This document shows positions 1 to 64,000 of a stretch of 64,000 nt of DNA, in pieces. The first letter of the stretch is position 1; each line of letters starts with the position of its first letter. A model generated the notes under the pieces. That model saw only the letters and a program-made list of their open reading frames with translations. It was not told the origin of the DNA and searched no databases. The DNA comes from a virus: IMG/VR virus record IMGVR_UViG_3300024999_000038, positions 62,001-126,000 of that record; one strand, 5' to 3'. A program made the position numbers and the translations under genes.

Positions 1-2
1 CT

Positions 3-110
3 GTAAATAGAGGTGGATGTTTGCAAGAAGAAAATGATATATTGTATTATAAAATACCGAAATCAGATTATAGATTATATGCACTAAATAATAATTATAC
101 CAGAAAATGA
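3..110 (+). CDS. 3' end of an unrecognised gene (partial)
   Basis: An open frame enters from outside the window and ends at TGA 108-110, giving the last 35 residues of a protein. The tail is rich in Tyr and Asn and ends in basic residues. No family can be assigned from this fragment; it is listed because it is open from the window edge and in the direction of every other gene. Confidence 0.5.
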   Translation, partial: VNRGGCLQEENDILYYKIPKSDYRLYALNNNYTRK

Positions 111-144
111 CGATTTGCAGGGATTTAAGAAAGGGGAGATAACT

Positions 145-330
145 ATGTTTGGTTTAGTAAGAAAACAAAAAATACTTAATCAGATTGCCTATATTGATTG
201 TAACATTGACAAATGGAAAGATATTTGGAAAGATGCTAAAGATGAAAATGTTAGGATCACAGTATTAAACACACTAGACAATATTCATAACTTAGTTTTA
301 GAAACTGCAAGATATATAGATAAGGCTTAA
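145..330 (+). CDS. small hypothetical protein (61 aa)
   Basis: The ATG at 145 follows the ribosome binding site AAAGGGGAG. The product is charged and probably helical, with Trp-rich DKWKDIWKD near residue 20. It has no Cys cluster, signal peptide or membrane segment. Not recognised. Confidence 0.65.
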   Translation: MFGLVRKQKILNQIAYIDCNIDKWKDIWKDAKDENVRITVLNTLDNIHNLVLETARYIDKA

Positions 331-375
331 ATTTATAAACCTATTATAAAAAGTATTTTGAAGGAGGATTTTAAA

Positions 376-582
376 ATGAAAACATTTTACGCAATGATTA
401 TTGTTTTGTATTTAGGTGTTAGTTTGTTTATGTTTTCTATGTATCAATTTGTTCATCAGGTATTTGGATATCATGGTTATATTCATCTTATTATATTTAC
501 GGTGTATACTTTAGTAAACATAGTTATTTTAATTGGATATACAATGGGAGTAAAAAGGGATATACAAACACCTATGAATTAA
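376..582 (+). CDS. small membrane protein, two predicted TM helices (68 aa)
   Basis: The start at 376 is preceded by AAGGAGG. Two hydrophobic stretches (about residues 4-25 and 34-56) flank a short His/Tyr-rich loop, and the protein ends in a short basic tail, so a hairpin inner-membrane protein is expected. Function is unknown. Confidence 0.7.
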   Translation: MKTFYAMIIVLYLGVSLFMFSMYQFVHQVFGYHGYIHLIIFTVYTLVNIVILIGYTMGVKRDIQTPMN

Positions 583-616
583 TAATACTTGAAGTTAAAT
601 AAAGGAGGAAATAATT

Positions 617-850
617 ATGAATGATTGTTTTACTTGTGAATATGCAGATAGGGATAAGCATAATAGATTTATTGACAGATGTTCTGGATTTGGTAACTGT
701 AGTTATGTAGAATTTAAAGGGGATATTAAGTCCACATTATCGGAGATTATTAATATTCTTAACAAGAATCTCAATAATACCAATGACGATTATGCTAAAG
801 GGTTTAAAGATGCCTTATCATTTATTGAAGTTTGGAATGAAGATGAATAA
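617..850 (+). CDS. small Cys-containing hypothetical protein (77 aa)
   Basis: Good AAAGGAGG site before ATG 617. Cys4, Cys7, Cys22 and Cys28 could bind one zinc ion; the C-terminal half is helical. It resembles other short Cys proteins in this window in layout only. Not recognised. Confidence 0.7.
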   Translation: MNDCFTCEYADRDKHNRFIDRCSGFGNCSYVEFKGDIKSTLSEIINILNKNLNNTNDDYAKGFKDALSFIEVWNEDE

Positions 851-913
851 TAACTTAAAATAATACTTTTATTTTATTTAAAAAATAAATTATAAAGGAG
901 GAAATTTCAAACA

Positions 914-1054
914 ATGGAGAAAAACAAATTAATTGACCTACTTGTAAAAGAATGTAATGATAGAGGTCTCTTACTATATGATTCAAATTTGTTAACTGTA
1001 TTAAGAGAATTAAGTACAGAAACAATTATTAATTATTTGAAGGAGAATGATTAA
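914..1054 (+). CDS. small hypothetical protein (46 aa)
   Basis: A 46-codon frame follows AAAGGAGG, with a longer than usual spacer to ATG 914. The sequence is Leu- and acid-rich and probably helical. The next gene starts two bases after its stop, and its own C-terminal codons (AAG GAG AAT) supply that gene's ribosome binding site. Confidence 0.6.
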   Translation: MEKNKLIDLLVKECNDRGLLLYDSNLLTVLRELSTETIINYLKEND

Positions 1055-1055
1055 A

Positions 1056-1187
1056 ATGGAAAAGAAAATCAAAAATATCTCAAAAGTATGCACATCTATG
1101 TCTTGCCCAAGTAAACAATTCCCATATTGTGCTGAGTGGTGTTTATCAGCAGTTTTAAAAGTTGAATATGAAAGAGATGAAAAATAA
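1056..1187 (+). CDS. small four-cysteine protein (43 aa)
   Basis: ATG 1056 sits right after the previous stop and uses the AAGGAG embedded in the previous gene's last codons. Cys12, Cys17, Cys25 and Cys29 make a compact potential zinc knuckle; the ends are basic. Translational coupling with its neighbours is likely. Not recognised. Confidence 0.6.
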   Translation: MEKKIKNISKVCTSMSCPSKQFPYCAEWCLSAVLKVEYERDEK

Positions 1188-1190
1188 GAA

Positions 1191-1526
1191 ATGAGTAATT
1201 ATTATTCAGTTGCAGTCATAGAAGATAAAACAGTTTATTATATGGGTAAGGCCAGTTCTGCTAGATTTATACTCCCATTATTCTTCAAAAACAATTGTGC
1301 CAACAAAACATTTTGCATCTATGGTGATGAAACTCATGCATGGTGTGAGGATAAATATGAATATGATGAAGGTTACGATCTTATCGAATTTGACAGTTAT
1401 CCGGCAATTGAGACAGAATGGGTTGAAGAACATTGTTTATCTAAAGAGCAATTTGATAAATTAATTCATGAAATTAGTGGAAAAGAAATTAGATTAGGTG
1501 ATAATGGAGATTTTATAATAGTTTGA
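1191..1526 (+). CDS. hypothetical protein (111 aa)
   Basis: Starts three bases after the preceding stop, without a strong ribosome binding site of its own, so coupled translation is likely. The protein is acidic, with aromatic-rich N-terminal strands and a helical, charged C-terminus. No family recognised. Confidence 0.7.
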   Translation: MSNYYSVAVIEDKTVYYMGKASSARFILPLFFKNNCANKTFCIYGDETHAWCEDKYEYDEGYDLIEFDSYPAIETEWVEEHCLSKEQFDKLIHEISGKEIRLGDNGDFIIV

Positions 1527-1553
1527 AAGAATGCTTTTAAGGCATTGTAATAT

Positions 1554-1584
1554 AATTTAAGGATGTGATGATATACATGATTGT
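1554..1584 (+). repeat. 31-nt dispersed repeat, copy 1
   Basis: This stretch recurs at 23139-23169 with a single difference. Both copies contain AAGGATGTGATG followed by an ATG that opens a micro-frame: MIVRC-stop here, seven codons in the other copy. It may be a duplicated translation-start module or the scar of a recombined gene start. Confidence 0.6.
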
Positions 1585-1663
1585 AAGGTGTTAGAGTTAA
1601 TTATACTTCTAAATACATAATAAAATAAATAAATAAAAATAAGAAGGATGGTAATGTATAAGC

Positions 1664-2635
1664 ATGAGCAATGAATTAACAATTTTTGAAGGTCAAGAAT
1701 TAGAAATCCTAACAAAAGAAGATGTAAATTTTGAGTTTGAGGGAACTGTATTGCTTAATGGAATACAATGTGTTTCAATATTAGGGTATACAAATCAAAA
1801 TAGAGATATTGAAAGACATTGTGAAGAAGAAGATATCTATATAATTACTAAAGAAAAACTCAGTACCGAAATGGTATTGAAGTTAAAACTCAATACATAT
1901 GAACTTACACTAGGCCAAAGAGGTACTAAGTTTATAAATGAAGATGGAGTATTCGACTTGATTTATAATTCAAAATTACCCAATGCTAAACAATTTAAAA
2001 AGAAAGTAAAGTCAATAATTTCTCAGATTCAAAGAACAGGTAAATTCGATTCAACAGAAAATAATATAATGCTAATCGAAGATGAAACAGAAAGAAATTA
2101 TGAGATTGCAATATATAACTTGAAACAAACTTTGGATGCAAATCCCAATGATATGCTCATGCAATTTGCATATAAGACCAAAGTAACTGATTTAGCTACA
2201 TATAAGCAATCCAGAGAATTAAAACTATTACAAGGTAAAATAGAAGGTTTAGAAAGTGATGTGTCTGGTGTCAAGAAAGATACAGAGCTAATCAAGGGAC
2301 AACAAATGTTTGTCTGTAATAGAACTAATTTTAATGATAAAATAAAAATTCTTGCAAATAAATACTATGGAAGGGAAATTTCAAAAGCATATAATGCATT
2401 GTTTGCTAAAATGAAACAATTAGGAAGTTTTGATGTATATGCTAGATGTAAAAATGAATGGGATAAAATTAATGAAGATAGAGTAGCAGATGGTAAAGAA
2501 CCGTATGCAAAAAGCACATTAAGGGGCAAAGTAAATTATTTGGACATCATTAACAAACATGATAAATGGGAATTATGTTCTGAAGCATACAAAACAATTG
2601 AAACAGAAGAGTATACTGCAAACACGGCAAAATAA
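1664..2635 (+). CDS. phage antirepressor-like protein (Bro-N-like plus ORF6C-like)
   Basis: The product (323 aa) reads like a two-domain phage antirepressor. Residues about 15-115 resemble a Bro-N domain (a gene-name-like GVFDLIYNSKLPNAKQFK segment near residues 94-112 is typical). After a helical linker, residues about 225-315 resemble ORF6C, including YGREISKAYNALFAKMKQ and a KSTLRGKVNYLD segment. Such proteins bind DNA or repressors and modulate the lysis-lysogeny switch. It is followed by a strong terminator (2677) and then by the XRE regulator with its operator, which fits a switch locus. The start has AGAAGGATGG upstream. The family call is from memory of motif layout, so the exact domain names are moderately certain. 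Confidence 0.7.
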   Translation: MSNELTIFEGQELEILTKEDVNFEFEGTVLLNGIQCVSILGYTNQNRDIERHCEEEDIYIITKEKLSTEMVLKLKLNTYELTLGQRGTKFINEDGVFDLIYNSKLPNAKQFKKKVKSIISQIQRTGKFDSTENNIMLIEDETERNYEIAIYNLKQTLDANPNDMLMQFAYKTKVTDLATYKQSRELKLLQGKIEGLESDVSGVKKDTELIKGQQMFVCNRTNFNDKIKILANKYYGREISKAYNALFAKMKQLGSFDVYARCKNEWDKINEDRVADGKEPYAKSTLRGKVNYLDIINKHDKWELCSEAYKTIETEEYTANTAK

Positions 2636-2676
2636 AAATACATAATAAATATAGTTTAAAATCTTCTGCTTTGTTT

Positions 2677-2722
2677 CCAACCAACGTGACTAAATGCTGT
2701 TTTGGTGCGTTGGTTGGTTTTC
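2677..2722 (+). terminator. Rho-independent terminator
   Basis: A perfect 10-bp stem (CCAACCAACG pairing with CGTTGGTTGG) surrounds a 21-nt loop and is followed directly by TTTTCT. It lies just after the antirepressor gene and separates it from the XRE gene promoter. Confidence 0.85.
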
Positions 2723-2779
2723 TAAACCTCCGATAAAAAGCGAATTAAAACCATTATAAATACAAAAATAATATTTTTA

Positions 2780-2842
2780 TTTTACCTCATTTAGTATTGT
2801 ATTACTAAATATTTTGTGATAGTATATACCCAAGAGGTAAAA
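2780..2842 (+). promoter_or_regulatory. promoter with nested inverted repeats (likely XRE operator)
   Basis: A -35 TTGTAT (2797-2802) and -10 TAGTAT (2820-2825) are 17 nt apart. The -35 is exactly the spacer of a perfect inverted repeat ATTTAGTA/TACTAAAT (2789-2796, 2803-2810). An outer repeat TTTTACCTC/GAGGTAAAA (2780-2788, 2834-2842) encloses the promoter. The following XRE protein is the obvious candidate ligand. Confidence 0.65.
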
Positions 2843-2877
2843 CAAACCAGTCAGAAAGTAGGTGAACATATTAAACC

Positions 2878-3144
2878 ATGAACTTCATAACGCAGAAGGA
2901 TCTAGAAAATCTAATCACAAAATTCAACAGCACAGATTCTTCGGTCATCAAGAAAAACTTAATCAGAATTATTGATAACTCTCAATACAACCGAAGTAAT
3001 CAGATGTTGGCTGATAAAGTAGGAGTAAGCGTTCAGACAATTTATCTATATCGACAGGTTCAGAAGAAAAGCAATATTAGTTTTGAAGTCATTCTTAAAT
3101 TAGCAAATGCTTTAAGTGTTAAGGTAGAAGATTTTATGGAGTAG
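2878..3144 (+). CDS. XRE-family helix-turn-helix regulator (88 aa)
   Basis: Residues about 40-86 form a Cro/CI-type helix-turn-helix: NQMLADKVGVSVQTIYLYRQ followed by a third helix and the typical ending ALSVKVEDFME. The N-terminal 35 residues are helical and may dimerise. It is transcribed from the promoter at 2797 with a flanking inverted repeat, which suggests autoregulation. A small membrane protein follows 16 bases downstream. Probably a phage switch or operon repressor; its targets are unknown. Confidence 0.8.
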   Translation: MNFITQKDLENLITKFNSTDSSVIKKNLIRIIDNSQYNRSNQMLADKVGVSVQTIYLYRQVQKKSNISFEVILKLANALSVKVEDFME

Positions 3145-3160
3145 AAAGGATAGTTGAGTC

Positions 3161-3433
3161 ATGACTGATGATAAACTTCTAAATGAAAAAATGGCTCAAA
3201 TAAGAGAGCAAGTAATTCAACACAAATTGCAAAAGTTTGAACGAAGAATTAAACCTGTTTTCATATCTTGGATGATTAGTATTATTACTTTAATCTTAAT
3301 ATTGGCTTTTACTAATGTTGCCAATCAATATGTTTCGTATCTAATTTTTATTCTAATGATGTATGTTGGAGCAATTCCTAGTGGTTTGATTTTATATATG
3401 ATATTCAGAGGTTTAAAAAAATTGGCTCGTTAA
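3161..3433 (+). CDS. small membrane protein, two TM helices (90 aa)
   Basis: A charged cytoplasmic N-terminus (about 33 residues, Lys/Gln-rich) is followed by two hydrophobic helices (about 36-56 and 61-83) and a basic tail. It starts 16 bases after the XRE gene and is probably cotranscribed with it. Function unknown. Confidence 0.75.
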   Translation: MTDDKLLNEKMAQIREQVIQHKLQKFERRIKPVFISWMISIITLILILAFTNVANQYVSYLIFILMMYVGAIPSGLILYMIFRGLKKLAR

Positions 3434-3465
3434 TTATTGAGTTCAAAGATGAGGAGGAAAATATC

Positions 3466-3615
3466 ATGAAATGTCAAGATTGTGGAAGAGAATGTTTTGA
3501 TGATAAATATCCAGAAATAGTATTCAAAGATAAATACCATTGTATCTGTGAAAATTGCAGTATCAACTATTATGAAGATTCAAAAGGTAAAATCAAATTG
3601 AGAGAAAGATTTTAA
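3466..3615 (+). CDS. small zinc-ribbon-like protein (49 aa)
   Basis: Strong GAGGAGG site before ATG 3466. Two CxxC knuckles (Cys3/Cys6 and Cys26/Cys29, with Cys10 and Cys24 nearby) give a zinc-ribbon layout. The C-terminus is basic. Not assigned to a named family. Confidence 0.7.
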   Translation: MKCQDCGRECFDDKYPEIVFKDKYHCICENCSINYYEDSKGKIKLRERF

Positions 3616-3628
3616 AGGAGTGGTAAAA

Positions 3629-4108
3629 ATGATCAATACAAATGATTGGATTCATACTGGAGAAACTGAAACGGGGCTACAAATTTTTATCAAAATTGAT
3701 GATTTACATGGAGAAAGATATTTGAAAGTTCAGTATAAAGATCCTAGTGGAAATAAAGTTGGAGAGATGCAATTATACACTGTTAAACAAGTAAGATTGT
3801 TAAACAGTTTAATTGATTCTTGGGATACAGGAATAGAAGGAGGAAATATTATGTTAAATTGGACAAAGATTAATGAAAAAGGTGTTTCAATTAAATGTTC
3901 AAATGAAAATGAGAGAACTATGTTTTTACAAGAATGTGAAAAGGCAAATATCAATTGGAAAAGCGGATTAAAACCAATGGAAGTATCTAAATGTTATAGA
4001 AATATTTCTACAAATTGTGGTGCATATTTGACAGAAGGTTCAGACATAACATTTGACAACATTTATGTTAATTTTTCAGAAGTTTTAATACAGGATAATT
4101 TAGTTTAA
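3629..4108 (+). CDS. hypothetical protein (159 aa)
   Basis: ATG 3629 follows AAAGGAGTGG. The N-terminal half is beta-rich; residues 66-75 read SWDTGIEGGN, echoed as AWDTSIYRTGN in the small protein at 5912, so the two may share a short domain. Four Cys lie in the second half without a clear zinc pattern. Function unknown. Confidence 0.7.
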   Translation: MINTNDWIHTGETETGLQIFIKIDDLHGERYLKVQYKDPSGNKVGEMQLYTVKQVRLLNSLIDSWDTGIEGGNIMLNWTKINEKGVSIKCSNENERTMFLQECEKANINWKSGLKPMEVSKCYRNISTNCGAYLTEGSDITFDNIYVNFSEVLIQDNLV

Positions 4109-4121
4109 GGAGGCAAACACA

Positions 4122-4373
4122 ATGAAAAAGTTAATATGGAAAGACATGAGCAACGAGTCAACATCAATACTTGAATGGTTAGAAAGTCCTGTGACTGATA
4201 AGAAATTAACTCTTACTGTCAAGAAAAATCAAATGTGGTCTAGAGAATGGGGAAATATCAATATCATGGCGACTGAGGATATATTAGATGAAATAAGGCA
4301 ATATGTTAATCAAGAGGATGATATTATTATGGTTGAGGATAATGGAGATAAGTTAATTTTTAGATTGAAATAA
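4122..4373 (+). CDS. hypothetical protein (83 aa)
   Basis: Preceded by AAGGAGG, 13 bases after the previous stop. Acidic alpha/beta protein with two Trp near the N-terminus. No motif recognised. Confidence 0.7.
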   Translation: MKKLIWKDMSNESTSILEWLESPVTDKKLTLTVKKNQMWSREWGNINIMATEDILDEIRQYVNQEDDIIMVEDNGDKLIFRLK

Positions 4374-4386
4374 GGAGGAAATTATT

Positions 4387-4830
4387 ATGACAATGGATAA
4401 AATGTTCTCTATGTTTTCTAATGAAAAATTAAAGGAAGCTTTTGAAGAGTTTCAAGAACATGAAGCAACACAAGTTCTTAAAGATGGAATTCTAAGAGAT
4501 ATGGTTAATTTAATTGAAGAGCAAAGTCCAAACCAAAATACTATGGTGTTAATGATTAGTGTAGAACATGGATTGCTAAGAGAAATGGCAACAAGATATT
4601 ATAATCTTGCCGAGTCAAAGGAAAATATAGTCATTACTAAGTTACCAGATAAATTCAAATTTAAAAGTACAACTAAAGGAATGCAAGAAGTAATATATAC
4701 AGCAATTAAAGCCGGAAACAGCTATGTCATTACTTGGAATTTCTTAGGAGAAAATCAAGATATGGTCATGAGCGTAGGAACTATGAATTATCATTTTAAT
4801 CAAAATGAATATGAATTTGTTTATGCTTAA
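4387..4830 (+). CDS. hypothetical protein (147 aa)
   Basis: Strong AAGGAGG site; ATG 4387 or 4393 could serve. Helical N-terminal half rich in Met and Glu, then a beta-rich C-terminus. No Cys cluster, signal or membrane segment. Not recognised. Confidence 0.7.
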   Translation: MTMDKMFSMFSNEKLKEAFEEFQEHEATQVLKDGILRDMVNLIEEQSPNQNTMVLMISVEHGLLREMATRYYNLAESKENIVITKLPDKFKFKSTTKGMQEVIYTAIKAGNSYVITWNFLGENQDMVMSVGTMNYHFNQNEYEFVYA

Positions 4831-4856
4831 AACAAATGAAAGGAAGGATTTAATTG

Positions 4857-5042
4857 ATGTTTAATAAAGTTTTTTATGCCACCATAGATAAGGTTCTAAT
4901 CGAAGAATTTATATTAGAGGTTGGAATGCCACTACCCGTAACTGGTGAATATGTATGCCTCAATGAAAAACATTATCAAGTGACACATCGAGATTTTGAT
5001 TACAGCAAAAAGTTAATTGTTATTATTATTGAATTAACATAA
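4857..5042 (+). CDS. hypothetical protein (61 aa)
   Basis: GAAAGGAAGG lies upstream of ATG 4857. The product is beta-rich with a hydrophobic C-terminus (LIVIIIEL), possibly a small beta-barrel fold. Not recognised. Confidence 0.65.
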   Translation: MFNKVFYATIDKVLIEEFILEVGMPLPVTGEYVCLNEKHYQVTHRDFDYSKKLIVIIIELT

Positions 5043-5081
5043 ATATACTATTTTATATCCAATAAGAAAGGAGTTTATTGA

Positions 5082-5258
5082 ATGCAATCAATAATGAGAA
5101 CAACTAAAGAAGATACAGAAGTTTTAGATAGAGCAAGAAAAAGAATAAAAATGGGAGATGTCGTTTTATATCAAGATAAAAAACTAAAGAAAATTAAAAA
5201 TGGTTGGGAAGAAGTAGACAATAAAGCATATGCAAAATTAGTTATTATACAGGTTTAA
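5082..5258 (+). CDS. small basic hypothetical protein (58 aa)
   Basis: ATG 5082 after AAAGGAG. Lys/Arg-rich helical N-terminus (DRARKRIKMGD) followed by beta strands. A long minus-strand frame across 5238-5729 has no ribosome binding site and is a shadow of this and the next genes. Confidence 0.6.
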   Translation: MQSIMRTTKEDTEVLDRARKRIKMGDVVLYQDKKLKKIKNGWEEVDNKAYAKLVIIQV

Positions 5259-5301
5259 AACAAAATCAATACAAGTAATTGAAATGAGGGGGAAGGATAG
5301 C

Positions 5302-5463
5302 ATGAAAGGGATATATACCGATAAGGATTTATGTCCAGTATGTAAAAGAAGACATATCACATATGATAGAATGGAAGTTACCAATGACAATATCGGAGTT
5401 TGCGGAAAAGAATGTAAAGAAAAACATGATGGAGAAATTGAGTTAAATTGTAAAACTAAATAA
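5302..5463 (+). CDS. small zinc-finger-like protein (53 aa)
   Basis: GGGGGAAGG precedes ATG 5302. CPVC at residues 11-14 and C34/C38 (CGKEC) form two potential zinc knuckles, followed by an acidic then basic tail. Resembles short phage zinc proteins; no named family. Confidence 0.65.
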   Translation: MKGIYTDKDLCPVCKRRHITYDRMEVTNDNIGVCGKECKEKHDGEIELNCKTK

Positions 5464-5508
5464 ACTCCCGAATTCATGCTATCGTAAAATGGAAGGATGA
5501 TTATTAAT

Positions 5509-5766
5509 ATGAACTCAGAATTTGAATCAATTGAATCTAGAAAGAAAATCGAATTATCTTTGAATGAACTTAAAAATCTAAACAATGAACATATTTTAAT
5601 TAAATCATTACCAAAATGGTTGAGTGTGAACAAAAAGTGTGAATCTATTGAAGAATATCGGAAGATTAGTTCTGGTACTAAAATATCACCTAAGAAATTA
5701 GATTTGCCTTGGAAATGGAACGAAAACAATTATGGTGAGTATTGGATTGCTTATCTCTGTAAATAA
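5509..5766 (+). CDS. hypothetical protein (85 aa)
   Basis: ATG 5509 is preferred over 5497 because the GGAAGG site touches 5497. Charged helical N-terminus (Glu/Lys/Ser), then a Trp/Tyr-rich C-terminal segment ending WIAYLCK. Not recognised. Confidence 0.65.
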   Translation: MNSEFESIESRKKIELSLNELKNLNNEHILIKSLPKWLSVNKKCESIEEYRKISSGTKISPKKLDLPWKWNENNYGEYWIAYLCK

Positions 5767-5813
5767 GGTGATAAGAATTCTTAGTATTATAAAATGAAAG
5801 GATGATTATATTA

Positions 5814-5936
5814 ATGGAAAAAATTGATAAAGGATTATTATATGATATTACTGAAAAAATCATTAAACATAACGAGACTGAAGTTGATAACAAATTTAAT
5901 CAACTCTGCGTATGGCAAGGTACTATATTGAAGTAG
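5814..5936 (+). CDS. very small hypothetical protein (40 aa)
   Basis: Good GAAAGGATG site before ATG 5814. Its last 25 bases overlap the next gene in another frame. Helical, no motif. Real coding is likely because of the site and spacing, but the function is unknown. Confidence 0.5.
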   Translation: MEKIDKGLLYDITEKIIKHNETEVDNKFNQLCVWQGTILK

Positions 5937-6091
5937 TCGTAAAATGGGATGAAGAAAATCAAGAATTTGGAGTAGAAACTATTGGTAAATCTGGATTTTG
6001 GTTTACGTTAAAAGAATTCTATAATGCTTGGGATACTAGTATATATAGAACTGGAAATATACTCGAAAGACCAAAGGAAAGATTAATTTAA
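5912..6091 (+). CDS. hypothetical protein (59 aa)
   Basis: ATG 5912 lies inside the 3' end of the preceding frame, so expression would be coupled to it. The segment AWDTSIYRTGN matches SWDTGIEGGN in the 159-residue protein at 3629, suggesting a shared small fold. Not recognised. Confidence 0.55.
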   Translation: MARYYIEVVVKWDEENQEFGVETIGKSGFWFTLKEFYNAWDTSIYRTGNILERPKERLI

Positions 6092-6146
6092 AAAATATTA
6101 TAAACTGATTCGACAAAGGGCGAACAGTTAAAAGGAGATTATTAAA

Positions 6147-6647
6147 ATGGGTGTAAGTACATGTGGAGCTTTAAAAAGAGAAGTAACTGCTAAAGAAGTT
6201 TTTGATTTTGTTGTAACCAATTTTGATCAAAAGGCCAAGTTAGAACAAAATTCAACCGACTCTCATTATATTAATTTAAATTATCTAGGCGAAACTAGAT
6301 CCCTTCATATTTACTACGGTAATGATTATAGAGAAGAAACAGATGGATATAGCGCAAATAACGAAATTACTGAGATTAGCGTTAATAAATGGGGTCACGC
6401 AGAACAAATTGTTGAACCAATTGTAAAACATTTTGGAGGTTGGTATATTGCTGATGATTGTATTAGTCATCGAGAAGAACATGTTATCTTTTATGAATTC
6501 AATGTAAGTCCTGATGTTATTACAACTACACCAATTGAAAGATATGTTTTTGATAAATTAGCAGAGGAAAAAGATTGGAAATTAAAAATTAAACTAGCAC
6601 AATTTATTAAAGACAATTTAGATGAGATTAAAACCTTCCAAAGATAG
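6147..6647 (+). CDS. hypothetical protein (166 aa)
   Basis: Strong AAAGGAG site. Mixed alpha/beta protein with a YYGNDYREETDGYSANNE acidic loop (about residues 55-72) and a conserved-looking GGWYIADDC segment near residue 98. No membrane segment. Not recognised. Confidence 0.75.
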   Translation: MGVSTCGALKREVTAKEVFDFVVTNFDQKAKLEQNSTDSHYINLNYLGETRSLHIYYGNDYREETDGYSANNEITEISVNKWGHAEQIVEPIVKHFGGWYIADDCISHREEHVIFYEFNVSPDVITTTPIERYVFDKLAEEKDWKLKIKLAQFIKDNLDEIKTFQR

Positions 6648-6683
6648 ATTTGATGCTATATAAAAATTAAAGGAGTGATACTA

Positions 6684-7064
6684 ATGGTAAAAAGATGTCC
6701 ATTTATATGTAATTCCGAAACTAAATCTAATAGTGGAACTACTGGTAATTTGACTTGTGGTTATTCTGTCACAATTTCTTTTGGAGAGTGTCATGAAGAA
6801 CAATGTCAAGCGTGGGATGTAGAAACTAAAAAATGTTTAAGAATGAATTTTCCTTTTCCTGTAGAAAAATCAACCACTAATCCTATTAATCAAATAGAAG
6901 ATGCCGTTGATTTAACTAAATCATTAACTAAATCTCCTTGTGGAGCAGATACATGTTCTGAATGTCCTGATTACGGTTATGCTAATGAATATCCTTGTCT
7001 AGATTGGAGTGATGCGGAAATTCAACATAGGAAAATGTATCAAAAAAAGAAAGAAGGAAATTAA
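6684..7064 (+). CDS. Cys-rich hypothetical protein (126 aa)
   Basis: AAAGGAGTG before ATG 6684. Eleven Cys fall in two groups (residues 5-51 and 85-105, the latter CGADTCSECPDYG), so two zinc sites or iron-sulfur-like knuckles are possible. Not assigned to a family. Confidence 0.7.
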   Translation: MVKRCPFICNSETKSNSGTTGNLTCGYSVTISFGECHEEQCQAWDVETKKCLRMNFPFPVEKSTTNPINQIEDAVDLTKSLTKSPCGADTCSECPDYGYANEYPCLDWSDAEIQHRKMYQKKKEGN

Positions 7065-7065
7065 A

Positions 7066-7353
7066 ATGAGCGAATACTCTCAATTTGCACTAAGTAAATT
7101 ACAAGCACTATCAGAACAAATTATTAAAGATTTAAATTGCTATAGAGTGTCAACATATTGTTATGATAATTCTTTTTGTATCAGTATCAAAAAAGTTTTT
7201 GATTTTTCCAATTTAGAAAGTTTACAAAAAATTAGTAAATCAATAATCGAATATTTCAATATTGAAAATCCAGAAGTTTCGATAAATTCTAAAAGAGAAA
7301 TGTTAATTGTTAAATCTGATAAAATTGAGATAGAAGTAGAAGTTTATAGTTGA
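7066..7353 (+). CDS. hypothetical protein (95 aa)
   Basis: ATG 7066 immediately follows the previous stop, with AAGAAGGAAA in that gene's tail as ribosome binding site. Alternating helix and strand, acidic C-terminus. Not recognised. Confidence 0.7.
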   Translation: MSEYSQFALSKLQALSEQIIKDLNCYRVSTYCYDNSFCISIKKVFDFSNLESLQKISKSIIEYFNIENPEVSINSKREMLIVKSDKIEIEVEVYS

Positions 7354-7402
7354 TGGGATTTTTAGAAAGGTACAATTTTTAAATTAAAAAGGAAGTGATA
7401 AT

Positions 7403-7531
7403 TTGAGTATCAATATTGCTTGCAAAGGTTGCAAATTTTCTTCTCAATACAAAGGAATTAACAATAGATGGTGTTCATTAAGGAATGGAACTGTCACTAA
7501 TATTCGTAATTGTAAGGATAGGAAAGGATGA
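7403..7531 (+). CDS. small four-cysteine protein, TTG start (42 aa)
   Basis: No ATG is available; TTG 7403 has GGAAGTG seven bases upstream. Cys7, Cys10, Cys25 and Cys37 could bind zinc. The last codons (AAA GGA TGA) double as the ribosome binding site of the gene at 7538. Confidence 0.6.
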   Translation: MSINIACKGCKFSSQYKGINNRWCSLRNGTVTNIRNCKDRKG

Positions 7532-7537
7532 TAAATT

Positions 7538-7744
7538 ATGAAATTATGGGAGATTGTTAAATTAGTATCCGAAGAACAAATGCTTTGTCAAGGATATAAA
7601 TGGAAAGGTATAAACACACCAATAAACCTGATAATTGAGTTTGATAATGGTTGCTTAGTATATAATACTCTTATGAGTGACACTATTTCTAGAGATCCTG
7701 TATCACTATGCAGCGAAATGTATACTGACTTTGAAAGAATTTAA
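7538..7744 (+). CDS. hypothetical protein (68 aa)
   Basis: Starts six bases after the previous stop. Trp- and Cys-containing alpha/beta protein with no recognisable motif. Confidence 0.65.
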   Translation: MKLWEIVKLVSEEQMLCQGYKWKGINTPINLIIEFDNGCLVYNTLMSDTISRDPVSLCSEMYTDFERI

Positions 7745-7785
7745 AAAGGTATTTTTGGGATAATTAAGGAAAGAAGGAATTTAAG

Positions 7786-7926
7786 ATGGTGGAAGCAACA
7801 GGAGTATGTTCAAGATGTAAATATATGTGGTTTGATGTATCTACCCAACCTTGTAGGAATTGCAAAGAGTGTTCTAAGTATGGTGGAACTGAAAACAATT
7901 TTGAAGAGAAAGAAAGTGGTGAATAA
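7786..7926 (+). CDS. small Cys protein (46 aa)
   Basis: AAGAAGGAA before ATG 7786. Two CxxC knuckles (CSRC at 8-11; CRNC at 23-26 followed by Cys29) indicate a small zinc ribbon. Its stop is one base before the next start. Confidence 0.65.
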   Translation: MVEATGVCSRCKYMWFDVSTQPCRNCKECSKYGGTENNFEEKESGE

Positions 7927-7927
7927 A

Positions 7928-8338
7928 ATGAGCTTAGTAACAATGACGGTTAAACAAATAATGGATTTGGGTTTATGGGAAAAGGTTTGTGATTATAAAG
8001 GTTGGAATTTATGGATTGTAAATGAAGGGAAAATTGATTCTTCTGAAGAAGTTGAATTTGACACAGAATTTAAAAAGGAAAATAGTAAGTATCTCGAAGC
8101 ATTGCCAATTTCAATTAAAGATATGGATTTATTTTCATATAATATCAGTTGTACTCCTAGTTATCAAGGTATGTATTTTGGAATCATATTTGCTAAAGAT
8201 AAACAAGATGCATTAGAGAAAATTAATGTACAATATTCTTGGGAAGATGATCTTAAAATAACGTTAGATGATATTACACTTTTAGACTACAATCAATTTG
8301 AAAATGATTGTTATGAAATAGGAAGTCATAGAGAATAG
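7928..8338 (+). CDS. hypothetical protein (136 aa)
   Basis: ATG 7928 uses a GGTGA site within the previous gene's last codons. N-terminal helix then TVKQIMDLGLWEKVCDYKGWNLW; the C-terminal half is acidic. Not recognised. Confidence 0.7.
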   Translation: MSLVTMTVKQIMDLGLWEKVCDYKGWNLWIVNEGKIDSSEEVEFDTEFKKENSKYLEALPISIKDMDLFSYNISCTPSYQGMYFGIIFAKDKQDALEKINVQYSWEDDLKITLDDITLLDYNQFENDCYEIGSHRE

Positions 8339-8394
8339 ACTACCGGAAAGAAGTAAATTTTAAATACTTTAAATTATTGAAAGAAGGAATTATT

Positions 8395-8664
8395 ATGAAT
8401 GAGAAAATTGCAGTACAAATAATGAAAAAGATAATTGTTCTTAATTATCCAGATAATTCAACTGTTTTTAGAGAAGCATTAGATTTAGCAATAAAAGCTT
8501 TAGAGAAGCAAATACCTAAGAAGCCAATAATGGGAAAATGGAATCCTGCTCGATGCCCTTCGTGTGATGAAGCGCTGAGTGAAAGTGCAGGAGATGGTTA
8601 TTATAGACACAATTCCTTCTTAGATATATGCGATTGCGGACAAAAATTGAATTGGAATAATTAG
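8395..8664 (+). CDS. zinc-ribbon protein (89 aa)
   Basis: GAAGGA site before ATG 8395. A helical N-terminus is followed by CPSC and CDCGQKLNW knuckles (residues about 55-85), a zinc ribbon ending with the phage-typical QKLNW. The protein at 9607 has a similar ribbon (CPNC...CPFCDQKLDW), so the two are likely paralogues. Confidence 0.75.
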   Translation: MNEKIAVQIMKKIIVLNYPDNSTVFREALDLAIKALEKQIPKKPIMGKWNPARCPSCDEALSESAGDGYYRHNSFLDICDCGQKLNWNN

Positions 8665-8677
8665 AGACTCTTACTAC

Positions 8678-8691
8678 AGTAGGGTTACAGG
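8678..8691 (+). repeat. intergenic element, copy 1 (AGTAGGGTTACAGG)
   Basis: The 14-mer AGTAGGGTTACAGG recurs exactly at 9543-9556; related versions lie at 10799, 37400 and 51442. All are in gaps between small genes, some beside short stem-loops, and several are followed by an ATAAAA-type tail. Possible regulatory or recombination element. Confidence 0.5.
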
Positions 8692-8740
8692 ATTCTCTAA
8701 ATCCCAAGAAAGACTCATTTCAAAGTTAGGAGGTTTATCA

Positions 8741-8941
8741 ATGAAATTTTATGAATTTGAACAAAAGAAACCAAAAAACAATAGGGATCTATTAATTCAA
8801 TTTAAAGAATATGGTTGGGGAATTGGAAATACTCTTAGTACAGGTTGTGCTAAATTTGTAGAGGATAAATGCATTATGTTTCCTACTATTTTAGAGATAG
8901 AAATGTCTTTAGATAGAATTGTAAGATGGAGTTATATTTAG
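8741..8941 (+). CDS. hypothetical protein (66 aa)
   Basis: Good TAGGAGG site. Basic N-terminal segment KKPKNNRDLLIQFKEYGWG resembles small proteins that phages encode beside DUF551-like genes, but I cannot assign a family. One Cys pair, Trp near the end. Confidence 0.65.
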   Translation: MKFYEFEQKKPKNNRDLLIQFKEYGWGIGNTLSTGCAKFVEDKCIMFPTILEIEMSLDRIVRWSYI

Positions 8942-8958
8942 AAAGCGAGGGAATATAA

Positions 8959-9300
8959 ATGTCTAAATGTCTAAGATGTGGTTATTGTTGTAAAGGTTAC
9001 TTATGTTTTGTACCTAAATATGAAACCAGTAACTTATCTCCTGAATTTCTAGAATCTATAAATGAAGATCGTCTAAATGATTATATAAATGAAAATATCC
9101 AAGAGCAAGGAGATATTTGTAAGTGGTTAACTGTTGATGAGCAAGGACTACATAGTTGTTCTGCTTATGAAAGAAGGTCTAGTATGTGTAGAGATCATAA
9201 TTCTTTGATTGGAATATGTCGAGTTGGTCAGGCATATTGGAATAAGAAAGACGATATTCCTGAAGAAATTAAAATTATGTTAAATGAGAGGAAGATGTAA
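8959..9300 (+). CDS. YkgJ-family cysteine cluster protein (113 aa)
   Basis: The N-terminal CLRCGYCCKG and the later CKWLTVDEQGLHSCSAYERRSSMCRD follow the CxxCxxCC...C...CxxYxxRPxxCR pattern of the YkgJ/UPF0153 family, which binds zinc or an Fe-S cluster. The usual Pro of YxxRP is Ser here. No enzymatic role is established for the family. The stop is followed one base later by the next start. Confidence 0.75.
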   Translation: MSKCLRCGYCCKGYLCFVPKYETSNLSPEFLESINEDRLNDYINENIQEQGDICKWLTVDEQGLHSCSAYERRSSMCRDHNSLIGICRVGQAYWNKKDDIPEEIKIMLNERKM

Positions 9301-9301
9301 A

Positions 9302-9517
9302 ATGGAAGAAAGAGATTATTCATTAACATTTGGGTTCATTGGAGAAATTGAGGATATGTATAATGAACTAAGATACCTTAGAAAAGAAGTAGTAAGATTA
9401 CAGGGGATTGAAAAACAATTTAATGACTCAGTGCAAGAATCAATTAAAAACAGCCATGAAATGATGGGTAATTGGTTAAATGTTTTAACAAGTGGTAAAA
9501 TATCAATTAATCCATAA
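9302..9517 (+). CDS. coiled-coil hypothetical protein (71 aa)
   Basis: Starts one base after the YkgJ gene, whose last codons contain GAGAGGAAG. Heptad-like region about residues 18-50 (YNELRYLRKEVVRLQG). Not recognised. Confidence 0.65.
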   Translation: MEERDYSLTFGFIGEIEDMYNELRYLRKEVVRLQGIEKQFNDSVQESIKNSHEMMGNWLNVLTSGKISINP

Positions 9518-9542
9518 TCATCAAAAGTGAAACCCTTATGGG

Positions 9543-9556
9543 AGTAGGGTTACAGG
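9543..9556 (+). repeat. intergenic element, copy 2 (AGTAGGGTTACAGG)
   Basis: Exact repeat of 8678-8691. Here AACCC upstream and GGGTT within the element can form a short hairpin just before the gene at 9607. Confidence 0.5.
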
Positions 9557-9606
9557 GTTTGATACTTAGGATAAAATACTTATTTGAAAGGAGGATAAAA
9601 AACAAA

Positions 9607-9780
9607 TTGGATGAAAAAGAAATACCAAAAGCATTAAAATTATATCATGGGACATATAAAAGAGATCGTGGTAGAGTTCATTGTCCTAATTGCGAAGAGT
9701 TATTACCAGTAGGAAACGGAAAAATTTCGAATTGTCCGTTTTGTGACCAAAAATTAGATTGGGATTTACCAATGAAGTAA
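9607..9780 (+). CDS. zinc-ribbon protein, TTG start (57 aa)
   Basis: AAAGGAGG (9587-9594) points to TTG 9607 rather than the upstream ATG 9538, which lacks a site. CPNC and CPFC knuckles are followed by DQKLDW, the same ribbon ending as the protein at 8395. Confidence 0.65.
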   Translation: MDEKEIPKALKLYHGTYKRDRGRVHCPNCEELLPVGNGKISNCPFCDQKLDWDLPMK

Positions 9781-9809
9781 ATTATATAGATGAAGGATGA
9801 GATTTAATT

Positions 9810-10046
9810 ATGTTTATTGTTTATGAGATTACAGCAACAGCACATTTTGCTTTTTTCAATGAACAAAAAGTAAGGCACAGAGAATTAATTACTGATAAAA
9901 ATATTATCACAGATAAATTCTTAAAGGATTGGGAACAAAGAGTTATTCGAGCAACAAAGGAAAATATGAGAGAAGTTTTAAAACTGACTGATTTTAAAAT
10001 TGAAGAACTTGTTGTGTTGGAATCTTTAGATGAATTAAGAAAGTAA
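9810..10046 (+). CDS. hypothetical protein (78 aa)
   Basis: AAGGATGAG site. Beta-rich N-terminus (FIVYEITATAHFAFFNEQKVRHRELIT) and helical C-terminus. Not recognised. Confidence 0.65.
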   Translation: MFIVYEITATAHFAFFNEQKVRHRELITDKNIITDKFLKDWEQRVIRATKENMREVLKLTDFKIEELVVLESLDELRK

Positions 10047-10060
10047 GAGGAGGAGATAAA

Positions 10061-10174
10061 ATGAAAGAATTTATTATTAATCATTTTAAAATAATTTATG
10101 GTGGTGGATTAATCATATTATTTGTTTTGATTTTGCTTCAATCATTTATGGGAAAATTTTATCCAAGAAGTTAA
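10061..10174 (+). CDS. single-pass membrane microprotein (37 aa)
   Basis: GAGGAGG before ATG 10061. One hydrophobic helix at residues about 12-30 (YGGGLIILFVLILLQSFMG). A typical phage membrane microprotein; role unknown. Confidence 0.6.
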   Translation: MKEFIINHFKIIYGGGLIILFVLILLQSFMGKFYPRS

Positions 10175-10195
10175 TTTAGACGAGGAGGAATAAAA

Positions 10196-10480
10196 TTGAA
10201 ACAAAAATCAGAAGTAGAAAAATTCCTAAACAAAACAAAGAAAAAGTTTGATCATTTTTACGGTGAAGATGTGGTAAAAATCATAGACAATAATTTTGAA
10301 ATGCATATGATTATAAGAACTAAGCATAGTTTAAATATTCCATCTAGAGAAGACAATGAACACACTTATTATTTTCTTAGAGAAATTCTAGATAAATCGG
10401 ATCAAATATTTATCAATGTTAATCATGAAGGGTTATTGGAGACTTGGTTTGTGTTTAATGGTTTAGATTTTAATTTATAG
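10196..10480 (+). CDS. hypothetical protein, TTG start (94 aa)
   Basis: GAGGAGG before TTG 10196. Basic helical N-terminus (EVEKFLNKTKKKFDHFYG), beta-rich C-terminus. Not recognised. Confidence 0.7.
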   Translation: MKQKSEVEKFLNKTKKKFDHFYGEDVVKIIDNNFEMHMIIRTKHSLNIPSREDNEHTYYFLREILDKSDQIFINVNHEGLLETWFVFNGLDFNL

Positions 10481-10495
10481 AAGGAGAGATTAATT

Positions 10496-10780
10496 ATGAA
10501 TATTAATTATAAATTTGAAGGCAATAAAATAACTAAAACTATTGAATCTAAACTTACTGAAAAAGAAATCGATTTATTAAAAAGAATAAATCATGAATGT
10601 AAAGTTAATATTACCAGTTGTCCTAGATTCGATGAAGAAAGAGAACTAAATATATCTGTTTATCATTTAAGAAAATGCAATTTAGTAAAAGATCAATTTG
10701 GAATAGATGAATATACAATTACAGATATTGGCTGTGATTTTCTTAAAAGTTATGATAATTTCCATAATTCCAAAAACTAA
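10496..10780 (+). CDS. possible winged-helix protein (94 aa)
   Basis: After AAGGAGAG. Residues about 20-90 run helix-helix-helix-wing (LTEKEIDLLKRINHE ... YHLRKCNLVKDQFGIDEYTITDIGCDFLKSY), resembling small winged-helix domains that end in an Ile-Thr-x-x-Gly segment. DNA binding is an inference. Confidence 0.6.
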   Translation: MNINYKFEGNKITKTIESKLTEKEIDLLKRINHECKVNITSCPRFDEERELNISVYHLRKCNLVKDQFGIDEYTITDIGCDFLKSYDNFHNSKN

Positions 10781-10866
10781 GAATCAAGCTACAAACCACT
10801 TTCAGGGTTCACAATATCCCATAAAAATTGCATTTTAAACCATCAAAACATTAAGGAGGTAAACTT

Positions 10867-11046
10867 TTGAAGAATTTTTATTTAACAGATTCAATGAATA
10901 AATCAGAAAAAATAAATGCAACGAAGGAATTTTTAAATGATTATATAGATGAAGTAGAAAATTCTGACAGTGATTATGTAAAATTAAATTGTGGAGAAGC
11001 AGTTGAAATGTATAAATTACTTTTAGAACTTATTAATTTAGCATAA
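10867..11046 (+). CDS. hypothetical acidic protein, TTG start (59 aa)
   Basis: AAGGAGG lies upstream of TTG 10867. Acidic helical protein (TKEFLNDYIDEVENSDSDYV), no motif. The gap before it holds a copy of the intergenic element near 10799. Confidence 0.6.
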   Translation: MKNFYLTDSMNKSEKINATKEFLNDYIDEVENSDSDYVKLNCGEAVEMYKLLLELINLA

Positions 11047-11064
11047 AGAAGGAGAGATTTAATT

Positions 11065-11301
11065 ATGAAAGCAATTGTAAAAGGTAATCAAATCCAATGC
11101 CCAATATGCCAAAACAATGAATTTAATATAGAAGAAGATATTGAAATTAGAGGAACAATAAGAAAGAATTTTGAAGATCATTTGTATAATATCTGCAAAG
11201 ATGAATTGGAATGTAGGAATTGTTGATGGACAGGATATTTTCAAAATAATGTAGATCCTGAAAAAGATTATAAAGCAAATAAAATTACTTATGAAAGATA
11301 A
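11065..11301 (+). pseudogene. zinc-ribbon gene interrupted by in-frame TGA
   Basis: From ATG 11065 (AAGGAGAG site) the frame encodes 53 residues with CPIC and CRNC knuckles, then hits TGA at 11224. The same frame stays open to TAA 11299-11301, continuing WTGYFQNN and so on, which is what a zinc ribbon CxxCxWxGYF should look like. The next gene's ATG (11291) overlaps this distal stop and has no ribosome binding site, as expected if the full-length gene once drove it by coupling. Nonsense mutation is the simplest reading; readthrough is possible. Confidence 0.6.
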
Positions 11302-11506
11302 TTATATTCAATTAAAAATTAAAGTAATCCGCAATTGTAAATCCTGCTTATACCACTATATGAAAGACCTAGAGGATGATCAATGTTATGAGAAAGGTGG
11401 TTGTGCTCAATTCTCTCCCATAGGACTTAGACCGAAAGATGTTGAAGTTGTTGTAGAAATTATGTCAGATAAATCCAAACATTCTCTTGAAATACATTAT
11501 GATTAG
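11291..11506 (+). CDS. Cys-containing hypothetical protein (71 aa)
   Basis: ATG 11291 overlaps the distal stop of the interrupted gene upstream and lacks a Shine-Dalgarno, so expression may depend on coupling that the TGA has broken. CKSC, then C32 and C38, suggest a zinc site. Not recognised. Confidence 0.55.
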   Translation: MKDNYIQLKIKVIRNCKSCLYHYMKDLEDDQCYEKGGCAQFSPIGLRPKDVEVVVEIMSDKSKHSLEIHYD

Positions 11507-11549
11507 TGATATGATAAATCAAGAAATAATTATATTGGAGGCATATAAA

Positions 11550-11762
11550 ATGACATCACCAGCAAGAGAAAAACATATCGCTTCAATCAACGCTACCTTA
11601 GTCAAACATGGAGACATACTTGACTGATGGGGAATGTACCATATTGGAAACTATAAATTTGATACACGCCAAGTAAATCTTAAAATATATTTTGGTAAAA
11701 TTAAAATAAAGTCAATAGTTATGACTAAATTAGATTTAGAATCGTCGAGAAAATGTTGGTAA
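11550..11762 (+). pseudogene. small gene interrupted by in-frame TGA
   Basis: ATG 11550 has a TTGGAGGC site. After 25 residues (starting MTSPAREKH) comes TGA at 11625, followed by TGG; the frame then continues for 44 residues (WGMYHIGNYKF and so on) to TAA 11760. The continuous protein would be about 70 residues. The short upstream product alone has no recognisable fold, so this is probably a nonsense-mutated gene. Confidence 0.5.
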
Positions 11763-11778
11763 TTTATACAAAGAATGA

Positions 11779-11895
11779 ATGTGGAAACTAATGGCTTTGA
11801 AACAATGGATTGATGCTATCCGAGAATATTTTAAACGACCACCTACATATGATCAACAATGGAAAAATAATTATTTTACAAAGGAGGTTATTTAA
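11779..11895 (+). CDS. very small hypothetical protein (38 aa)
   Basis: ATG 11779 or 11791; no clear ribosome binding site. Trp- and aromatic-rich basic peptide (ALKQWIDAIREYFKRPPTYD). Its final codons AAG GAG GTT ATT TAA contain the site used by the next gene. Coding is plausible but not certain. Confidence 0.4.
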   Translation: MWKLMALKQWIDAIREYFKRPPTYDQQWKNNYFTKEVI

Positions 11896-12090
11896 ATGAA
11901 TGAAGCAGATAAAAACCTTGAGGATTTTAAAGAAGCTCAAAAACAATTAATTGAGTTGCTAAAAGAAGAAACTTTAGAAAGCATTCAACAAAAGATAAAT
12001 GATTCTAAAGGAGAAGTAAAAGAACTTTGGAAATGGGTATTGAATGCAAAAATATATTATGATAATTTATGTAAACAATGTAAAAGGTAA
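11896..12090 (+). CDS. coiled-coil hypothetical protein (64 aa)
   Basis: AAGGAGG site inside the preceding frame. Highly charged helix over residues 3-50, then a short tail ending CKQCKR. Not recognised. Confidence 0.65.
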   Translation: MNEADKNLEDFKEAQKQLIELLKEETLESIQQKINDSKGEVKELWKWVLNAKIYYDNLCKQCKR

Positions 12091-12120
12091 AAATAATTAA
12101 ATATAGAGGAGTTGAAACAA

Positions 12121-12240
12121 ATGAAAAAGATACTCATAATTGCCGTTCTAATCATTCTAACAGTAGCAACTTATATTAACCTAAAATCTACCAATTCAAA
12201 TGCTTACAAGTCCAATCCAGGGCATACAGTGAAGATTTAA
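12121..12240 (+). CDS. small exported or membrane-anchored peptide (39 aa)
   Basis: GAGGAG site before ATG 12121. MKK is followed by a hydrophobic core (about residues 4-19, ILIIAVLIILTVATYI) and a hydrophilic C-terminal tail of about 20 residues ending GHTVKI. It could be a membrane microprotein or a secreted pre-peptide. A signalling role is only a possibility; no Rap/AimR-like receptor lies beside it. Confidence 0.6.
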   Translation: MKKILIIAVLIILTVATYINLKSTNSNAYKSNPGHTVKI

Positions 12241-12267
12241 ACCACAAAAAGGAGATGAGTCTGCCTT

Positions 12268-12846
12268 ATGGAATTCGTCCAACCAATACGCGACAAAACA
12301 AAAATTGAACAAATGAAACAATATCTAAAATCACATTCACTTAGAGATTATACCCTTTTCACATTAGGAATTAATTCCGGCCTAAGAATATCTGATTTGC
12401 TAAAAATGAAAGTATCTGATGTTGTAAGCGAGGATGGTAAAATTAAGGATCGGATTTCTATTCGAGAGAAAAAGACTGGCAAGGCGAAGACGTTTCCTTT
12501 TAGTCAAAATGTAGTCGAAGCATTAAAAGAATATCTTATCACAATTCCAAGTAATCAAATAATGCTATTTGCTTCTAGAAAAATTGAAGGCTCCGAAGGT
12601 AAAGGTTCCATAAGCAGACAAAGAGCATACACCATATTAAATGAAGCAGCTAAAGCTTGCGACATAAAAGGACAAATTGCGACACATTCACTTAGAAAAA
12701 CTTTCGGATTTATGGCTTATGAAGCTGGAGTGGACATAACTCGTATCCAGTCCATTCTCAACCATTCTTCGCCTAAAGAAACGCTCAGATATATTGGTAT
12801 AACTCAAGATGAACTGGATGACGTTTATTTAGAATTAAACCTTTGA
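12268..12846 (+). CDS. minimal tyrosine recombinase (192 aa)
   Basis: Contains the catalytic set of tyrosine recombinases: Arg40 (SGLRISDLL), a Lys in the KTGKAK beta-hairpin near residue 72, His140-x-x-Arg143 (HSLRKTFG), His166 (LNHSSPKE) and Tyr175 (LRYIG). It lacks the N-terminal SAM-like DNA-binding domain of full integrases (usually 300-400 residues); such catalytic-domain-only enzymes are frequent in Firmicute phages and may resolve dimers or invert DNA. Whether it is the phage integrase is unclear; no att site was identified beside it. Confidence 0.85.
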   Translation: MEFVQPIRDKTKIEQMKQYLKSHSLRDYTLFTLGINSGLRISDLLKMKVSDVVSEDGKIKDRISIREKKTGKAKTFPFSQNVVEALKEYLITIPSNQIMLFASRKIEGSEGKGSISRQRAYTILNEAAKACDIKGQIATHSLRKTFGFMAYEAGVDITRIQSILNHSSPKETLRYIGITQDELDDVYLELNL

Positions 12847-12869
12847 TTAAGAGAAGGAGGTGAGAAATA

Positions 12870-13016
12870 CTGAAATATAATTTCAAAAGCGATGGATACC
12901 CATTAAAATGTAAATGTGGTGAATGGTCTAAATGGTGCTTAGTTCTTGATTCAGGCAAAGAAATCTATGTTTGCGAACGATGTTTTAAAAAAGATTGGGA
13001 CAGAAGATTAAAGTAA
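12870..13016 (+). CDS. small zinc-ribbon protein, CTG start (48 aa)
   Basis: An AAGGAGGTGA site sits seven bases before CTG 12870 and no ATG, GTG or TTG fits, so a CTG start is the best reading. CKC near residue 12 and CERC near residue 36 give a zinc ribbon ending in a basic helix. Confidence 0.6.
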   Translation: MKYNFKSDGYPLKCKCGEWSKWCLVLDSGKEIYVCERCFKKDWDRRLK

Positions 13017-13086
13017 GATTTATTATACAATTTTAATTAGAATCTAATTAGATACAAAAATAATTATAGAGAGGAGCAATTACATA

Positions 13087-13479
13087 ATGTATCAATTATA
13101 TTTCCTACCAAAGCGAGTCATCCAAGAATATCAAACTAAAATTCATGGTGGTAAAAACTTAACTTCTCCAATAATATCTCGTAGAGTAAGTGCAATGATT
13201 TACGCTACAAAATATTGTAGAGTTGATTTAGGCAATGGCAAATATCAACATCGTTTTGGTCACTGTAAGATAACTGTTGAAGAAAATGCTAAAGTTGTAT
13301 CTAAGATTGAATATACTATTGTCGGCAATGTTAGTGGAAGTGATGGCAAGTTTTATGATCAATTATGTAAGATTTGCTATAGACTTAATGATAAGCATAC
13401 AGATTTTGCTTCAAGTAGTAAAAATAAAAATTATAGACAGGATGATAAAATTGGAAACAAAAGAATGTCCCAAATGTAA
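13087..13479 (+). CDS. hypothetical protein (130 aa)
   Basis: GAGAGGAG site. Beta-rich core between basic ends; residues about 43-75 (CRVDLGNGKYQHRFGHCKITVEE) look like a small beta sheet. The 3' end overlaps the next gene by 29 bases. Not recognised. Confidence 0.65.
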   Translation: MYQLYFLPKRVIQEYQTKIHGGKNLTSPIISRRVSAMIYATKYCRVDLGNGKYQHRFGHCKITVEENAKVVSKIEYTIVGNVSGSDGKFYDQLCKICYRLNDKHTDFASSSKNKNYRQDDKIGNKRMSQM

Positions 13480-13651
13480 CAGCATCAATGTTGGTTTATA
13501 CCAAAATATATGTGAAACTACTTCAAATGGATTTGGATTAAGAATACAATGTAATGTTTGTAAATTTGTTCCACCTAAGTCAAAATGGCAATGGAATTCA
13601 GCTAAAAAAGCAATTGAAATTTGGAATAAATATAAAAGAAAAATAGATTAA
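13451..13651 (+). CDS. Lar-like restriction-alleviation zinc protein, TTG start (66 aa)
   Basis: AGGATGATAAAA before TTG 13451 matches the local start pattern. The layout CPKCN ... CNVCKFVPPK ... A-x-x-A-I-E-I-WNKY is the Lar-type fold: zinc ribbon followed by a helix ending in WN. Lar of Rac prophage lowers type I restriction; most phage members are untested, so this is a family call, not proof of antirestriction. Confidence 0.7.
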   Translation: METKECPKCNSINVGLYQNICETTSNGFGLRIQCNVCKFVPPKSKWQWNSAKKAIEIWNKYKRKID

Positions 13652-13693
13652 AATGTTGATTTCGAAGTATTAAAAGAAGGGGAGTTATTTATT

Positions 13694-13930
13694 ATGAAAG
13701 TAGATGGAGAACCATGCCCATATTGCGGTAAACACACATTTAGTTCTACTCATCTAAACGAGAGTGGAATGTCATATGTTGAATGTTATAAAGAGGATGG
13801 AGGTTGTGGTAGACCATATGTTGTATATGTTCCTGCTCCGACTGTTCAGGCAAGAAAATTAACCGAAGAAGAAATTAACCACATTCAATATATTTATCCT
13901 TGGCACAAAGAATTAAATATGAGTAAATGA
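13694..13930 (+). CDS. zinc-ribbon hypothetical protein (78 aa)
   Basis: GAAGGGGAG site. CPYCGKH at residues 8-14 and a Cys pair near residues 34-40 (CYKEDGGCGRPY) form a zinc ribbon; the C-terminus contains a Pro-rich linker and an acidic helix. Confidence 0.7.
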   Translation: MKVDGEPCPYCGKHTFSSTHLNESGMSYVECYKEDGGCGRPYVVYVPAPTVQARKLTEEEINHIQYIYPWHKELNMSK

Positions 13931-13967
13931 AACTTAGCATTTCTGGGAATTAAGAAAGGATGATAAA

Positions 13968-14393
13968 ATGAGTATTAAAAATGAACTATCAAATAAAAAA
14001 GAAAAAGCATTAATATACACTTGGAAGATTAATGATGTCGAACCAAATGAAAAGATAAAAATAAAAGAAATATTTGAGGCAACACCTATTAATGGCTTAG
14101 ATTTATTTAAATGGTGTGCTTTTTGCGGAGCCATGATTGAAAATGCAGAGGAAATAAATTTAGAAGATTATTATTTTCTTGAATTTGTAGGTTGTGGATC
14201 GTACAAAGCAACAAAAGCAGAGAAAAATGAATTGGTAAAAATTATTTCCTCTGTAGCAATGAGCAAAATTTGTGCAGGAGAAAATGTATATCGTAAAGTG
14301 GCAGGACATTATAAATTAGTTGAAGGAGGACATGACATATCAAATATAGCAGATTGGTTTTGTTATGGAGAATGGTATGCTGAAAGTAATTAA
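13968..14393 (+). CDS. hypothetical protein (141 aa)
   Basis: AAAGGATGATAAAATG start. Helical acidic protein with CAFCG near residue 46, which alone is half a zinc knuckle. Not recognised. Confidence 0.7.
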   Translation: MSIKNELSNKKEKALIYTWKINDVEPNEKIKIKEIFEATPINGLDLFKWCAFCGAMIENAEEINLEDYYFLEFVGCGSYKATKAEKNELVKIISSVAMSKICAGENVYRKVAGHYKLVEGGHDISNIADWFCYGEWYAESN

Positions 14394-14421
14394 ACTATAT
14401 AGAAAGGAGTAAGTGGTAATT

Positions 14422-14691
14422 ATGATTAAATGTGAAACATTTGTATTCTTTAAGAATAATGTAAGATCAATTATTGCAATACACATTAAATGTAATTTAT
14501 TCACAAGAACATTTTACCTTGATAAAGAAATTGAATGGGTATCAGGGCCAGTTTATGATTGTATATTAAATAAACAAAAGATTGAGGTAAAATTAGTTAA
14601 TGATGATCCTAAATATGAGTTTCTAGTTGATGTTGTAGAATGGGAAGAACTTAAAACTTATAATGATCAGATTAATGAGTTATTAAAATAG
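14422..14691 (+). CDS. hypothetical protein (89 aa)
   Basis: GAAAGGAG site; ATG 14422 preferred over GTG 14413. Beta-rich protein with an acidic helical tail. Not recognised. Confidence 0.7.
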   Translation: MIKCETFVFFKNNVRSIIAIHIKCNLFTRTFYLDKEIEWVSGPVYDCILNKQKIEVKLVNDDPKYEFLVDVVEWEELKTYNDQINELLK

Positions 14692-14707
14692 AGAGGATGA
14701 GTAATAA

Positions 14708-14977
14708 ATGAAATTAAATCTAACAATCGTAGGACAATCAATGCAAGAAATAAGAAATGCAATGGATGAATTCATGAAAGAATTTAATGACAATAGATTA
14801 GACAGTAATTGTAATTGGCCTCTTAATGATGGTAAACAAACTGAAATTGATTATGAGTTTACTAATGGAACTGATGTTTTCAATAAAAGCATGGAAGGAG
14901 AAGAGATTGTATATCCATATCAAGGCGAACAATGGTGGGAAGAAATAAGGAAAGAAGTTGTATTGGGAAGGAGTTAA
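14708..14977 (+). CDS. hypothetical protein (89 aa)
   Basis: GAGAGGATG site. N-terminal LTIVGQSMQEIRNAMDEFMKEF (strand-helix) resembles the start of small phage alpha/beta proteins; acidic C-terminus. Not recognised. Confidence 0.7.
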   Translation: MKLNLTIVGQSMQEIRNAMDEFMKEFNDNRLDSNCNWPLNDGKQTEIDYEFTNGTDVFNKSMEGEEIVYPYQGEQWWEEIRKEVVLGRS

Positions 14978-14981
14978 AGTT

Positions 14982-15155
14982 ATGTTAAAATTTGAGGAAA
15001 TGTTTATTAAAGGAAGATCAACAAATATTGAAAATCCTGCTTACAATAATTATTCTCAGTTATGGGAATGGTACAAACTTCACACTGAAAATAAAAAATT
15101 TCTAGAGAAAACTAAAAATAGAAAACCTATAGTAGATTTTAAAATTAGAGATTAA
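14982..15155 (+). CDS. hypothetical protein (57 aa)
   Basis: ATG 14982 is four bases after the previous stop, using GGAAGGAG inside it. Aromatic centre (NNYSQLWEWYKLH) and basic tail. Not recognised. Confidence 0.65.
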   Translation: MLKFEEMFIKGRSTNIENPAYNNYSQLWEWYKLHTENKKFLEKTKNRKPIVDFKIRD

Positions 15156-15209
15156 TTCCATTCAAACTGCGATTTTAAATGATAATAATTTTAGAAAGAA
15201 GGAATCAAA

Positions 15210-15689
15210 ATGACACTATCAAAAGAAAATTATGATAAATTAAATACTAATTATCTATATAAGAAAGAACCTGTGACTATAGATCATAGTCTTTACATTG
15301 GACGCACACCTATTACATATCATTGTAAGAATTGGACTTTTAAAGTTTATAAATACGATGATGGTAAGGCATATATGAGAGACACCGATTTTAATGATGC
15401 AGGAATTCAAGTCACAGATGAAAATATTGATGAATTTAAATTTGTTTTTGATTTTCGTGAAGTAAAGCAAATTCATGATTCTCATTCAAATGAATACAAT
15501 GAAGAAGATTTATATTATGTAGCTACAAATAGTGGAGGATATTCTTGCGGAGGGTGTTATTGGGTTAATAAAAACACTAAAGAATCTAAAGAATTATTAA
15601 TTGGTAAAAAGAAAAGAGAAATTGGTTCATTAAAAAATAAATTAGAATGGGCAGAAAATGATTTAGTAAGATTATTAGGAGGAATGTAA
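15210..15689 (+). CDS. hypothetical protein (159 aa)
   Basis: GAAAGAAGGA site. Tyr-rich alpha/beta protein with a GGYSCGGCYW segment near residue 110 and a C-terminal coiled coil (about 125-157). Stop is two bases from the next start. Not recognised. Confidence 0.75.
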   Translation: MTLSKENYDKLNTNYLYKKEPVTIDHSLYIGRTPITYHCKNWTFKVYKYDDGKAYMRDTDFNDAGIQVTDENIDEFKFVFDFREVKQIHDSHSNEYNEEDLYYVATNSGGYSCGGCYWVNKNTKESKELLIGKKKREIGSLKNKLEWAENDLVRLLGGM

Positions 15690-15691
15690 AT

Positions 15692-15880
15692 ATGAAAATC
15701 ACAACAACTTTAGAAGTATCCAAAGAAGAGAAAAATCTAATTCATTCTGCCCTAACAACATATGTTGAACATCTCACCAAAATGCTCTCAGACAGTCCAG
15801 AAAGTGGTTGTAAGACGTTTATTAATACTACCCTAACAAACGCCAATCGTCTATTATCTGAGATGGAATTAAGCTTATAA
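15692..15880 (+). CDS. hypothetical helical protein (62 aa)
   Basis: Follows the previous gene by two bases, with TTAGGAGGA within that gene. Helical throughout; probably coupled. Not recognised. Confidence 0.65.
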   Translation: MKITTTLEVSKEEKNLIHSALTTYVEHLTKMLSDSPESGCKTFINTTLTNANRLLSEMELSL

Positions 15881-15895
15881 AGGAGAATAAACGAA

Positions 15896-16054
15896 ATGTC
15901 TGAAACAGAATTATTAATTCAAGAAACAATAATATATCTGTTAGAAATTAGAAAAGATTATTCTAAAAGTGTATCAATGGATGATATTGGGAAAGTAAGG
16001 ACTATAACTAATGCTGTAGAATTATTACATCAGTATTTAGGATTGATGCAATAA
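15896..16054 (+). CDS. hypothetical helical protein (52 aa)
   Basis: AAAGGAGAA before ATG 15896. Amphipathic helix-rich, no motif. Confidence 0.6.
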   Translation: MSETELLIQETIIYLLEIRKDYSKSVSMDDIGKVRTITNAVELLHQYLGLMQ

Positions 16055-16071
16055 AGGAAAGGAGATTAAAA

Positions 16072-16281
16072 ATGAAAAACAATAAATTGACAAAAGAAAT
16101 AAAAGAATTCTTTTCAGAAAAAGGAATCGATAATACACAAGAAAAATTAATTATGTGGTATGGATTTGCAGAATTGCAAATTAAGGAAGATACTTATTGG
16201 AGTCCTTGCGAAAACTGCGATAATCCAAGTTGTAGTAAAACAGAAGATTTTCCAATATGGTTTTGTGCGGATCAGAGATAA
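16072..16281 (+). CDS. Cys-containing hypothetical protein (69 aa)
   Basis: GAAAGGAG site. Helical N-terminal half, then C43, C46, C51 and C65 (CENCDNPSC ... CADQR), a likely zinc site. Confidence 0.65.
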   Translation: MKNNKLTKEIKEFFSEKGIDNTQEKLIMWYGFAELQIKEDTYWSPCENCDNPSCSKTEDFPIWFCADQR

Positions 16282-16298
16282 GAAAGGAGATTACATAA

Positions 16299-16589
16299 AT
16301 GTTTTTTTATTTAACTAAACAAAAAGCAGAAGTCAAGAAGGAAAAAATTATTAAAAGAGATGTCAAGAAATTTAAGAAATTATGTTTTAAAGAGTTCAAG
16401 TACAATGTAAGTATGGGCAAAGGTGTTACATTTGTAGATTTTTGTTCAAATGTAAATCATGATTTTCAACATGAGATAGCAAAAATTGTACTAGAAGAAT
16501 TAAAACAAGAACATAAAAACATAGATTTTTCATTTTGTTTCAGACATTGTGAAAATAGTTATCAAGGGATTAAAATGGTGGCATTATGA
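16299..16589 (+). CDS. hypothetical protein (96 aa)
   Basis: GAAAGGAG site. Lys-rich basic N-terminus, then alpha/beta. The next gene overlaps its stop by ATGA. Not recognised. Confidence 0.7.
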   Translation: MFFYLTKQKAEVKKEKIIKRDVKKFKKLCFKEFKYNVSMGKGVTFVDFCSNVNHDFQHEIAKIVLEELKQEHKNIDFSFCFRHCENSYQGIKMVAL

Positions 16590-16744
16590 TGTCAAACACA
16601 TGTATTTCTTGTAGATTTTACTCGCCATGTTCTATTGTAGGTAAATTGTGTGATATCTTAAACGGTTATTATCATTATTATGAAGAAAATCCAATAGCAA
16701 AAGATTGGAACAACGGGCATTGGGATGATGATAGTGGAGATTAA
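16586..16744 (+). CDS. small Cys-containing protein (52 aa)
   Basis: ATG 16586 overlaps the preceding TGA (ATGA), so translation is probably coupled. CISCRFYSPCSIVGKLC near the N-terminus resembles short phage zinc knuckles; the tail is acidic. Confidence 0.55.
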   Translation: MMSNTCISCRFYSPCSIVGKLCDILNGYYHYYEENPIAKDWNNGHWDDDSGD

Positions 16745-16825
16745 TCTAATTAAAGGTATTCTTATCCAACTTGTCGAATATATCACTTATATAAATTAAA
16801 ATTAGTAGAATTAGCAGGTGATAAA

Positions 16826-17014
16826 ATGAATTATCAAGTACCAAAATGTAATAAATGTCAACACCATAAACATAATTCATTTCTCAGAGGATCACATTAT
16901 TGTACATTTTCAGCAATTAACAAAGATGAGATAAATGAGTGGATAAGAGTCTATGGTAGAGATATGAAGACGAGTCCTAAATGGTGTCCGATAAGAAAGG
17001 AGAAGGAATTATGA
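16826..17014 (+). CDS. small Cys/His protein (62 aa)
   Basis: Starts at ATG 16826 after AGGTGAT. Pattern CNKCQHHKH ... HYC ... SPKWCPIRKE is a recurrent layout in phage and prophage zinc proteins (CxxCxHH at the front, WCP-x-R at the end). Function unknown. Confidence 0.7.
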   Translation: MNYQVPKCNKCQHHKHNSFLRGSHYCTFSAINKDEINEWIRVYGRDMKTSPKWCPIRKEKEL

Positions 17015-17217
17015 TTAAAAATTTTAAATTTTTACAAAGAGAAAAATATTCGGAAGACATAGATATTTTATGGTTTTCAATTGGTAAATTTAATTTTAGA
17101 TGGTTTACAGATTATGGATGGTGGTTTATTTATATTGAATTGGAAGATGATAAAAATATAAAAGGATATAGATTTAGTAGTGCAGGTAATATGAAGATTG
17201 ATAATAAGAAAGGATGA
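17011..17217 (+). CDS. hypothetical protein (68 aa)
   Basis: ATGA overlap with the previous gene, AAAGGAGAAGG inside it. Aromatic-rich (WFTDYGWWFIYIEL) beta protein. Not recognised. Confidence 0.65.
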   Translation: MIKNFKFLQREKYSEDIDILWFSIGKFNFRWFTDYGWWFIYIELEDDKNIKGYRFSSAGNMKIDNKKG

Positions 17218-17222
17218 ATAAA

Positions 17223-17399
17223 ATGATAATAGAACAAGAATTTAAAATAGACAATAGAGTAGTACATTATGCTTATGGAGAAGGGACTATATTAGGCAAT
17301 TATCACAAAAGATTAGACGGTAAATATTATTGGCATATTCAATATGATAATGGCACATTTGGTTATAATCAAGAAATAAGTCTACATTTGATAGATTAA
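17223..17399 (+). CDS. small beta-barrel-like protein (58 aa)
   Basis: AAAGGATG then ATG 17223. The sequence DNRVVHYAYGEGTILGNY ... YYWHIQYDNG reads like an SH3/Tudor-type barrel (as in CarD-like or mind-the-gap domains: V-x-H-x-x-x-G-x-G-x-V). Family not certain. Confidence 0.6.
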   Translation: MIIEQEFKIDNRVVHYAYGEGTILGNYHKRLDGKYYWHIQYDNGTFGYNQEISLHLID

Positions 17400-17429
17400 A
17401 TTAATTCTTAAAAGGAGAATAAAAATAAG

Positions 17430-17654
17430 ATGCAAAGAGATTTAACATTGGAAGAACTAATATTACTTAATAAATCCAAAGTAAAAATGCTTGAAGATAA
17501 ATATAATATTCAAATTAATGTCCAAACACACAGTATTGGGATGGGCGATAAAGGGTATGATTATGGTATTTATAATCCACAGAATGGTAAATCGTGGTCG
17601 AGTGATATAGATGGTGAGCGTTTAGAGATTGATGTTTTATGGGTAGTTTATTAA
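17430..17654 (+). CDS. hypothetical protein (74 aa)
   Basis: AAAGGAG site with 12-base spacing. Helical start, Gly-rich acidic C-terminal half. Not recognised. Confidence 0.6.
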   Translation: MQRDLTLEELILLNKSKVKMLEDKYNIQINVQTHSIGMGDKGYDYGIYNPQNGKSWSSDIDGERLEIDVLWVVY

Positions 17655-17688
17655 ACTCTATAAATACACTTTGAAAGGAGATATAAAT

Positions 17689-17973
17689 ATGAGAGATTTT
17701 ACTAAAGAAGAATCTAAAAGATATGAGGAAGTGTTGAACAAATTATACAAACCTACAGGAAGAAATTTCTTTGATGATATTAGCGAGAATGAAAAACCAA
17801 TAAATATTTACATAGTAATCCGAAGACAGTCAACTTATAATTTTGGTACAGACGAAAGAATTTTAAAATCTTTTACAAGTGAAGAATCTGCACAACAATT
17901 TATTAATAAGGATTGTATTTCAACATCAGAAAATGTATGGTTTTCAATTGAAGAGTGCGAATTAGTTTCCTAG
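17689..17973 (+). CDS. hypothetical protein (94 aa)
   Basis: AAAGGAG site. Charged helix, then a beta region INIYIVIRRQSTYNFGTDERILKSFTSEESAQQFINK reminiscent of small phage proteins that take a strand-helix fold. Not recognised. Confidence 0.65.
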   Translation: MRDFTKEESKRYEEVLNKLYKPTGRNFFDDISENEKPINIYIVIRRQSTYNFGTDERILKSFTSEESAQQFINKDCISTSENVWFSIEECELVS

Positions 17974-18024
17974 AAATTTCCACTTTCAACGTAATTTAAA
18001 AATTATAATGGAGGATGAAAATAT

Positions 18025-18360
18025 ATGAATGCAATACAAACTGCAAAAGCGATTATAAGGATAATAGATGATATAGAGGCAAATGCAATCGAAAGTGAAT
18101 GGGATGAATTAAACGAACTAAGTCAAGGTGATGATATGAGTTTACAAGTAGTTGCAGATAAACTTGTTAAACTAAATCAAAGAGTAAATGAAAGAATAAA
18201 AACAGAACGTTATAGGATATCTATAGTTGATCATGAACAAACTACAATTGATTTCGCATTTAATCAAGATACAACAATGAAAGAGTTTATTTCAGAGTTA
18301 GAGAAAACCGCACATTGTGATATATCAGACATAAAAATACGTTATATATGCAGGGAATAA
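18025..18360 (+). CDS. hypothetical protein (111 aa)
   Basis: TGGAGGATG site. Helical N-terminal two thirds, then a ferredoxin-like strand-helix-strand (YRISIVDHEQTTIDFAFN). Not recognised. Confidence 0.7.
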   Translation: MNAIQTAKAIIRIIDDIEANAIESEWDELNELSQGDDMSLQVVADKLVKLNQRVNERIKTERYRISIVDHEQTTIDFAFNQDTTMKEFISELEKTAHCDISDIKIRYICRE

Positions 18361-18418
18361 ACCCACCAAAAGACATCTTTGAATGGATTTTTGAAAATAA
18401 TTAGAAAGAAGGGTGTTT

Positions 18419-18775
18419 ATGAACAATTTAAAAATTAAAGCATTTATTAAACCAAAATTTGATAAACATAATAGTTTTGATTATGGTGGATTTGATGTGG
18501 GTGAAGGGACTCCGTACAAGATTGTATCTATTAATTTTAATAGACGATCCATTACAGTTCATGAACCTAAATGGATTGATTGTATGGCATTTTCAATTAA
18601 TATTGAACAAGGAAGAACTGCGTCTGGATTTTGTGGATACACAACTAATGATTATTCATTTGATGATATCGAAATACAGTCAATAGATATTGATAGCAAT
18701 ATATTATCTGAAAGTGAAATGAAAAGTATGAGAGATATTGCGGAAAATGAAATTAGGTTAATGAATGAATATTGA
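18419..18775 (+). CDS. hypothetical protein (118 aa)
   Basis: AAAGAAGGGTG site; ATG 18419 preferred over the in-frame GTG 18413. Beta-rich centre with acidic helical tail. Not recognised. Confidence 0.7.
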   Translation: MNNLKIKAFIKPKFDKHNSFDYGGFDVGEGTPYKIVSINFNRRSITVHEPKWIDCMAFSINIEQGRTASGFCGYTTNDYSFDDIEIQSIDIDSNILSESEMKSMRDIAENEIRLMNEY

Positions 18776-18817
18776 GCATTTAAAACACAACACTTATTGG
18801 AAAGGAGAAAAAGAATA

Positions 18818-18952
18818 GTGAGTAATGGAGATAGAGAATGTCCAAATTGTAATGAATTTAGTTTATATGAACTTGGTTTGAACATATGGAAATGTGACTT
18901 ATGTGGTAGTGAATTTAATGATAAATGGTTAGATGAAGATATAGAAGAATAA
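18818..18952 (+). CDS. small zinc-ribbon protein, GTG start (44 aa)
   Basis: GAAAGGAG precedes GTG 18818. CPNC and CDLC knuckles 18 residues apart form a compact zinc ribbon followed by an acidic tail. Confidence 0.65.
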   Translation: MSNGDRECPNCNEFSLYELGLNIWKCDLCGSEFNDKWLDEDIEE

Positions 18953-18968
18953 AAAGGAGTGTAAATAA

Positions 18969-19283
18969 ATGAATAGCCTAAAAATGAACATAGGCGGTAT
19001 AAAATGTGACAACAAGGAATGCAACTTCAATGATATGACAGTCTTATTTGAGGATTATGACAAATGGTTAAATAAACCATGCCCCAAGTGTGGAAGTAAT
19101 CTATTAACTCAAAAAGACTATGATACAGTTAAAATGTTAATGGATATTACTGGAATTATAAACGAGTGTATTCCAGATGCTATTGAAGATGGACAATCAT
19201 ACAAAATGTCAGCAGATTTTAATGGAACAGGAAAAGTGGTTTTCTCTGAAATTGAACCAATAGAGAAAGAAGGAATTAGATAA
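18969..19283 (+). CDS. zinc-ribbon hypothetical protein (104 aa)
   Basis: AAAAGGAG site. Residues about 10-45 hold CDNKEC ... WLNKPCPKCGSNLLT, the usual phage zinc-ribbon segment; the C-terminal half has a helix and a hydrophilic tail. Stop overlaps the next ATG by one base. Confidence 0.7.
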   Translation: MNSLKMNIGGIKCDNKECNFNDMTVLFEDYDKWLNKPCPKCGSNLLTQKDYDTVKMLMDITGIINECIPDAIEDGQSYKMSADFNGTGKVVFSEIEPIEKEGIR

Positions 19284-19693
19284 TGAAATACTGGGAACAC
19301 ACTATTGACAATAATTTATCATTTGAAAATGTTAAACGTCAAATCAAGGAATATTATCCTTACTATGCTACAAGACCTTGTTGGGATGGAGTTCATTTTT
19401 ACAGTAAACAAGGGCAGTATTGTATATTACTTAAAGATGGAACTGTTATGATTGATGCTTTGGATAAAGTATACTCAAAAGATGAAAATGATTGGATGAT
19501 AGTAATAATTACAGATGAAGCAGTTAAGATATTGGAAGATAATAATTTATTGGAATATATTCATAGATATGATTATCATGGATTAAAAATATGTCCTTAT
19601 AATAAGGAATGTTGCCCTCTTAAATTAGATTGGAATTGGTGCGTAGAAGATTGCGATACTTGTGAAAGAAAGTTGGAGAGGAGGAATAATTAA
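19283..19693 (+). CDS. hypothetical protein with C-terminal Cys cluster (136 aa)
   Basis: Overlaps the previous stop by one base (coupled). N-terminal alpha/beta region, then CPYNKECCPLKLDWNWCVEDCDTCERK in the last 35 residues, a probable metal site. Overlaps the next start by one base. Confidence 0.7.
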   Translation: MKYWEHTIDNNLSFENVKRQIKEYYPYYATRPCWDGVHFYSKQGQYCILLKDGTVMIDALDKVYSKDENDWMIVIITDEAVKILEDNNLLEYIHRYDYHGLKICPYNKECCPLKLDWNWCVEDCDTCERKLERRNN

Positions 19694-19818
19694 TGTATAG
19701 TTCATCTTTAGATTTTTGGTATAAAAAGAGATTTGAACACATAAGCAAGAAGTTGAATAAGGAAGTTGATAGAGAGCATGATTTAATACTTAGAAAAAGT
19801 TATACTAAAAAGAATTAG
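19693..19818 (+). CDS. small basic hypothetical protein (41 aa)
   Basis: ATG 19693 overlaps the preceding TAA by one base; GAGAGGAGG lies within the preceding gene. Basic, aromatic-rich. Not recognised. Confidence 0.55.
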   Translation: MYSSSLDFWYKKRFEHISKKLNKEVDREHDLILRKSYTKKN

Positions 19819-19826
19819 TATTTGGT

Positions 19827-19892
19827 ATGAAAATATTTTTACTTTTTGGTGTAGAACTTGGCATTTGGATCGGATATTTAATTTGGGCATAA
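19827..19892 (+). CDS. possible membrane micropeptide (21 aa)
   Basis: A 21-codon frame eight bases downstream encodes MKIFLLFGVELGIWIGYLIW, a single hydrophobic helix. No good ribosome binding site except possible coupling. Weak candidate. Confidence 0.3.
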   Translation: MKIFLLFGVELGIWIGYLIWA

Positions 19893-19937
19893 AATTACAT
19901 GAATTAGTTACTAAAAGAAATATGGGAGGAATAAATA

Positions 19938-20297
19938 ATGAAACAATTTGAGAAATGTTCAATATTAAAAGAAAAAAATAGTCATTATTCAAATTCATCA
20001 AATAAACTTCGTGATATTTTTTCATTTGGTGAAATGAATCGTACAGATGGTAAATATGCACATGGAGAAATAATGCCAATGACCGAAGAAGATAAAGCAA
20101 GAGATAGAGAAGAGATTAGGGCATATATGAGTAATGAAAACTATAAAGAAGTAATATTTAAGCTAAATGAATTAATAAGACATTTGCTAATAGATTCTGG
20201 CGATGTTAAAGGAGAGAATTTGAAATATTGGATTGATTACTGGGATAGGATTGAATCTGAAAACCAAGATATTATTGATGAAATATATAATGTTTAG
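19938..20297 (+). CDS. hypothetical protein (119 aa)
   Basis: GGGAGGA site before ATG 19938. Hydrophilic N-terminal 55 residues, then acidic helices. A 105-codon minus-strand frame over the same DNA lacks a start signal and is rejected. Confidence 0.65.
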   Translation: MKQFEKCSILKEKNSHYSNSSNKLRDIFSFGEMNRTDGKYAHGEIMPMTEEDKARDREEIRAYMSNENYKEVIFKLNELIRHLLIDSGDVKGENLKYWIDYWDRIESENQDIIDEIYNV

Positions 20298-20344
20298 CAA
20301 ATCAAATCGTTCTTTTATCGGATAGAAGAAAGGAGATTAATATT

Positions 20345-20542
20345 ATGCTTGATAAAGAAAGTCATATGAAAATTTGTAATTTATTTAATGAAGTATTGAA
20401 GGATTTGGAAAAAGAATACAGAAGTGCTAATTTTGAATATGGAAATTTTAATGTAGTGAAAGGAAGAGAGATTACAGAACAAGAAAGACAATATATTCAT
20501 CAATATAGAGTTAAATTAAATCAATTGTTAAAAGAAATCTAA
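20345..20542 (+). CDS. hypothetical helical protein (65 aa)
   Basis: GAAAGGAG site. Charged helices with KGREITEQERQYIHQYRVKLNQ near the end. Not recognised. Confidence 0.65.
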   Translation: MLDKESHMKICNLFNEVLKDLEKEYRSANFEYGNFNVVKGREITEQERQYIHQYRVKLNQLLKEI

Positions 20543-20628
20543 AGCATTTAAAAGCATTAAGCAAGCATTAATCTATTTGGTTTTGATAAATATGCTAACA
20601 AAAAATAATATTAAGGAGAGATAAAAAA

Positions 20629-21543
20629 TTGGCAAGAAATATACCATATGAAGAAAATCATCGAATTAATGAAAATGATGAATTACAAAAGAAATGTAAT
20701 ATCCATGAGGAATATTTTCACGGAGAAGATCCTTGGTTTCCTTGTACAGATGAATACTTCTATAAAGTTAAAAATAAACATGATGGTTTAGGTACTTGGT
20801 GTAAAAAATGTAGTAGTAAAAAGGCTATGAAATGGTCAGAAGAAAATCCTGATAAATTTACAGAATCTCAAGAAAAATACAAATTAAATCCAAATAGACC
20901 TGAGACTTTTAAAAGGCATAATGCAAAAATAAGGGCAGAAGGATATTTTGAAGAATATATTAAAAGACCTGAAGTTAAGGCTAGGAAATATCATGAGAAA
21001 CATAAAAATCATGATATAAGTGAAAAAGAATGGCTGGCTTGTAAAGACTATTTCAAAGATGAAGACAATGACTGGTGTTGTGCTTATTGTGGATTAAAGA
21101 TTCAAGACCATTGGATAAGAATTAGAGAAAAAGTATTAAGAAGTGATTTTCATAAAGAACATAAGGATGATAAAGGTTATAACGATATTAGAAATTGTAT
21201 ACCGTCTTGTCGAAATTGTAATAGTGATAAACGTATTATTGATTGGGAAAAATGGTACAGGAAACAATATTTCTTTTCTGAAGAAAGATATAATAAAATA
21301 ATAAAATGGACTAATGAAGACTATAAACTATACATAGAGGATAAGCCTCCTTATAGAATAGTAAAGAAAAAGAATAAATTTGATAATAAATTTCATCACG
21401 AATTATGGAGCGTAGACAAATACAGGAATATGATAGAATGTATACATACAGAAATTACGAAAAAAGACGTACAAGAATGGATAGAAGATAATCCAATTGA
21501 ACTTGTAATAAATAAAGAGGAGGATATAATTAATGAATTGTAA
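20629..21543 (+). CDS. HNH homing-type endonuclease (304 aa), TTG start
   Basis: AAGGAGAG precedes TTG 20629. An N-terminal zinc module (Cys24 to Cys66, ending CKKCSSKK) is followed by a basic linker and an HNH core: CCAYCGLKI, then HKEHKDDKGYNDIRNCIPSCRNCNSDK, then WYRKQYFFSEERY. Two CxxC pairs and the D/N/H residues match the treble-clef HNH fold. The gene at 48527 shares this C-terminal half, including KPPYRIVKKKN and KFHHELWSVD. Free-standing HNH genes in phages spread by homing; no intron insertion point is evident here. Confidence 0.8.
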   Translation: MARNIPYEENHRINENDELQKKCNIHEEYFHGEDPWFPCTDEYFYKVKNKHDGLGTWCKKCSSKKAMKWSEENPDKFTESQEKYKLNPNRPETFKRHNAKIRAEGYFEEYIKRPEVKARKYHEKHKNHDISEKEWLACKDYFKDEDNDWCCAYCGLKIQDHWIRIREKVLRSDFHKEHKDDKGYNDIRNCIPSCRNCNSDKRIIDWEKWYRKQYFFSEERYNKIIKWTNEDYKLYIEDKPPYRIVKKKNKFDNKFHHELWSVDKYRNMIECIHTEITKKDVQEWIEDNPIELVINKEEDIINEL

Positions 21544-21763
21544 ATATTGTAATTTAGAAATCACCAAAGAACAAAACAATTACTATAATGGATGTTGTGA
21601 TGGAGTTTGTGAAAATAGATATAAAAATGCACTTAAACAATTACAATGTAAATTATGTGGTTTAAAAATAACTGAAGAAGAATATCAATATTATATTGGA
21701 TTCTGTTCTAGCGGCTGTGCAGGTGAGTATGATGAATTGCGTAGGGAAAGAGAAAGGGATTAG
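21533..21763 (+). CDS. tandem zinc-knuckle protein (76 aa)
   Basis: Overlaps the HNH gene by 11 bases. Two copies of C-x2-C-x3-I-x2-E-x3-YY-x-G-x-C-x3-C (residues 3-26 and 39-62) show an internal duplication; the tail is Arg/Glu-rich. Probably two zinc sites. Function unknown. Confidence 0.65.
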   Translation: MNCKYCNLEITKEQNNYYNGCCDGVCENRYKNALKQLQCKLCGLKITEEEYQYYIGFCSSGCAGEYDELRRERERD

Positions 21764-21793
21764 AATTGTCATTCTAAAGGAGAAATATTCAAA

Positions 21794-21952
21794 ATGAAAC
21801 TTTATGTTACTAAAGAAGAGGCAGACAGATTAGAAAAATTAATTCAAATAATCAATAATAAATTTACTACAATAGTATCTAGGGAAATAGCTAAAACTCA
21901 ATATGAATCAACAATAAGATTTATCAAAGGCAATCGTGGTTATGAGAGATAA
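21794..21952 (+). CDS. hypothetical helical protein (52 aa)
   Basis: AAAGGAG before ATG 21794. One long charged helix and a basic end (RFIKGNRGYER). Not recognised. Confidence 0.6.
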   Translation: MKLYVTKEEADRLEKLIQIINNKFTTIVSREIAKTQYESTIRFIKGNRGYER

Positions 21953-21973
21953 AGAATTAATAAATAAAATATG

Positions 21974-22003
21974 TTGACCTTAATATAAGCAGTGTGGTAT
22001 ACT
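21974..22003 (+). promoter_or_regulatory. sigma-A-type promoter
   Basis: TTGACC (21974-21979), 18-base spacer, TATACT (21998-22003), with TG one base before the -10 (extended -10). It would transcribe the degraded zinc gene at 22047 and those following. Confidence 0.7.
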
Positions 22004-22046
22004 AAGACGATAAAGAAATTTATGTTTGAGAGGAAGTGAAAATAAA

Positions 22047-22263
22047 ATGATTAATAAATGTTTCAATTGTGGTGAAGAAATTGATGATTAACTTGATATA
22101 TATGCTGTTTTGGTTGGAATAAGTGGCAGTATTAATTTTTGCGAATTATGTGGAAAAAACTTATAATATTCCAAATTGGTATAATAAGAAAACAAAACCA
22201 TATAAACATTCTGGCAAAATTAGAATAGATTTTATGGATTATGATCGTAATTATGATGAATAG
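22047..22263 (+). pseudogene. degraded zinc-ribbon gene (nonsense plus frameshift)
   Basis: ATG 22047 follows AGGAAGTG and a good promoter. The frame begins MINKCFNCGEEIDD, hits TAA at 22089, but continues in frame to a second knuckle CELCGK at about 22140-22157. In the A-run there, shifting by one base opens TYNIPNWYNKK and so on to TAG 22261. Both halves of a zinc ribbon and a plausible tail are thus present but split by a stop and an indel. Confidence 0.6.
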
Positions 22264-22277
22264 GAGGTGAATACCCC

Positions 22278-22472
22278 ATGAGCGAACCATTATACGAGTG
22301 TCCAAAATGTCACACTTATCACAATACAAAAGAATGGAATGATTATAATAGATTAGGTATTGAACTTCGTGCAACAATTAAATTACCAGAAGCAATAGAT
22401 AGAAAAGCAAATTTAATTTGTCCAACTTGTTACAGAAGAGTTTGTTGTGGAGATATGTGTGAAATAATTTAA
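22278..22472 (+). CDS. small zinc-ribbon-like protein (64 aa)
   Basis: TAGGAGGTG site. CPKCHTYH at residues 8-15 and CPTCYRRVCCGDMC at 46-59 provide four or more metal ligands. Not assigned. Confidence 0.7.
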   Translation: MSEPLYECPKCHTYHNTKEWNDYNRLGIELRATIKLPEAIDRKANLICPTCYRRVCCGDMCEII

Positions 22473-22483
22473 GGAGTAAAATT

Positions 22484-22681
22484 ATGAATAAAACAAAATG
22501 TTTAAATACATTAGCTTGGTTCATTTGGAAATCACAAGAAGACAATTGGAGTCTTGAATATGACAAGAAAATTGATTCTAAAATATTTGGGATTATTGAC
22601 AATGATGAATATGATGGATGGAAATTCGTTCCAGTTTTACATATGGGATCTTATGTTTATGATGTTAAAATTAAAGGTTAG
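22484..22681 (+). CDS. hypothetical protein (65 aa)
   Basis: AAGGAG site, 11 bases after the previous stop. Trp-rich, acidic. Not recognised. Confidence 0.65.
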   Translation: MNKTKCLNTLAWFIWKSQEDNWSLEYDKKIDSKIFGIIDNDEYDGWKFVPVLHMGSYVYDVKIKG

Positions 22682-22714
22682 AAGGATGAATAAGTAGGAG
22701 TAAGGTGAGAAAAC

Positions 22715-23128
22715 ATGTCAAAAATTAAACATAGTTGGATAGATGATCTAGAATGCGGAGATATAATCCAAAGACATGAAACAGGTGTAACTTATTCATT
22801 TGTTGGAATAAATGAAGATGGTGAATATATGTTATATGGTATGCCTTATGGACATAGCAGAGAAGTATTTGAAACATTTGTATTAGTTAAAAAGAAAAAT
22901 GAGATTAAGATTAATGAACATCCTAAAATAAAAAATCATAATATTAGTAAAGAATTAGGATACACATCCCTTGAGCAATTTGAATATGAATACAATGGTA
23001 TTATTGAATTTAAATTATCATCTACAGAAGATATACATTCACTAATTGGTAGACTTATACATGAGAAATGGAAATTTGCTGTAGATGATTATACTTCAAC
23101 AACATTAAAAGTAAAATTTAATAAATAA
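22715..23128 (+). CDS. hypothetical protein, paralogue of the gene at 28181 (137 aa)
   Basis: Residues 1-64 (LECGDIIQRHETG, DGEYMLYGMPYGHSRE, ETFVLVKKKN) align closely with the 65-residue protein at 28181 (LERGDMISKGELG, EGLYMLCGMPFGYYRE). This copy has an extra 70-residue alpha/beta domain at the C-terminus. The shared part looks like a small beta barrel. Function unknown. Confidence 0.7.
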   Translation: MSKIKHSWIDDLECGDIIQRHETGVTYSFVGINEDGEYMLYGMPYGHSREVFETFVLVKKKNEIKINEHPKIKNHNISKELGYTSLEQFEYEYNGIIEFKLSSTEDIHSLIGRLIHEKWKFAVDDYTSTTLKVKFNK

Positions 23129-23138
23129 TTGTAGGATG

Positions 23139-23169
23139 AATTTAAGGATGTGATGATATATATGATTGT
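23139..23169 (+). repeat. 31-nt dispersed repeat, copy 2
   Basis: Differs by one base from 1554-1584. It contains AAGGATGTGATG and ATG 23162, which opens only seven codons (MIVINKF). Confidence 0.6.
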
Positions 23170-23213
23170 GATAAATAAATTTTAGCAATTATGAAAGGAT
23201 GATTAAACAAATA

Positions 23214-23435
23214 ATGAATAAACAAACAAATAATTATCCAAAAGACTATTGCATAATGTCTTTACAATTAGCTCAGATATTGATGAATAAAGGTTATGAA
23301 TTACATAATACTGCACCAAATAAAAAATTTCCTAATCTAAATGTTTATTATTTTTATTACAATGATTTAATTGAACAAGAAGTAAAATTATATGAACAAA
23401 ATAATAAAAGAAATAAATTTAACAAACAATTTTAA
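23214..23435 (+). CDS. hypothetical basic protein (73 aa)
   Basis: AAAGGATGA site; ATG 23214 preferred because 23199 overlaps the site. Asn/Lys/Tyr-rich. It is the last gene before the repeat-rich control region. Not recognised. Confidence 0.6.
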   Translation: MNKQTNNYPKDYCIMSLQLAQILMNKGYELHNTAPNKKFPNLNVYYFYYNDLIEQEVKLYEQNNKRNKFNKQF

Positions 23436-23502
23436 ATTTATTTTTCGGTAGGGAGGATATTAGTTACTCTTATTAAGAATTAGTCTCTCTTATTACACCT
23501 TA

Positions 23503-23585
23503 TTAGGCGTACTGAATTTGACACGGGTAAACTTAGGTATACCTTAGATTAGGCGTACTAGATTTAGTACGGGTAAAATTTTACC
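23503..23585 (+). promoter_or_regulatory. repeat-rich control region (possible iterons, operator or origin)
   Basis: Two 29-base direct repeats start at 23503 and 23549 (46-base period), both beginning TTAGGCGTACT and ending ACGGGTAAA. Copy 2 is itself a palindrome, CGTACTA-gatt-TAGTACG. Between them lies AGGTATACCT and after them the perfect palindrome GGTAAAATTTTACC (23572-23585). Placed directly before the replication-initiator-like gene, it could be an iteron set or a repressor binding region. Confidence 0.6.
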
Positions 23586-23619
23586 TTATTTATAAAACAA
23601 ATTTAGCAAAGGACAGTGA

Positions 23620-25056
23620 ATTAACATTAAACAAATAAACAAACAACAAGATAGAGAATTTTCTAAGATCCCAAACAAACTTTTCTATACTAAAGATGAA
23701 GGAAAGAAAAGTATTTTAGAAAAAGCAGAGTTCAATGAAAAAGCATTATGCATTTTAGATTATCTATATATGGGAACTGACAGAAGAGGTATAATTAGAT
23801 TTACAATTGAAAATATGATAAAACAATGTAGATTTAAAATAAGAACTGGAGAAAAAGAATCTGCATCTCAATTTAAAAAGATATTACATATATTACAAAG
23901 ACAATCAATAATACAAATTCTATCGGACGATGAAAATTTAACATGTAGTCCACTGATAGAAAATTATAAATTAAAAGATTTAATTATGTGTTCTTTGATG
24001 ATAGATTTAACCGAACAATTTGTTTTGTTAGATGCAAAAGAGAAAGATAAAATATATGAATATGATGAAGAGAAAATAAATCATTTAAGACTTTTATTAT
24101 ATTATTGCTACTTGAAATGTAGAATACATAAGCGTACAAAAGGTGATGAGTTAGTTAAGTCAGGAGGTAGAGCTGAAGTAGCATATCCAACATTTGAAAG
24201 AATTAATAAAGATTTAGGTCTTACAGATGATACAATTGATAAATATAATAAAATTCTAGTTACTTTAGACATGATAAGATATAGGTCAGCAGGTACTTGG
24301 TATTATAAAACAGATCCTAATAAAATAGTAAGAGAAAGTGTTAATTTTTATACTCTATTTACTGACGAAGAAGATTCACAACATAATTTAAATGAAGGAA
24401 TAAAATTCTTTAAGAAATTAGAAATAAATTCTAATAAGATTTTCACAGGGAAGAAGGATTATAAAAATAATAATAAAGTATTAAACGGTGAGCTTGGGTC
24501 TATTATAAAGAAAGAGAAGAAAGGTACTGCTACAGAAAAAGATATAAACAGAAAGAATGAGATATTGTACTCAATTAATGCCAATGAAGAACAATATGCT
24601 ATTCAAAGTTTGTTAGAATCTAATCTAGGTAAATTGCTTTCAGAAATTTACGAGGGATTTAATAGCGATAAGAAAGCAGAAAAATATTATGAGTTAGAAG
24701 AAAAATTAGGACTTCTTGATACTGGTGATAATGATAGTGGGGTTGACTTTGAGTATTATAAATGGGTAATGATTAACTATGAAAAAGATGAGCATGATTA
24801 TTATGTAAGTTGTGTGAATAAACGAAAAAGAGAAATGTATAGTCTTGAAGATATAATAAATTTCTCAGAACAAAAACAAAAAGGATTACATATTAATGGA
24901 GTGCCTTTGAAGAAGAGTAAAGATAATAATAAAGAAAAAGTAATAGAACAAGATGATAGTGATATTATAGAAGAATTAGGATTATGGGAAGACATAGACT
25001 CATTGAAAGAAGAAAATAAAAGATTTAATGATGATTGGTATTCAGAAGAAGAGTAA
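23620..25056 (+). CDS. replication-initiator-like winged-helix protein, non-canonical start (478 aa)
   Basis: The frame clearly extends upstream of ATG 23770: residues FSKIPNKLFYTKDEG and FNEKALCILDYLYMGTDRRG, resembling the N-terminal winged-helix start of plasmid/phage initiators (IPxxLF ... KALxxLxxL), are encoded there. No ATG, GTG or TTG exists back to TGA 23617; AAAGGA at 23608-23613 points to ATT 23620 (or 23626). The body is charged, with a second helical region and an acidic C-terminus. Adjacent direct repeats support a replication role. The family is inferred from layout; a plain DNA-binding regulator is the alternative. Confidence 0.55.
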   Translation: MNIKQINKQQDREFSKIPNKLFYTKDEGKKSILEKAEFNEKALCILDYLYMGTDRRGIIRFTIENMIKQCRFKIRTGEKESASQFKKILHILQRQSIIQILSDDENLTCSPLIENYKLKDLIMCSLMIDLTEQFVLLDAKEKDKIYEYDEEKINHLRLLLYYCYLKCRIHKRTKGDELVKSGGRAEVAYPTFERINKDLGLTDDTIDKYNKILVTLDMIRYRSAGTWYYKTDPNKIVRESVNFYTLFTDEEDSQHNLNEGIKFFKKLEINSNKIFTGKKDYKNNNKVLNGELGSIIKKEKKGTATEKDINRKNEILYSINANEEQYAIQSLLESNLGKLLSEIYEGFNSDKKAEKYYELEEKLGLLDTGDNDSGVDFEYYKWVMINYEKDEHDYYVSCVNKRKREMYSLEDIINFSEQKQKGLHINGVPLKKSKDNNKEKVIEQDDSDIIEELGLWEDIDSLKEENKRFNDDWYSEEE

Positions 25057-25065
25057 GTGAGAATA

Positions 25066-25087
25066 AGGGGCGGTTAATTCCGTCCCT
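25066..25087 (+). terminator. stem-loop terminator
   Basis: AGGGGCGG and CCGTCCCT pair (one G-U) around a six-base loop, followed by ATATTT. Lies just after the initiator-like gene. Confidence 0.65.
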
Positions 25088-25110
25088 ATATTTAAAGGAG
25101 GTGATAAAAA

Positions 25111-25491
25111 ATGAAAGAACGTATTACAATGAAGCAGTTAAAAGAGTTAACTATTGATCAATCAATCAAATTAAAAAGTTGGTGGCAACCAAGAAAGTAT
25201 GACGTTATTATGGTAAAAGATAAAACATTTACTTTTAATAAATTACACTTTAAGACAGATGTTATTTTCGAAGATAATTATGATACTCAAAAAGAATTTC
25301 GTATGCCATTATTGTCAATTGGTCAGATGCTAAATATTTTATATGATTATAAATATGATTTTATCAATACTCACAATCTAAATTGGTACGGACATAATGA
25401 AACAGTATTATGTAGTTTAGGATTCATTATTACTTCATATCCAGAGTATATTTGTGACGCTCTTTGGGAAACTGTAAAAAGTATTTTATAA
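25111..25491 (+). CDS. hypothetical protein (126 aa)
   Basis: AAAGGAGGTG site. Starts with a basic helix; the central part LSIGQMLNILYDYKYDF and the aromatic C-terminus show no known motif. Confidence 0.7.
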   Translation: MKERITMKQLKELTIDQSIKLKSWWQPRKYDVIMVKDKTFTFNKLHFKTDVIFEDNYDTQKEFRMPLLSIGQMLNILYDYKYDFINTHNLNWYGHNETVLCSLGFIITSYPEYICDALWETVKSIL

Positions 25492-25547
25492 ATACCAATG
25501 AATGTTCTGTTTCGAAGTATTATAAAATAATTAAGGAGGTGATAAAA

Positions 25548-25721
25548 ATGTTATATTGTCCTCACTGTGATGAATTCCATTTAGATAGTGAATTAACCAT
25601 TCTTGTAGAACTTGATTATGTAGAATGTTTTAAATCAAATAGAGAAATAAAAACATACAAATATATCAATTCTGAAAATGTGATTACTTGGAGAAAAGAA
25701 CATGATTTTACTGAACTGTAA
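25548..25721 (+). CDS. small Cys protein (57 aa)
   Basis: AAGGAGGTG before ATG 25548. CPHC at residues 4-7 and one further Cys (residue 27); only half a zinc ribbon. Not recognised. Confidence 0.65.
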   Translation: MLYCPHCDEFHLDSELTILVELDYVECFKSNREIKTYKYINSENVITWRKEHDFTEL

Positions 25722-25757
25722 AATAAAAAATAAGATAATAAAAGGAGAGATAAAATA

Positions 25758-26477
25758 ATGGAATTAAAATTTATTGGCACAGGTTCAGCGTTTAATACTA
25801 AATTAGGAAATACTTCAGCATATATCAAAGAAAATGGTTGTTTATTACTTCTTGATTGTGGTGAGTTGACTTTTGATAGGATTATAAATATGAATCTATT
25901 AAATGATGTTAATGAAGTACATATTGCTGTAACTCATTGTCATCCAGACCACATAGGGAGTTTAGGGAGTTTAATATTCTATTGTCATTTTATTAAGAAA
26001 ATTAAGCCGATATTTCACGCAGTTGATATTAAATCTATTGAATTATTAGAACTTATGGGAGTTACTTATGATCATTGCTATTTTTATAATTGTATGGTTG
26101 ATAAGTTTGCAGAAATTAAATCTCTTAATCTTCAATTGTTATTCGTTCCTACAAAGCACGTAAATAAAATGAATTCTTTTGGAATATTAATTGCTAATCT
26201 AATCACAAGAAAAACTATTTATTATAGCGGAGATAGTTGTGAGATACCAAAATCTATTTTGTATGGTTTAAAATGCGGAGAACTTCATTATTTGTATCAA
26301 GATACTTGCAAAGTAGATTATGATGGTAATGTTCATTTGTCCTTAAGGAAACTTACAGAACTTATTCCCGAAGAGTTAAGGAGTATGGTTTATTGTATGC
26401 ATTTGGACAGTGTATTTGATAGAAGTGAGGCAGAGGGACTAGGATTTAATGTTGTTGAGATTGAAGGAGGTGAATAA
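25758..26477 (+). CDS. MBL-fold metallo-hydrolase (239 aa)
   Basis: Begins ELKFIGTGSAFNTKLGNTS, the RNase Z/PhnP-type first strand, and carries THCHPDHIGS (HxHxDH, residues about 58-67), a later His near residue 134, GDS at about 158 (metal-bridging Asp) and a C-terminal MHLDS His near residue 215. These are the metal ligands of metallo-beta-lactamase-fold hydrolases. The substrate is unknown; phages encode such enzymes as putative phosphodiesterases or nucleases, some of which degrade signalling nucleotides. Confidence 0.85.
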   Translation: MELKFIGTGSAFNTKLGNTSAYIKENGCLLLLDCGELTFDRIINMNLLNDVNEVHIAVTHCHPDHIGSLGSLIFYCHFIKKIKPIFHAVDIKSIELLELMGVTYDHCYFYNCMVDKFAEIKSLNLQLLFVPTKHVNKMNSFGILIANLITRKTIYYSGDSCEIPKSILYGLKCGELHYLYQDTCKVDYDGNVHLSLRKLTELIPEELRSMVYCMHLDSVFDRSEAEGLGFNVVEIEGGE

Positions 26478-26478
26478 A

Positions 26479-27030
26479 ATGGATTTTAACAAAGAATTGC
26501 AAATACTTAAGCAAAAAGAGCAAGAATTAATTAATAAAGCAAAGGCTAAAGGTTATAAATTTATCAATAATCAATTCACCAAAGATGAATTTATTCCTGT
26601 GATAGAGATTTATGCATACGGAGAAACAACTTATGAATCTTATGGTAATTTTATGATATTTAAAAAGACTATACCTTTAACAAAAGAACAGCTTTTAGAA
26701 ATCAAAGGTATACAGCAAACCAAAGAAAATATAATCAATGATTTTATGTATAATGATGGATTCTTAACAAAATTAGATGGATTAGATAGTTTTTATGATA
26801 TATCAGAATGGCATGGTATGTTGGATTCAGAAAACATTGATGGAATAGTAGAAGATTTAGAGGAAGAATATTCAATGTTAGAGGATGGATGTAATTTATA
26901 TTTAGAATTTTTCTTTGAGATAGAAGAGGGATTAAGGGGCTATATTAGTGTTTATGATATGCCATTAGATAAATTAGGACAACAAGATAATATAGATTTA
27001 ACTTTGCATAAATATCTTACTCAAAATTGA
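26479..27030 (+). CDS. hypothetical protein (183 aa)
   Basis: GAAGGAGGTG in the tail of the MBL gene precedes ATG 26479. An N-terminal coiled coil (residues 1-30) leads into an acidic alpha/beta domain (LEEEYSMLEDGCNLYLEFFFEIEEGLRGY). Likely cotranscribed with the MBL gene. Not recognised. Confidence 0.7.
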   Translation: MDFNKELQILKQKEQELINKAKAKGYKFINNQFTKDEFIPVIEIYAYGETTYESYGNFMIFKKTIPLTKEQLLEIKGIQQTKENIINDFMYNDGFLTKLDGLDSFYDISEWHGMLDSENIDGIVEDLEEEYSMLEDGCNLYLEFFFEIEEGLRGYISVYDMPLDKLGQQDNIDLTLHKYLTQN

Positions 27031-27089
27031 TACCCTATGAAAGTCAATTTTCAACGGATAAAAAATAAATAATAAAAGGGGAATTATAA

Positions 27090-27509
27090 ATGAGAGAAAT
27101 TAGGTTTCGTGGTAAGTGTGTAGACGATAATGAATGGGCGTATGGAGATTATTATTCATCTGATGAAATGCCAATGAGGGGAGAAATAGGGCATTTTATT
27201 AAGTGTGGATTAAATGAAGAGTATAGAGTTATCCCTGAAACTATTGGTCAATATATTGAACTTCATGATAAAAACAAAAAGTGGATTTATGACGGCGACA
27301 TTCTAGAAAGAGAAGGTTATTGGTCTATAAGAATTGAGTATAAAGAAGGAACATTTTGGATTCGTGATTTAGATAAGGTGCGTTATAATAATAGGATACT
27401 AAATACACCTATAGCATTGTTTACAACTCTTAACGAATATGAAGTGATTGGTAATATTTTTGAGAATCCAGAGTTATTAGAAGAGGGAGATGAATTAAAT
27501 GAAAACTAA
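27090..27509 (+). CDS. YopX-family phage protein (139 aa)
   Basis: Matches the YopX family pattern: MREIRFRGKCVDDNEWAYGDY at the start, a GQYIELHDKNKKWIYDGDILE core (about residues 51-72) and ending YEVIGNIFENPELL. YopX is a DNA-modifying-region protein of SPbeta and many other Firmicute phages; its biochemical role is unknown. Overlaps the next gene by 11 bases. Confidence 0.9.
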   Translation: MREIRFRGKCVDDNEWAYGDYYSSDEMPMRGEIGHFIKCGLNEEYRVIPETIGQYIELHDKNKKWIYDGDILEREGYWSIRIEYKEGTFWIRDLDKVRYNNRILNTPIALFTTLNEYEVIGNIFENPELLEEGDELNEN

Positions 27510-28143
27510 ACCATATTTGAACTATTTTAAATATGTCCTAGAACACAAAAAGAATGTCTTTAAAACTTGTTGGAAAAGAAAGTTATATCTCCACGCCATT
27601 ACACATGATTTAAGTAAATTTAGTCCTAAAGAATTTATGCCTTATGCAGAATGGTTTTACGGATATCATGGTGTAAAACTAGAAAAGGAATATAATAAAG
27701 AACAACTTAATAATGGAATGTCATGTTTAAGTAGAAATTATTTAGAGTGTAAAAGCAATTTTGATAAAGCATGGGAGCATCATTACAATAATAATCCTCA
27801 TCATTGGGACTACTGGTTGGACGAGAAGGGGATTCCTAAACCAATCTCTTATGATTATCTGCAACAAATGTTAGCAGATTGGGAGGGGATGAGTTTAAAA
27901 TTTGGTGGAACTGCACAGGAGTATTATTTAAATAATTATCATAAAATTAAATTAGAAAGGGATACAAGAATAAATTTAGAAATGTTGTTAGGTTTAAATA
28001 ATAGTTTAGCACATAATTATGGTCATACATTAATAGAATTTGCAAATAAATACGATAAAAGTGATTATAATATGATTTTTAGGTTTATTAAAGATAGGTA
28101 TGAAATTGATACATATGAATTGTTAAGAAATAAAATCCAATAA
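27499..28143 (+). CDS. DUF5662-family protein (214 aa)
   Basis: The His-rich layout (LEHKKNVFKTCWKR near residue 13, THDLSKFSPKEFMPYAEWF at about 33-51, AWEHHYNNNPHHWDYW at about 92-107) matches DUF5662, an HD-like helical family frequent in phages. The paired His/Asp residues suggest metal binding and possibly phosphohydrolase activity, which is untested. Confidence 0.8.
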   Translation: MKTKPYLNYFKYVLEHKKNVFKTCWKRKLYLHAITHDLSKFSPKEFMPYAEWFYGYHGVKLEKEYNKEQLNNGMSCLSRNYLECKSNFDKAWEHHYNNNPHHWDYWLDEKGIPKPISYDYLQQMLADWEGMSLKFGGTAQEYYLNNYHKIKLERDTRINLEMLLGLNNSLAHNYGHTLIEFANKYDKSDYNMIFRFIKDRYEIDTYELLRNKIQ

Positions 28144-28180
28144 AACCCAGATTTTATCTTATGAAGAGAGGAAAATTTAA

Positions 28181-28378
28181 ATGAAAAAGGTTAAAAAGAA
28201 TTGGATATATGAATTAGAACGTGGTGATATGATTTCAAAAGGTGAATTGGGAGCGTCTTATGAATTTATGGGGATGAATGATGAAGGTTTATATATGTTA
28301 TGCGGTATGCCTTTTGGATACTATAGAGAAACTATGGAGACGTTTAAATTACTACGCAAGAAAAATGCGGTACAATGA
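28181..28378 (+). CDS. hypothetical protein, paralogue of 22715 (65 aa)
   Basis: Equivalent to the N-terminal 64 residues of the protein at 22715, ending in KKN-x-VQ. GAGAGGAAA site. A compact beta-rich unit found here without the extra C-terminal domain. Confidence 0.7.
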   Translation: MKKVKKNWIYELERGDMISKGELGASYEFMGMNDEGLYMLCGMPFGYYRETMETFKLLRKKNAVQ

Positions 28379-28450
28379 AAACCTTATTTGATGTGCCCAT
28401 GGTATAAATATAAAAAGTAAATAAAAGAAAGAAAGAAAGAAGGAATAGTT

Positions 28451-29401
28451 ATATATACAGCAGTAGATTTTTTCTGTGGTATGGGTGGTGTTTCTAAAGG
28501 ATTAGAGGATGCAGGTTTTAAAGTTTTAAAAGGGTATGATATGTGGGAAAATGCACTTAAAACTCATAAACAAAATCTGCAAAATATTGATGTAGAAAAT
28601 ATTGATATTACAAAATTGGAAATCGAGGATATCCCAGATGCAGATTTATACCATTTTAGTCCACCATGTCAATCTTTTAGTACAAGTGGTAAAAAGGAAG
28701 GAGCTAAAAGTGATAAAGGTCAATTAATATATGAAACAGTTAGGATTTTAAAAGGCAAAAACCCAAAGGCATTCACATTTGAAAATGTAAAAGGATTAAC
28801 CTTAAAAAATAATAGGAGCGATTTCGATAAATTAATAAGTATATATGAAAATATTGGTTATGTATGTTCGTGGAAAGTAATTAATGCTTATGATTATGGA
28901 GTAGTTCAAAGCAGAGAAAGGTTAATTTTGGTTGGTATAAGAAAGGATTTAGATGTAGCTTATGAATTTCCAGATAAAATTCCTAATAATAAAACAATAA
29001 AAGATGTTATAAAAAATATAAAAAACAATAAAGGTGTATTAAAACACAAACCTGAAACAGTAGAAAAAATAAAACATGTTCCATATGGAGGTTCTATTTT
29101 AGATATTCCATCCGAAATAAGACCTAAAGCGTTTGGCAATGCTTATGTTAGATTAAAATGGAATGAAATACCTCCAACTATTACTAGAAATTATAATTGT
29201 CCATGTAGTGCAAATTGTATTCATCCAGAAGAACATAGGGCGTTAAGTGATACAGAAGCATTGCTTATACAAGGGTTTGATGAGGAGTGGGAGGTATTAG
29301 GAACAGGTAAGGATTTACAGATAGGCAACGCATTACCACCACAAATAATGAAGGTTATAGGGAAAAGTCTAATACATATTTTGGATATGAAAAATAAATA
29401 A
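28451..29401 (+). CDS. orphan C5-cytosine DNA methyltransferase, non-ATG start (316 aa)
   Basis: All main motifs are present: motif I DFFCGMGG, motif IV PPCQSFS (catalytic Cys near residue 73), motif VI ENVKG, motif VIII QSRERLILVG and motif X QIGNALPP. The first ATG (28481) lies inside motif I and is too late. Upstream the frame has no ATG, GTG or TTG; GAAGGA (28438-28443) is seven bases before ATA 28451, giving MYTAVDFFCGMGG, the usual N-terminus. Either AUA is used or the start codon has been mutated. No restriction partner lies nearby, so a protective or regulatory methylase is likely. Target sequence unknown. Confidence 0.85.
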   Translation: MYTAVDFFCGMGGVSKGLEDAGFKVLKGYDMWENALKTHKQNLQNIDVENIDITKLEIEDIPDADLYHFSPPCQSFSTSGKKEGAKSDKGQLIYETVRILKGKNPKAFTFENVKGLTLKNNRSDFDKLISIYENIGYVCSWKVINAYDYGVVQSRERLILVGIRKDLDVAYEFPDKIPNNKTIKDVIKNIKNNKGVLKHKPETVEKIKHVPYGGSILDIPSEIRPKAFGNAYVRLKWNEIPPTITRNYNCPCSANCIHPEEHRALSDTEALLIQGFDEEWEVLGTGKDLQIGNALPPQIMKVIGKSLIHILDMKNK

Positions 29402-29462
29402 TTCTTGTACAATCAAATTAATAATCTATTTAGTACATAAGAAGTTAAAAATAATTAATCTT

Positions 29463-29492
29463 TAGGGTATTGCAATTAAGAGCGATACCCTA
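29463..29492 (+). terminator. stem-loop terminator after the methyltransferase
   Basis: TAGGGTATTGC pairs with GCGATACCCTA (one G-U) around an eight-base loop, then TATAATT. Located 60 bases after the methyltransferase stop. Confidence 0.65.
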
Positions 29493-29517
29493 TATAATTG
29501 ATATAGAAAGTAAATTA

Positions 29518-29757
29518 ATGGTGGTGGTATATGTGAAAGGAATAGGATTTTATAAATACCGAAACGAATTAATATTACTTAATGAAAATGATAAGTGGTG
29601 GATAACAAATTATTTTGATATTGAATTTGATAGTATAGAAAAAGCCAAGAATCACATTGACAAACATTTAGGTGGTTGGTCTGGTAAATGTATGCCTCAA
29701 AGATGGTTGAAGGATGAAGCGTTAAAGGAATATTATGAGGGAAGAAAGTATTTTTGA
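29518..29757 (+). CDS. hypothetical protein (79 aa)
   Basis: ATG 29518 is the first reasonable start after the terminator; the frame is open from TTG 29470 but that lies in the terminator stem. Only a weak ribosome binding site. Ends HIDKHLGGWSGKCMPQRWLKDEALKEYYEGRKYF. Not recognised. Confidence 0.55.
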   Translation: MVVVYVKGIGFYKYRNELILLNENDKWWITNYFDIEFDSIEKAKNHIDKHLGGWSGKCMPQRWLKDEALKEYYEGRKYF

Positions 29758-29769
29758 GGAGGAATAAAA

Positions 29770-30369
29770 ATGCGGAAGAGAGTAATGAATAAACATATTT
29801 TAAAAGATAACTTAAAAATTAAAAAAGAATTTGTTAATTCACAAGAAGTGAAATTATTAAATATGTCTGATATCTTATTGGTTGAACCAATACATATTAA
29901 TGCAAATTGTGATATGTCTGAGTCAATTGAAAGATTTAAAAGTAAAAATTTAATACAATTAAACGTCCCTATTGTTGTTAAGGAAGAATTGGATGGCAAA
30001 TATTCATTAGTAATTGGGTATAGTGGTTACATGATAGCAAAATCATTAGGATTTACTGAAGTTCCATGTATTATAACCAGTGAAAAACGAACGGATTTGA
30101 ACTATAAATTAGGTTTTAAAAGTCAGATACCGATTAATGGATCTATAGCAGATAACTATTTATCAATTGATAAGATTACTATTCCCAAACGAATTGTAAA
30201 TGTAAACGAAGAAAAGATTAATAAGTGTATTGAATACTATAATAAGAATGGATATTTTAAGAAGCCTATACTTATTCGAAAAAATGGAGTATGTGTAGAT
30301 GGGTTTTCAATACTAATTGCTGCCCAGAGATTGAAATTGGATAAAGTTGAAGTTGAAATTAAGGTATAA
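29770..30369 (+). CDS. ParB-like domain protein (199 aa)
   Basis: GAGGAGG site. Two ParB/Srx-like segments: residues about 37-95 (LLVEPIHIN ... LVIGYSGYMIAKSLGFTEVPCII) and about 130-199 (ITIPKRIVNVNEEKINKCIEYY ... CVDGFSILIAAQRLKLDKVEVEI). Each ends in the Gly-hydrophobic-Ala-x3-Leu-x4-Val unit of ParB N-terminal domains. No helix-turn-helix follows, so it is more likely a nucleotide- or DNA-binding phage protein than a segregation ParB. Confidence 0.65.
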   Translation: MRKRVMNKHILKDNLKIKKEFVNSQEVKLLNMSDILLVEPIHINANCDMSESIERFKSKNLIQLNVPIVVKEELDGKYSLVIGYSGYMIAKSLGFTEVPCIITSEKRTDLNYKLGFKSQIPINGSIADNYLSIDKITIPKRIVNVNEEKINKCIEYYNKNGYFKKPILIRKNGVCVDGFSILIAAQRLKLDKVEVEIKV

Positions 30370-30408
30370 AATGTTGCGTTTAAAGTAAGTTAAAAAGGAG
30401 ATATTATT

Positions 30409-30666
30409 ATGAATTTACTCAAAGTTTCACTTTCTGAATCATTACAAGAAGAATTGAATAAGGAAATTATTTTCTCATTAAAGGATTTAGGTTTCAAAAT
30501 AGATAAAGAGATTAATTGGAAAGGTGCTATTTTGCTTTGTCACAAGACAAAACAGGGAATTATAAATATCAGGCAATGGGAAGAACAATTCCAAAAATAT
30601 GCCTGTTGGAGATTCACAAAAAAGAAAGAATTAAGTTTTGATAAGTATGAAGAAGGAGGAAAGTAA
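30409..30666 (+). CDS. hypothetical protein (85 aa)
   Basis: AAAAGGAG site. Amphipathic N-terminal helix; its AAGAAGGAGG tail serves as the ribosome binding site for the next gene. Not recognised. Confidence 0.65.
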   Translation: MNLLKVSLSESLQEELNKEIIFSLKDLGFKIDKEINWKGAILLCHKTKQGIINIRQWEEQFQKYACWRFTKKKELSFDKYEEGGK

Positions 30667-30668
30667 AA

Positions 30669-30923
30669 ATGAACAGTGAAAATATGATAGTAAATCTTAA
30701 TAATGAGGATATAGTGGGATTATGTAATGATATTTACGATTGGGAGAAGGGCAATGGCGATCTGAATAATGATAGTAAATTAAGAAAGTTATTTTTAAAT
30801 CATCGAAACATTTTTCGTGATATTTACCATCTTAAAGATTTAATATTATTTGAGGCACATGAAAGGTTTCATAAAGTTGCTAGAATATTGATTATAAATA
30901 ATCCTAGAATGTTTATTAAGTAG
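30669..30923 (+). CDS. hypothetical protein (84 aa)
   Basis: Two bases after the previous stop. Acidic N-terminus, basic C-terminal helices. Not recognised. Confidence 0.65.
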   Translation: MNSENMIVNLNNEDIVGLCNDIYDWEKGNGDLNNDSKLRKLFLNHRNIFRDIYHLKDLILFEAHERFHKVARILIINNPRMFIK

Positions 30924-30977
30924 ATAGTGCCAAGAAATGATGTTTTTATCTTATTATGAAAGGAGTGAATAATATAA

Positions 30978-31187
30978 ATGAAATATTCAAGAGCTAAAGT
31001 AGGAGACAAAGTAAGTTTTACTTTATGGGAACAGCGTTCAGGATGGATGGAAAATCCTAAAACCCCACCTTATTATGGTGTGATAATGCGTAAATACAAA
31101 AATTATTTAGGAACATTTTATGATGTGAAAAGAGATATAGATGGCAATGTTATAAAATTACTTGGTTGTGATTTTCAAAAGGTATAG
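30978..31187 (+). CDS. small beta-barrel-like protein (69 aa)
   Basis: GAAAGGAGTG upstream. YSRAKVGDKVSFTLWEQRSGW and later YGVIMRKYKNYLGTFYDVKRDIDG suggest a KOW/SH3-like barrel. Not assigned to a family. Confidence 0.6.
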   Translation: MKYSRAKVGDKVSFTLWEQRSGWMENPKTPPYYGVIMRKYKNYLGTFYDVKRDIDGNVIKLLGCDFQKV

Positions 31188-31225
31188 AATCTTGCTTTTA
31201 AGTTATTTAAGGAGGAGAAAATTTA

Positions 31226-31582
31226 ATGGATTGTATTTATAAGTTGGGGCTATCAGTAAATATGTTTGGAAAGAAAACACGTTATTCTTTTACCGTATTG
31301 AGATGTAATGTAAAAAGTCAAACAAAAGATAATGTTATTCTTCATGATAGCAGAAGAATTAAAAAAGAGAATCTAGATAAAATTATTGATGGATTTTTAA
31401 CTAATAGTTCAAGGAATATAAATTATGTAATTTGGACATTTGATTTATCTAAACAAGAACTTTATAAAAAGCAATTAGTAGGAAAAATAACTTTTCAAAT
31501 AGAGAAATATAAACAAGAATTAATAGATTTAGAACAAGCAATGTTGTCTGAGCCGCAATTTACAGAATTAGATAGAGAATAG
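31226..31582 (+). CDS. hypothetical protein (118 aa)
   Basis: AAGGAGGAG site. Basic beta-rich N-terminal half and helical C-terminal half with a coiled-coil tail. The upstream gap carries a TTGCTTTTAAGTTATTTAAGG junction element (31192). Confidence 0.7.
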   Translation: MDCIYKLGLSVNMFGKKTRYSFTVLRCNVKSQTKDNVILHDSRRIKKENLDKIIDGFLTNSSRNINYVIWTFDLSKQELYKKQLVGKITFQIEKYKQELIDLEQAMLSEPQFTELDRE

Positions 31583-31632
31583 TATCCTACGAAAGAAGGG
31601 TTTCTTAGGATTTAGATTGGAGGGGATTAAAA

Positions 31633-31758
31633 ATGGAATATATTAATTGGGAATGTAAAGATTGTGGATGGCAATGGGTAGGAGATAGAACAGATGCATG
31701 GTGTCCTTGTTGTGATGAGAATAATATTTTCTCTCCTAGTCATATAATTGAAGAATGA
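31633..31758 (+). CDS. small zinc-ribbon protein (41 aa)
   Basis: TTGGAGGGG site. CKDCGWQW and CPCC knuckles, 16 residues apart, form a rubredoxin-like zinc ribbon. The stop overlaps the ATGAAGGAG used as the next ribosome binding site. Confidence 0.7.
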   Translation: MEYINWECKDCGWQWVGDRTDAWCPCCDENNIFSPSHIIEE

Positions 31759-31772
31759 AGGAGAAATTTAAA

Positions 31773-32168
31773 ATGATAGAGAAACAAATTATGATTCCTA
31801 AAACAGTTTATGAAACAAGTGATGGGCAACAATTTGAAAAAGACTATGATGCAGAAAAGTGGGAGTGTAAACTATATTTTAAAAATAATATGGAAAATAG
31901 ATATCGGGATGTTATGGAAATCGGATACTGTGTGCTTAATTCCAAAGAAGAAACTGAAATTTTAGAAACATTATCTAGGAATGGTTATATTAAAAAGGGA
32001 TTTTATAGTCATTATTTAAATGATGAAATTAAATTTCCTATTATGGTTAAATTTAAAGAAGAATTTGGGCGGTCAGCCGTAATAGCAACGAAAAATGATT
32101 ATGATAGATTTAAAGATATGGCAGAAAGATTTCAAACGCTTTGCAAGATGTACGAGTCAGTAAATTAA
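31773..32168 (+). CDS. hypothetical protein (131 aa)
   Basis: AAGGAG before ATG 31773. N-terminal segment MIPKTVYETSDGQQFEKDYDAEKWE is a strand-turn-helix seen in many small phage proteins (a possible substrate-recognition unit with an xGxxFxxxxDAxxWE pattern). Not named. Confidence 0.7.
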   Translation: MIEKQIMIPKTVYETSDGQQFEKDYDAEKWECKLYFKNNMENRYRDVMEIGYCVLNSKEETEILETLSRNGYIKKGFYSHYLNDEIKFPIMVKFKEEFGRSAVIATKNDYDRFKDMAERFQTLCKMYESVN

Positions 32169-32194
32169 CTATAGGAGAAGGGTATGATGGCAAA

Positions 32195-32401
32195 TTGATC
32201 ATAATTAACGATGGTTCATTATCGGAGATATATTTTGATTATGGTGAAATGATATATACTAAATTCCAAAAAGGGAGTTACATTGAATATATTCCTTTTG
32301 GAAAATTTATGTCGTTTAAATGCTCTAAATATTGTATTGATTTGGTTAACGAAAATGGAGAGGCGATGCCATTGGATTTATGTTATAGATTTGTCGAATA
32401 A
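32195..32401 (+). CDS. hypothetical protein, TTG start (68 aa)
   Basis: The frame is open from TTG 32141, within the previous gene; TTG 32195 has AGGAGAAGGG upstream and is preferred, though spacing is long. Beta-rich. Start uncertain. Confidence 0.5.
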   Translation: MIIINDGSLSEIYFDYGEMIYTKFQKGSYIEYIPFGKFMSFKCSKYCIDLVNENGEAMPLDLCYRFVE

Positions 32402-32422
32402 AGAGAAAGGTTGTTGAAATTT

Positions 32423-32599
32423 ATGACAAAAGATGATTCATTAAGAATTCTACATAAATGCATTAAAGAATTAAATAATATGAGTCAAAAAGAATTTGAT
32501 CAAAAAATGTTGCAACAAGGAGCGTTCTTTGATGAATACTCATATGAGGAAGATGGTTTTAGTTTAGTATTATCTCATGAACATATTCCTAATAAATAG
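32423..32599 (+). CDS. hypothetical helical protein (58 aa)
   Basis: GAAAGG site. Helical protein with acidic end. Not recognised. Confidence 0.6.
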   Translation: MTKDDSLRILHKCIKELNNMSQKEFDQKMLQQGAFFDEYSYEEDGFSLVLSHEHIPNK

Positions 32600-32623
32600 C
32601 ATTGAAAGGAGTTTTGTGATAAT

Positions 32624-32947
32624 ATGGAAACGATTAAACTTTCACAGCTAAATACAGATACAACCATTGCGTATGGTAGTAAAAATATTTTAGCATGTGC
32701 GGAAAGATTGTTCTATGATATTTATGAAGGGAAAAGAAAAAGAAAAGCTATTGCAATTATTGGTGATAAAAACTATGAAGTAGAATATGATATAAATCTA
32801 GAACAGATTAAAAAGGTTATAATTTGTTGTAATCACAATAAAGAAGTTGATAAGGATGCCAGCAGATGCCAGTTCGGTTGTGATGATTATTTAGAGGATA
32901 AGGAATTTGAAGGTAGTTGTTTGGAAATAAGACATTTATTAATTTAA
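32624..32947 (+). CDS. hypothetical protein (107 aa)
   Basis: AAAGGAG site. Alpha/beta N-terminal part, then three Cys near residues 65-85 (ICCNHN, CQFGC). Not recognised. Confidence 0.65.
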   Translation: METIKLSQLNTDTTIAYGSKNILACAERLFYDIYEGKRKRKAIAIIGDKNYEVEYDINLEQIKKVIICCNHNKEVDKDASRCQFGCDDYLEDKEFEGSCLEIRHLLI

Positions 32948-32975
32948 ATACAGTGAAAGGCAGAGGTTATAAGTT

Positions 32976-33245
32976 ATGGCAATTTGCGGATATTGTAATA
33001 AAGATATGTCAAAAGTTAATTCGTGTGTTGAGGTTGCAATTACAATCAACAAAGAAGTGTATAAACCAATACCTTATGGTCAAGAAACAAGAATTAATTG
33101 GGAATCTGAAAGATGTCATGATTGTAATATTGAACAAGGTGGATTACATCATCCAGGTTGCGATGTAGAAGAATGTCCTGTATGTCATGGTCAATTAATT
33201 TCTTGTGGATGTATAGATGATGAGGAGAAAGAAGAAATTGACTAG
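32976..33245 (+). CDS. Cys-rich zinc protein (89 aa)
   Basis: N-terminal CGYCNKDM, central CHDCNIEQGGLHHPGCDVEECPVCHGQLISCGC: three knuckles with a His pair. The GG-LHHPGCD-x-E-x-CPVCxGQ segment is a widespread phage/plasmid zinc motif of unknown function. Confidence 0.75.
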   Translation: MAICGYCNKDMSKVNSCVEVAITINKEVYKPIPYGQETRINWESERCHDCNIEQGGLHHPGCDVEECPVCHGQLISCGCIDDEEKEEID

Positions 33246-33287
33246 AAAAAGTGTAAAAGAAGCTGTTTAGGAAAGGAGGTATTAGGT

Positions 33288-33575
33288 ATGGAAAGCTATC
33301 CTGAGAAATTAGTTCAAACTGTAATTGAATACTTAGAAGAAACCAAAGGAGCAAAGATATTTCATTATGACTCATACACTGGGACACCTTACAAAGACAA
33401 GTCTATTACAGATACTACTTATCGTATTTATGTTTTATATGGTAATTTATTTGAAGTTTTTAGTTATACTATAAATTCTAAACCAGAATGGAATTTTGAT
33501 GAAGTATCAGTTAGTTCTATGATTGCTTGGGAAATTAAAGAGTGTTATGAGAAGTCAGGTTGGCCTTGGAGTTAA
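33288..33575 (+). CDS. hypothetical protein (95 aa)
   Basis: AAAGGAGG site. Tyr-rich alpha/beta protein (YRIYVLYGNLFEVFSYTI). Not recognised. Confidence 0.7.
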   Translation: MESYPEKLVQTVIEYLEETKGAKIFHYDSYTGTPYKDKSITDTTYRIYVLYGNLFEVFSYTINSKPEWNFDEVSVSSMIAWEIKECYEKSGWPWS

Positions 33576-33601
33576 TTTGAGGGAATGGCAGGTGGTTTAA
33601 A

Positions 33602-33787
33602 TTGTTTGATGAAGATAATTATATGACGGTTACAGAAGCATCTAAAGCAATAGGTAAAACAAAACAAGAAACACTTGAACTTATTGAAAAGTATCAAATT
33701 AGGAAGTTTAAAGCGTTTCCTAATGATACTAGATTTTTGGTTTCAATGAAAGATGTTAATTTAATTTTAATGAGAAAAAGTCGTTAA
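33602..33787 (+). CDS. small helix-turn-helix protein, TTG start (61 aa)
   Basis: YMTVTEASKAIGKTKQETLELIEKYQIRKFKAFPNDTRFLVSMKDV resembles a MerR/excisionase-type helix-turn-helix with a wing. AGGTGG upstream of TTG 33602. Could be an excisionase or small regulator. Confidence 0.6.
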   Translation: MFDEDNYMTVTEASKAIGKTKQETLELIEKYQIRKFKAFPNDTRFLVSMKDVNLILMRKSR

Positions 33788-33812
33788 AACAAAAGTTTGA
33801 AAGGATTATGAT

Positions 33813-33920
33813 ATGGGTTGGGAAGAAAGAGAAAAGCAAGAAATTACTAATCTAATATTTGATATATCTATGATATTAATATTTTGTATATTATTTGTTT
33901 TTGTTGTTATAACCCTATGA
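33813..33920 (+). CDS. single-pass membrane microprotein (35 aa)
   Basis: GAAAGGATTATG before ATG 33813. Hydrophilic N-terminus followed by one hydrophobic helix (residues about 14-35). A 19-codon frame overlaps its stop by ATGA (33917-33976) and may or may not be translated. Confidence 0.55.
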   Translation: MGWEEREKQEITNLIFDISMILIFCILFVFVVITL

Positions 33921-34000
33921 ATCGAGAGTTTTATGCTAGTTATGGTTATGAAAAACGTAGTAAATCGAAGAATTAGCGAGCATGAGAGAGGTGGATTTTT

Positions 34001-34390
34001 ATGGATGAAAAATTAACGCACTTAGAAAATCTTGCTTTGGCTTTAATGCAACAAAGTGAACCAAAAGAGACTTTACCAATGACAAAAGATTGCAAGTATT
34101 GTACACATTACTCCGAAGTTAAATGTTATGCAGGTGGTTTTAAATTAAACCAAGATAAAATCATTGACGAGTGTTATTATTCAAAAGGTAAACGTAGAAC
34201 CATTGAATCTTTACATCCAATGATAGATTCAGGTGAATTAGGGGTATTTGAGTTTGAAAATATAGAACTTACTGAGAATGAAAAAGTGATTGAAGAATTA
34301 AGAGAAGATGCATTAAAAAAGTTATTTCAAAGTTTAGGGGTTAGTTTGGCAGATATAATTGGAGAAAATAGAATAAAGGAGGGAATATAA
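34001..34390 (+). CDS. hypothetical protein (129 aa)
   Basis: GAGAGGTGG site. CKYCTHYSEVKCYAGG near residue 31-46, ending with YYSKGKR, is a small Cys cluster; acidic helical second half. Overlaps next start by one base. Confidence 0.7.
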   Translation: MDEKLTHLENLALALMQQSEPKETLPMTKDCKYCTHYSEVKCYAGGFKLNQDKIIDECYYSKGKRRTIESLHPMIDSGELGVFEFENIELTENEKVIEELREDALKKLFQSLGVSLADIIGENRIKEGI

Positions 34391-34578
34391 TGGATATTAA
34401 TTATTTGAAACATCTTAGAAAAATTTATGAAAATTATTCGAATATTAACGGAAAAGAAATAAAAATAATGTGGAATATTATTGGAAGATATGTTGGAGAA
34501 ATAGAAAGTGGTGAAATTGATTATAGTGCTTTTGGAAAATATGTTGGAAATATAATAAATGAAGCTAATATAAAATAG
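34390..34578 (+). CDS. hypothetical protein (62 aa)
   Basis: One-base overlap with the preceding TAA; AAAGGAGGG within that gene. Short repeats GRYVGEIESGEI and GKYVGNI. Not recognised. Confidence 0.65.
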   Translation: MDINYLKHLRKIYENYSNINGKEIKIMWNIIGRYVGEIESGEIDYSAFGKYVGNIINEANIK

Positions 34579-34652
34579 ATATTTTATCCTAGTTTGAAGC
34601 TAGAGACTCAAAGCATTTAAGAGCATGAGAAAGTATGGAGGAGGTTAAAATT

Positions 34653-34982
34653 ATGGAACAAAAGGAATTACATATCTGGATGGGTACACCTGATTTAAAT
34701 AGTAGAGATGTGTTATTTACCACCTTTGATGAAACGGATACAGCATTACAAAATGGTCATAATAGAGTAAATACAGTACAACCTCATTTTTGTAGCACAG
34801 AATGGATAGTAAGAGGGTATCGAGTATTTATTCATATGCTAGATGGTAAAGTGGTTGAAATGAAACTAGGTTACATTGGTAATTGTGGTAGAGAAGTTAA
34901 GATTTCTACTGCTCTTGAGAAAATGATGTTATCCAATTGTTTTGGGAAAGCGACTAGGGATTATGATAAAGGAGCGAATTAA
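34653..34982 (+). CDS. hypothetical protein (109 aa)
   Basis: GGAGGAGG site before ATG 34653 (34635 lies inside the site). Ends one base before the phosphoesterase start, so the two are probably coupled. Not recognised. Confidence 0.65.
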   Translation: MEQKELHIWMGTPDLNSRDVLFTTFDETDTALQNGHNRVNTVQPHFCSTEWIVRGYRVFIHMLDGKVVEMKLGYIGNCGREVKISTALEKMMLSNCFGKATRDYDKGAN

Positions 34983-34983
34983 T

Positions 34984-35520
34984 ATGAGCGATAACCATAA
35001 AAACAAAATTTTCATGATTTCAGATCCACATTTCCATCATGAAAACATTATCAAATATGAGAGCAGACCATTTGAAAATGCTGAACAAATGACTAAAACA
35101 ATTATTAAAAATTGGAATAAAGTTGTTCATAGAGATGATGAAGTTTTCTGTTTAGGGGATGTTTGCTTTAAAAATAAAGAAATTACAACAGAAATTGTTC
35201 AGCAATTAAATGGAATCAAAACATTAATCTTAGGAAATCATGATAGATCAAAATCAGTAACTTGGTGGAAAAGTGTAGGATTTCAAGAGGTGAGTAAATA
35301 TCCTATTATTGTTGGTGATTTTTATATTCTATCACATGAACCAATTTATTTGACTGAAGCAATGCCTTATGCAAATATTCATGGACATATTCATCATCTG
35401 AAATATGAAGGTGAACAACATTTTAATGTTAGTGTTGAGTGTATTGATTATACTCCTATGGATTTTGAGGATATTAAGAAGGAAATTTTTATTAGAAATA
35501 TGGAGGAGGAAAAGGAATGA
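34984..35520 (+). CDS. calcineurin-like metallophosphoesterase (178 aa)
   Basis: Motifs in order: SDPHFHHENII (D-x-H), GDVCF, GNHD, SHEP and HGHIHH, all the metal ligands of the metallophosphoesterase fold. About 175-180 residues, like the phage/bacterial YfcE-style short family. Substrate unknown; possibly a nucleotide or phosphate-ester hydrolase. Overlaps the next gene by ATGA. Confidence 0.85.
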   Translation: MSDNHKNKIFMISDPHFHHENIIKYESRPFENAEQMTKTIIKNWNKVVHRDDEVFCLGDVCFKNKEITTEIVQQLNGIKTLILGNHDRSKSVTWWKSVGFQEVSKYPIIVGDFYILSHEPIYLTEAMPYANIHGHIHHLKYEGEQHFNVSVECIDYTPMDFEDIKKEIFIRNMEEEKE

Positions 35521-35924
35521 AAGATATGACACTTACACAAGCACCTGAATTGACTGAGGAAGAATTAGAAATGGTAGAAGAAGATCAAGTAAAGGTGATC
35601 AGAGGAAAATGTTATTTTGTTTTTGAAAATGGAAAGATCAAAAGTTACTGTAAAGATTTTGATGAGTATGAAAAGGAAATGCTTAAAAACGAATATACTA
35701 TCTATGATTTAATAGATGGGAAAAGTTTCGCAGAATCATTAAAATACAATGGGTTTACTGATTATGATGGAAGTTTGTGTGAAATATTTGTTAATGACTA
35801 TGTTACCAATCTTGGTATTTGGAGCAATAATTTTCATCAAGGAGAAGGATTTTATGTAAGTCTTAAAGACTTTAAAAAACTATGTGGTCAATACAAAGTT
35901 GAAATTAATTGGGCAAACAAGTAA
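35517..35924 (+). CDS. hypothetical protein (135 aa)
   Basis: ATGA overlap with the phosphoesterase; AATATGGAGGAGG in its tail. Acidic N-terminus, alpha/beta body. Not recognised. Confidence 0.7.
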   Translation: MKDMTLTQAPELTEEELEMVEEDQVKVIRGKCYFVFENGKIKSYCKDFDEYEKEMLKNEYTIYDLIDGKSFAESLKYNGFTDYDGSLCEIFVNDYVTNLGIWSNNFHQGEGFYVSLKDFKKLCGQYKVEINWANK

Positions 35925-35968
35925 TCCCTCGAATAACGCATTTGATGTTTAAGTGAGGAGAATGGTTG

Positions 35969-36155
35969 ATGGATTTCAAAGGTAAAGATAAAACCTATAT
36001 TGACGAATGGGTTAGAACGATGTTACCTAATCTTGATTTATCAGCATATGAAAGATTAGGATATCTAAGGGGATATTTCAGGATACAAAGGGAAGTTGGA
36101 TGGGTATTTTCAAGAACAGTATGAGCAATTGATTGATATTTTGACTAAGCAATAA
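35969..36155 (+). pseudogene. small gene with probable +1 frameshift
   Basis: ATG 35969 opens a 51-codon frame (MDFKGKDKTYIDEWVRTMLP ...). After LGYLRGYFRIQ the frame ends in unnatural residues and TGA 36122, whereas dropping one A of CAAAGGG gives GKLDGYFQEQYEQLIDILTKQ to TAA 36153. The second reading is a smooth amphipathic C-terminus, so a single-base insertion is likely. Confidence 0.5.
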
Positions 36156-36231
36156 AACAAACACTTGGAATTTAGTAGTAGAAAAATCATGTAAATGGAA
36201 GTATAATAGAGCATGAGCGAGGTGTAAAATC

Positions 36232-36417
36232 ATGCAAGATATTATCAACGCTATTAAAATTTCAAATAATCCTAATGAAGTGAAGCAAATGTTAAAAGCA
36301 TTGAAAATTAAAGAAGTGATTAAAATAGCAAATGGTCTGAATGTTTATATCAGAGGAAATGAGAACAAAACTGAAGTAATTAGTAATATTATTTTAGGGA
36401 TTATTAAAGAAACTTGA
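36232..36417 (+). CDS. hypothetical protein (61 aa)
   Basis: GCGAGGTGT upstream. Helical protein with repeated Asn/Ile/Lys. Not recognised. Confidence 0.6.
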   Translation: MQDIINAIKISNNPNEVKQMLKALKIKEVIKIANGLNVYIRGNENKTEVISNIILGIIKET

Positions 36418-36429
36418 AGGAATGATTAA

Positions 36430-36636
36430 ATGAATATTGATTACTCAAAGTTCACGCTAAAATGTGGTGGAAACGGTTACAATGATTGTGGTCAAAATGA
36501 AAAACAAAGATGCTGTGTGGCGTGTGATAAATATGAAGAGTGTGTTAAAAAAGGTTGGACTTGCTTTCCTTTAAAAGATTTATTTAATAATGATCCACTG
36601 GAATGTCCTGCATTGTATTTGAAAATTGAACGATAA
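36430..36636 (+). CDS. Cys-rich protein (68 aa)
   Basis: GAAGGAATG site. C12, C18, C25, C26, C29, C34, C42 and C57 in the pattern CGGNGYNDCGQNEKQRCCVACDKYEEC: a metal-binding cluster resembling the YkgJ type but lacking its RPxxCR ending. Not assigned. Confidence 0.7.
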   Translation: MNIDYSKFTLKCGGNGYNDCGQNEKQRCCVACDKYEECVKKGWTCFPLKDLFNNDPLECPALYLKIER

Positions 36637-36665
36637 ATCATAATAGTAGTAGGAGGTTTAATTAA

Positions 36666-36845
36666 ATGAAAACAGATATATCTCAAGTAGGCATGTGGTG
36701 GAAATGGAATGAGCATTGTGATAATTGTGGTAGAAAGATTAGAGACTATGATGAATTTTCTTCAAGTGCTGAACCGGATGTGGATAAAGAAGATTATTGT
36801 TTGGATTGCATGAGAAAGAAATTAGATGGTGTTGTTGAATTATAA
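36666..36845 (+). CDS. zinc-ribbon protein (59 aa)
   Basis: AGGAGG site. CDNC and CLDC pairs 29 residues apart with an acidic loop between. Not recognised. Confidence 0.65.
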   Translation: MKTDISQVGMWWKWNEHCDNCGRKIRDYDEFSSSAEPDVDKEDYCLDCMRKKLDGVVEL

Positions 36846-36864
36846 AATAAATATTTGTAAAGTG

Positions 36865-36893
36865 TTGATTTTATAATTTGTATATGATAGAAT
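36865..36893 (+). promoter_or_regulatory. sigma-A-type promoter
   Basis: TTGATT (36865-36870), 17-base spacer, TAGAAT (36888-36893), TGA just before the -10. It would drive 36927 onward. Confidence 0.65.
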
Positions 36894-36926
36894 ATGGGTA
36901 AGAAGAATTTGAGGAGGAGATTTATT

Positions 36927-37151
36927 ATGGAAAAGAAAATGGTAAGATTCACTATGACAATCGTTAGGGATATAGAGGTAGATTTAGCCGATTATCAAAA
37001 TATGGGTAGTGAAAAACATCCAGAATCACCATGTAAAACTATTGAGGACGCATCTGAATTTAATATGGAATGTGACAAAGAAGATCCATTTGCTTTTATT
37101 GATGATAAAGATACTAAAATTGAAATGAAATATGAGATATTACCAGAATAG
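36927..37151 (+). CDS. hypothetical acidic protein (74 aa)
   Basis: GAGGAGGAG before ATG 36927; an upstream ATG at 36894 overlaps the promoter -10. Acidic alpha/beta (VRFTMTIVRDIEVDLADYQN). Not recognised. Confidence 0.65.
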   Translation: MEKKMVRFTMTIVRDIEVDLADYQNMGSEKHPESPCKTIEDASEFNMECDKEDPFAFIDDKDTKIEMKYEILPE

Positions 37152-37167
37152 AAAGGTGGAAGATAAA

Positions 37168-37365
37168 ATGTCGGAAAGTATTAAACCTGAATGTCAACTA
37201 TCTGGAATTAATGGAAATGTATTTAACATAATTGGAACAGTTTCAAAAGCATTAAGAAATGCAGGATTGAGAGATAAAGCAGTTGAATTTTCTGATAGAG
37301 CTGTGCAACAAGAAAGTTATGATGCTGTGTTGAGATTGTGTTTTGAATATGTTGATGTTTGTTAG
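37168..37365 (+). CDS. small conserved-type phage protein (65 aa)
   Basis: GAAAGGTGG site. SGINGNVFNIIGTVSKALRNAGLRDKAVEFSDRAVQQESYDAVLRLCFEYVDV matches a pattern I have seen in many phages and plasmids (GNxFxIxGxVxxALRxAG ... SYDxxLxxxxxYVDV). No function is known. Confidence 0.7.
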   Translation: MSESIKPECQLSGINGNVFNIIGTVSKALRNAGLRDKAVEFSDRAVQQESYDAVLRLCFEYVDVC

Positions 37366-37373
37366 AAAGTCAA

Positions 37374-37408
37374 ATCCTGAAACCATTGGTACATAATGGT
37401 TTCAGGAT
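37374..37408 (+). terminator. perfect stem-loop, possible terminator
   Basis: ATCCTGAAACCATT pairs perfectly (14 bp) with AATGGTTTCAGGAT around a seven-base loop. No T-tract follows. Its 3' arm carries the TTTCAGG core of the dispersed intergenic element, so it may instead be a regulatory hairpin. Confidence 0.55.
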
Positions 37409-37463
37409 ACATAATATGGCATAAATGACGTAATTGAATGTAATTTAAGGAGGAGGAAAATAC

Positions 37464-38072
37464 ATGAAAGACAAACTATTAAACACATTCTCAACTGAAA
37501 GTAATGGAGAAATCATTAGAATCAATATTCTAGAAACAGACAAAGGTATTGTCTTTGATATTGTCGGTAAGTCAATGGATGTTTTTATTAATGGAGAAGA
37601 ATTTTACAGCAAATATGATAAGGAAGAATACAAATATATTCCATCTCATTTAAGAAGTTTTGTTGAAGAAAATATATGTTCTTGTGGAGACGGTTTAGTA
37701 AAAGAGGGATCTGAAGTTCAGTGTGATCTATTATTAGAAGGAAAAGAGTATTTCTTAAAGATTCCAACCAAAAAAGCAAAGAAAAATACTTTGACATTAA
37801 CTGATTGGCTCATTAATTATGAAATGTTAGTAGATGATGGTAAGATTACAGATAAGGAAAAAGAGAAGTTAAAATATAAAGAATTTTTAGATTTAGTAAA
37901 AGGTTTTGGATATGAAATGAAAGTTAGTCATGGTGGTAACGATTATGATAACTGGTATAATTTAGTAATTCCCATTAATGATTTTGATTTAGACAAAATT
38001 AAGAAATGTTTGAAATTGTGGCAAGAATATAACCAATATTTAATTGACAACTATTTAGATGGGAAGTATTAG
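37464..38072 (+). CDS. hypothetical protein (202 aa)
   Basis: AAGGAGGAGG site. Acidic, with a CSCGDG pair near residue 72 and a C-terminal helical half; no known motif. Confidence 0.75.
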   Translation: MKDKLLNTFSTESNGEIIRINILETDKGIVFDIVGKSMDVFINGEEFYSKYDKEEYKYIPSHLRSFVEENICSCGDGLVKEGSEVQCDLLLEGKEYFLKIPTKKAKKNTLTLTDWLINYEMLVDDGKITDKEKEKLKYKEFLDLVKGFGYEMKVSHGGNDYDNWYNLVIPINDFDLDKIKKCLKLWQEYNQYLIDNYLDGKY

Positions 38073-38087
38073 AGAAGGGAGATTTGG

Positions 38088-38423
38088 ATGATGGATGTTC
38101 CAAAAATGTCTAAGAAAGAATTAGAAGAGTTAAGTAAATTGGTTGAATTGCAAAAACAACTATTGAAAGATGAAGAAGTAAACAAATTAAAAGAGAAAGC
38201 AAAAGTAAAAATTGAAAAACTCAGAGAACAAAAAGATTTGATCCTTAGTTTAATTGATCATAGCAGAACTTCTTGTAGTGATTCAAATGTTTGTAATGGA
38301 TATGACTCTGCTGATTATGGTGCTAGGTGTACGAAATGTCATTTGATTGAATTATTTGATCAAGAATGGTCTGATGGTGAGTGGGAAATTGATTTTCATG
38401 TTACAATAACTAAGGTGCAATAA
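38088..38423 (+). CDS. coiled-coil and Cys-containing hypothetical protein (111 aa)
   Basis: AAGGGAG site; ATG 38088 or 38091. Long coiled coil over residues 6-60, then CSDSNVCNGYDSADYGARCTKC, a Cys4 zinc knuckle. Not recognised. Confidence 0.7.
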   Translation: MMDVPKMSKKELEELSKLVELQKQLLKDEEVNKLKEKAKVKIEKLREQKDLILSLIDHSRTSCSDSNVCNGYDSADYGARCTKCHLIELFDQEWSDGEWEIDFHVTITKVQ

Positions 38424-38463
38424 TCCTTCGAATCGTGAATTTTCTGGGAAAGGGAGTGAAAAA

Positions 38464-38628
38464 ATGTTAAGAGGTTGTGAATTAGATCATCTTAATAAGA
38501 ATAATTATGTTTATATCGGAGGAAGTTATGACGGTTTTGTATGTGTTGCAAAAGAATTGTGGTATGCTTTATTAAATAGTGAAGAAAATCAAAAATTAAT
38601 CAAATCAATGAAAAACAAAGCCGAGTAA
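38464..38628 (+). CDS. small hypothetical protein (54 aa)
   Basis: AAAGGGAGTG site. Beta-rich first half, basic helical end. Not recognised. Confidence 0.6.
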   Translation: MLRGCELDHLNKNNYVYIGGSYDGFVCVAKELWYALLNSEENQKLIKSMKNKAE

Positions 38629-38660
38629 AATTAAGTTTTAATTGAAAGGGAGTAGTACAT

Positions 38661-39014
38661 ATGAATTTATTAGGTGTAACTGTAAATATTTCTGCTGAAA
38701 AATTGAGAGTAGAGATATCTAGGAATGAAATCATTAAAGAAACTGACAAATCATTTAAAATGAAGAATACTAATGATTTGCTTTTTAGATGTTTAACTCT
38801 CATACCAAAAGATATTATTGGCAAGATTCAAAAAGGACATTACGGCGATCATGTTAACAGTTTTGAAAGAACTGTATGGGTTATAGAGAATGACAACGTA
38901 ACCGAACAATCTTTGATAGAAAGACTTAAAGGAGAAATAAGAAAAGAGTTGGATATTAGGAAAAATCATCTTGACAAAATGATAAGCAATATCAACAAAG
39001 AAATGGAGGATTAA
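38661..39014 (+). CDS. hypothetical protein (117 aa)
   Basis: AAAGGGAG site. Basic N-terminal half and a C-terminal coiled coil (RLKGEIRKELDIRKNHLDKM). Two bases from the next start. Confidence 0.7.
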   Translation: MNLLGVTVNISAEKLRVEISRNEIIKETDKSFKMKNTNDLLFRCLTLIPKDIIGKIQKGHYGDHVNSFERTVWVIENDNVTEQSLIERLKGEIRKELDIRKNHLDKMISNINKEMED

Positions 39015-39016
39015 AT

Positions 39017-39358
39017 ATGCAAGTAGGGGACAATATTTATCTAAAACCAACCAACAACGCAGCTAGACGAACTTCTGAAATTAGAGAATGGAAAATCAAA
39101 TCTGTTGGAAGAAAATATTTTGAAGCATGGGATGGAGAACGGGATCATTCTGCTATGAAGTTTTATATTGAAGGTTTTAAACAAGTTACAAAATATTCTC
39201 CAGATTGGGTTGTATACTTTTCTAAACAAGAAATCTTAGATGAAAATGAATTTTATAAACTCTTTAATGATATCAGAATATTTTTTGGAGGTTATAGCAA
39301 ACCGAAATTAACATTAGAACAATTAAGGAATATTAAAAAGATCATTGATAGCGAATGA
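39017..39358 (+). CDS. hypothetical protein (113 aa)
   Basis: ATGGAGG in the preceding gene gives its site. Begins QVGDNIYLKPTNNAARRTSEIREWKIKSVGRKYFEAW, an SH3-like barrel with the G-D-x-x-x-L pattern found in small phage proteins. C-terminal helix. Confidence 0.65.
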   Translation: MQVGDNIYLKPTNNAARRTSEIREWKIKSVGRKYFEAWDGERDHSAMKFYIEGFKQVTKYSPDWVVYFSKQEILDENEFYKLFNDIRIFFGGYSKPKLTLEQLRNIKKIIDSE

Positions 39359-39395
39359 AATTATTCATTTATGGTACTAGAAAGGATTGATAAAA

Positions 39396-39632
39396 TTGTA
39401 CAAACCAATTCCATTTATACAATTTTTTAAAACAAAAAGAGTTATAGAAATTGCTGATTTGATAGTTACTAAAATTGAATCGTCTGAACAATATTATATT
39501 CATAAATTTAGATATAGTAATTATTATAGAATTGGAGATATTATTAGTAAAAAGGAATTTGAAGTTATTTTATCTAAGGCTAAGAATCCAATTGTATTAA
39601 GTGATATTTACATTGATTTAGAACTGAAATAG
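39396..39632 (+). CDS. hypothetical protein, TTG start (78 aa)
   Basis: AAAGGATTGATAAAATTG parallels the common AAAGGATGATAAAATG start of this genome, so TTG 39396 is chosen over 39387. Basic alpha/beta. Not recognised. Confidence 0.6.
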   Translation: MYKPIPFIQFFKTKRVIEIADLIVTKIESSEQYYIHKFRYSNYYRIGDIISKKEFEVILSKAKNPIVLSDIYIDLELK

Positions 39633-39647
39633 TTTTCGTATAATTCA

Positions 39648-39695
39648 AATATAATTATTGTATTCTATCTAACAACATGATACAATAATTATATT
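39648..39695 (+). promoter_or_regulatory. promoter inside a 16-bp perfect inverted repeat (uvsE promoter)
   Basis: AATATAATTATTGTAT (39648-39663) and its exact reverse complement (39680-39695) are separated by 16 bases. TTGTAT (39658-39663) and TACAAT (39681-39686) sit 17 bases apart, so -35 and -10 each lie in one arm. The element is symmetric and reads as a promoter in both directions. It could bind a dimeric regulator. Confidence 0.65.
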
Positions 39696-39719
39696 AAGGT
39701 TATTAGGAGGAATACATAA

Positions 39720-40601
39720 ATGATCAGACATGTCGGATTCGCCTGTATGAGTAAAAAGTGTAACACTAAATATCAAACATTCCGATTAGCATCATTCAGT
39801 GAATACAGGTCGCGTCAAGCAATTGCTCACAATCTAAAAGAAACTGAGCGTACAATTCAACATTGTATTTCAGAAGGAATTAAATTATTCAGAATAAGTT
39901 CTGATTTAGTTCCATTTGCTACACATGAAATCATGAAAGATATTGATTATATTTCTTGGATTGAATCTGATTTAAAAAGGATTGGTGATATAGCAAGAAA
40001 TAATAATATGCTATTATCTATGCATCCATCTCAAATGTGTTGTATAAACAGTCCAAAACAAGAAGTTGTAAATAATTCTATCAAAGATTTAATGTATCAT
40101 TATGATATTCTTAATACTATGGGCCTTACTGATTTTAATATTATCATTCATGTTGGTGGAGTTTATGGTAATAAATTAGAAGCAAAGAAGAGATTTGTTA
40201 GTGTATTTAATAGTTTGCCTGTTGATTTAAGAAATCATATCTTGCTTGAGAATGATGACAAAAGTTATACTGTTAATGATATAATGGAAATACACAAAGA
40301 AACTGGAGTTAGACTAGTGCTAGATTTTCACCACAATGTTTGTAATAATGATGGGACAGAATTAGATTTAGAAGCTGTATTTGCCACTTGTGGGGTTGGT
40401 AAAGTACCTAAGATACATCTTAGTTCACCTAAGAGTATTAAAGAGTTCAGAAGTCATTCTGACATGATTGATTATGAATATTGTAGAGAGTTCTTTGAGA
40501 AGTATAAGGGATTAGAATTTGATGTTATGATTGAGGCTAAGGATAAGGATTTAGCTGTAGAGAAGTTTATTGAGGATTATAGGAGGGAGATGAGATTATG
40601 A
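39720..40601 (+). CDS. uvsE: UV-damage endonuclease UvsE/UVDE (293 aa)
   Basis: Full-length UvdE-family TIM-barrel protein: N-terminal IRHVGFACMSKK, then RISSDLVPFATHEI (about 60-73), LLSMHPSQM (about 98-106), IIHVGGVYGNK (about 140-150), LLENDDK (about 174-180), LVLDFHHN (about 200-207) and KIHLSSP (about 234-240). His/Glu/Asp ligands of the metal cluster are in place. UVDE nicks 5' of UV photoproducts without cyclobutane specificity; in spore formers it repairs UV-damaged spores. Driven by the promoter at 39648. Phage carriage would aid repair of phage or host spore DNA. Confidence 0.9.
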   Translation: MIRHVGFACMSKKCNTKYQTFRLASFSEYRSRQAIAHNLKETERTIQHCISEGIKLFRISSDLVPFATHEIMKDIDYISWIESDLKRIGDIARNNNMLLSMHPSQMCCINSPKQEVVNNSIKDLMYHYDILNTMGLTDFNIIIHVGGVYGNKLEAKKRFVSVFNSLPVDLRNHILLENDDKSYTVNDIMEIHKETGVRLVLDFHHNVCNNDGTELDLEAVFATCGVGKVPKIHLSSPKSIKEFRSHSDMIDYEYCREFFEKYKGLEFDVMIEAKDKDLAVEKFIEDYRREMRL

Positions 40602-40807
40602 TTATTAGTTTTGATAAAATAGTAGAAAGATTTATATCTGCACAAGGAATAAGAGCAGTTGTATTAAAAACTGAATTTATTAATGAAAGTGAATGCGAAA
40701 TATCTTTACGTGGAGGATTTTCAACAAATGTAAAAGTAATTGAAGACAAATTGTATAAAGATGATATGTTATATTGCAGAGTTGAAGATTTGTTTTTATT
40801 CGGTTAA
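40598..40807 (+). CDS. hypothetical protein (69 aa)
   Basis: ATGA overlap with uvsE; GGAGGGAG in the uvsE tail. Helix then beta (CEISLRGGFSTNVKVIEDKLY). Not recognised. Confidence 0.65.
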   Translation: MIISFDKIVERFISAQGIRAVVLKTEFINESECEISLRGGFSTNVKVIEDKLYKDDMLYCRVEDLFLFG

Positions 40808-40857
40808 ACAGTCCCAGAAAAGTGTGGTTTTAAGCTAAGTGAGAAAGGAGTAATTTT

Positions 40858-41094
40858 ATGCAAAAGGAAATGGATTATTCTGTTTGGGTAACTTTAGATA
40901 ATAAGCGTTTAAAGATATCTGAAATGACCACAGATCATATTAAGAACTGTATTAAAATGATTAAACGTAGTAAATTTTTAGATGTTATGGAGCGTTATGA
41001 TACAGTTCCAGAACCACCTCCAAGATATGTAGTTGACTATGATAAATATAAACCATATTTAAAAACTTTTAAGAATGAATTAGAAATACGTTGA
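40858..41094 (+). CDS. hypothetical protein (78 aa)
   Basis: GAAAGGAG site. Basic helical centre (DHIKNCIKMIKRSKF) and a Pro-rich segment (VPEPPPRYVVDYDKYKPYLK). Not recognised. Confidence 0.65.
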   Translation: MQKEMDYSVWVTLDNKRLKISEMTTDHIKNCIKMIKRSKFLDVMERYDTVPEPPPRYVVDYDKYKPYLKTFKNELEIR

Positions 41095-41126
41095 AAGTGT
41101 AAATATAATTGTTTAGGAGGGTTTTT

Positions 41127-41285
41127 ATGGATATAAATGTATTTAATATCAAATGTACTAAATGCAATCAAGGAGTATTCATAGGTAAAGCATTCGAAGA
41201 AAAATGTGATCATTGCGGAGAAAACATTTCGGATGAACTCATCGTTGCTTGTTTGGAAAATGTAAGCGAAGAATTAAAGAAATAG
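41127..41285 (+). CDS. small zinc-ribbon protein (52 aa)
   Basis: AGGAGGG site. CTKC and CDHCGENI knuckles 17 residues apart, then an acidic helix. Not recognised. Confidence 0.7.
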   Translation: MDINVFNIKCTKCNQGVFIGKAFEEKCDHCGENISDELIVACLENVSEELKK

Positions 41286-41374
41286 TGTTTACCATGAACA
41301 TCTAGTTTTATCTTGAGAGTTTTAAAATAGCTGTTGTCTTGGATATAATTTATTTCTAAAGAGGAGTGGCAAAA

Positions 41375-41560
41375 ATGGAATTGAAATGTGGAGATGTTGT
41401 TCAATTAAAAAGTGGTGGGCCAGTAATGACTGTTGTAGAAGTAGCTAAATTTAGAAGTTATAGTGATGGTGAACAAGCAAAATGCACATGGTTCGATAAA
41501 ACTGGGATTAAGAAATTTGATGATTTATTTGAACTGGAGACACTTGAAATTGTAGGTTAA
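41375..41560 (+). CDS. DUF2158-family protein (61 aa)
   Basis: Matches the DUF2158 (YodC-like) pattern: residues 4-18 CGDVVQLKSGGPVMTV and a later CTWFDKTGIKKFDDLFELETLE. Short beta protein of unknown role, frequent in phages and proteobacteria. ATG 41375 has AGAGGAG upstream. Confidence 0.75.
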   Translation: MELKCGDVVQLKSGGPVMTVVEVAKFRSYSDGEQAKCTWFDKTGIKKFDDLFELETLEIVG

Positions 41561-41644
41561 TTAGTTGTAGGAAATGAATTCTAAGGCAACAGTTATTTTA
41601 AAACTCTTAAATTTTTAATTAGAGAAGAAAGAGGGAAATTTATT

Positions 41645-42160
41645 ATGAAATCAACAGGTATTATTAGGAGAATAGATGACTTAGGAAGGGTAGTAATTCT
41701 TAAAGAAATTAGACGAACTTTAAGGATTCATGAAGGAGATCCAATGGAATTATGTGTGCATGAAGGTGGAGTATTTTTAAAGAAGTATTCTGCATTAGGT
41801 GAAATGATAGATTATGCTCAAAACTTTGCTGATACATTATTTGAACAAACTGGCCATATTGCTTTAATTTGTGATAGCGATGTTGTAATTGCTGTATCTG
41901 GAACGTCAAAAAGAGATTTTTTAAATAAACCAATTTGGAATTTAGCATCTAAAGCAATGGAAGAAAGATTAACATTAACTGGCCTTAAAGATGGAATACA
42001 AGAAGAATTTGAATATGAAAATCAAATTGTTACACCAGTAATTTGTGAAGGTGATGTAGTAGGAGCAATAGGGTTAGTAGCGAAAGAAGAAGTTGGAATT
42101 GTAGAACAAAAACTAGTTCAATCTGTTGCAAGATTTTTAGCGAAACAAATGGGACAATAA
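41645..42160 (+). CDS. spoVT: SpoVT homologue (AbrB-type DNA-binding plus GAF-like domain, 171 aa)
   Basis: N-terminal MKSTGIIRRIDDLGRVVILKEIRRTLRIHEGDPMEL is almost the Bacillus SpoVT/AbrB swapped-hairpin DNA-binding domain (residues 1-50). The rest follows SpoVT's GAF-like domain (GHIALICDSDVVIAVSG; VGAIGLVAKEE; ARFLAKQMGQ at the end). B. subtilis SpoVT (about 178 residues) controls genes in the forespore under SigmaG. The usual Pro in VIPKEIRR is Leu (VILKEIRR). Phage carriage could let the phage read or alter sporulation timing; that is inference. Confidence 0.9.
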   Translation: MKSTGIIRRIDDLGRVVILKEIRRTLRIHEGDPMELCVHEGGVFLKKYSALGEMIDYAQNFADTLFEQTGHIALICDSDVVIAVSGTSKRDFLNKPIWNLASKAMEERLTLTGLKDGIQEEFEYENQIVTPVICEGDVVGAIGLVAKEEVGIVEQKLVQSVARFLAKQMGQ

Positions 42161-42173
42161 AGGAGTAGTAAAT

Positions 42174-42386
42174 ATGAAATGTGAATTCGGATTATGTGCA
42201 TTTGAAAGCACTGGATCTTGTTTAGTTGTAGAATCATGTAAACAATGTGATTATGGTAAACTTGTTTTTAAAAGTTTACCATTACAAGTTGTTAAAACTG
42301 ATAAATCAAGTCAAGTTTGTCAAGTTTGCAATGTAAATGTTAACAGTAATTATTGCTCTAATTGTGGGCAAAAGTTAAAATACTAA
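42174..42386 (+). CDS. Cys-rich zinc-ribbon protein (70 aa)
   Basis: Ten Cys in two blocks: CEFGLC ... CLVVESCKQC, then CQVCNVNVNSNYCSNCGQKLKY, the latter a standard zinc ribbon. Cotranscribed with the SpoVT gene (13-base gap). Confidence 0.75.
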   Translation: MKCEFGLCAFESTGSCLVVESCKQCDYGKLVFKSLPLQVVKTDKSSQVCQVCNVNVNSNYCSNCGQKLKY

Positions 42387-42431
42387 ACACTCAAAACGAG
42401 GATTTTAAGCTATTAAAGGAGGGATAATTAA

Positions 42432-42617
42432 ATGAAAATTATTACTAAGAGCAACTACGACGATGAAAGGCTTAGTGAATATGTTGTCGCCGAAGGACTC
42501 AATCAGTATTATGGTAAACTAATTTATGACTTTTTACTTAATAGTACAGATAAACGTGATAGTAGTATCTTTGAATTGGTTGAAGATAATTATATATTGT
42601 ATGAATTCGAACCGTGA
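42432..42617 (+). CDS. hypothetical protein (61 aa)
   Basis: AAAGGAGGG site. Acidic, Tyr-rich. Preceded by a GATTTTAAGCTATTAAAGG junction element (42398). Not recognised. Confidence 0.65.
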   Translation: MKIITKSNYDDERLSEYVVAEGLNQYYGKLIYDFLLNSTDKRDSSIFELVEDNYILYEFEP

Positions 42618-42631
42618 AAAGGAGAGGCATT

Positions 42632-42877
42632 ATGAATAAAAACCAAAAGATATTATTAAAGGCACTAGAAACAATAACTAATTCGGTGTTATTTTTAGAA
42701 GATGCTCAAAATATTATTGAGAAAATAACTAAAGAAGAAGTTTCAGAGGTAATTGCTAAATTTTCAAACAAGATTATACCTTTTGACGAAGATAGTCTTT
42801 ATCAAGATTCTTATAATTTTCAAGGGTATGCAGATAGTATAATTGGTGGCGTAGTGAATAAGATTGGTGAAAATTAA
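42632..42877 (+). CDS. hypothetical helical protein (81 aa)
   Basis: AAAAGGAGAG before ATG 42632. Helical N-terminus, acidic C-terminus. Not recognised. Confidence 0.65.
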   Translation: MNKNQKILLKALETITNSVLFLEDAQNIIEKITKEEVSEVIAKFSNKIIPFDEDSLYQDSYNFQGYADSIIGGVVNKIGEN

Positions 42878-42919
42878 TATACTTTAAATCTAAGAATCTA
42901 TCGGGTTAGGAGTTGAAAT

Positions 42920-43276
42920 ATGTTTATTATAGAAGGTAAGTCTGGCAAATCTAGAATATTAGAAACAGCAGTTAATGAATTACCAGAAGGTAATTGTATT
43001 GTTATAGATTCTGTGGGTGTTCCTATAGACTGGAATAGGACTATTTTTGCTTTCGATTTTAGAAGTATGTCTCACGATTCTATTATTAATTGGTTAAAAG
43101 TGTCTTTGGGAAAATATATAAATGAGGAAGAAACACTAGTATTGGAAGTAAATTGTCCAAAAGATAAATTAAATGATTATTTAGAACTGGAGAATATTTT
43201 AGGTTTCCAAAGATATATGATTACTGTACAAAATAATGAAATTGATGATATTTTACAATATAATGTAATTTTGTAA
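42920..43276 (+). CDS. small P-loop-like hypothetical protein (118 aa)
   Basis: Begins MFIIEGKSGKSRILETAV, a strand-GKSGKS-helix unit that resembles a compact P-loop, and continues NCIVIDSVGVPIDW (possible second strand). A hydrophobic strand LVLEVNC near residue 75 could be a Walker B-like strand without a clear acidic pair. Nucleotide binding is a guess. Confidence 0.65.
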   Translation: MFIIEGKSGKSRILETAVNELPEGNCIVIDSVGVPIDWNRTIFAFDFRSMSHDSIINWLKVSLGKYINEEETLVLEVNCPKDKLNDYLELENILGFQRYMITVQNNEIDDILQYNVIL

Positions 43277-43319
43277 TCCAAGGAAACTTTGATTTTAATT
43301 GAGAAAGGAAGATAAGCTA

Positions 43320-43637
43320 ATGAGTAAGATCAAAATTATGACCGATAATGTTGAAAGTTTTCAAAAATGTTCAGAGATTATAAAAGTATTCAAAGAGAGT
43401 TTCAAAAGTTCAATTAAGTATATTGAGGATAATGGGTTATATATTAGAATTCATGTCGATGTGAATAATCTTTCAGATCAACTTTGTCTACCTGAAAATT
43501 ATAAGCATAGCACTTCGATTAAAATTGAATCAGAAAGCAAAATGAGTGTATCATTAAATGGTCATTTGTTGATTGAGGAAAAAGATTATCATATTGTAAT
43601 TGAAGCAACGGCATATAAGAATTTGGAAATATGTTAG
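43320..43637 (+). CDS. hypothetical protein (105 aa)
   Basis: GAAAGGAAG site. Alpha/beta, beta-rich C-terminal part (SIKIESESKMSVSLNGHLLIEE). Not recognised. Confidence 0.7.
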   Translation: MSKIKIMTDNVESFQKCSEIIKVFKESFKSSIKYIEDNGLYIRIHVDVNNLSDQLCLPENYKHSTSIKIESESKMSVSLNGHLLIEEKDYHIVIEATAYKNLEIC

Positions 43638-43659
43638 CGTATAAAGAGGAGAATCTATA

Positions 43660-43962
43660 ATGCCAAGAAAATACGATGTAAATAATATCAATCTACAAAT
43701 AGACAATATAGATTTTTGGTCTGCTCATACTGGTAATAAGGGTGGAATGAGAATCTATTGGAGTGCTGATATTGGATATGGTCAACTTGATATTGTTAAA
43801 CGTAGTGGTAATGATGGTGAGGGTAGAGATATTCTAGAAGGAGCATTAGAAGAGGAATTAGTATTAATTGTAGATACTGAACGAATGGATCATGAAGATG
43901 ATAAAGAATTTACGAGTAAGATTATGAGTTTGTTGGTTGAGATGTTGAAAGTTACTGGGTAA
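43660..43962 (+). CDS. hypothetical protein (100 aa)
   Basis: AGAGGAGAA site. MPRKYDVNNINLQIDNIDFW, then a Gly-rich GNKGGMRIYWSADIGYGQLDI. This layout recurs in phage proteins of unknown function; I cannot name the family. Confidence 0.7.
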   Translation: MPRKYDVNNINLQIDNIDFWSAHTGNKGGMRIYWSADIGYGQLDIVKRSGNDGEGRDILEGALEEELVLIVDTERMDHEDDKEFTSKIMSLLVEMLKVTG

Positions 43963-44070
43963 ATGATTGTTTATTGTTAATTTTAGTTCATTATTTGCAT
44001 TAAATCTTAATAATTACATCTAATTAAACAATATATTATTTAAAAATAAATATTTAAAGGAGATTGTAAT

Positions 44071-44301
44071 ATGTATTATGTTTACACAATTTGTATGAAA
44101 AATGGAAAAGAATACAAAACCGAAGTCAAACAAAATCTTAATGAATTAATAAATCAACTTATGCCACAATCTTTAAATGAAATTAAAATATTTAATTGTA
44201 ATTTATTTAATGGAGAAGGCAGAAGCGTAGCAATAATCGGGAGTGAAGTATCAAGCATTGAATATCTTGTTACAAAAGAATCTGTTCTTGCAAGTATGTA
44301 A
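44071..44301 (+). CDS. hypothetical protein (76 aa)
   Basis: AAAGGAG site. Small alpha/beta protein with no motif. The 108-base gap before it is A+T-rich and shows no other feature. Confidence 0.65.
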   Translation: MYYVYTICMKNGKEYKTEVKQNLNELINQLMPQSLNEIKIFNCNLFNGEGRSVAIIGSEVSSIEYLVTKESVLASM

Positions 44302-44309
44302 ATAATTAT

Positions 44310-44338
44310 TTGTTTTACTATACATTACATGCTATAAT
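44310..44338 (+). promoter_or_regulatory. sigma-A-type promoter
   Basis: TTGTTT (44310-44315), 17-base spacer, TATAAT (44333-44338), with TGC before the -10 (extended -10). Likely promoter for the genes from 44377. Confidence 0.7.
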
Positions 44339-44376
44339 GAATACAGAAATAAATATTTAGGAGTGATGATACATAA

Positions 44377-44655
44377 ATGACATCAGGTGATGGAATAAGA
44401 AGTTGTATACATAGGCATTCATTATCTACAAGTTTTAAGATTATTCCTGAAGGTGAAAGAAAAATTAATTATGCTCCAAATATAAAATATGAGTGTCCTG
44501 TCTGCGGTGGACATAATGTAAATAAATTACCAAGTAATTTTCTATATTGTTTAGACTGTGGCTGTGAAATTGATCAGAGTGGGAAGGCATATACGATTCA
44601 ATGGGATGGTACTTTGACTGATTATTATGTTAATGAATTTGAGAATTGTGGATAA
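44377..44655 (+). CDS. zinc-ribbon protein (92 aa)
   Basis: TAGGAGTG upstream. Residues about 38-63 CPVCGGHNVNK ... YCLDCGCEIDQ form a zinc ribbon, followed by an acidic tail. Upstream portion contains CIHRHS. Not recognised. Confidence 0.7.
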   Translation: MTSGDGIRSCIHRHSLSTSFKIIPEGERKINYAPNIKYECPVCGGHNVNKLPSNFLYCLDCGCEIDQSGKAYTIQWDGTLTDYYVNEFENCG

Positions 44656-44670
44656 GGAGAGATTACATAA

Positions 44671-45354
44671 ATGATTTTTATCACTGGTGATCGTCATGGA
44701 TCAAAAGGAATGTCAAGATTAAATTCAGATAATTTTCCAATCAACAAAGAATTAACAAAAGATGATTATGTAATTGTTACAGGTGATTTTGGTGTAGTTT
44801 GGAATGGTGATAAAGAAGACAAATATTGGTTAAATTGGTTACATGAAAAGAACTTTACAATTTTGTTTTGCGATGGAAATCATGATGGTCATGATATATT
44901 AGATAATCTTCCAGTTTCAGAATGGAATGGCGGTAAAGTACATTTTGTCAATGATAGTGTAATTCATTTAATGAGGGGTCAGGTCTTCAATATCAATGGC
45001 AAAAAGATATTTACTTTTGGTGGAGCTGATTCAATTGATAAAGCAGATCGTAAAAGAGGAATTGATTGGTGGGAACGTGAGATGCCATCTACTTCCGAAT
45101 ATGAGGATGGTTTAGACAATTTAGACAAGTGTGATTGGAAAGTTGATATTATTGTTTCGCACGACTGTTCAACAAGAATTTTTGAAAAATTAATGGCTGG
45201 ATTATACGTAAAGAGTTTAACTTCAATTAACAAGTATTTTGAGGTCTTAGAAGAGAGATTAGATTATAAGCAATGGTATTTTGGACATTATCATGAAGAC
45301 AAATGGATTGATGATAAACATAGGTTAATTTATAATGATATTATAATGTTATAA
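44671..45354 (+). CDS. calcineurin-like metallophosphoesterase (227 aa)
   Basis: Ordered motifs FITGDRHG (D-x-H), VTGDFGVVW, CDGNHDGHD, VSHDC and FGHYHED constitute a metallophosphoesterase active site. The GDRHGS start and GNHDGHD are typical of a phage/Firmicute subfamily. Substrate not known. Distinct from the shorter enzyme at 34984. Confidence 0.85.
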   Translation: MIFITGDRHGSKGMSRLNSDNFPINKELTKDDYVIVTGDFGVVWNGDKEDKYWLNWLHEKNFTILFCDGNHDGHDILDNLPVSEWNGGKVHFVNDSVIHLMRGQVFNINGKKIFTFGGADSIDKADRKRGIDWWEREMPSTSEYEDGLDNLDKCDWKVDIIVSHDCSTRIFEKLMAGLYVKSLTSINKYFEVLEERLDYKQWYFGHYHEDKWIDDKHRLIYNDIIML

Positions 45355-45376
45355 GAAAGATGAGGGAGGAATTTTA

Positions 45377-45673
45377 ATGTATTTTATTACTGGAATTGAG
45401 AAACTAGATAAAGATTATGGTATTAAAGGAAGTAGATGTTTCGGTTACAAGAAAACATTTGAAGAAGCAGATTTGGCGGTAAAAGAAAATCATTGTGACA
45501 TCAATGAAACAATTTATGATTATGCTGTGATTGAGTTGATTGAAGATGGAATACATCAGATTTGTTGGAATGATAAGAGATGGTTTTATAAGTTTGATTA
45601 TGATAAGGGTATTTATGAGGCGATTGATGAGCCGGAAGAGGTTAAGGGATTGTGTAATTTTAGTATTGGGTAG
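45377..45673 (+). CDS. widespread phage-type protein (98 aa)
   Basis: Pattern MYFITGIEKLDKDYGIKGSR ... RCFGY ... A-x3-V-x-E-N-x-CDI-x-E ... YDYAVIELIEDGIHQ ... CNFSIG belongs to a common but unnamed family in phages and bacteria. No biochemical function is known. Confidence 0.75.
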   Translation: MYFITGIEKLDKDYGIKGSRCFGYKKTFEEADLAVKENHCDINETIYDYAVIELIEDGIHQICWNDKRWFYKFDYDKGIYEAIDEPEEVKGLCNFSIG

Positions 45674-45689
45674 AATGTAAAAATAAAAC

Positions 45690-45718
45690 TTGACTTAAAT
45701 TGATAAATAATATATACT
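45690..45718 (+). promoter_or_regulatory. strong sigma-A-type promoter
   Basis: TTGACT (45690-45695), 17-base spacer, TATACT (45713-45718). About 145 bases of leader follow before ATG 45866, containing AAAGGATGTG and a seven-codon micro-frame (MWVRGHT) at about 45776. Drives the two-gene unit at 45866-48411. Confidence 0.75.
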
Positions 45719-45865
45719 GAACACAAGGTAAATCAAAAAATACATAAGTTAAATATTAAAGGATGTGAAAATAAATGTGGGTAAGAGGTCATACATAACT
45801 AAGCAAATTTATTTCAATTACTAATCACATTGAATCATAAAATAAATATATTGGAGGAATTAAAA

Positions 45866-47974
45866 ATGGATTTTAAAGAATTTAAAGCACTGCAACAAAA
45901 ACACGTTTCCGAAATGTTAAAAAATGCTACTCACTTATTTGAGGTTGGTTTAAACAAAGATGCTTTATATGACCTGTATTTATCGAGTTTCCCACCAGGA
46001 ACGAATGAAATGTTTAGAAATAGAAGAGAATTTGATTGTGGTTGTTGTAGACAATTCATTAAAAATATTGGAAATGCAGTTATTACCAAAGACAACAAAA
46101 TTACAACTATTTGGGACTTTGAAACAAATGATTCAACATTTCAACCAGTAATTAATGCTCTATCAAAATACATTAAATCTCAAGTTGTTTCAGATATTTA
46201 TGTCACTAAGTTTAAAAAGATTGGAACTGATAAGAATTTTGAAAAAGGTGTAAACGGAGGAATAACTGAATGGCAACACTTTTTTCTTGAACTGCCTAGT
46301 AAATTTGTTGATACAAGTGGAAAATCAGAAGGAGATATCAAAGGTGGTTATAGGGATACAAGAAATGTATTCAAAAGATCATTAGATGAAATTACTGAAG
46401 AAAGTTTACTTACTGTATTAGAGCTTATTTCTCAGAACAGTTTATATAAAGGAGAAGAATGGAAAGCAGTATTAAATGAGTTTCTTAAATATAAGAAAGC
46501 ATATGATAAACTCAAAACTAATAAAGCAAAAGAAATTTATGCTTGGGAGCAATCTGTAAAAGTTGGTGGTTCTATCGGAAGAATTAAAAACCATTCAATT
46601 GGAACATTGCTTATCAATATCAGCGAAGGAATGGATTTAGATTTGGCAGTTAAGAAATATGAAGCGATTGTGGCTCCGTTGAACTATAAGCGTCCAAAGG
46701 CTATATTCACCAAGAAAATGCTAGAAGATGCTAAGAAAACAATTCAAGAATTAGGATATATGGATTCATTAAATCGTAGATTTGCTACACTTGATGATAT
46801 TACTGTGAACAATATCTTATTCTCAAATAAAGATTCTGCCAAAAGAATAAATGGTTTAGATATTTTTGATGAAATGACTAGCAATATTCCTGTTAATCCT
46901 AAAAAATTCTCTAAGGTTGAAGAAGTTTCTATTGATAATTTTATCAAGGATATTTTACCTACAGCAAAAGAATTAGAGGTATTTCTAGAGAATAAACATG
47001 CGAGCAATATGGTATCTTTAATCGCTCCTGAGAATAAGGATTCAAAAACAATGTTTAAGTGGGATAATTGTTTCAGTTGGGCATACTCAGGAAATATCAC
47101 AGATTCAGACTTGACAGAAAGAGTAAAAGCTGCAGGAGGAAGAGTTGATGGTGTTTTAAGATTTTCTCACAGTTGGAATTACGATGGTATGAGAAATGGT
47201 TCATTAATGGATTTACACGTATTTATGCCAGGATCAAGTCAATCAGTAACTATGAAAAGTGGTAAAGAAATACATGATAATTATGGCAATGATAAAAGAG
47301 TCGGTTGGAATCATAGAAATAATTATGAGTCTGGAGGTGTTCAAGATGTAGATTATGTAAATATTGCTCCAGTTGGATATATTCCAGTAGAAAATATTAC
47401 TTTTCCATTAATAGATAGACTAAAGGAAGGAATCTATATATTTAAAATTCATAATTGGAGTTTAAGACAACCTACAACGGGTGGATTTAAAGCGGAAATA
47501 GCATTTGGTGGACAAGTGTATAAATTTGAAAGAAAAGAACCACTGGGGCATAAAGAATGGATTACTTTAGCAAAATTAGAACTTAAAAATGGAGAATTTA
47601 AAATATTGGAAATGATGGAAAATGACACAGTACCAATCGAAGTTTGGGGAATTAAAACCCATCAATTTATTCCGGTTTCAGTTGTTTGTAATTCTCCTAA
47701 TTATTGGAATGAGCAACAAGGCATTGGACACAAACATTATATGTTCATGTTAAAGAATTGTATCAATTCAGAATTGCCAAATGGATTCTTCAATGAGTTC
47801 TTAAAACAAGATTTAGTTCAACATAAAAAAGTATTTGAGGCATTAGGTGCAAAAATGGCGGTTAAAGATGTTAATGACCAACTTAGTGGAGTTGCATTCA
47901 GTTCAACCAAGAGAAACGAATTGTTAGTTAAAGTTAAAGGGCAAACAGAAAGAGTAGTCAAAATTAAATTCTAA
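45866..47974 (+). CDS. large protein with DUF2135-like beta-sandwich domain (702 aa)
   Basis: ATG 45866 with TTGGAGG is chosen over 45830. The N-terminal third is charged and helical with CGCC near residue 60. A region about 425-570 reads AGGRVDGVLRFSHSWNYDG ... LMDLHVFMPG ... GVQDVDYVN ... IYIFKIHNWS, close to DUF2135/Calx-like beta sandwiches (S-W-N/D ... D-L-H-V ... Y-x-F-x-V-H-N). It is one of the few large genes in this half of the window and has its own strong promoter. Related large phage proteins exist without known function. The gene is followed by a 132-residue coiled-coil protein. Confidence 0.7.
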   Translation: MDFKEFKALQQKHVSEMLKNATHLFEVGLNKDALYDLYLSSFPPGTNEMFRNRREFDCGCCRQFIKNIGNAVITKDNKITTIWDFETNDSTFQPVINALSKYIKSQVVSDIYVTKFKKIGTDKNFEKGVNGGITEWQHFFLELPSKFVDTSGKSEGDIKGGYRDTRNVFKRSLDEITEESLLTVLELISQNSLYKGEEWKAVLNEFLKYKKAYDKLKTNKAKEIYAWEQSVKVGGSIGRIKNHSIGTLLINISEGMDLDLAVKKYEAIVAPLNYKRPKAIFTKKMLEDAKKTIQELGYMDSLNRRFATLDDITVNNILFSNKDSAKRINGLDIFDEMTSNIPVNPKKFSKVEEVSIDNFIKDILPTAKELEVFLENKHASNMVSLIAPENKDSKTMFKWDNCFSWAYSGNITDSDLTERVKAAGGRVDGVLRFSHSWNYDGMRNGSLMDLHVFMPGSSQSVTMKSGKEIHDNYGNDKRVGWNHRNNYESGGVQDVDYVNIAPVGYIPVENITFPLIDRLKEGIYIFKIHNWSLRQPTTGGFKAEIAFGGQVYKFERKEPLGHKEWITLAKLELKNGEFKILEMMENDTVPIEVWGIKTHQFIPVSVVCNSPNYWNEQQGIGHKHYMFMLKNCINSELPNGFFNEFLKQDLVQHKKVFEALGAKMAVKDVNDQLSGVAFSSTKRNELLVKVKGQTERVVKIKF

Positions 47975-48012
47975 AAATAAAATATTAAAATTAAGAAGGA
48001 GCGTGTATTATT

Positions 48013-48411
48013 ATGACAAATGCAAATACTGTAAACATTTTTGAGGTTGCCAATAGAAATATGTATCGCTTCCCATTTAAGGGAACGAGCAATGTTGAAG
48101 ATATGTGGCAAATTAGTGTAAAAGAATTGGATTCTGTTTTCAAGGTTCTTAATTCTCAATTGAAACAAGTGCAAGAGGAAAGTCTTCTAGATGTAAGAAC
48201 TCAACAAGATCAAGAATTAGATATTAAAATCGCTATCATCAAACATATTGTAAAAGTTAAGCAAGAAGAGGCAGAAAAACAATTGCAAGCAAAAAGTGTA
48301 AAAGAGCAAAAGCAAAAACTTATGGAAATTTACGCATCTAAAAAAGATGAAGATTTGCTGAAAAAGTCACCAGAAGAAATTAAAGCAATGATTGATGCGT
48401 TGGATAGTTAG
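48013..48411 (+). CDS. coiled-coil protein (132 aa)
   Basis: GAAGGAG site, 38 bases after the large gene, within the same transcription unit and just before a strong hairpin at 48430. Residues about 35-110 form a Gln/Lys/Glu-rich coiled coil. Likely partner of the 702-residue protein. Confidence 0.7.
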   Translation: MTNANTVNIFEVANRNMYRFPFKGTSNVEDMWQISVKELDSVFKVLNSQLKQVQEESLLDVRTQQDQELDIKIAIIKHIVKVKQEEAEKQLQAKSVKEQKQKLMEIYASKKDEDLLKKSPEEIKAMIDALDS

Positions 48412-48429
48412 GGTTAGATTAGTTAAAAT

Positions 48430-48465
48430 CAAATAAGTAGGGAGTTAATTCTCTCTACTTATTTG
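48430..48465 (+). terminator. stem-loop terminator
   Basis: CAAATAAGTAGGGAG pairs over 15 bp (one G-U) with CTCTCTACTTATTTG around a six-base loop; A-rich sequence follows and T-rich precedes, so it may end transcripts from either side. It closes the 45866-48411 unit. Confidence 0.7.
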
Positions 48466-48526
48466 AAAAAATTAAAATACATAAAAAATTCATTAATTTG
48501 GTTTAAATAATATATAAAAAAGGAGT

Positions 48527-49564
48527 ATGGGAAGATTGCCGGGTAAAAGAAAATTTCTAACAGGTCAAGTATTTGGACATTTAAAAGTTTTAAAAGAAGT
48601 CCATTCTGAAAAATATGGAAAAGCATGGTTAGTTGAGTGTGATTGCGTTAATAAAACTCAACAAGAGGTAGATACTACGAGATTAACTAGTGGTATAAAA
48701 CAACATTGTGGTTGTCTAAAAGTATATAAAAAGCGAAGCGAAATTAAATTGCCTTCAGAATATATAAATAAAACTAAAATATGTAATCAATGTGGAATAG
48801 AAAAAGTATATGGGGATTTTTATTCAACGGAATATATAAATTCAGAGAATATACAAATATATAAATTTGATTCAAGATGTACAGAATGTGTTAAGGAAAA
48901 TTCTAAGAATAGAATATTAAATAATCGTGAAGATCATTTAAAAGCATTGAAAATAAACAATGCCAGAGAAGAAACTAAAGAAAAAGTTAGAATATGTGGT
49001 AAAAGATATAGAAGTGGTGAAAAATATGTGGCATGGAAAGATAAGAACGCATATAGATTTAAGATTTATAGTGACAAGCACAGAGTTCACGACATTACAG
49101 AGGAAGAGTGGAGAGGATGTTTAATTGCATTTAATAACACCTGTGCATACTGTGGACTGCCAATTGAAGAACATATTATAAAACGAAATGGCAAATACAT
49201 AATTATGAAATTTCACAAAGAACATGTAGACGATAAGGGTTATAATGATTTAAGGAACGGAGTACCATCTTGTAGATCGTGTAATAGTAGCAAACACACT
49301 TCTAGTTTAGAAGAATGGTATTTTAAACAAAAATTCTTTTCTATGGATAGATATATCAAAATACTGTGGTGGACGAACGAAGAATATAAAGATTATATTG
49401 AAGAAAAACCACCATATAGAATTGTTAAGAAAAAGAACGATGACAATAATAAATTTCATCATGAACTTTGGTCGGTTGACGAAATGAGAAATTTTATTGA
49501 AATTATAACCACAGGAATAAAGAAAGAAGATATTAACATTTATATTGCTAATAATAATTTGTAG
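48527..49564 (+). CDS. HNH homing-type endonuclease, paralogue of 20629 (345 aa)
   Basis: AAAGGAG then ATG 48527. An N-terminal module typical of phage HNH proteins (GQVFGHLKVLKEV ... WLVECDC ... HCGCLK; residues 11-66), then a zinc module CNQCG ... CTEC, then the HNH core CAYCGLPIEEH ... FHKEHVDDKGYNDLRNGVPSCRSCNSSK and WYFKQKFFSMDRY. The C-terminal about 180 residues align with the gene at 20629. It sits just after a terminator, a usual landing place for free-standing homing genes. Confidence 0.8.
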   Translation: MGRLPGKRKFLTGQVFGHLKVLKEVHSEKYGKAWLVECDCVNKTQQEVDTTRLTSGIKQHCGCLKVYKKRSEIKLPSEYINKTKICNQCGIEKVYGDFYSTEYINSENIQIYKFDSRCTECVKENSKNRILNNREDHLKALKINNAREETKEKVRICGKRYRSGEKYVAWKDKNAYRFKIYSDKHRVHDITEEEWRGCLIAFNNTCAYCGLPIEEHIIKRNGKYIIMKFHKEHVDDKGYNDLRNGVPSCRSCNSSKHTSSLEEWYFKQKFFSMDRYIKILWWTNEEYKDYIEEKPPYRIVKKKNDDNNKFHHELWSVDEMRNFIEIITTGIKKEDINIYIANNNL

Positions 49565-49610
49565 TACCGTGAATATCAAATTTCGTGGGATTGTAAGAAA
49601 GGAGTAAAAT

Positions 49611-49811
49611 ATGAAAGTAATTAAACATGAAAGTTATATTTACCCTAAAGTTGATATGAGTATAAGTTTTATTTGTCCGAGGTGTCTTACCTCAGTTGTG
49701 ATCCATATAGAAAAAGAAGGACTATACGGCAATGAGTTATGTGATTGTAATCAAAGATATCAGATTAGTAAACCAGGACTAATTGATTTTTTCAATCATG
49801 AACAACTATAG
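49611..49811 (+). CDS. zinc-ribbon protein (66 aa)
   Basis: GAAAGGAG site. CPRC near residue 22 and CDCN near residue 44 form a zinc ribbon. Not recognised. Confidence 0.65.
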   Translation: MKVIKHESYIYPKVDMSISFICPRCLTSVVIHIEKEGLYGNELCDCNQRYQISKPGLIDFFNHEQL

Positions 49812-49828
49812 GAAGGGGGTTTAGATTA

Positions 49829-50008
49829 ATGGAAGAATTAGATATTTTTAGCGTTAGCTTAAAGAAAATTGAAGGAACTGTACATGATTTTGAACAAATA
49901 CTAAGAATTAATCCTATGTTTAGTAGTTTACCTGAAAATAAAGTCAAAGAAATAGAGAATATTGTTAATAGTGCTGTTGAAAGTATTCAAATGATTTTGA
50001 GAGATTAA
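49829..50008 (+). CDS. hypothetical helical protein (59 aa)
   Basis: GGAAGGGGG site before ATG 49829. Amphipathic helical acidic protein. Not recognised. Confidence 0.6.
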   Translation: MEELDIFSVSLKKIEGTVHDFEQILRINPMFSSLPENKVKEIENIVNSAVESIQMILRD

Positions 50009-50057
50009 ATACTAGCAAAGAGTTATTTCGAATGTTTTGAAGAAAGTAGGAAATTAA

Positions 50058-50252
50058 ATGCTTAAAGGCCAAAATGGAACAACTATCTTGCAAGTAGAAA
50101 ATGGAGTAGTAAGATTATGCCATGATATGGTTACTTGTAGTTATACTATTGGAATTAGAACTGATAAAGACTTCCAATGGAAAGATATAAGTAAAGAATT
50201 ATATGAATTAATGGTTAAAGAATTATCAAATAAAGAAGGAAATAGGTGGTAA
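50058..50252 (+). CDS. hypothetical protein (64 aa)
   Basis: GAAAGTAGG upstream. Beta-rich (TTILQVENGVVRLCHDMVTCSYTIGIR). Not recognised. Confidence 0.6.
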   Translation: MLKGQNGTTILQVENGVVRLCHDMVTCSYTIGIRTDKDFQWKDISKELYELMVKELSNKEGNRW

Positions 50253-50283
50253 AATAATATGAAAGAAAGGAGGATCAATTCTC

Positions 50284-50490
50284 ATGAAAGATATTTTTAA
50301 TTTTGAACTAGATGAAAATAATAAAAAGAAATTTCCTAGTTGTGATTTTGTATTCAAAGCAGAAAAGGAAAATGATGGAAAGTATAAAGTAACTTGGATT
50401 GAAGATGGAGAATTAGAACAATCGTATATAGGAGAGAAGAGAATGAAGCAAGGATTAGAAGAAGGGTATTGGGTTGTAAAGGATGATTAG
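50284..50490 (+). CDS. hypothetical protein (68 aa)
   Basis: GAAAGGAGG site. Acidic, beta-rich with a Trp-Ile-Glu-Asp-Gly turn. Not recognised. Confidence 0.65.
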   Translation: MKDIFNFELDENNKKKFPSCDFVFKAEKENDGKYKVTWIEDGELEQSYIGEKRMKQGLEEGYWVVKDD

Positions 50491-50539
50491 AGATGTCAAT
50501 TCAAAGAATACATTTAAAGGATAAAGGATGGAATTATTA

Positions 50540-51394
50540 ATGAATAAATATAATGAATTAGAGAACCTAATGTATGCAATCGGAAGACAATTATATCATA
50601 AAGATAGAATATTGTATGACTTATTCGATAGTAGATTTAATCATACATATGTCTCATTTGGATATTGCTCCTCTGAAGAAGATAAAATTCAACAATTAGG
50701 AATTATTAATAATCTTATGGAAGAGTTTTCTTTAATTGACTTAATAAAAATGGCGATGTCTCATTCAGATTACTATAGATTATATCAATTAAATTGGTGG
50801 ATTGGTAATTACACTGAAAAGATAAAGGATTATAAATTGGATTGTGAACCAATAGTAAAATTAATAGATATTAAAGATGCATTTGATAAAAGAATTAATA
50901 AACTAGAAGACGAGAATTTAAACAGTTGGAGAAAATCAGATGATGATATATTGCATTCTCATTATCATTGGTGGATAAATAATTTAATGAATAATGAAAA
51001 TTATGCTATATGGGCCTTACGATACAATGATACAAGAACTTTTGATACTTTTCATCTGAGTAATTGTGGTGAAAAAATATTCCCTAAAATTATATTGCAG
51101 TACATTTTGGATAATCATATAATTCCAGACCAAATTAATAAAAATGCAGAAATAGAGATAATGAGTCCATTTAATAATTATGGTACAAATGGTTACAAAA
51201 TAAAAACATCTTCTAATATGGGCGGAATGTGGTATATGATTTATTTGACAGCTAAAGAATTTCAAGAAATATATAAGAGCGTAGGGAGTAAGAAAATAAG
51301 TGATATGAATGTAAGACCATTTTTCAGTTATGTAAATAGTTTGAACGAAGGTGATGAGTTAAACGAAAAATTCTATTTGTATTTTAAAAAATGA
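50540..51394 (+). CDS. hypothetical protein (284 aa)
   Basis: AAAGGATGG upstream; ATG 50540 is preferred since 50528 overlaps the site. Mostly helical and Trp/Tyr-rich, with an ARG-like YDTRTFDTFHL segment near residue 170. No domain recognised. Confidence 0.7.
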   Translation: MNKYNELENLMYAIGRQLYHKDRILYDLFDSRFNHTYVSFGYCSSEEDKIQQLGIINNLMEEFSLIDLIKMAMSHSDYYRLYQLNWWIGNYTEKIKDYKLDCEPIVKLIDIKDAFDKRINKLEDENLNSWRKSDDDILHSHYHWWINNLMNNENYAIWALRYNDTRTFDTFHLSNCGEKIFPKIILQYILDNHIIPDQINKNAEIEIMSPFNNYGTNGYKIKTSSNMGGMWYMIYLTAKEFQEIYKSVGSKKISDMNVRPFFSYVNSLNEGDELNEKFYLYFKK

Positions 51395-51509
51395 ACTAAA
51401 AATGAAGACTTGGTAGAAAATGATAAATTAAAATCATTGCAGGAGTAGGCTTTCAGGGTTCGGTACATGGCATAAAACATGTCTTTCGTTGGATTATAAG
51501 GAGAATTAT

Positions 51510-51710
51510 ATGCATAAAATAAAAGGATATTGGAGTAAATTTGTTTTAATTCAAATGATAGTAATAATACTTTTATCTATAGTTGGATTGCCTAAAAGTA
51601 ATTCTGGTATGTATTGGTGGATGGGAGTCACTTTTGTTGATATGATTGCTACTCATCCTGTATTTTATGAAGAGGAGGAAGATAATCATGGATTTAGCAG
51701 ACGTAATTAA
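51510..51710 (+). CDS. membrane protein, one or two TM helices (66 aa)
   Basis: AAGGAGAA site. Hydrophobic stretch at residues about 10-29, then a second weaker one (about 38-52), acidic tail. Overlaps the next gene by 23 bases. Confidence 0.6.
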   Translation: MHKIKGYWSKFVLIQMIVIILLSIVGLPKSNSGMYWWMGVTFVDMIATHPVFYEEEEDNHGFSRRN

Positions 51711-51891
51711 AAACTGTAAAGAAGGCGAAGTATATAAAGCTACTTATGCTTTATGGAATAATTGGTATATAACCAAAAGCGTTGGATTTATAAGATATTG
51801 TGATGAGAATGGAAATGTATCCAATGAAGATGAAACAATTAAGTTGACTCCTAGTAATTTAAGAGCAGAATATGAATTGATTAAGGGATAG
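51688..51891 (+). CDS. hypothetical protein (67 aa)
   Basis: AGAGGAGGAAG before ATG 51688, inside the previous gene. ADVIKNCKEGEVYKATYALWNNWYITKS reads like a small beta-barrel. Not recognised. Confidence 0.6.
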   Translation: MDLADVIKNCKEGEVYKATYALWNNWYITKSVGFIRYCDENGNVSNEDETIKLTPSNLRAEYELIKG

Positions 51892-51907
51892 AAAGGAGCA
51901 GTGAATA

Positions 51908-52186
51908 ATGGACGATGGAGGAGTACAAGAAATCAAAGTAATACCATTATGGGCAAGAATCATATCTTGGATATTTAGTGGAGTGATCACCATTATGGGG
52001 ATTATAATATTTATTATTGGTTCTTGGAGTCTAGGAAGCAGTATGTTGAAAGAAATTAATACATTTGGAATGTTAGAATCTTTAATAACATTAGGAATGG
52101 GATTTTTAATAATGTTATCTTCATTGTTGTTTGCTACATTATTTGTTTTAATACTAAAACGTTTAGTGAAATGGAAATGGTTATAA
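51908..52186 (+). CDS. membrane protein, two TM helices (92 aa)
   Basis: GAAAGGAG upstream. Two hydrophobic helices (about 16-39 and 55-83) and a basic C-terminus (KRLVKWKW). Function unknown. Confidence 0.7.
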   Translation: MDDGGVQEIKVIPLWARIISWIFSGVITIMGIIIFIIGSWSLGSSMLKEINTFGMLESLITLGMGFLIMLSSLLFATLFVLILKRLVKWKWL

Positions 52187-52326
52187 ACAATTGAAATTTA
52201 ATTATATATTGACGAGAGGATGTGATTGTAATGTAGAAATAAATATTTTGTTGGACAATGAATAAAAAATAAGCTGTTGGCAATACTATCTACCAAGGGA
52301 ATAAATTAAAGGTAAGGTGATAGTAT

Positions 52327-52758
52327 ATGCAAGTAGTAAATAAAGTTGCACAACATAATCAACCACAACAATTTAATAGAGGAGACATTTACTTAGCTAC
52401 AGTTGAAAATAATGTCGGAGGGTCAGTGCAAAATATTTGTCAGAGACCAATGATTATAATTTCAAATCCTATGAGTTTACTGCACTCGCCTGTGATTCAC
52501 GCAATTCCATTATCTTCTAAGACTTTTAAGCGATGGATTCCAACTCACGTTTCTGTACCTATGGCTAGTAGTGGTTTATTAAAGGATTCAATTGCACTTT
52601 GCGAACAAGTAATGTTGCTCCCGAAAGAGGTTTTTAGTAAAAAAATTGGCACATGCAGTAGTTTAATTGTAAACAAATTAGAAGAGGGTTTAATGGTACA
52701 ATTCGGGTTGTTTAATCATAGTCAAAATGTAAGAAACAATGTTGCTTATGCAAATTAA
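52327..52758 (+). CDS. MazF/PemK-like protein (143 aa)
   Basis: Residues about 16-125 follow the MazF fold: NRGDIYLATVENNVGG, QRPMIIISN (Arg40 corresponds to the catalytic Arg), HAIPLSSKTFKRWIPTHVSV, SIALCEQVMLLPKEVF. The catalytic Thr of MazF is Ser63 here, so ribonuclease activity may be weakened or lost. The last residues (NNVAYAN) resemble the end of the HTH-MazF fusion at 56272 (QQVAYAR). No antitoxin gene precedes it; the upstream 140 bases carry only a weak promoter-like TTGACG. Ends 22 bases before the homing-nuclease gene. Confidence 0.7.
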   Translation: MQVVNKVAQHNQPQQFNRGDIYLATVENNVGGSVQNICQRPMIIISNPMSLLHSPVIHAIPLSSKTFKRWIPTHVSVPMASSGLLKDSIALCEQVMLLPKEVFSKKIGTCSSLIVNKLEEGLMVQFGLFNHSQNVRNNVAYAN

Positions 52759-52780
52759 AGAAGGAGAGATTATTTAAATA

Positions 52781-54379
52781 TTGGGGAAAATGAAAACTAC
52801 AGAACAGTATAGACAAGATTTAGAAGAATACAATTTAAAATATAATACAAAAATAGAGTTAAAGAATGGAGTTGAATATAATGGTGCTAATACTAAAATA
52901 TTACATATTTGTTCGTGTGGTAAAGAGTGGTTAGTTTCACCTTCAGGCGTTATAAATAGTAGTTCGAAAACAAGTTGTGGTTATACGTTTGCAGAAAAAG
53001 GAATCGATAATCTAGGGTATAATTTTTTAGAAAAATATTGGGATTATAAAACAAATAACGAATTAGGAATTGATCCTTGGAAAATTAGTTGTAGTTCTGG
53101 AAAAGAAGTTTATATATTTTGCCAAGAGAAAGATTATCATGGAAGTTATAAAGTACGTTGTGCTGATTTTAGTAATGGAAACAGGTGTGGTTATTGTCAA
53201 GGATACTATTTGGTTCATCCTTTAGATAGTTATGGACAGTATTTAATTGATTCATTTGGAATAACCGCACTAGAACTGTATTGGGATTATAATATAAACA
53301 CTGTTGATCCTTGGAAGATTACAAAACAATCAAATAAGATGGTATATATTAAATGTCAGAGGAAATATTATCATGGAAGTTATGGCATCAGGTGCAATGA
53401 TTTTATAAAAGGAGATAGATGTGGATATTGTGGAGGTAAAAAAGTACATCTATTAGATAGTCTAGGAACGTTACATCCAAAATCACTAGAATTATGGTCA
53501 AATATAAACGAAAAATCCCCATATGAATATATGCCTGGGAGCGATATGGAGGTTTGGTTTAAATGTGACAACAAGAGACATGAAGATTACCAAAAAAGAA
53601 TATATAATGCAGTAAACTGTAATTTTGGATGTCCGACATGTTCACAAGAACAAAAAGAATCTATCATGGCCTCCACACTAAAACAAGTACTAAGATATGA
53701 ATATAGTCACACAAAATGGGAATATGATGCAGGATTTAAAATAGATAATAGTATTAGTAGGTATGATATTTATGTTCCAGAATTGAATAACTTATTAATA
53801 GAATGCCAAAGTGAATATCACGATGATGAAAAACATATTATTAACGATCAACTTAAAAAACAGTTTGCTATTGATAATGGATATGAATATATAGCAATAG
53901 ACAAAAGAGATTTTTCCATAATAGAAATACTAAGGTTCTTTATACCATACATGGATAAAATTCCTGATTATGTACAATTAAATAAAAATACTACAAGAGG
54001 TTGGGATATAGAAAACGCTCAAAAATTGTTAGATAGTGGTCATACATATATAAATATAGCTAATATATTAGAAACATCAGTTACCGCGATACGTGCAAGT
54101 GTAGGAGACAATGGGTTAATCAAACCAAATAATTATACTTTTCAAGGTGAAAATATTGTTTGTCTGTCTATGGATAATAGTTTAATAAAAACATATAATT
54201 CTTGCAGTTCTGCCGCCAAAGATTTAGGAAAAGCAAATGGAACAAGTATTAGTTCATGTCTAACTAAGAAGCCTCGTTCAGACACAGGGAAAATTCGTGA
54301 AACAGCTTTTGGTTTTAAATGGATGTATTTAGTAGATTATGAAAATATGATTAAAGATCAAAATAATAAACCTCCGTAA
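52781..54379 (+). CDS. zinc-ribbon plus EDxHD-type homing nuclease with NUMOD-like tail (532 aa), TTG start
   Basis: AAGGAGAG fits TTG 52781. Three treble-clef/zinc-ribbon repeats span residues about 35-290 (CSCGKEW, then CQEKDYHGSYKVRCADF ... GNRCGYCQG, then the related CQRKYYHGSYGIRCNDF ... GDRCGYCGG, then CDNKRHEDYQKRI ... CPTC). A nuclease core follows (about 310-390): RYDIYVPELNNLLIECQSEYHDDEKHII ... QFAIDNGYEYIAIDKRDF, matching the EDxHD family related to Vsr and I-Bth0305I. A helix-turn-helix (about 415-440) and a NUMOD1-like segment (VCLSMDNSLIKTYNSCSSAAKDLGK) end the protein. Typical free-standing homing nuclease, located directly upstream of the signalling cassette. Confidence 0.75.
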   Translation: MGKMKTTEQYRQDLEEYNLKYNTKIELKNGVEYNGANTKILHICSCGKEWLVSPSGVINSSSKTSCGYTFAEKGIDNLGYNFLEKYWDYKTNNELGIDPWKISCSSGKEVYIFCQEKDYHGSYKVRCADFSNGNRCGYCQGYYLVHPLDSYGQYLIDSFGITALELYWDYNINTVDPWKITKQSNKMVYIKCQRKYYHGSYGIRCNDFIKGDRCGYCGGKKVHLLDSLGTLHPKSLELWSNINEKSPYEYMPGSDMEVWFKCDNKRHEDYQKRIYNAVNCNFGCPTCSQEQKESIMASTLKQVLRYEYSHTKWEYDAGFKIDNSISRYDIYVPELNNLLIECQSEYHDDEKHIINDQLKKQFAIDNGYEYIAIDKRDFSIIEILRFFIPYMDKIPDYVQLNKNTTRGWDIENAQKLLDSGHTYINIANILETSVTAIRASVGDNGLIKPNNYTFQGENIVCLSMDNSLIKTYNSCSSAAKDLGKANGTSISSCLTKKPRSDTGKIRETAFGFKWMYLVDYENMIKDQNNKPP

Positions 54380-54430
54380 TCAATACATAAATTCTAATAA
54401 TAAATAATAAAAGGAGAGATAATATAATAA

Positions 54431-55048
54431 ATGGTTGAAACATTAATATTTAGTCTGCTGTGTCTAAAAACAAAATTTGATCTAAAACTAGGCAAACTCC
54501 AAATACATAAAGAATCATACCTAATAAAACCAATGCTAAAAAGATGGAGCATCTATCCTGTAATATTTATGTCAATATTCTATGTCTATCTACAATACAC
54601 AATAATGAATCAGAATTACTATTTTCTTCAATATCAACACATAATAAAGAATGCTATATTAGGTTCATATATGATTCTAGGGCTTGATGTTTTGTTTAGG
54701 CATGAAAAGTATAAAGAGTATATTATAGCCTGTTGTAGTCTCTTGTGTGGCTTTACATTGAATAAGATTGTAATGCATTTCAATAATAATCTCATGCCAA
54801 TCTTCCCATCAATATCTTATTCAACAGGTTACACGCAATATGGTATGATTACGAATGCTTCTAAATTTAGCGATTTTCATGTTCTCGGAGATCATACAAC
54901 AAGATTGATATTTTTGGCCGATGTGTTTGATATAGGTGGTAGCATTTGGTCGGTCGGGGATATTTTAGTTAGATTATTTGCTTTTATAATTGTGTATTAT
55001 GCGGGTAAAGTAGTTAGTAAAATGCATACGAACAAAATATTGAATTAA
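54431..55048 (+). CDS. DUF5317-like membrane protein (205 aa)
   Basis: AAAGGAGAG upstream. N-terminal MVETLIFSLLCLKTKFDLKLGKLQIH and four to five hydrophobic segments; the C-terminal stretch FHVLGDHTTRLIFLADVFDIGGSIWSVGDILVRLFAFIIVYY is the DUF5317 signature (T-R/L-x-FLADxF ... x-SxGDxLI). Role unknown. It is divided from the peptide-receptor-like gene by a promoter at 55065, so linkage to the Agr cassette is positional only. Confidence 0.7.
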   Translation: MVETLIFSLLCLKTKFDLKLGKLQIHKESYLIKPMLKRWSIYPVIFMSIFYVYLQYTIMNQNYYFLQYQHIIKNAILGSYMILGLDVLFRHEKYKEYIIACCSLLCGFTLNKIVMHFNNNLMPIFPSISYSTGYTQYGMITNASKFSDFHVLGDHTTRLIFLADVFDIGGSIWSVGDILVRLFAFIIVYYAGKVVSKMHTNKILN

Positions 55049-55064
55049 TAAATAAATATAAAGC

Positions 55065-55093
55065 TTGCATTACACTCTTACATATGGTATACT
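55065..55093 (+). promoter_or_regulatory. promoter of the receptor-like/agrD unit
   Basis: TTGCAT (55065-55070), 17-base spacer, TATACT (55088-55093). The -10 is preceded by ACATATGG, with CATATG palindromic, and the stretch ATATGGTA recurs at the -10 of the 56177 promoter. Confidence 0.7.
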
Positions 55094-55133
55094 TGTTTTA
55101 GATTAAGAAACGAATAAGAAAGAGGTAATACAT

Positions 55134-55955
55134 ATGCAGAGTGTAACAAATGCTTTGTTGAATACAGTATTTGTAAGTTTACCAGAGGAAACATTTTACG
55201 CAATGATGACATTGATATTTTTGAAAAGATATGATCTATTAGATTTTAGAATGTGGAAAGAAAACATTACAACACTTATGATACCTATAATTCCAGTATC
55301 AATATTAATTAATATATTTAGATATATTATAATTATAGATAAAATACAAATGATGATTATTACAATAGTGATATTTTACATATTGTTATTATATATTGTT
55401 ATAAAATATAAAGTTGAAGATATTGAAAGAATACATATGAAAGTTTTATTAAACTTAGCATATAGCGTAGCAATATGGGTGTTCTTAGAAGAGATAACCT
55501 ATCCATCATTATTGTTTTTGATGAATTACCCACTCGAATTTATATCAAATAATATATTTTGGAATTTTATTTTAAGTGTTCCTTCAAGGATAATTGCTAT
55601 GGTTATAATAATATACAACATAGTTAAAAATAGTAACGAAATAAGCAATATAGAAGTTCTTGACGTCATTACTAATAATAAACTTTATCGAAGAATAATG
55701 CTTTTCTGCACAATGTCATTTATTTTATTATCATTATTCTTAATTAAACTTATTTGGTGTAATAAAATATTTGACAATAAGGTTCCTTTGTTTGAAAAGA
55801 TTATTATTACTGAATCGCTTTTTGTTTTGCCAGTAGTTGTAATATTCCTAATAATTATATTAATCAACAATCTTCTTGTAAAAGAAAAACAAATACAACA
55901 GTCTTATGAAAATCTTGTTATGCAAGACGACATAATGCTTGATGTAGAAGATTGA
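55134..55955 (+). CDS. polytopic membrane protein, kinase-less AgrC-like (273 aa)
   Basis: Six to seven hydrophobic helices over residues 1-245, then a charged cytoplasmic tail (VKEKQIQQSYENL ... DDIMLDVED) with no histidine-kinase or ATPase domain. The N-terminus SVTNALLNTVFVSLPEETFYAMMTLIFLKR matches the paralogue at 57957 (SITNAVLNLLFVSIPEEAFIAIIAITFLNK) and resembles N-terminal helices of AgrC-type receptors (F-V-S-x-P-E-E). It ends 22 bases before agrD on one transcript from 55065. Best guess: a cyclic-peptide receptor or exporter partner that signals by another route. Confidence 0.7.
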   Translation: MQSVTNALLNTVFVSLPEETFYAMMTLIFLKRYDLLDFRMWKENITTLMIPIIPVSILINIFRYIIIIDKIQMMIITIVIFYILLLYIVIKYKVEDIERIHMKVLLNLAYSVAIWVFLEEITYPSLLFLMNYPLEFISNNIFWNFILSVPSRIIAMVIIIYNIVKNSNEISNIEVLDVITNNKLYRRIMLFCTMSFILLSLFLIKLIWCNKIFDNKVPLFEKIIITESLFVLPVVVIFLIIILINNLLVKEKQIQQSYENLVMQDDIMLDVED

Positions 55956-55977
55956 TATGAAAGGAGGTGAAAAATTA

Positions 55978-56094
55978 ATGAAAAAGTACGCAATTATCGC
56001 TGGAGTGGTTGCTTTGTCAGCCGCAATGTTCTCAAATGTATTTGCTTCTATGTTCTTTTCTCATCAACCAAAAACTCCTAATTGCATGAAATAA
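55978..56094 (+). CDS. agrD: AgrD-type cyclic autoinducer peptide precursor (38 aa)
   Basis: AAAGGAGGTG sits before ATG 55978. N-terminal amphipathic/hydrophobic leader (about 1-22), then SMFFSHQPKTP. Aligning HQPKTP with the YEPKSP cleavage motif of Listeria AgrD (ring CFMFV) places a five-residue ring Ser24-Met-Phe-Phe-Ser28 just before it, so the ring would be a Ser lactone rather than Cys thiolactone. C-terminal tail NCMK is short (S. aureus-like tails are longer). The terminator right after (56107) isolates this transcript from agrB. Confidence 0.8.
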   Translation: MKKYAIIAGVVALSAAMFSNVFASMFFSHQPKTPNCMK

Positions 56095-56106
56095 TTTTAC
56101 CATACA

Positions 56107-56136
56107 TATAGGGAAGGACTTCGGTTCTTCCCTATA
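56107..56136 (+). terminator. terminator after agrD (TTCG tetraloop)
   Basis: TATAGGGAAGGAC pairs with GTTCTTCCCTATA (one G-U, 13 bp) around the stable tetraloop TTCG, 12 bases after the agrD stop. No long T-tract follows; strength comes from the stem. It separates the receptor-like/agrD unit from the HTH-MazF/agrB unit. Confidence 0.8.
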
Positions 56137-56176
56137 AATCTAATATAAAATATTTTATAAATTTACTAAAAATCTA

Positions 56177-56204
56177 TTGACATATCTCCCAAATATGGTA
56201 AGAT
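56177..56204 (+). promoter_or_regulatory. promoter of the HTH-MazF/agrB unit
   Basis: TTGACA (56177-56182), 16-base spacer, TAAGAT (56199-56204). The spacer holds an imperfect repeat CATAT...ATATG and ends ATATGGTA, shared with the promoter at 55088. The HTH-MazF protein encoded downstream could bind here. Confidence 0.65.
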
Positions 56205-56271
56205 GTATTTAATGAAGTTGTAAATAAATTATATATACATCATTATAAATTGAAAAGGGAGTTGTGTTATT

Positions 56272-57060
56272 ATGTTTGAAAAATTTATTGGTAAAAAAGA
56301 GAGTACTATTACTGAGGAGAATACAAAAAAGGATTTCAAAAAGTTGGCTACATATGTTACTTTAGCCAAAGGCCCAAGAACTATTAATGGATTCGCAGCA
56401 GACTGCAAAACAAATGCTGACTATCTAGCTGATATTATCCATGTAAAAATCAATTCTTATCCTCAAGTTCAATTTCTGAAAATAATATCTGAAAATTCAC
56501 AAGGCAGAGTTTCATTAGATGATCTTAAATTATCTTGTGGATATTCTTTATATGAACATAATGATATGGAGCAAATAAAAAATATTAATGTTCGCAGAGG
56601 ATGGTTTTGTTACGTAAATCTAGGCCAAGTTTTGGACTCGGAATATGGGGGAAATCGAATGTGTTTGGTAGTGCAAAACGACGTAGGGAATCATTTCTCA
56701 AGCACATCAATTATTTTACCATTGACTTCTAGAAAATCAAAAGTAAAGCTTCCTACTCACGTCGAAGTTGGAATAAAAAATTGCGGATTACCGCAAGATT
56801 CGATTGTTAGTTGTGAGCAAATTCGTTGCGTATCGAAAAGGAGACTTATTCAAAATGGAATAGTCCAGAAAGTATCAGAATGTCCTCCAGATGTAATGTT
56901 AAAGGTAGAGGTGGCTTTATTAAAAGCACAAGGAGTTATACATCTTAAAATGAATGAACAGGAAGCTATTCAGCACTTAATGAACATGAATACCCAAAAA
57001 ACATACCAGTATCAAAATAATTATGCTAGTGCAGGACAGCAGGTGGCCTATGCACGATAA
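56272..57060 (+). CDS. XRE-type HTH fused to MazF (262 aa)
   Basis: Residues about 24-92 match the phage-type Cro/CI domain (LAKGPRTINGFAADCKTNADYLADIIHVKI ... FLKIISENSQGRVSLDDLKLSCGY). Residues about 107-225 match MazF: RRGWFCYVNLGQVLDSEYGGNR, CLVVQNDVGNHFSSTSIILPLTSR, LPTHVEVGIKNCGLPQDSIVSCEQIRC. The catalytic Arg129 and Thr152 of MazF are kept, so ribonuclease activity is plausible. The C-terminal VAYAR tail matches the smaller MazF at 52327. Fusing a DNA-binding domain to the toxin gives an autoregulated or antitoxin-free unit, and it lies between agrD and agrB. Confidence 0.8.
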   Translation: MFEKFIGKKESTITEENTKKDFKKLATYVTLAKGPRTINGFAADCKTNADYLADIIHVKINSYPQVQFLKIISENSQGRVSLDDLKLSCGYSLYEHNDMEQIKNINVRRGWFCYVNLGQVLDSEYGGNRMCLVVQNDVGNHFSSTSIILPLTSRKSKVKLPTHVEVGIKNCGLPQDSIVSCEQIRCVSKRRLIQNGIVQKVSECPPDVMLKVEVALLKAQGVIHLKMNEQEAIQHLMNMNTQKTYQYQNNYASAGQQVAYAR

Positions 57061-57076
57061 AAGAAAGGAAGATTAA

Positions 57077-57784
57077 ATGTTTTCAGTTCAAGATATTTCT
57101 GATCAATTGGCTACTAAACTATCAAAAAAAATATCATTAGATAAATTTAAAGAAGTTTGGGGGATCGTTATAAAAATATTCCCATCACTTGCTGATAAGC
57201 TTAATCTTGAACAAATAAAATCAATAAATGACTTATTAGGTTTATATAGTTATGGGATAACGGTATTTGTAGGATTACTATTCAAAGGCCCATTATTGAT
57301 TATAATATCAATTATCTTTGGAATATTTACACCAATTATGTTTGTGGTAACCACATTTTCAAGTTTTAGGGTTGTAGCAGGTGGTTACCATATGCAGACA
57401 TATTTAAGGTGTTGGATTGTAAGTTTTGTCACATTTATTGGATCTGCACTTATAGTCCAACACACACTTCAATATTGGTCTACCCAAAATATCTCTTCAC
57501 TCTTCATATTTTGTATTTTAATGGGATTATATATAATTTTTAGATATATTCCTCGCGACACACCCAATAAGCCAATTACAGAGCCATTGGAGATAGCAAA
57601 GTTTAAAAAATGGTCGTTATACTACTTAATTTCATGGGTAACAATAATGACCATTTTCTTATTCTTTAATCTAAAATTAATTGTTATTTCAAGTTGTTTT
57701 GGATTATTATTGGAATTATTTTCAATAAGTAAAATTGGTTATAGTCTATATTCCCTTGTAGATGATATTGGTATACATAAATAA
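57077..57784 (+). CDS. agrB: AgrB-family peptide-processing protease (235 aa)
   Basis: GAAAGGAAG before ATG 57077, 16 bases after the HTH-MazF stop (same operon). RVVAGGYHMQTYLRC contains the conserved His105 and Cys112 (spacing 7, as His77/Cys84 of S. aureus AgrB), with four to six transmembrane helices around them. The N-terminal 45 residues extend beyond typical AgrB (about 190-210 residues). AgrB cleaves AgrD at its C-terminus and closes the ring; it should act on the agrD product at 55978. Confidence 0.9.
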   Translation: MFSVQDISDQLATKLSKKISLDKFKEVWGIVIKIFPSLADKLNLEQIKSINDLLGLYSYGITVFVGLLFKGPLLIIISIIFGIFTPIMFVVTTFSSFRVVAGGYHMQTYLRCWIVSFVTFIGSALIVQHTLQYWSTQNISSLFIFCILMGLYIIFRYIPRDTPNKPITEPLEIAKFKKWSLYYLISWVTIMTIFLFFNLKLIVISSCFGLLLELFSISKIGYSLYSLVDDIGIHK

Positions 57785-57956
57785 TATCTCACAAACCACC
57801 TTACTATCCCACCTTATCCCATAATTGCAATACTTTATTCAATTTATTTTTCCAACATTTATGATATATTTACAGCAACAAGTAATAGCACATAATAACT
57901 GCCCCTTACTCAAACCACACCCACAAACTAAATAAAAAGAAGGAAGGAAACCCTAT
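57785..57956 (+). other. C-rich, G-poor leader between agrB and the second membrane gene
   Basis: These 172 bases contain C-rich patches (CTTACTATCCCACCTTATCCC and CCCCTTACTCAAACCACACCC) that stand out in this G-biased strand. A weak promoter-like TATATT occurs near 57872. No ORF or strong stem-loop is apparent. It may be an untranslated leader or a decayed gene. Confidence 0.4.
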
Positions 57957-58820
57957 ATGTCTATTACCAATGCTGTACTAAATCTACTATTTGTCTCCAT
58001 CCCAGAAGAAGCATTTATAGCAATAATAGCTATAACATTCCTAAATAAACTAGATAATCTTTTCGATATCTATATGTGGAAGAACAATCTCAAATGGCTT
58101 ATGATAGCAACATTGCCCACATCAATATTAATTTGTGTTTTACGATTTGTAATGTCTGTTCCCCAAAATATTGTAGTAAAATTAGCCATAATTATAATGA
58201 TTGCTTCAATGATATACATAGTAATTAAAAACTCTGACAAAATTACTATTCTATTAATATTTAAAACAGCAATGTTTACATTAGCAGGATTTGTAATTAC
58301 AGGAATATTGGAATACTCATATTGCCCAATAATATTCTCATTATTACATAAACCACAAGAATTTTTTAATAATGTTTTCCTCTATAATTTTCTATTAGGT
58401 TTACCTGCAAGAGTCCTTTACACCTGTATTATCACTTTTATCATAATGAAGAAAAATGGCAAAGTTAAAGTAAATTTATTTGATACTTTAGTCAAAAGCA
58501 AATTAATCATTGGTATTTTCATTGCTACAATATTATCTGTAGTTTCATTAATTGCCTATGTTGCTAAATTGATAGAAAATGAAAGCATTTTGTTTAGTTT
58601 TCAATTCATTGATCAATTTATTATCATTGTAATAATCACATCTGTACCAACTATTTTAATCACATTGTTATTGATAGTTATTAATTATTTAATATCAGGT
58701 GAGAAGGAAAATCAGCAAATGTACGAGAATGCTATGGGTAGTAGGGATGAGAATGAGGATATAAATGAGGATGGTAATAATAGTAGCGATGAAGATATTT
58801 ATGAAAATTATTATGAATAA
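57957..58820 (+). CDS. polytopic membrane protein, kinase-less AgrC-like paralogue (287 aa)
   Basis: AGAAGGAAGG upstream. Same architecture as the protein at 55134: SITNAVLNLLFVSIPEEAF start, six to seven hydrophobic helices, then a cytoplasmic tail EKENQQMYENAMGSRDENED that keeps the EKxxQQxYEN motif and adds about 25 acidic residues. No kinase domain. It could sense a second peptide or antagonise the first protein. Its 3' neighbour position, where agrD sits in the first copy, has only a two-codon frame. Confidence 0.7.
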   Translation: MSITNAVLNLLFVSIPEEAFIAIIAITFLNKLDNLFDIYMWKNNLKWLMIATLPTSILICVLRFVMSVPQNIVVKLAIIIMIASMIYIVIKNSDKITILLIFKTAMFTLAGFVITGILEYSYCPIIFSLLHKPQEFFNNVFLYNFLLGLPARVLYTCIITFIIMKKNGKVKVNLFDTLVKSKLIIGIFIATILSVVSLIAYVAKLIENESILFSFQFIDQFIIIVIITSVPTILITLLLIVINYLISGEKENQQMYENAMGSRDENEDINEDGNNSSDEDIYENYYE

Positions 58821-58831
58821 TTATTATAAAT

Positions 58832-58854
58832 AGGAGGCGATAATAATGCTCTAA
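58832..58854 (+). other. strong ribosome binding site with two-codon frame (agrD-position relic)
   Basis: AGGAGGCGATAATAATG (58832-58848) is followed by CTC TAA. In the parallel unit the same position, 22 bases after the receptor-like gene, carries agrD. No peptide-like frame follows in any frame, so a deleted or truncated agrD is suspected. The next 130 bases have no gene. Confidence 0.4.
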
Positions 58855-58991
58855 AAATAGTTCCAAAGCACTAAGACTATTGACCTATATCAAATGGCAA
58901 TATTCCTATTCTAATAAATAAATAAGATAAAACAATGTCGAAAAACCGAACATAACATCCCAAAATAACATAATTATTGGTAATTTTGTTC

Positions 58992-59020
58992 TTGATTCTT
59001 GAACAAATGTTCTATATAAT
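58992..59020 (+). promoter_or_regulatory. promoter upstream of 59102
   Basis: TTGATT (58992-58997), 17-base spacer, TATAAT (59015-59020). Upstream, GTTC/GAAC forms a short stem. AAGGAGG just after the expected start could also serve TTG 59036, but ATG 59102 has its own AAAGGAG site. Confidence 0.6.
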
Positions 59021-59101
59021 AATATCAAGGAGGTATTGAAAGAACAAAGATATAATTTGTTGAATATCCAAATATTAGAAAATAAAGGAGAGATTTTAAA
59101 T

Positions 59102-59509
59102 ATGAATTGTATTAAAACAGAAGACAATGTGAGATATACATGGGCCATCAAAGATTCAAAAGGTAATTTTGCCCATAAGGGCAGTATACGTAAAATCAAT
59201 AAAGATACTTGGCAATACATATCGTTTAAGACATTCTCCCAAGAAGCTAGGGGATACACATCCAAGGAATCTGCTGAAAAAGCATTGGCTTTCTTAAATA
59301 AAAAGAATGACATTGCAGGATTCAAATTTGTTTTTCATATTGAGTGTCTTAACTTAAATAAAATAATTGATGAAAACACCATATTCCAAGGTAAAAATAT
59401 GCTTATATATGAAAAAGAAGTGGTATCAGCTGCTTATAAAATGGGAAAAGTGGCAAAAACATGTGTCTGTACATGTTTACCAACTCTAATATTAGCCAGT
59501 ATAATTTAA
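59102..59509 (+). CDS. hypothetical protein with hydrophobic C-terminus (135 aa)
   Basis: AAAGGAGAG upstream of ATG 59102; an in-frame TTG at 59036 with its own AAGGAGG could add 22 residues. Alpha/beta N-terminal domain (WAIKDSKGNFAHKGSIRKINKDTWQYIS) and a Cys/Thr-rich end (VAKTCVCTCLPTLILASII). No family recognised. Lies between the Agr cassette and the repressor operon. Confidence 0.65.
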   Translation: MNCIKTEDNVRYTWAIKDSKGNFAHKGSIRKINKDTWQYISFKTFSQEARGYTSKESAEKALAFLNKKNDIAGFKFVFHIECLNLNKIIDENTIFQGKNMLIYEKEVVSAAYKMGKVAKTCVCTCLPTLILASII

Positions 59510-59525
59510 TTAATTAACTCCACGC

Positions 59526-59568
59526 ACAATAAACTACTCTGAGATCATGTCACTGAGTAGTTTATTGT
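59526..59568 (+). terminator. perfect 14-bp hairpin (terminator or operator)
   Basis: ACAATAAACTACTC (59526-59539) and its exact reverse complement (59555-59568) flank a 15-base loop. A TATTTTT run follows about 11 bases later. It isolates the 59102 gene from the YopQ/MrpR-like operon and could also be a binding site. Confidence 0.6.
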
Positions 59569-59587
59569 AGAAATAAAGTATTTTTCC

Positions 59588-59617
59588 TTGACATTATTGC
59601 ACAACTCATGTTATTAT
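59588..59617 (+). promoter_or_regulatory. promoter of the YopQ/MrpR-like operon
   Basis: TTGACA (59588-59593), 18-base spacer, TATTAT (59612-59617) with TGT just before it (extended -10). Perfect -35 consensus. Drives 59650 and probably 61037-63788. Confidence 0.75.
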
Positions 59618-59649
59618 ATATACATTAATGATGTGAAGGAGAGATATTT

Positions 59650-61020
59650 ATGCTTAAAGAAAAATCGGTTGCACTCATGAGGGAACTAAATGTGTTAATT
59701 AAGAAGTATAGTTCAAACGACAAGGTAAGAAAATTAATTGTAGAAGAATTTGATAAAAGAAATATGAAGGGCAGTTTAGCGGTCGGCATCTTAAATGAAA
59801 ATAGAGAGCTATCCACATTAGATATTGATGAAAGCAAAGATGTAATAATGTTATTTATTTTCACTATGAGTATGTATAATGCATTGACATATAAAGAGGA
59901 AGAAGATAAAGAGGCGTTGGGAGAAATTGAAGAAGGGTTAAGAATTGATCCTAAAAATTATTTTACTGAAATTGAAATTGAAAACCTAAATGACTATAAG
60001 TTTGAAAAGAAAATAGACAAAAAAGACGAAGTTATTATTTTCCCCAAAATGAGTAGAATTGCCCCTGATTTCTTTTCAGGCTATATGTCAGGAAAGCATT
60101 TTGCAGAATTAGATGCAGGAAATGAATTTATCTATAATTTTAAGACTCAGCGTGACCCAATTATTGATGTATCTGGAATGAAGAGGATACATTTAAATAA
60201 AACAAATGCAAAAGAAATTAGAGATGGCCTAATCTCAAAGAATCAATTCCCAACTACCATAGTAGTAAATGTTCTTAAAGACGGTGAAGACGAGATATAT
60301 TATGATGAGAAAACAGGCGATTTGTCTATTATTTCAGGTACTAAAAACCTTGTTGATGGAATGCATAGAAAAGTTGGTAATAGTTTGGCTCTCGCTATTG
60401 ATCCAGACTTGGAGTTTAATTGGTTATTAGTTGTAACAAACTATAGTGAAATTAGAGCACAAAAATATATGGTGGAAATTAACAAGCAACAAAAAATGAA
60501 ACAAGAACATATTAAAAATATGGATACTGCCAGTCTTGGAAATATTGTTGTTGATGTTATTAAAGATATCAATAGTTCTGAATTTGCTGGACATATCAAA
60601 GATAGCGACAAGGAATTAGAACATGGAGGTTTAACTAGGAAGTCAATTTTAACTTTAGCAATTGAGGAAATATACAAAGATAAACTTGAAAACAAAACAT
60701 TCATAAAACCTATCGCCAACCACATTACAAACGTTATGGATCATATTATTGCATTGAGAGTTGATGAGTTTATGAAATATCCTGAAGCCACACGTAAAGT
60801 AAGCTATATCAACCACAAGAATATGTTTGCAGGATATGTAGCTTTATCTGAGAGACTATATGGAGTTGAAAAATGGGATGACCTCCTTGAGGAAATTTTA
60901 GATAAAATTGATTTCAGTATGAAAAATTCTTTTTGGGAAGATATTGGATTGGGCAAAGAGTCCGATATGAAGAAAACTACACGAAACAATCTATACGAAT
61001 TCTTTCAAAAATTAATTTAA
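59650..61020 (+). CDS. DndB-like, YopQ-type protein (456 aa)
   Basis: The central motif LVDGMHRKVGNSL (Asp236-Gly-x-His239-Arg240) is the DGxHR signature of the DndB/DGQHR family; the surrounding alpha/beta region (about 130-300) fits. Length (456) and position directly before an MrpR-like gene match YopQ (about 460 residues) next to YopR in SPbeta. YopQ is implicated in the SPbeta lysogeny module, with unclear mechanism. Its relation to DNA sulfur-modification DndB is by motif only. AAGGAGAG precedes ATG 59650. Confidence 0.65.
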   Translation: MLKEKSVALMRELNVLIKKYSSNDKVRKLIVEEFDKRNMKGSLAVGILNENRELSTLDIDESKDVIMLFIFTMSMYNALTYKEEEDKEALGEIEEGLRIDPKNYFTEIEIENLNDYKFEKKIDKKDEVIIFPKMSRIAPDFFSGYMSGKHFAELDAGNEFIYNFKTQRDPIIDVSGMKRIHLNKTNAKEIRDGLISKNQFPTTIVVNVLKDGEDEIYYDEKTGDLSIISGTKNLVDGMHRKVGNSLALAIDPDLEFNWLLVVTNYSEIRAQKYMVEINKQQKMKQEHIKNMDTASLGNIVVDVIKDINSSEFAGHIKDSDKELEHGGLTRKSILTLAIEEIYKDKLENKTFIKPIANHITNVMDHIIALRVDEFMKYPEATRKVSYINHKNMFAGYVALSERLYGVEKWDDLLEEILDKIDFSMKNSFWEDIGLGKESDMKKTTRNNLYEFFQKLI

Positions 61021-61036
61021 CAAAGGAGACTTTAAA

Positions 61037-62080
61037 ATGACTAAAAATGAAATCATTGATGAAACTAAAATCCAAGAAGTCGAAGAAAAATTAATGTTTG
61101 AAGTTGATCCTGAAGTTAAGGAAGAATTTTTAGAAAAGCAATTAAAATCAACTAGAAGTTATTATCGGTATATTTTAAAACTTGCCGATGAATTTGAAGT
61201 TAAATTAGGAAAACCAATTTACAATTTCAATACTGAAGAAAGAGATGAGTTATTGACTGTTCAATATAAAAACAAAAATATATTTGCATTTCAAACTGTT
61301 TTGTCTCCATTAAAAACTTATGTTGATTTTTGTATATCTCCTAAGAATTTAGTACGACACAATGAAAATCGCTTTAGTAGTATCCTTACTTCAAACTACA
61401 AAGTTTATATCAGTAAACAAGCAAAAGAAAATTCTTATATCCCTTTATCTGAATGTAGAGAATTTCAATCTAAATTAGCGAATTATCAAGACATGTTAAT
61501 TCTTGAATTGCCAAATCTAGGAGTTAGAGGTCGTACTGAAAAAGGAAATACTCTTGAGGAACTGGTTAATCTAAGGGAAAAAGATATTGAATGGGAGAAA
61601 AAGAGATTACATCTTACCAAAAACAATGGTGAAGAAAGATGGATTGAAGTTGATGATTACACTTTAGATTTACTCAAGAAAACCATCAATCAAGATTTTT
61701 ATATATCCAATAATGGATTAAAGACAAAACCGAACGACGATGGGGTATATGAACGTACAGAAAGGGGAAGAATGATTAATAAAACTGAATATGTATTTAG
61801 AATTCCAGGTAAGAATAAACATGGTAAGGTTGAATACCAATTTTTTGCTAGTAGAATCCAACGTATTCAAAAATGGTTAGGTAAACCGTATATTAGCATT
61901 AGTAATCTGTATTTTTCTGCTATTATAGAATACTCAAAGAAACTAAAAGAAGAGAAAGGTGAATTGATTAGAGAAGATTATATTTCAATCAATCAAAGAT
62001 TTGAATTTGGAGAAGATGGTGAGAAATATGTCTTTAAAACTAGAGAGCTTGTTGAATCATATCTTGACGATGAGAGGTAA
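61037..62080 (+). CDS. MrpR/YopR-like lytic-cycle repressor, tyrosine-recombinase fold (347 aa)
   Basis: N-terminal about 110 residues resemble an integrase SAM-like core-binding domain (LKSTRSYYRYILKLADEFEVKLGKPIYNF). The C-terminal part looks like a degenerate tyrosine-recombinase domain (LPNLGVRGRTEKGNTLEELVNLREKDIEWEKKRLHLTKNNGEERWIEV): the HxxR, second His and Tyr positions are not recognisable. SPbeta YopR (MrpR, about 325 residues) has this fold without activity and is the master repressor. Position after the DndB-like gene supports the match. Not proven by alignment. Confidence 0.65.
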   Translation: MTKNEIIDETKIQEVEEKLMFEVDPEVKEEFLEKQLKSTRSYYRYILKLADEFEVKLGKPIYNFNTEERDELLTVQYKNKNIFAFQTVLSPLKTYVDFCISPKNLVRHNENRFSSILTSNYKVYISKQAKENSYIPLSECREFQSKLANYQDMLILELPNLGVRGRTEKGNTLEELVNLREKDIEWEKKRLHLTKNNGEERWIEVDDYTLDLLKKTINQDFYISNNGLKTKPNDDGVYERTERGRMINKTEYVFRIPGKNKHGKVEYQFFASRIQRIQKWLGKPYISISNLYFSAIIEYSKKLKEEKGELIREDYISINQRFEFGEDGEKYVFKTRELVESYLDDER

Positions 62081-62085
62081 ATACT

Positions 62086-62490
62086 ATGCAGAACACACTA
62101 TCTGAGATGTGGAGAAAATACAATTTGCTTTTCTCTTTTAAAAATGAGATGAATAAACGAGGGTACGCTAGTAGGGATTTGTATAGTATCCATGTTCAAT
62201 TATGTTTGTTAATGGAATTGATTGAAATCGAAAGTATTGATATCCTAGATGATTTGTTAAAGAAAAAAACTTATTTCAGACTGTTGAGGAAAATCAATAG
62301 AGGTATTGAATATTTACATGAAATTGTAGATTTACCTGAGAATTGGTCACTTAACACTATTGAGAAAGATACGGACGCATGGATTGATCCAAATGTTCTA
62401 ATATTTACTACGAAATCAAAAGTTGCAGTATTCAGTAAATTGTCCCGTAAGAATGATGGAAGTTTGTATATTGATGGAAAATTTCAATAA
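62086..62490 (+). CDS. hypothetical helical protein (134 aa)
   Basis: Five bases after the repressor stop, with GATGAGAGG in its tail, hence cotranscribed. Helical N-terminal two thirds; C-terminus LIFTTKSKVAVFSKLSRK. Possibly an accessory of the repressor. Not recognised. Confidence 0.65.
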   Translation: MQNTLSEMWRKYNLLFSFKNEMNKRGYASRDLYSIHVQLCLLMELIEIESIDILDDLLKKKTYFRLLRKINRGIEYLHEIVDLPENWSLNTIEKDTDAWIDPNVLIFTTKSKVAVFSKLSRKNDGSLYIDGKFQ

Positions 62491-62504
62491 GAGGTGTATT
62501 TTTT

Positions 62505-62912
62505 ATGAACGTAGGAGAAAAAATTTGCCTATACAAAGAAAGATTAAACTTTAGAGACTATCAAGAATTTGGTAGAGCAGTTGGTATCAGTGGCAATTGG
62601 ATAAATGAAACATCTAAGAAATCAGAGATTAAACAAATCAACGATTTAGGTTATTTGGTTAAATTATGTGGATTTTTAGGAATAACGATAGATGAATTTT
62701 TAAGAGATGATATAATTGAAACAGATGAATCAATTGAACTTAAAATTATTGATGCAAATTCGGAAGATATTGGTATTTTGCTCAATAATATGATATTATT
62801 ACTAGGAAAGGATGGTATAAAAATAGACGGAGCGTTAATGAATGACAAGAGCAAAGAGATTTGTATAGATAGCCTTGCGGTGGTAAGAACACTAGTCAAG
62901 CAACATTTATAA
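62505..62912 (+). CDS. XRE-type helix-turn-helix protein (135 aa)
   Basis: Residues about 2-70 read as a Cro/CI-type domain (GEKICLYKERLNFRDYQEFGRAVGISGNWINETSKK ... LVKLCGFLGITIDEFLRDD), followed by an acidic and helical C-terminal part. In the repressor operon; could be a regulator of the switch. Confidence 0.7.
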   Translation: MNVGEKICLYKERLNFRDYQEFGRAVGISGNWINETSKKSEIKQINDLGYLVKLCGFLGITIDEFLRDDIIETDESIELKIIDANSEDIGILLNNMILLLGKDGIKIDGALMNDKSKEICIDSLAVVRTLVKQHL

Positions 62913-62927
62913 TGGAGGTCGATAATT

Positions 62928-63788
62928 ATGGTTCGAAAGAATTACAGGTCTGTAGACACATATGAGATGGATGATATTGAAGTCTACTCATTAGTTAAAA
63001 ATGGTAGTCTAAGGGCATTTCCTTCAAGGTTTTGGGAAGGTGTAATAGGTCTTCAAACTTCCAAGAAAATTCTAAAATATGTTTTCGAAACTCTATTAAA
63101 TTGGTCTATCGAAGACATCAAAGTTAAGGCCACTAGAGATATGTTTGAAGAATATAAATTAGTTGGAATGGTTAGCACTGCATTTGATGGTAGTATGTAT
63201 ATTGCTATTGGAGAAACTTATCCAGAACTTAAAGAATGGGCAGATGAATTATATCAAACAAACGAACATGCTGATTTTGTTTATAGGAAATATTCAGACG
63301 AAGAATTAATTGGTATTCTTCAGGAGAAAGCAAAGGAATTAAAAAGAATACCAAAAGGAGTTGATATGAAAACTCCCAGTAGTGGAATCTATAATAGAAG
63401 ATTTGGCTCATGGGAAAAATCATTGATGAAAGCAGGATTAATTGAAGATATTTATAAGAATGTTGACTTTGAAAAACACTCAAAAGAATCTGTAATATCT
63501 AACTTAAAAGAACTTTTTTCAAACAAAGAGAGAGTGTTAGATAAGAAAGAGATACTTGCTATTTATCCAGAAGGATTAATAAAAGAATATTTTGGAACTT
63601 ATAATAACCTTGAGAAAGTTATTATAAATGAGTATACCAAAAGGGATCTTATCAAAATCTTAAAAAATAAGAAGGGAAAATTAGGTAGAACTCCAAGCAA
63701 TAAAGATATGAAGTTTCCAATGGCTATTGTATTCATAGATAAATTTGGGAGTTGGCAGGAGGCGATTGATAAATTGGAGAAAACTTAA
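62928..63788 (+). CDS. protein with HNH-associated (homing-type) repeats (286 aa)
   Basis: ATGGAGGTC upstream. The segment around residues 122-170, YSDEELIGILQEKAKELKRIPKGVDMKTPSSGIYNRRFGSWEKSLMKAGLI, and another around 235-283, TKRDLIKILKNKKGKLGRTPSNKDMKFPMAIVFIDKFGSWQEAIDKL, fit the homing-endonuclease-associated repeat. A weaker copy lies between them. No nuclease core is visible, so this is probably a DNA-binding protein of the repressor operon. Confidence 0.7.
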   Translation: MVRKNYRSVDTYEMDDIEVYSLVKNGSLRAFPSRFWEGVIGLQTSKKILKYVFETLLNWSIEDIKVKATRDMFEEYKLVGMVSTAFDGSMYIAIGETYPELKEWADELYQTNEHADFVYRKYSDEELIGILQEKAKELKRIPKGVDMKTPSSGIYNRRFGSWEKSLMKAGLIEDIYKNVDFEKHSKESVISNLKELFSNKERVLDKKEILAIYPEGLIKEYFGTYNNLEKVIINEYTKRDLIKILKNKKGKLGRTPSNKDMKFPMAIVFIDKFGSWQEAIDKLEKT

Positions 63789-63804
63789 ATTTTTTATATT
63801 AGAT

Positions 63805-63831
63805 ATTGAGGTATTATAGAAATATCTCAAT
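63805..63831 (+). terminator. stem-loop, possible terminator of the repressor operon
   Basis: ATTGAGGTATT pairs with AATATCTCAAT (one G-U) around a five-base loop, after the last gene of the operon. No clear T-run. Confidence 0.5.
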
Positions 63832-63882
63832 AGTACATAATCTGGGATATTATTAAAATATAATTAGAAAGTGAGATAAGTA

Positions 63883-64000
63883 ATGAGGAAAAATCCACTA
63901 AAGCATACTAAATTATTTGTCACATTTATTAGTGTGTTTATTCTCATAAGTAGTACAAATGGAAATCATGTTATAAATAAAGATATAAAGAGTGTTAAAC
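63883..64000 (+). CDS. exported protein, 5' end only (partial)
   Basis: AAAGTGAGA lies upstream of ATG 63883. The N-terminus, basic MRKNPLKHTK then a hydrophobic core LFVTFISVFILISST and NG, resembles a signal peptide or membrane anchor. The window ends after about 39 codons. Confidence 0.6.
   Translation, partial: MRKNPLKHTKLFVTFISVFILISSTNGNHVINKDIKSVK

Follow-up and report, generated by a model that had tools for sequence, protein, structure and literature searches.

Arbitrium-type lysogeny communication works through AimR and a linear peptide that is imported into the cell. The locus described here raises the question of whether a cyclic peptide system of the Agr type has replaced arbitrium in a phage, and whether it reports to the repressor operon next to it, as was proposed in the initial annotation. 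On balance, we lean towards reading the locus as a phage communication unit with Agr chemistry that takes up the arbitrium slot in a lysogeny region like that of SPbeta.

Gene content and recurrence of the locus

All features are on the plus strand of the window (the whole stretch of 64,000 nucleotides that was analysed, taken from a 150-kb viral record). The exchanged block opens with the gene of MazF1 (52327..52758), a MazF-like protein of 143 amino acids with a sub-cut-off match to the ChpB-family NCBIfam model (4e-4). It is followed by an HNH-type endonuclease gene (52781..54379; phrog_559, 2e-26), which is a probable insertion and is missing or replaced by another in several relatives, and by the gene of a DUF5317 membrane protein (54431..55048; PF17248, 5e-17), a conserved cassette member. 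The genes of REC1 (55134..55955), AgrD (55978..56094), HTH-MazF (56272..57060), AgrB (57077..57784) and REC2 (57957..58820) come next, and the cassette lies upstream of yopQ-mrpR at a distance of 0.8 kb. The conserved ORF157 (59036..59509, coding start probably at 59102), for which no family was found, sits between the cassette and the repressor operon. All genes of the initial annotation were recovered at the positions it had given, but the DUF5317 gene and the second MazF gene (MazF1) had been overlooked as members of the unit. Promoter-like sites were recognised by consensus scan before HTH-MazF-AgrB (TTGACA-16-TAAGAT, 56177..56204) and before yopQ-mrpR (TTGACA-18-TATTAT, 59588..59617); the count of such sites was no higher than in shuffled sequences, and TTGACAT was also seen in relatives at the place equivalent to 56177.

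The same cassette was found in 20 further IMG/VR contigs, giving 18 distinct loci with the window included, and it lies directly upstream of yopQ-mrpR in all 18. The search was run from five anchors (the receptor, HTH-MazF, DUF5317, AgrB and YopQ) with the same position every time; the cassette phages are metagenomic contigs throughout, many of them out of one sample. Chance co-location was ruled out by the 18 of 18 distinct loci and the five anchors, and the gene set is held to be beyond chance since the same order is kept in 18 distinct loci and dN/dS is below 1 in each pair tested. DUF5317 (absent from locus L048) and MazF1 were each present in 16 of the 17 loci with upstream DNA, and 7 of 17 loci carried REC2, with one fragment in addition. 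Two pattern scans of 84,980 isolate genomes yielded no confirmed cassette, and no close relatives of AgrB or REC1 were found among annotated phages.

Peptide precursor, protease and hairpin

The AgrD-type precursor at 55978 was recognised by TIGR04223 (NCBIfam) with 22.4 bits against a cut-off of 19, and the membrane protease/exporter AgrB at 57077 by PF04647 (4.7e-35, over cut-off), with the His105 and Cys112 pair invariant in an alignment of 14 relatives; both had been named correctly before. The predicted ring of AgrD is Ser-Met-Phe-Phe-Ser, which is followed by HQPKTPNCMK. Across the 18 loci, the ring has the pattern of Ser or Cys plus four variable residues and the flank Q-P-x-T-P-x-C is nearly fixed, with the predicted ring residues hypervariable between the two. 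The dN/dS of agrD was 0.05-0.17 in five of the six pairs computed and 0.72 in the sixth. The predicted product of agrBD is a cyclic peptide.

An RNA hairpin lies 3' of agrD (56108..56137) and reads AUAGGGAAGGAC-UUCG-GUUCUUCCCUAU. Its folding energy is -19.4 kcal/mol (z -5.2), 7 of 10 pairs covary and 100% of the cells are paired in 13 sequences. As a classic intrinsic terminator it was rejected (unlisted by the terminator scan, no U-run in the window), and termination is not claimed for it because of the missing U-run.

Membrane proteins REC1 and REC2

Two kinase-less polytopic proteins had been reported, and both genes were confirmed as encoding seven-helix paralogues (32% identical) that gave no match in a Pfam search. 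REC1, a membrane protein in the position of AgrC with its topology taken from an AF2 model (pLDDT 80), has seven long helices and a helical C-terminal extension; REC2 carries an acidic tail. With Pfam, PDB and BFVD, neither AgrC nor any protein of solved fold was detected as a homologue, no structural neighbour in PDB or BFVD was significant, and no relatives on plasmids or in phages were found by tblastn. The label of receptor is therefore based on position, topology and variability, which make REC1 quite probably the receptor for the peptide; a host kinase could be its partner.

HTH-MazF and MazF1

The initial annotation had described the product of 56272..57060 as an XRE-MazF fusion. The MazF part stood: the PemK/MazF domain matches PF02452 (3.2e-22), the model has the MazF fold (TMt 0.89), the domain is nearest to Bacillus MazF (EndoA/YdcE, PDB 1ne8 and 4mdx; about 39-40% identity), and R129/T152 are the retained equivalents of the catalytic R25/T48. 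The N-terminal part is helical in the AF2 model and gave weak HTH matches (5 of 15 homologues matched phrog_18248, the best at 1.8e-4) with no Pfam HTH. Unlike Bacillus MazF, the protein carries this XRE-like domain of about 100 residues in front as well as a C-terminal extension, and no MazE partner was recognised for it. Its matches in annotated phages span little beyond the MazF domain, and its gene is the next after agrD in every locus. The chance that HTH-MazF is the effector is placed at about even.

In the alignment of MazF1 to B. subtilis MazF, R25 is retained and T48 is replaced by S. MazF1 and HTH-MazF end in similar tails (-NNVAYA/-QVAYA-like), which are possible degrons.

Repressor operon and arbitrium position

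The two downstream genes had been called a DndB-like (YopQ-type) gene and an MrpR-like repressor, and profile searches bore out both. The YopQ/DndB-like protein (59650..61020) matches PF14072 (5e-7) and is homologous to SPbeta yopQ (tblastn, 1e-13, with SPbeta yopQ among the matches). The MrpR (YopR) homologue (61037..62080), of the SPbeta-type master repressor family, exceeds the cut-off of PF22822 (MrpR_N_CB, 4e-13), and its family profile matches the solved SPbeta MrpR 8a0a (1e-31).

AimR was searched for with NF038310 (positive control, SPbeta, 272 bits) and was absent from the 150-kb record, in agreement with the initial annotation, whose replacement idea thus survived the check for an AimR homologue elsewhere in the genome; among the 20 cassette-bearing records nothing exceeded the cut-off, with one 16-bit sub-cut-off fragment in record G017. 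The order aimR-aimP-...-yopQ-yopR of SPbeta was confirmed, as was the linkage of AgrBD to MrpR-like genes, AgrBD being directly upstream of yopQ-mrpR in every related phage found. In L064, a more distant yopQ-mrpR phage, AimR without AgrB occupies the place of the cassette. Both AimR and AgrB are lacking from some yopQ-mrpR phages, so the slot upstream of yopQ-mrpR need not hold a signal system.

The likeness to arbitrium of SPbeta/phi3T extends to a peptide and receptor pair (the receptor being a proposed one here) directly upstream of the yopM-yopR region, with the receptor gene before the peptide gene, a hairpin after the peptide gene, and yopQ and MrpR downstream. The two systems differ in that arbitrium has a linear AimP hexapeptide and the cytosolic receptor AimR, whereas the cassette has a predicted cyclic Agr-type peptide processed by AgrB and membrane REC proteins. 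Arbitrium acts via the host MazF toxin (PMC10769878; PMC10516654), and MazF involvement would be common to both (PMC10769878), MazF being phage-encoded here and fused to an HTH-like domain.

Positional replacement of arbitrium by the AgrBD cassette is well supported at the sequence level, by the fixed site upstream of yopQ-mrpR, by the AimR absence in cassette records and by AimR without AgrB in L064. The functional part of the replacement idea is kept conditional: the cassette may report to the repressor operon, and it is so worded because there is no co-divergence with MrpR and no shared operator, and because of the yopQ-mrpR phages with neither system. Scans for a repeated operator of the SPBRE kind, by k-mers and with mismatches, gave none common to the promoters of the cassette and of mrpR, and almost all repeats were ribosome-binding-site-like. 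The signal may be routed via the MazF domain instead of MrpR.

Evolution of the cassette

The divergences of the cassette genes correlate mutually (r 0.57-0.86; REC1 with agrD, 0.76) and the divergences of yopQ and mrpR do so with each other (r 0.98), whereas cassette genes against yopQ/mrpR gave r 0.04-0.16. The cassette stays in place whether it precedes one or the other of two highly dissimilar repressor types (about 25% identity). Between loci L047 and L048, the flanks (about 1.3 kb upstream and about 5 kb downstream) are about 100% identical in DNA, the repressors likewise, whereas the block from MazF1 to AgrB is only about 50-70% identical; as read from the alignments, this difference is an allele swap of the cassette. 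When the window was compared with locus L013, the REC1 core, the AgrD ring and the N-terminal half of AgrB were variable and DUF5317, the MazF domain and REC2 were conserved; REC1 was the most divergent cassette gene (48-69% DNA identity, against 84% for REC2). The dN/dS values below 1 in all pairs tested show purifying selection on the cassette genes.

Comparison with known Agr systems

The cassette resembles bacterial Agr (AgrBDCA) in the catalytic His/Cys of AgrB, in the AgrD ring with its conserved C-terminal motif and in a polytopic protein in the place of AgrC. It differs in lacking a histidine kinase domain and an AgrA/LytTR regulator above cut-off, in adding HTH-MazF and DUF5317, and in its location in a phage lysogeny region. 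An AgrC-type GHKL kinase (HATPase_c_5, PF14501) was absent from the 150-kb record and 22 other records, and the search for an AgrA-type LytTR regulator (PF04397) gave nothing above cut-off, with a 16-bit sub-cut-off fragment in record G000, outside the window.

Phage Agr genes, kinase-less ones included, have been known since Hargreaves 2014 (PMC3901668). AgrB/AgrD are phage-borne, as here, in phiCDHM1 of Clostridioides and in the Brevibacillus phages Davies, Emery and Abouo; phiCDHM1 has a full AgrC, unlike the cassette, and in the Brevibacillus phages, as in the cassette, the one or two membrane proteins present lack an ATPase domain (PMC3901668). The agr genes of Davies sit between integrase and repressor-like genes; gp44/gp45 have no similarity to REC, and gp48, weakly LytTR-like (sub-cut-off), stands in place of HTH-MazF. 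The Brevibacillus loci are without MrpR context, and the link of phage Agr genes to the arbitrium/MrpR position appears to be new.

Proposed mechanism and alternatives

In the proposed mechanism, AgrB would cut and cyclise AgrD to the five-residue ring (predicted Ser-Met-Phe-Phe-Ser lactone), which would then be exported, and the kinase-less REC1, encoded just before agrD, would be the strain-specific receptor. Inside the cell, the signal would most probably pass to HTH-MazF, as neither a kinase nor a response regulator is present, and the DNA-binding/mRNA-interferase activity of HTH-MazF would tip the balance of lysis against the lysogeny that MrpR maintains, in parallel with arbitrium acting through host MazF. 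That the cassette controls lysis-lysogeny is considered probable. The complete reading, a second, independently built lysis-lysogeny system with a cyclic peptide, a kinase-less receptor directly controlling HTH-MazF, a place in the arbitrium slot and signal alleles exchanged between phages, is put forward tentatively, at somewhat below an even chance.

The two MazF-type proteins of the block, both with the catalytic Arg and possibly with common degron tails, would also suit a toxin or exclusion module in which the peptide would signal how dense lysogens or phages are and trigger both RNases, blocking competing phages or protecting the lysogen and leaving the phage's own lysis-lysogeny choice uncontrolled. 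Proximity to the repressor would then reflect expression from the prophage, and the swap of the block as a single allelic unit and its independence of the MrpR type agree with this. Such a module is unlikely: the strict site upstream of yopQ-mrpR despite the two repressor types is more like arbitrium than a mobile defence island, and a dedicated antitoxin gene was not recognised. The lack of a kinase and a response regulator in the phage, and the fit of the general AgrD model to phage AgrD, would be expected as well if the AgrBD peptide and truncated receptors fed, mimicked or jammed a host AgrC/AgrA circuit and changed host behaviour, as proposed for phiCDHM1 (PMC3901668). We regard this as distinctly unlikely, since REC1 and agrD occur together in all complete loci and diverge in step, implying a self-contained system, and HTH-MazF is a fixed partner. 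Multi-TM proteins that adjoin a processed peptide, co-vary with its ring and have no signalling output domain could equally be cognate immunity proteins (REC1/REC2) for a cyclic peptide inhibiting competitors; the very short, Agr-type ring with its Agr-specific C-terminal motif speaks against this very improbable reading, under which neither the presence of HTH-MazF nor the tie to the lysogeny region is explained.

Significance

If the preferred reading of a communication unit is true, the yopQ-mrpR-adjacent slot in SPbeta-like phages would be a general socket for communication, phage signalling would extend to Agr chemistry, and Agr signalling without a kinase would pose a mechanistic question. 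A specific and testable tie to the recently found arbitrium-MazF pathway is provided by the MazF domain, the allele swap between L047 and L048 offers a ready-made pair for signal specificity, and the predicted peptides, being five residues long, are readily synthesised. The locus suggests that phages in this uncultured temperate-type family evolved a second, chemically different lysis/lysogeny messaging.

Cassette genes and source record

The source record is an IMG/VR virus of 150,268 bases, of which bases 62,001-126,000 are covered by the window; the G+C content of the first 60 kb of the window is 28.5%, and portal, terminase-like, helicase and DNA ligase genes of a phage are present. An Agr-type peptide cassette had been proposed in the initial annotation to replace arbitrium beside an MrpR-like repressor operon, and every gene of that finding was recovered at its position: REC1 (55134-55955), AgrD (55978-56094), HTH-MazF (56272-57060), AgrB (57077-57784), REC2 (57957-58820), YopQ (59650-61020) and MrpR (61037-62080). 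AgrD passes the NCBI AgrD model, AgrB scored above the Pfam cut-off, and the two downstream genes are homologues of SPbeta YopQ and SPbeta MrpR, respectively. The reported absence of an AimR-like gene also held when the whole 150,268-base record was searched.

REC1 and REC2 are paralogues, and the AlphaFold model of REC1 contains seven long helices, the last part forming an extended C-terminal helix. Neither a kinase domain nor a Pfam match was found in REC1, nor any GHKL kinase ATPase domain in the 150,268-base record. AgrC is a candidate ancestor of the REC proteins, Pfam and fold comparisons having given no supporting match. The cassette also comprises MazF1 (52327-52758) and DUF5317 (54431-55048), between which lies an HNH endonuclease gene (52781-54379) with a close relative in locus L025, a split one in L026 and none in L002 and L022; HNH/homing-type genes are numerous across the record. 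Judged from its sequence, the gene at 39720-40601 resembles UvsE/UvdE-like UV-damage endonucleases.

Two cassette records (G001 and G015) encode a serine integrase, but none was detected in the window's own record, so the temperate life of this phage was inferred from MrpR. Judged from its sequence, the gene at 41645-42160 encodes an AbrB/SpoVT-like transition-state regulator, hinting at a spore-forming Firmicute host.

Distribution and the arbitrium slot

A second cassette phage (L002), obtained from the first search, has the order MazF, DUF5317, REC1, AgrD, HTH-MazF, AgrB, YopQ, MrpR. Further scans anchored on REC, HTH-MazF, DUF5317, YopQ and AgrB raised the number of cassette contigs other than the window to 20, all metagenomic and often incomplete (L017 is cut inside MrpR and L027 at the upstream end); because four of the 20 have one identical locus, 18 distinct loci were counted including the window. 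AgrD-HTH-MazF is present in all loci, with YopQ and MrpR 0.1-4 kb downstream, and the core order REC1-AgrD-HTH-MazF is invariant; REC2 is optional, and AgrB lies upstream of DUF5317 in L024-L026 and L059. Pattern scans of 84,980 isolate genomes confirmed no cassette. In the most divergent cassette (L051, IMGVR_UViG_3300025117_000050), AgrB is 20-30% identical to the others and the full order and MrpR are kept, which suggests that the cassette-MrpR association is old.

In SPbeta, aimR-aimP occupies the place corresponding to the cassette. The more distant YopQ-MrpR phage L064 has AimR in this slot (176.7 bits) and no AgrB. Neither AimR nor AgrB was found in the YopQ-MrpR phages L065, Geobacillus E3, Psychrobacillus Perkons and Staphylococcus SPbeta-like 2, and thus the slot is sometimes empty. 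In the cassette-bearing contig G017, bases 21807-21950 match the N-terminal region of AimR at 16 bits, below the cut-off; this is probably an unrelated HTH.

Probable module exchange and a signature of signal specificity

The YopQ and MrpR of cassette phages fall into two groups, with about 25% identity between groups. Pairwise identities, whose correlations are descriptive and uncorrected for phylogeny, many contigs coming from a common sample, correlated among the cassette genes (r 0.57-0.86) and between YopQ and MrpR (r 0.98), and hardly between the cassette and YopQ/MrpR (r 0.04-0.16). The clearest contrast is between L047 and L048: their flanking DNA is ~100% identical for about 1.3 kb upstream of the cassette and about 5 kb downstream of it, whereas the stretch from MazF1 through AgrB is about 50-70% identical and one of the pair is without DUF5317; the same contrast was observed between L018 and L059, with the repressor region ~90% identical. 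This looks like exchange of signal alleles, and it puts both MazF1 and DUF5317 within the unit. Two small genes 3' of MrpR (62086-62912) are kept with one MrpR group, the second having a weak phage-regulator match (phrog_8, 0.0019).

The 18 AgrD sequences share Ser or Cys, four hypervariable residues and a nearly fixed [HYN]-Q-P-x-T-P-x-C. The entropy of the variable ring residues was 2.1-2.75 bits in a Q-anchored table, in which L040 was anchored one motif too early (ring by eye, CRFWF). Clostridial AIPs are the basis for the ring size, and by this analogy five-member rings are predicted, including SMFFS (window), SWFFA, SWLFS, SWLFT, SYFIS, SAMWT, CFAAW and SMVVW. Between the window and L013, DUF5317 (82% DNA identity), the MazF domain (84%) and REC2 (84%) are conserved, and the REC1 core (43-60%), the AgrB N-half (44%) and the ring (67%) vary, so it is REC1, not REC2, that co-varies with the signal and the enzyme that processes it. 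dN/dS was below 1 in each pair tested (mostly 0.05-0.4).

Hairpin after agrD

All 13 aligned loci have a hairpin 3' of agrD; 7 of its 10 pairs show compensatory changes and none is broken, and the window sequence has a folding z of about -5. Since it is without a U-run, no termination role is claimed. The promoter-like site of the HTH-MazF-AgrB transcript lies 3' of the hairpin, which may protect the receptor-signal transcript or separate it from that of HTH-MazF-AgrB. SPbeta arbitrium similarly has a stem-loop after aimP, and in phi3T a terminator regulates aimX expression (PMC10769878).

Relation to known phage agr genes

The paper describing agr genes in phage phiCDHM1 also noted Brevibacillus (then 'Paenibacillus') phages that encode AgrB and AgrD together with membrane proteins without an ATPase domain (PMC3901668). 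Phage Davies carries agr genes between integrase and repressor-like genes, but its membrane proteins are unlike REC; its gp44-gp48 (26243-28658 of L072), where two adjacent membrane proteins are accompanied by AgrB, a gene for a short peptide and a weakly LytTR-like protein, may be a kinase-less Agr circuit of separate origin within a lysogeny region. A review refers briefly to agr homologues in 'SPbeta-like phages' (PMC11945551). Phage agr genes, including those for ATPase-less membrane proteins, are thus already known; no report joining Agr to MrpR or the arbitrium position was found in the literature searched (preprints and most subscription papers being outside its scope), within which this link appears new.

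Proposed mechanism

MazF1 and HTH-MazF end in similar tails (-RNNVAYAN, -QVAYAR, -QVAFA; window 52755 and 57057), also found in most homologues and lacking in B. subtilis MazF, which resemble ssrA-type degrons. The HTH assignment of the HTH-MazF N-domain is weak. Its MazF domain is nearest to Bacillus MazF in sequence and fold, with the catalytic Arg and Thr kept.

AgrBD would make a cyclic peptide, with REC1 as its cognate membrane receptor. As the kinase is missing, the message would have to pass via contact or local concentration, and HTH-MazF, the sole constant cytosolic partner, would be its recipient. In phi3T and SPbeta, arbitrium modulates host MazF via AimX, YosL and YopM/phi3T_93 (PMC10769878, PMC10516654). 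Because arbitrium works through host MazF and the MazF domain here is nearest to that of Bacillus, we propose that a phage-carried, signal-gated MazF stands in for host MazF, and that the peptide, in a direction set by analogy only, would favour lysogeny.
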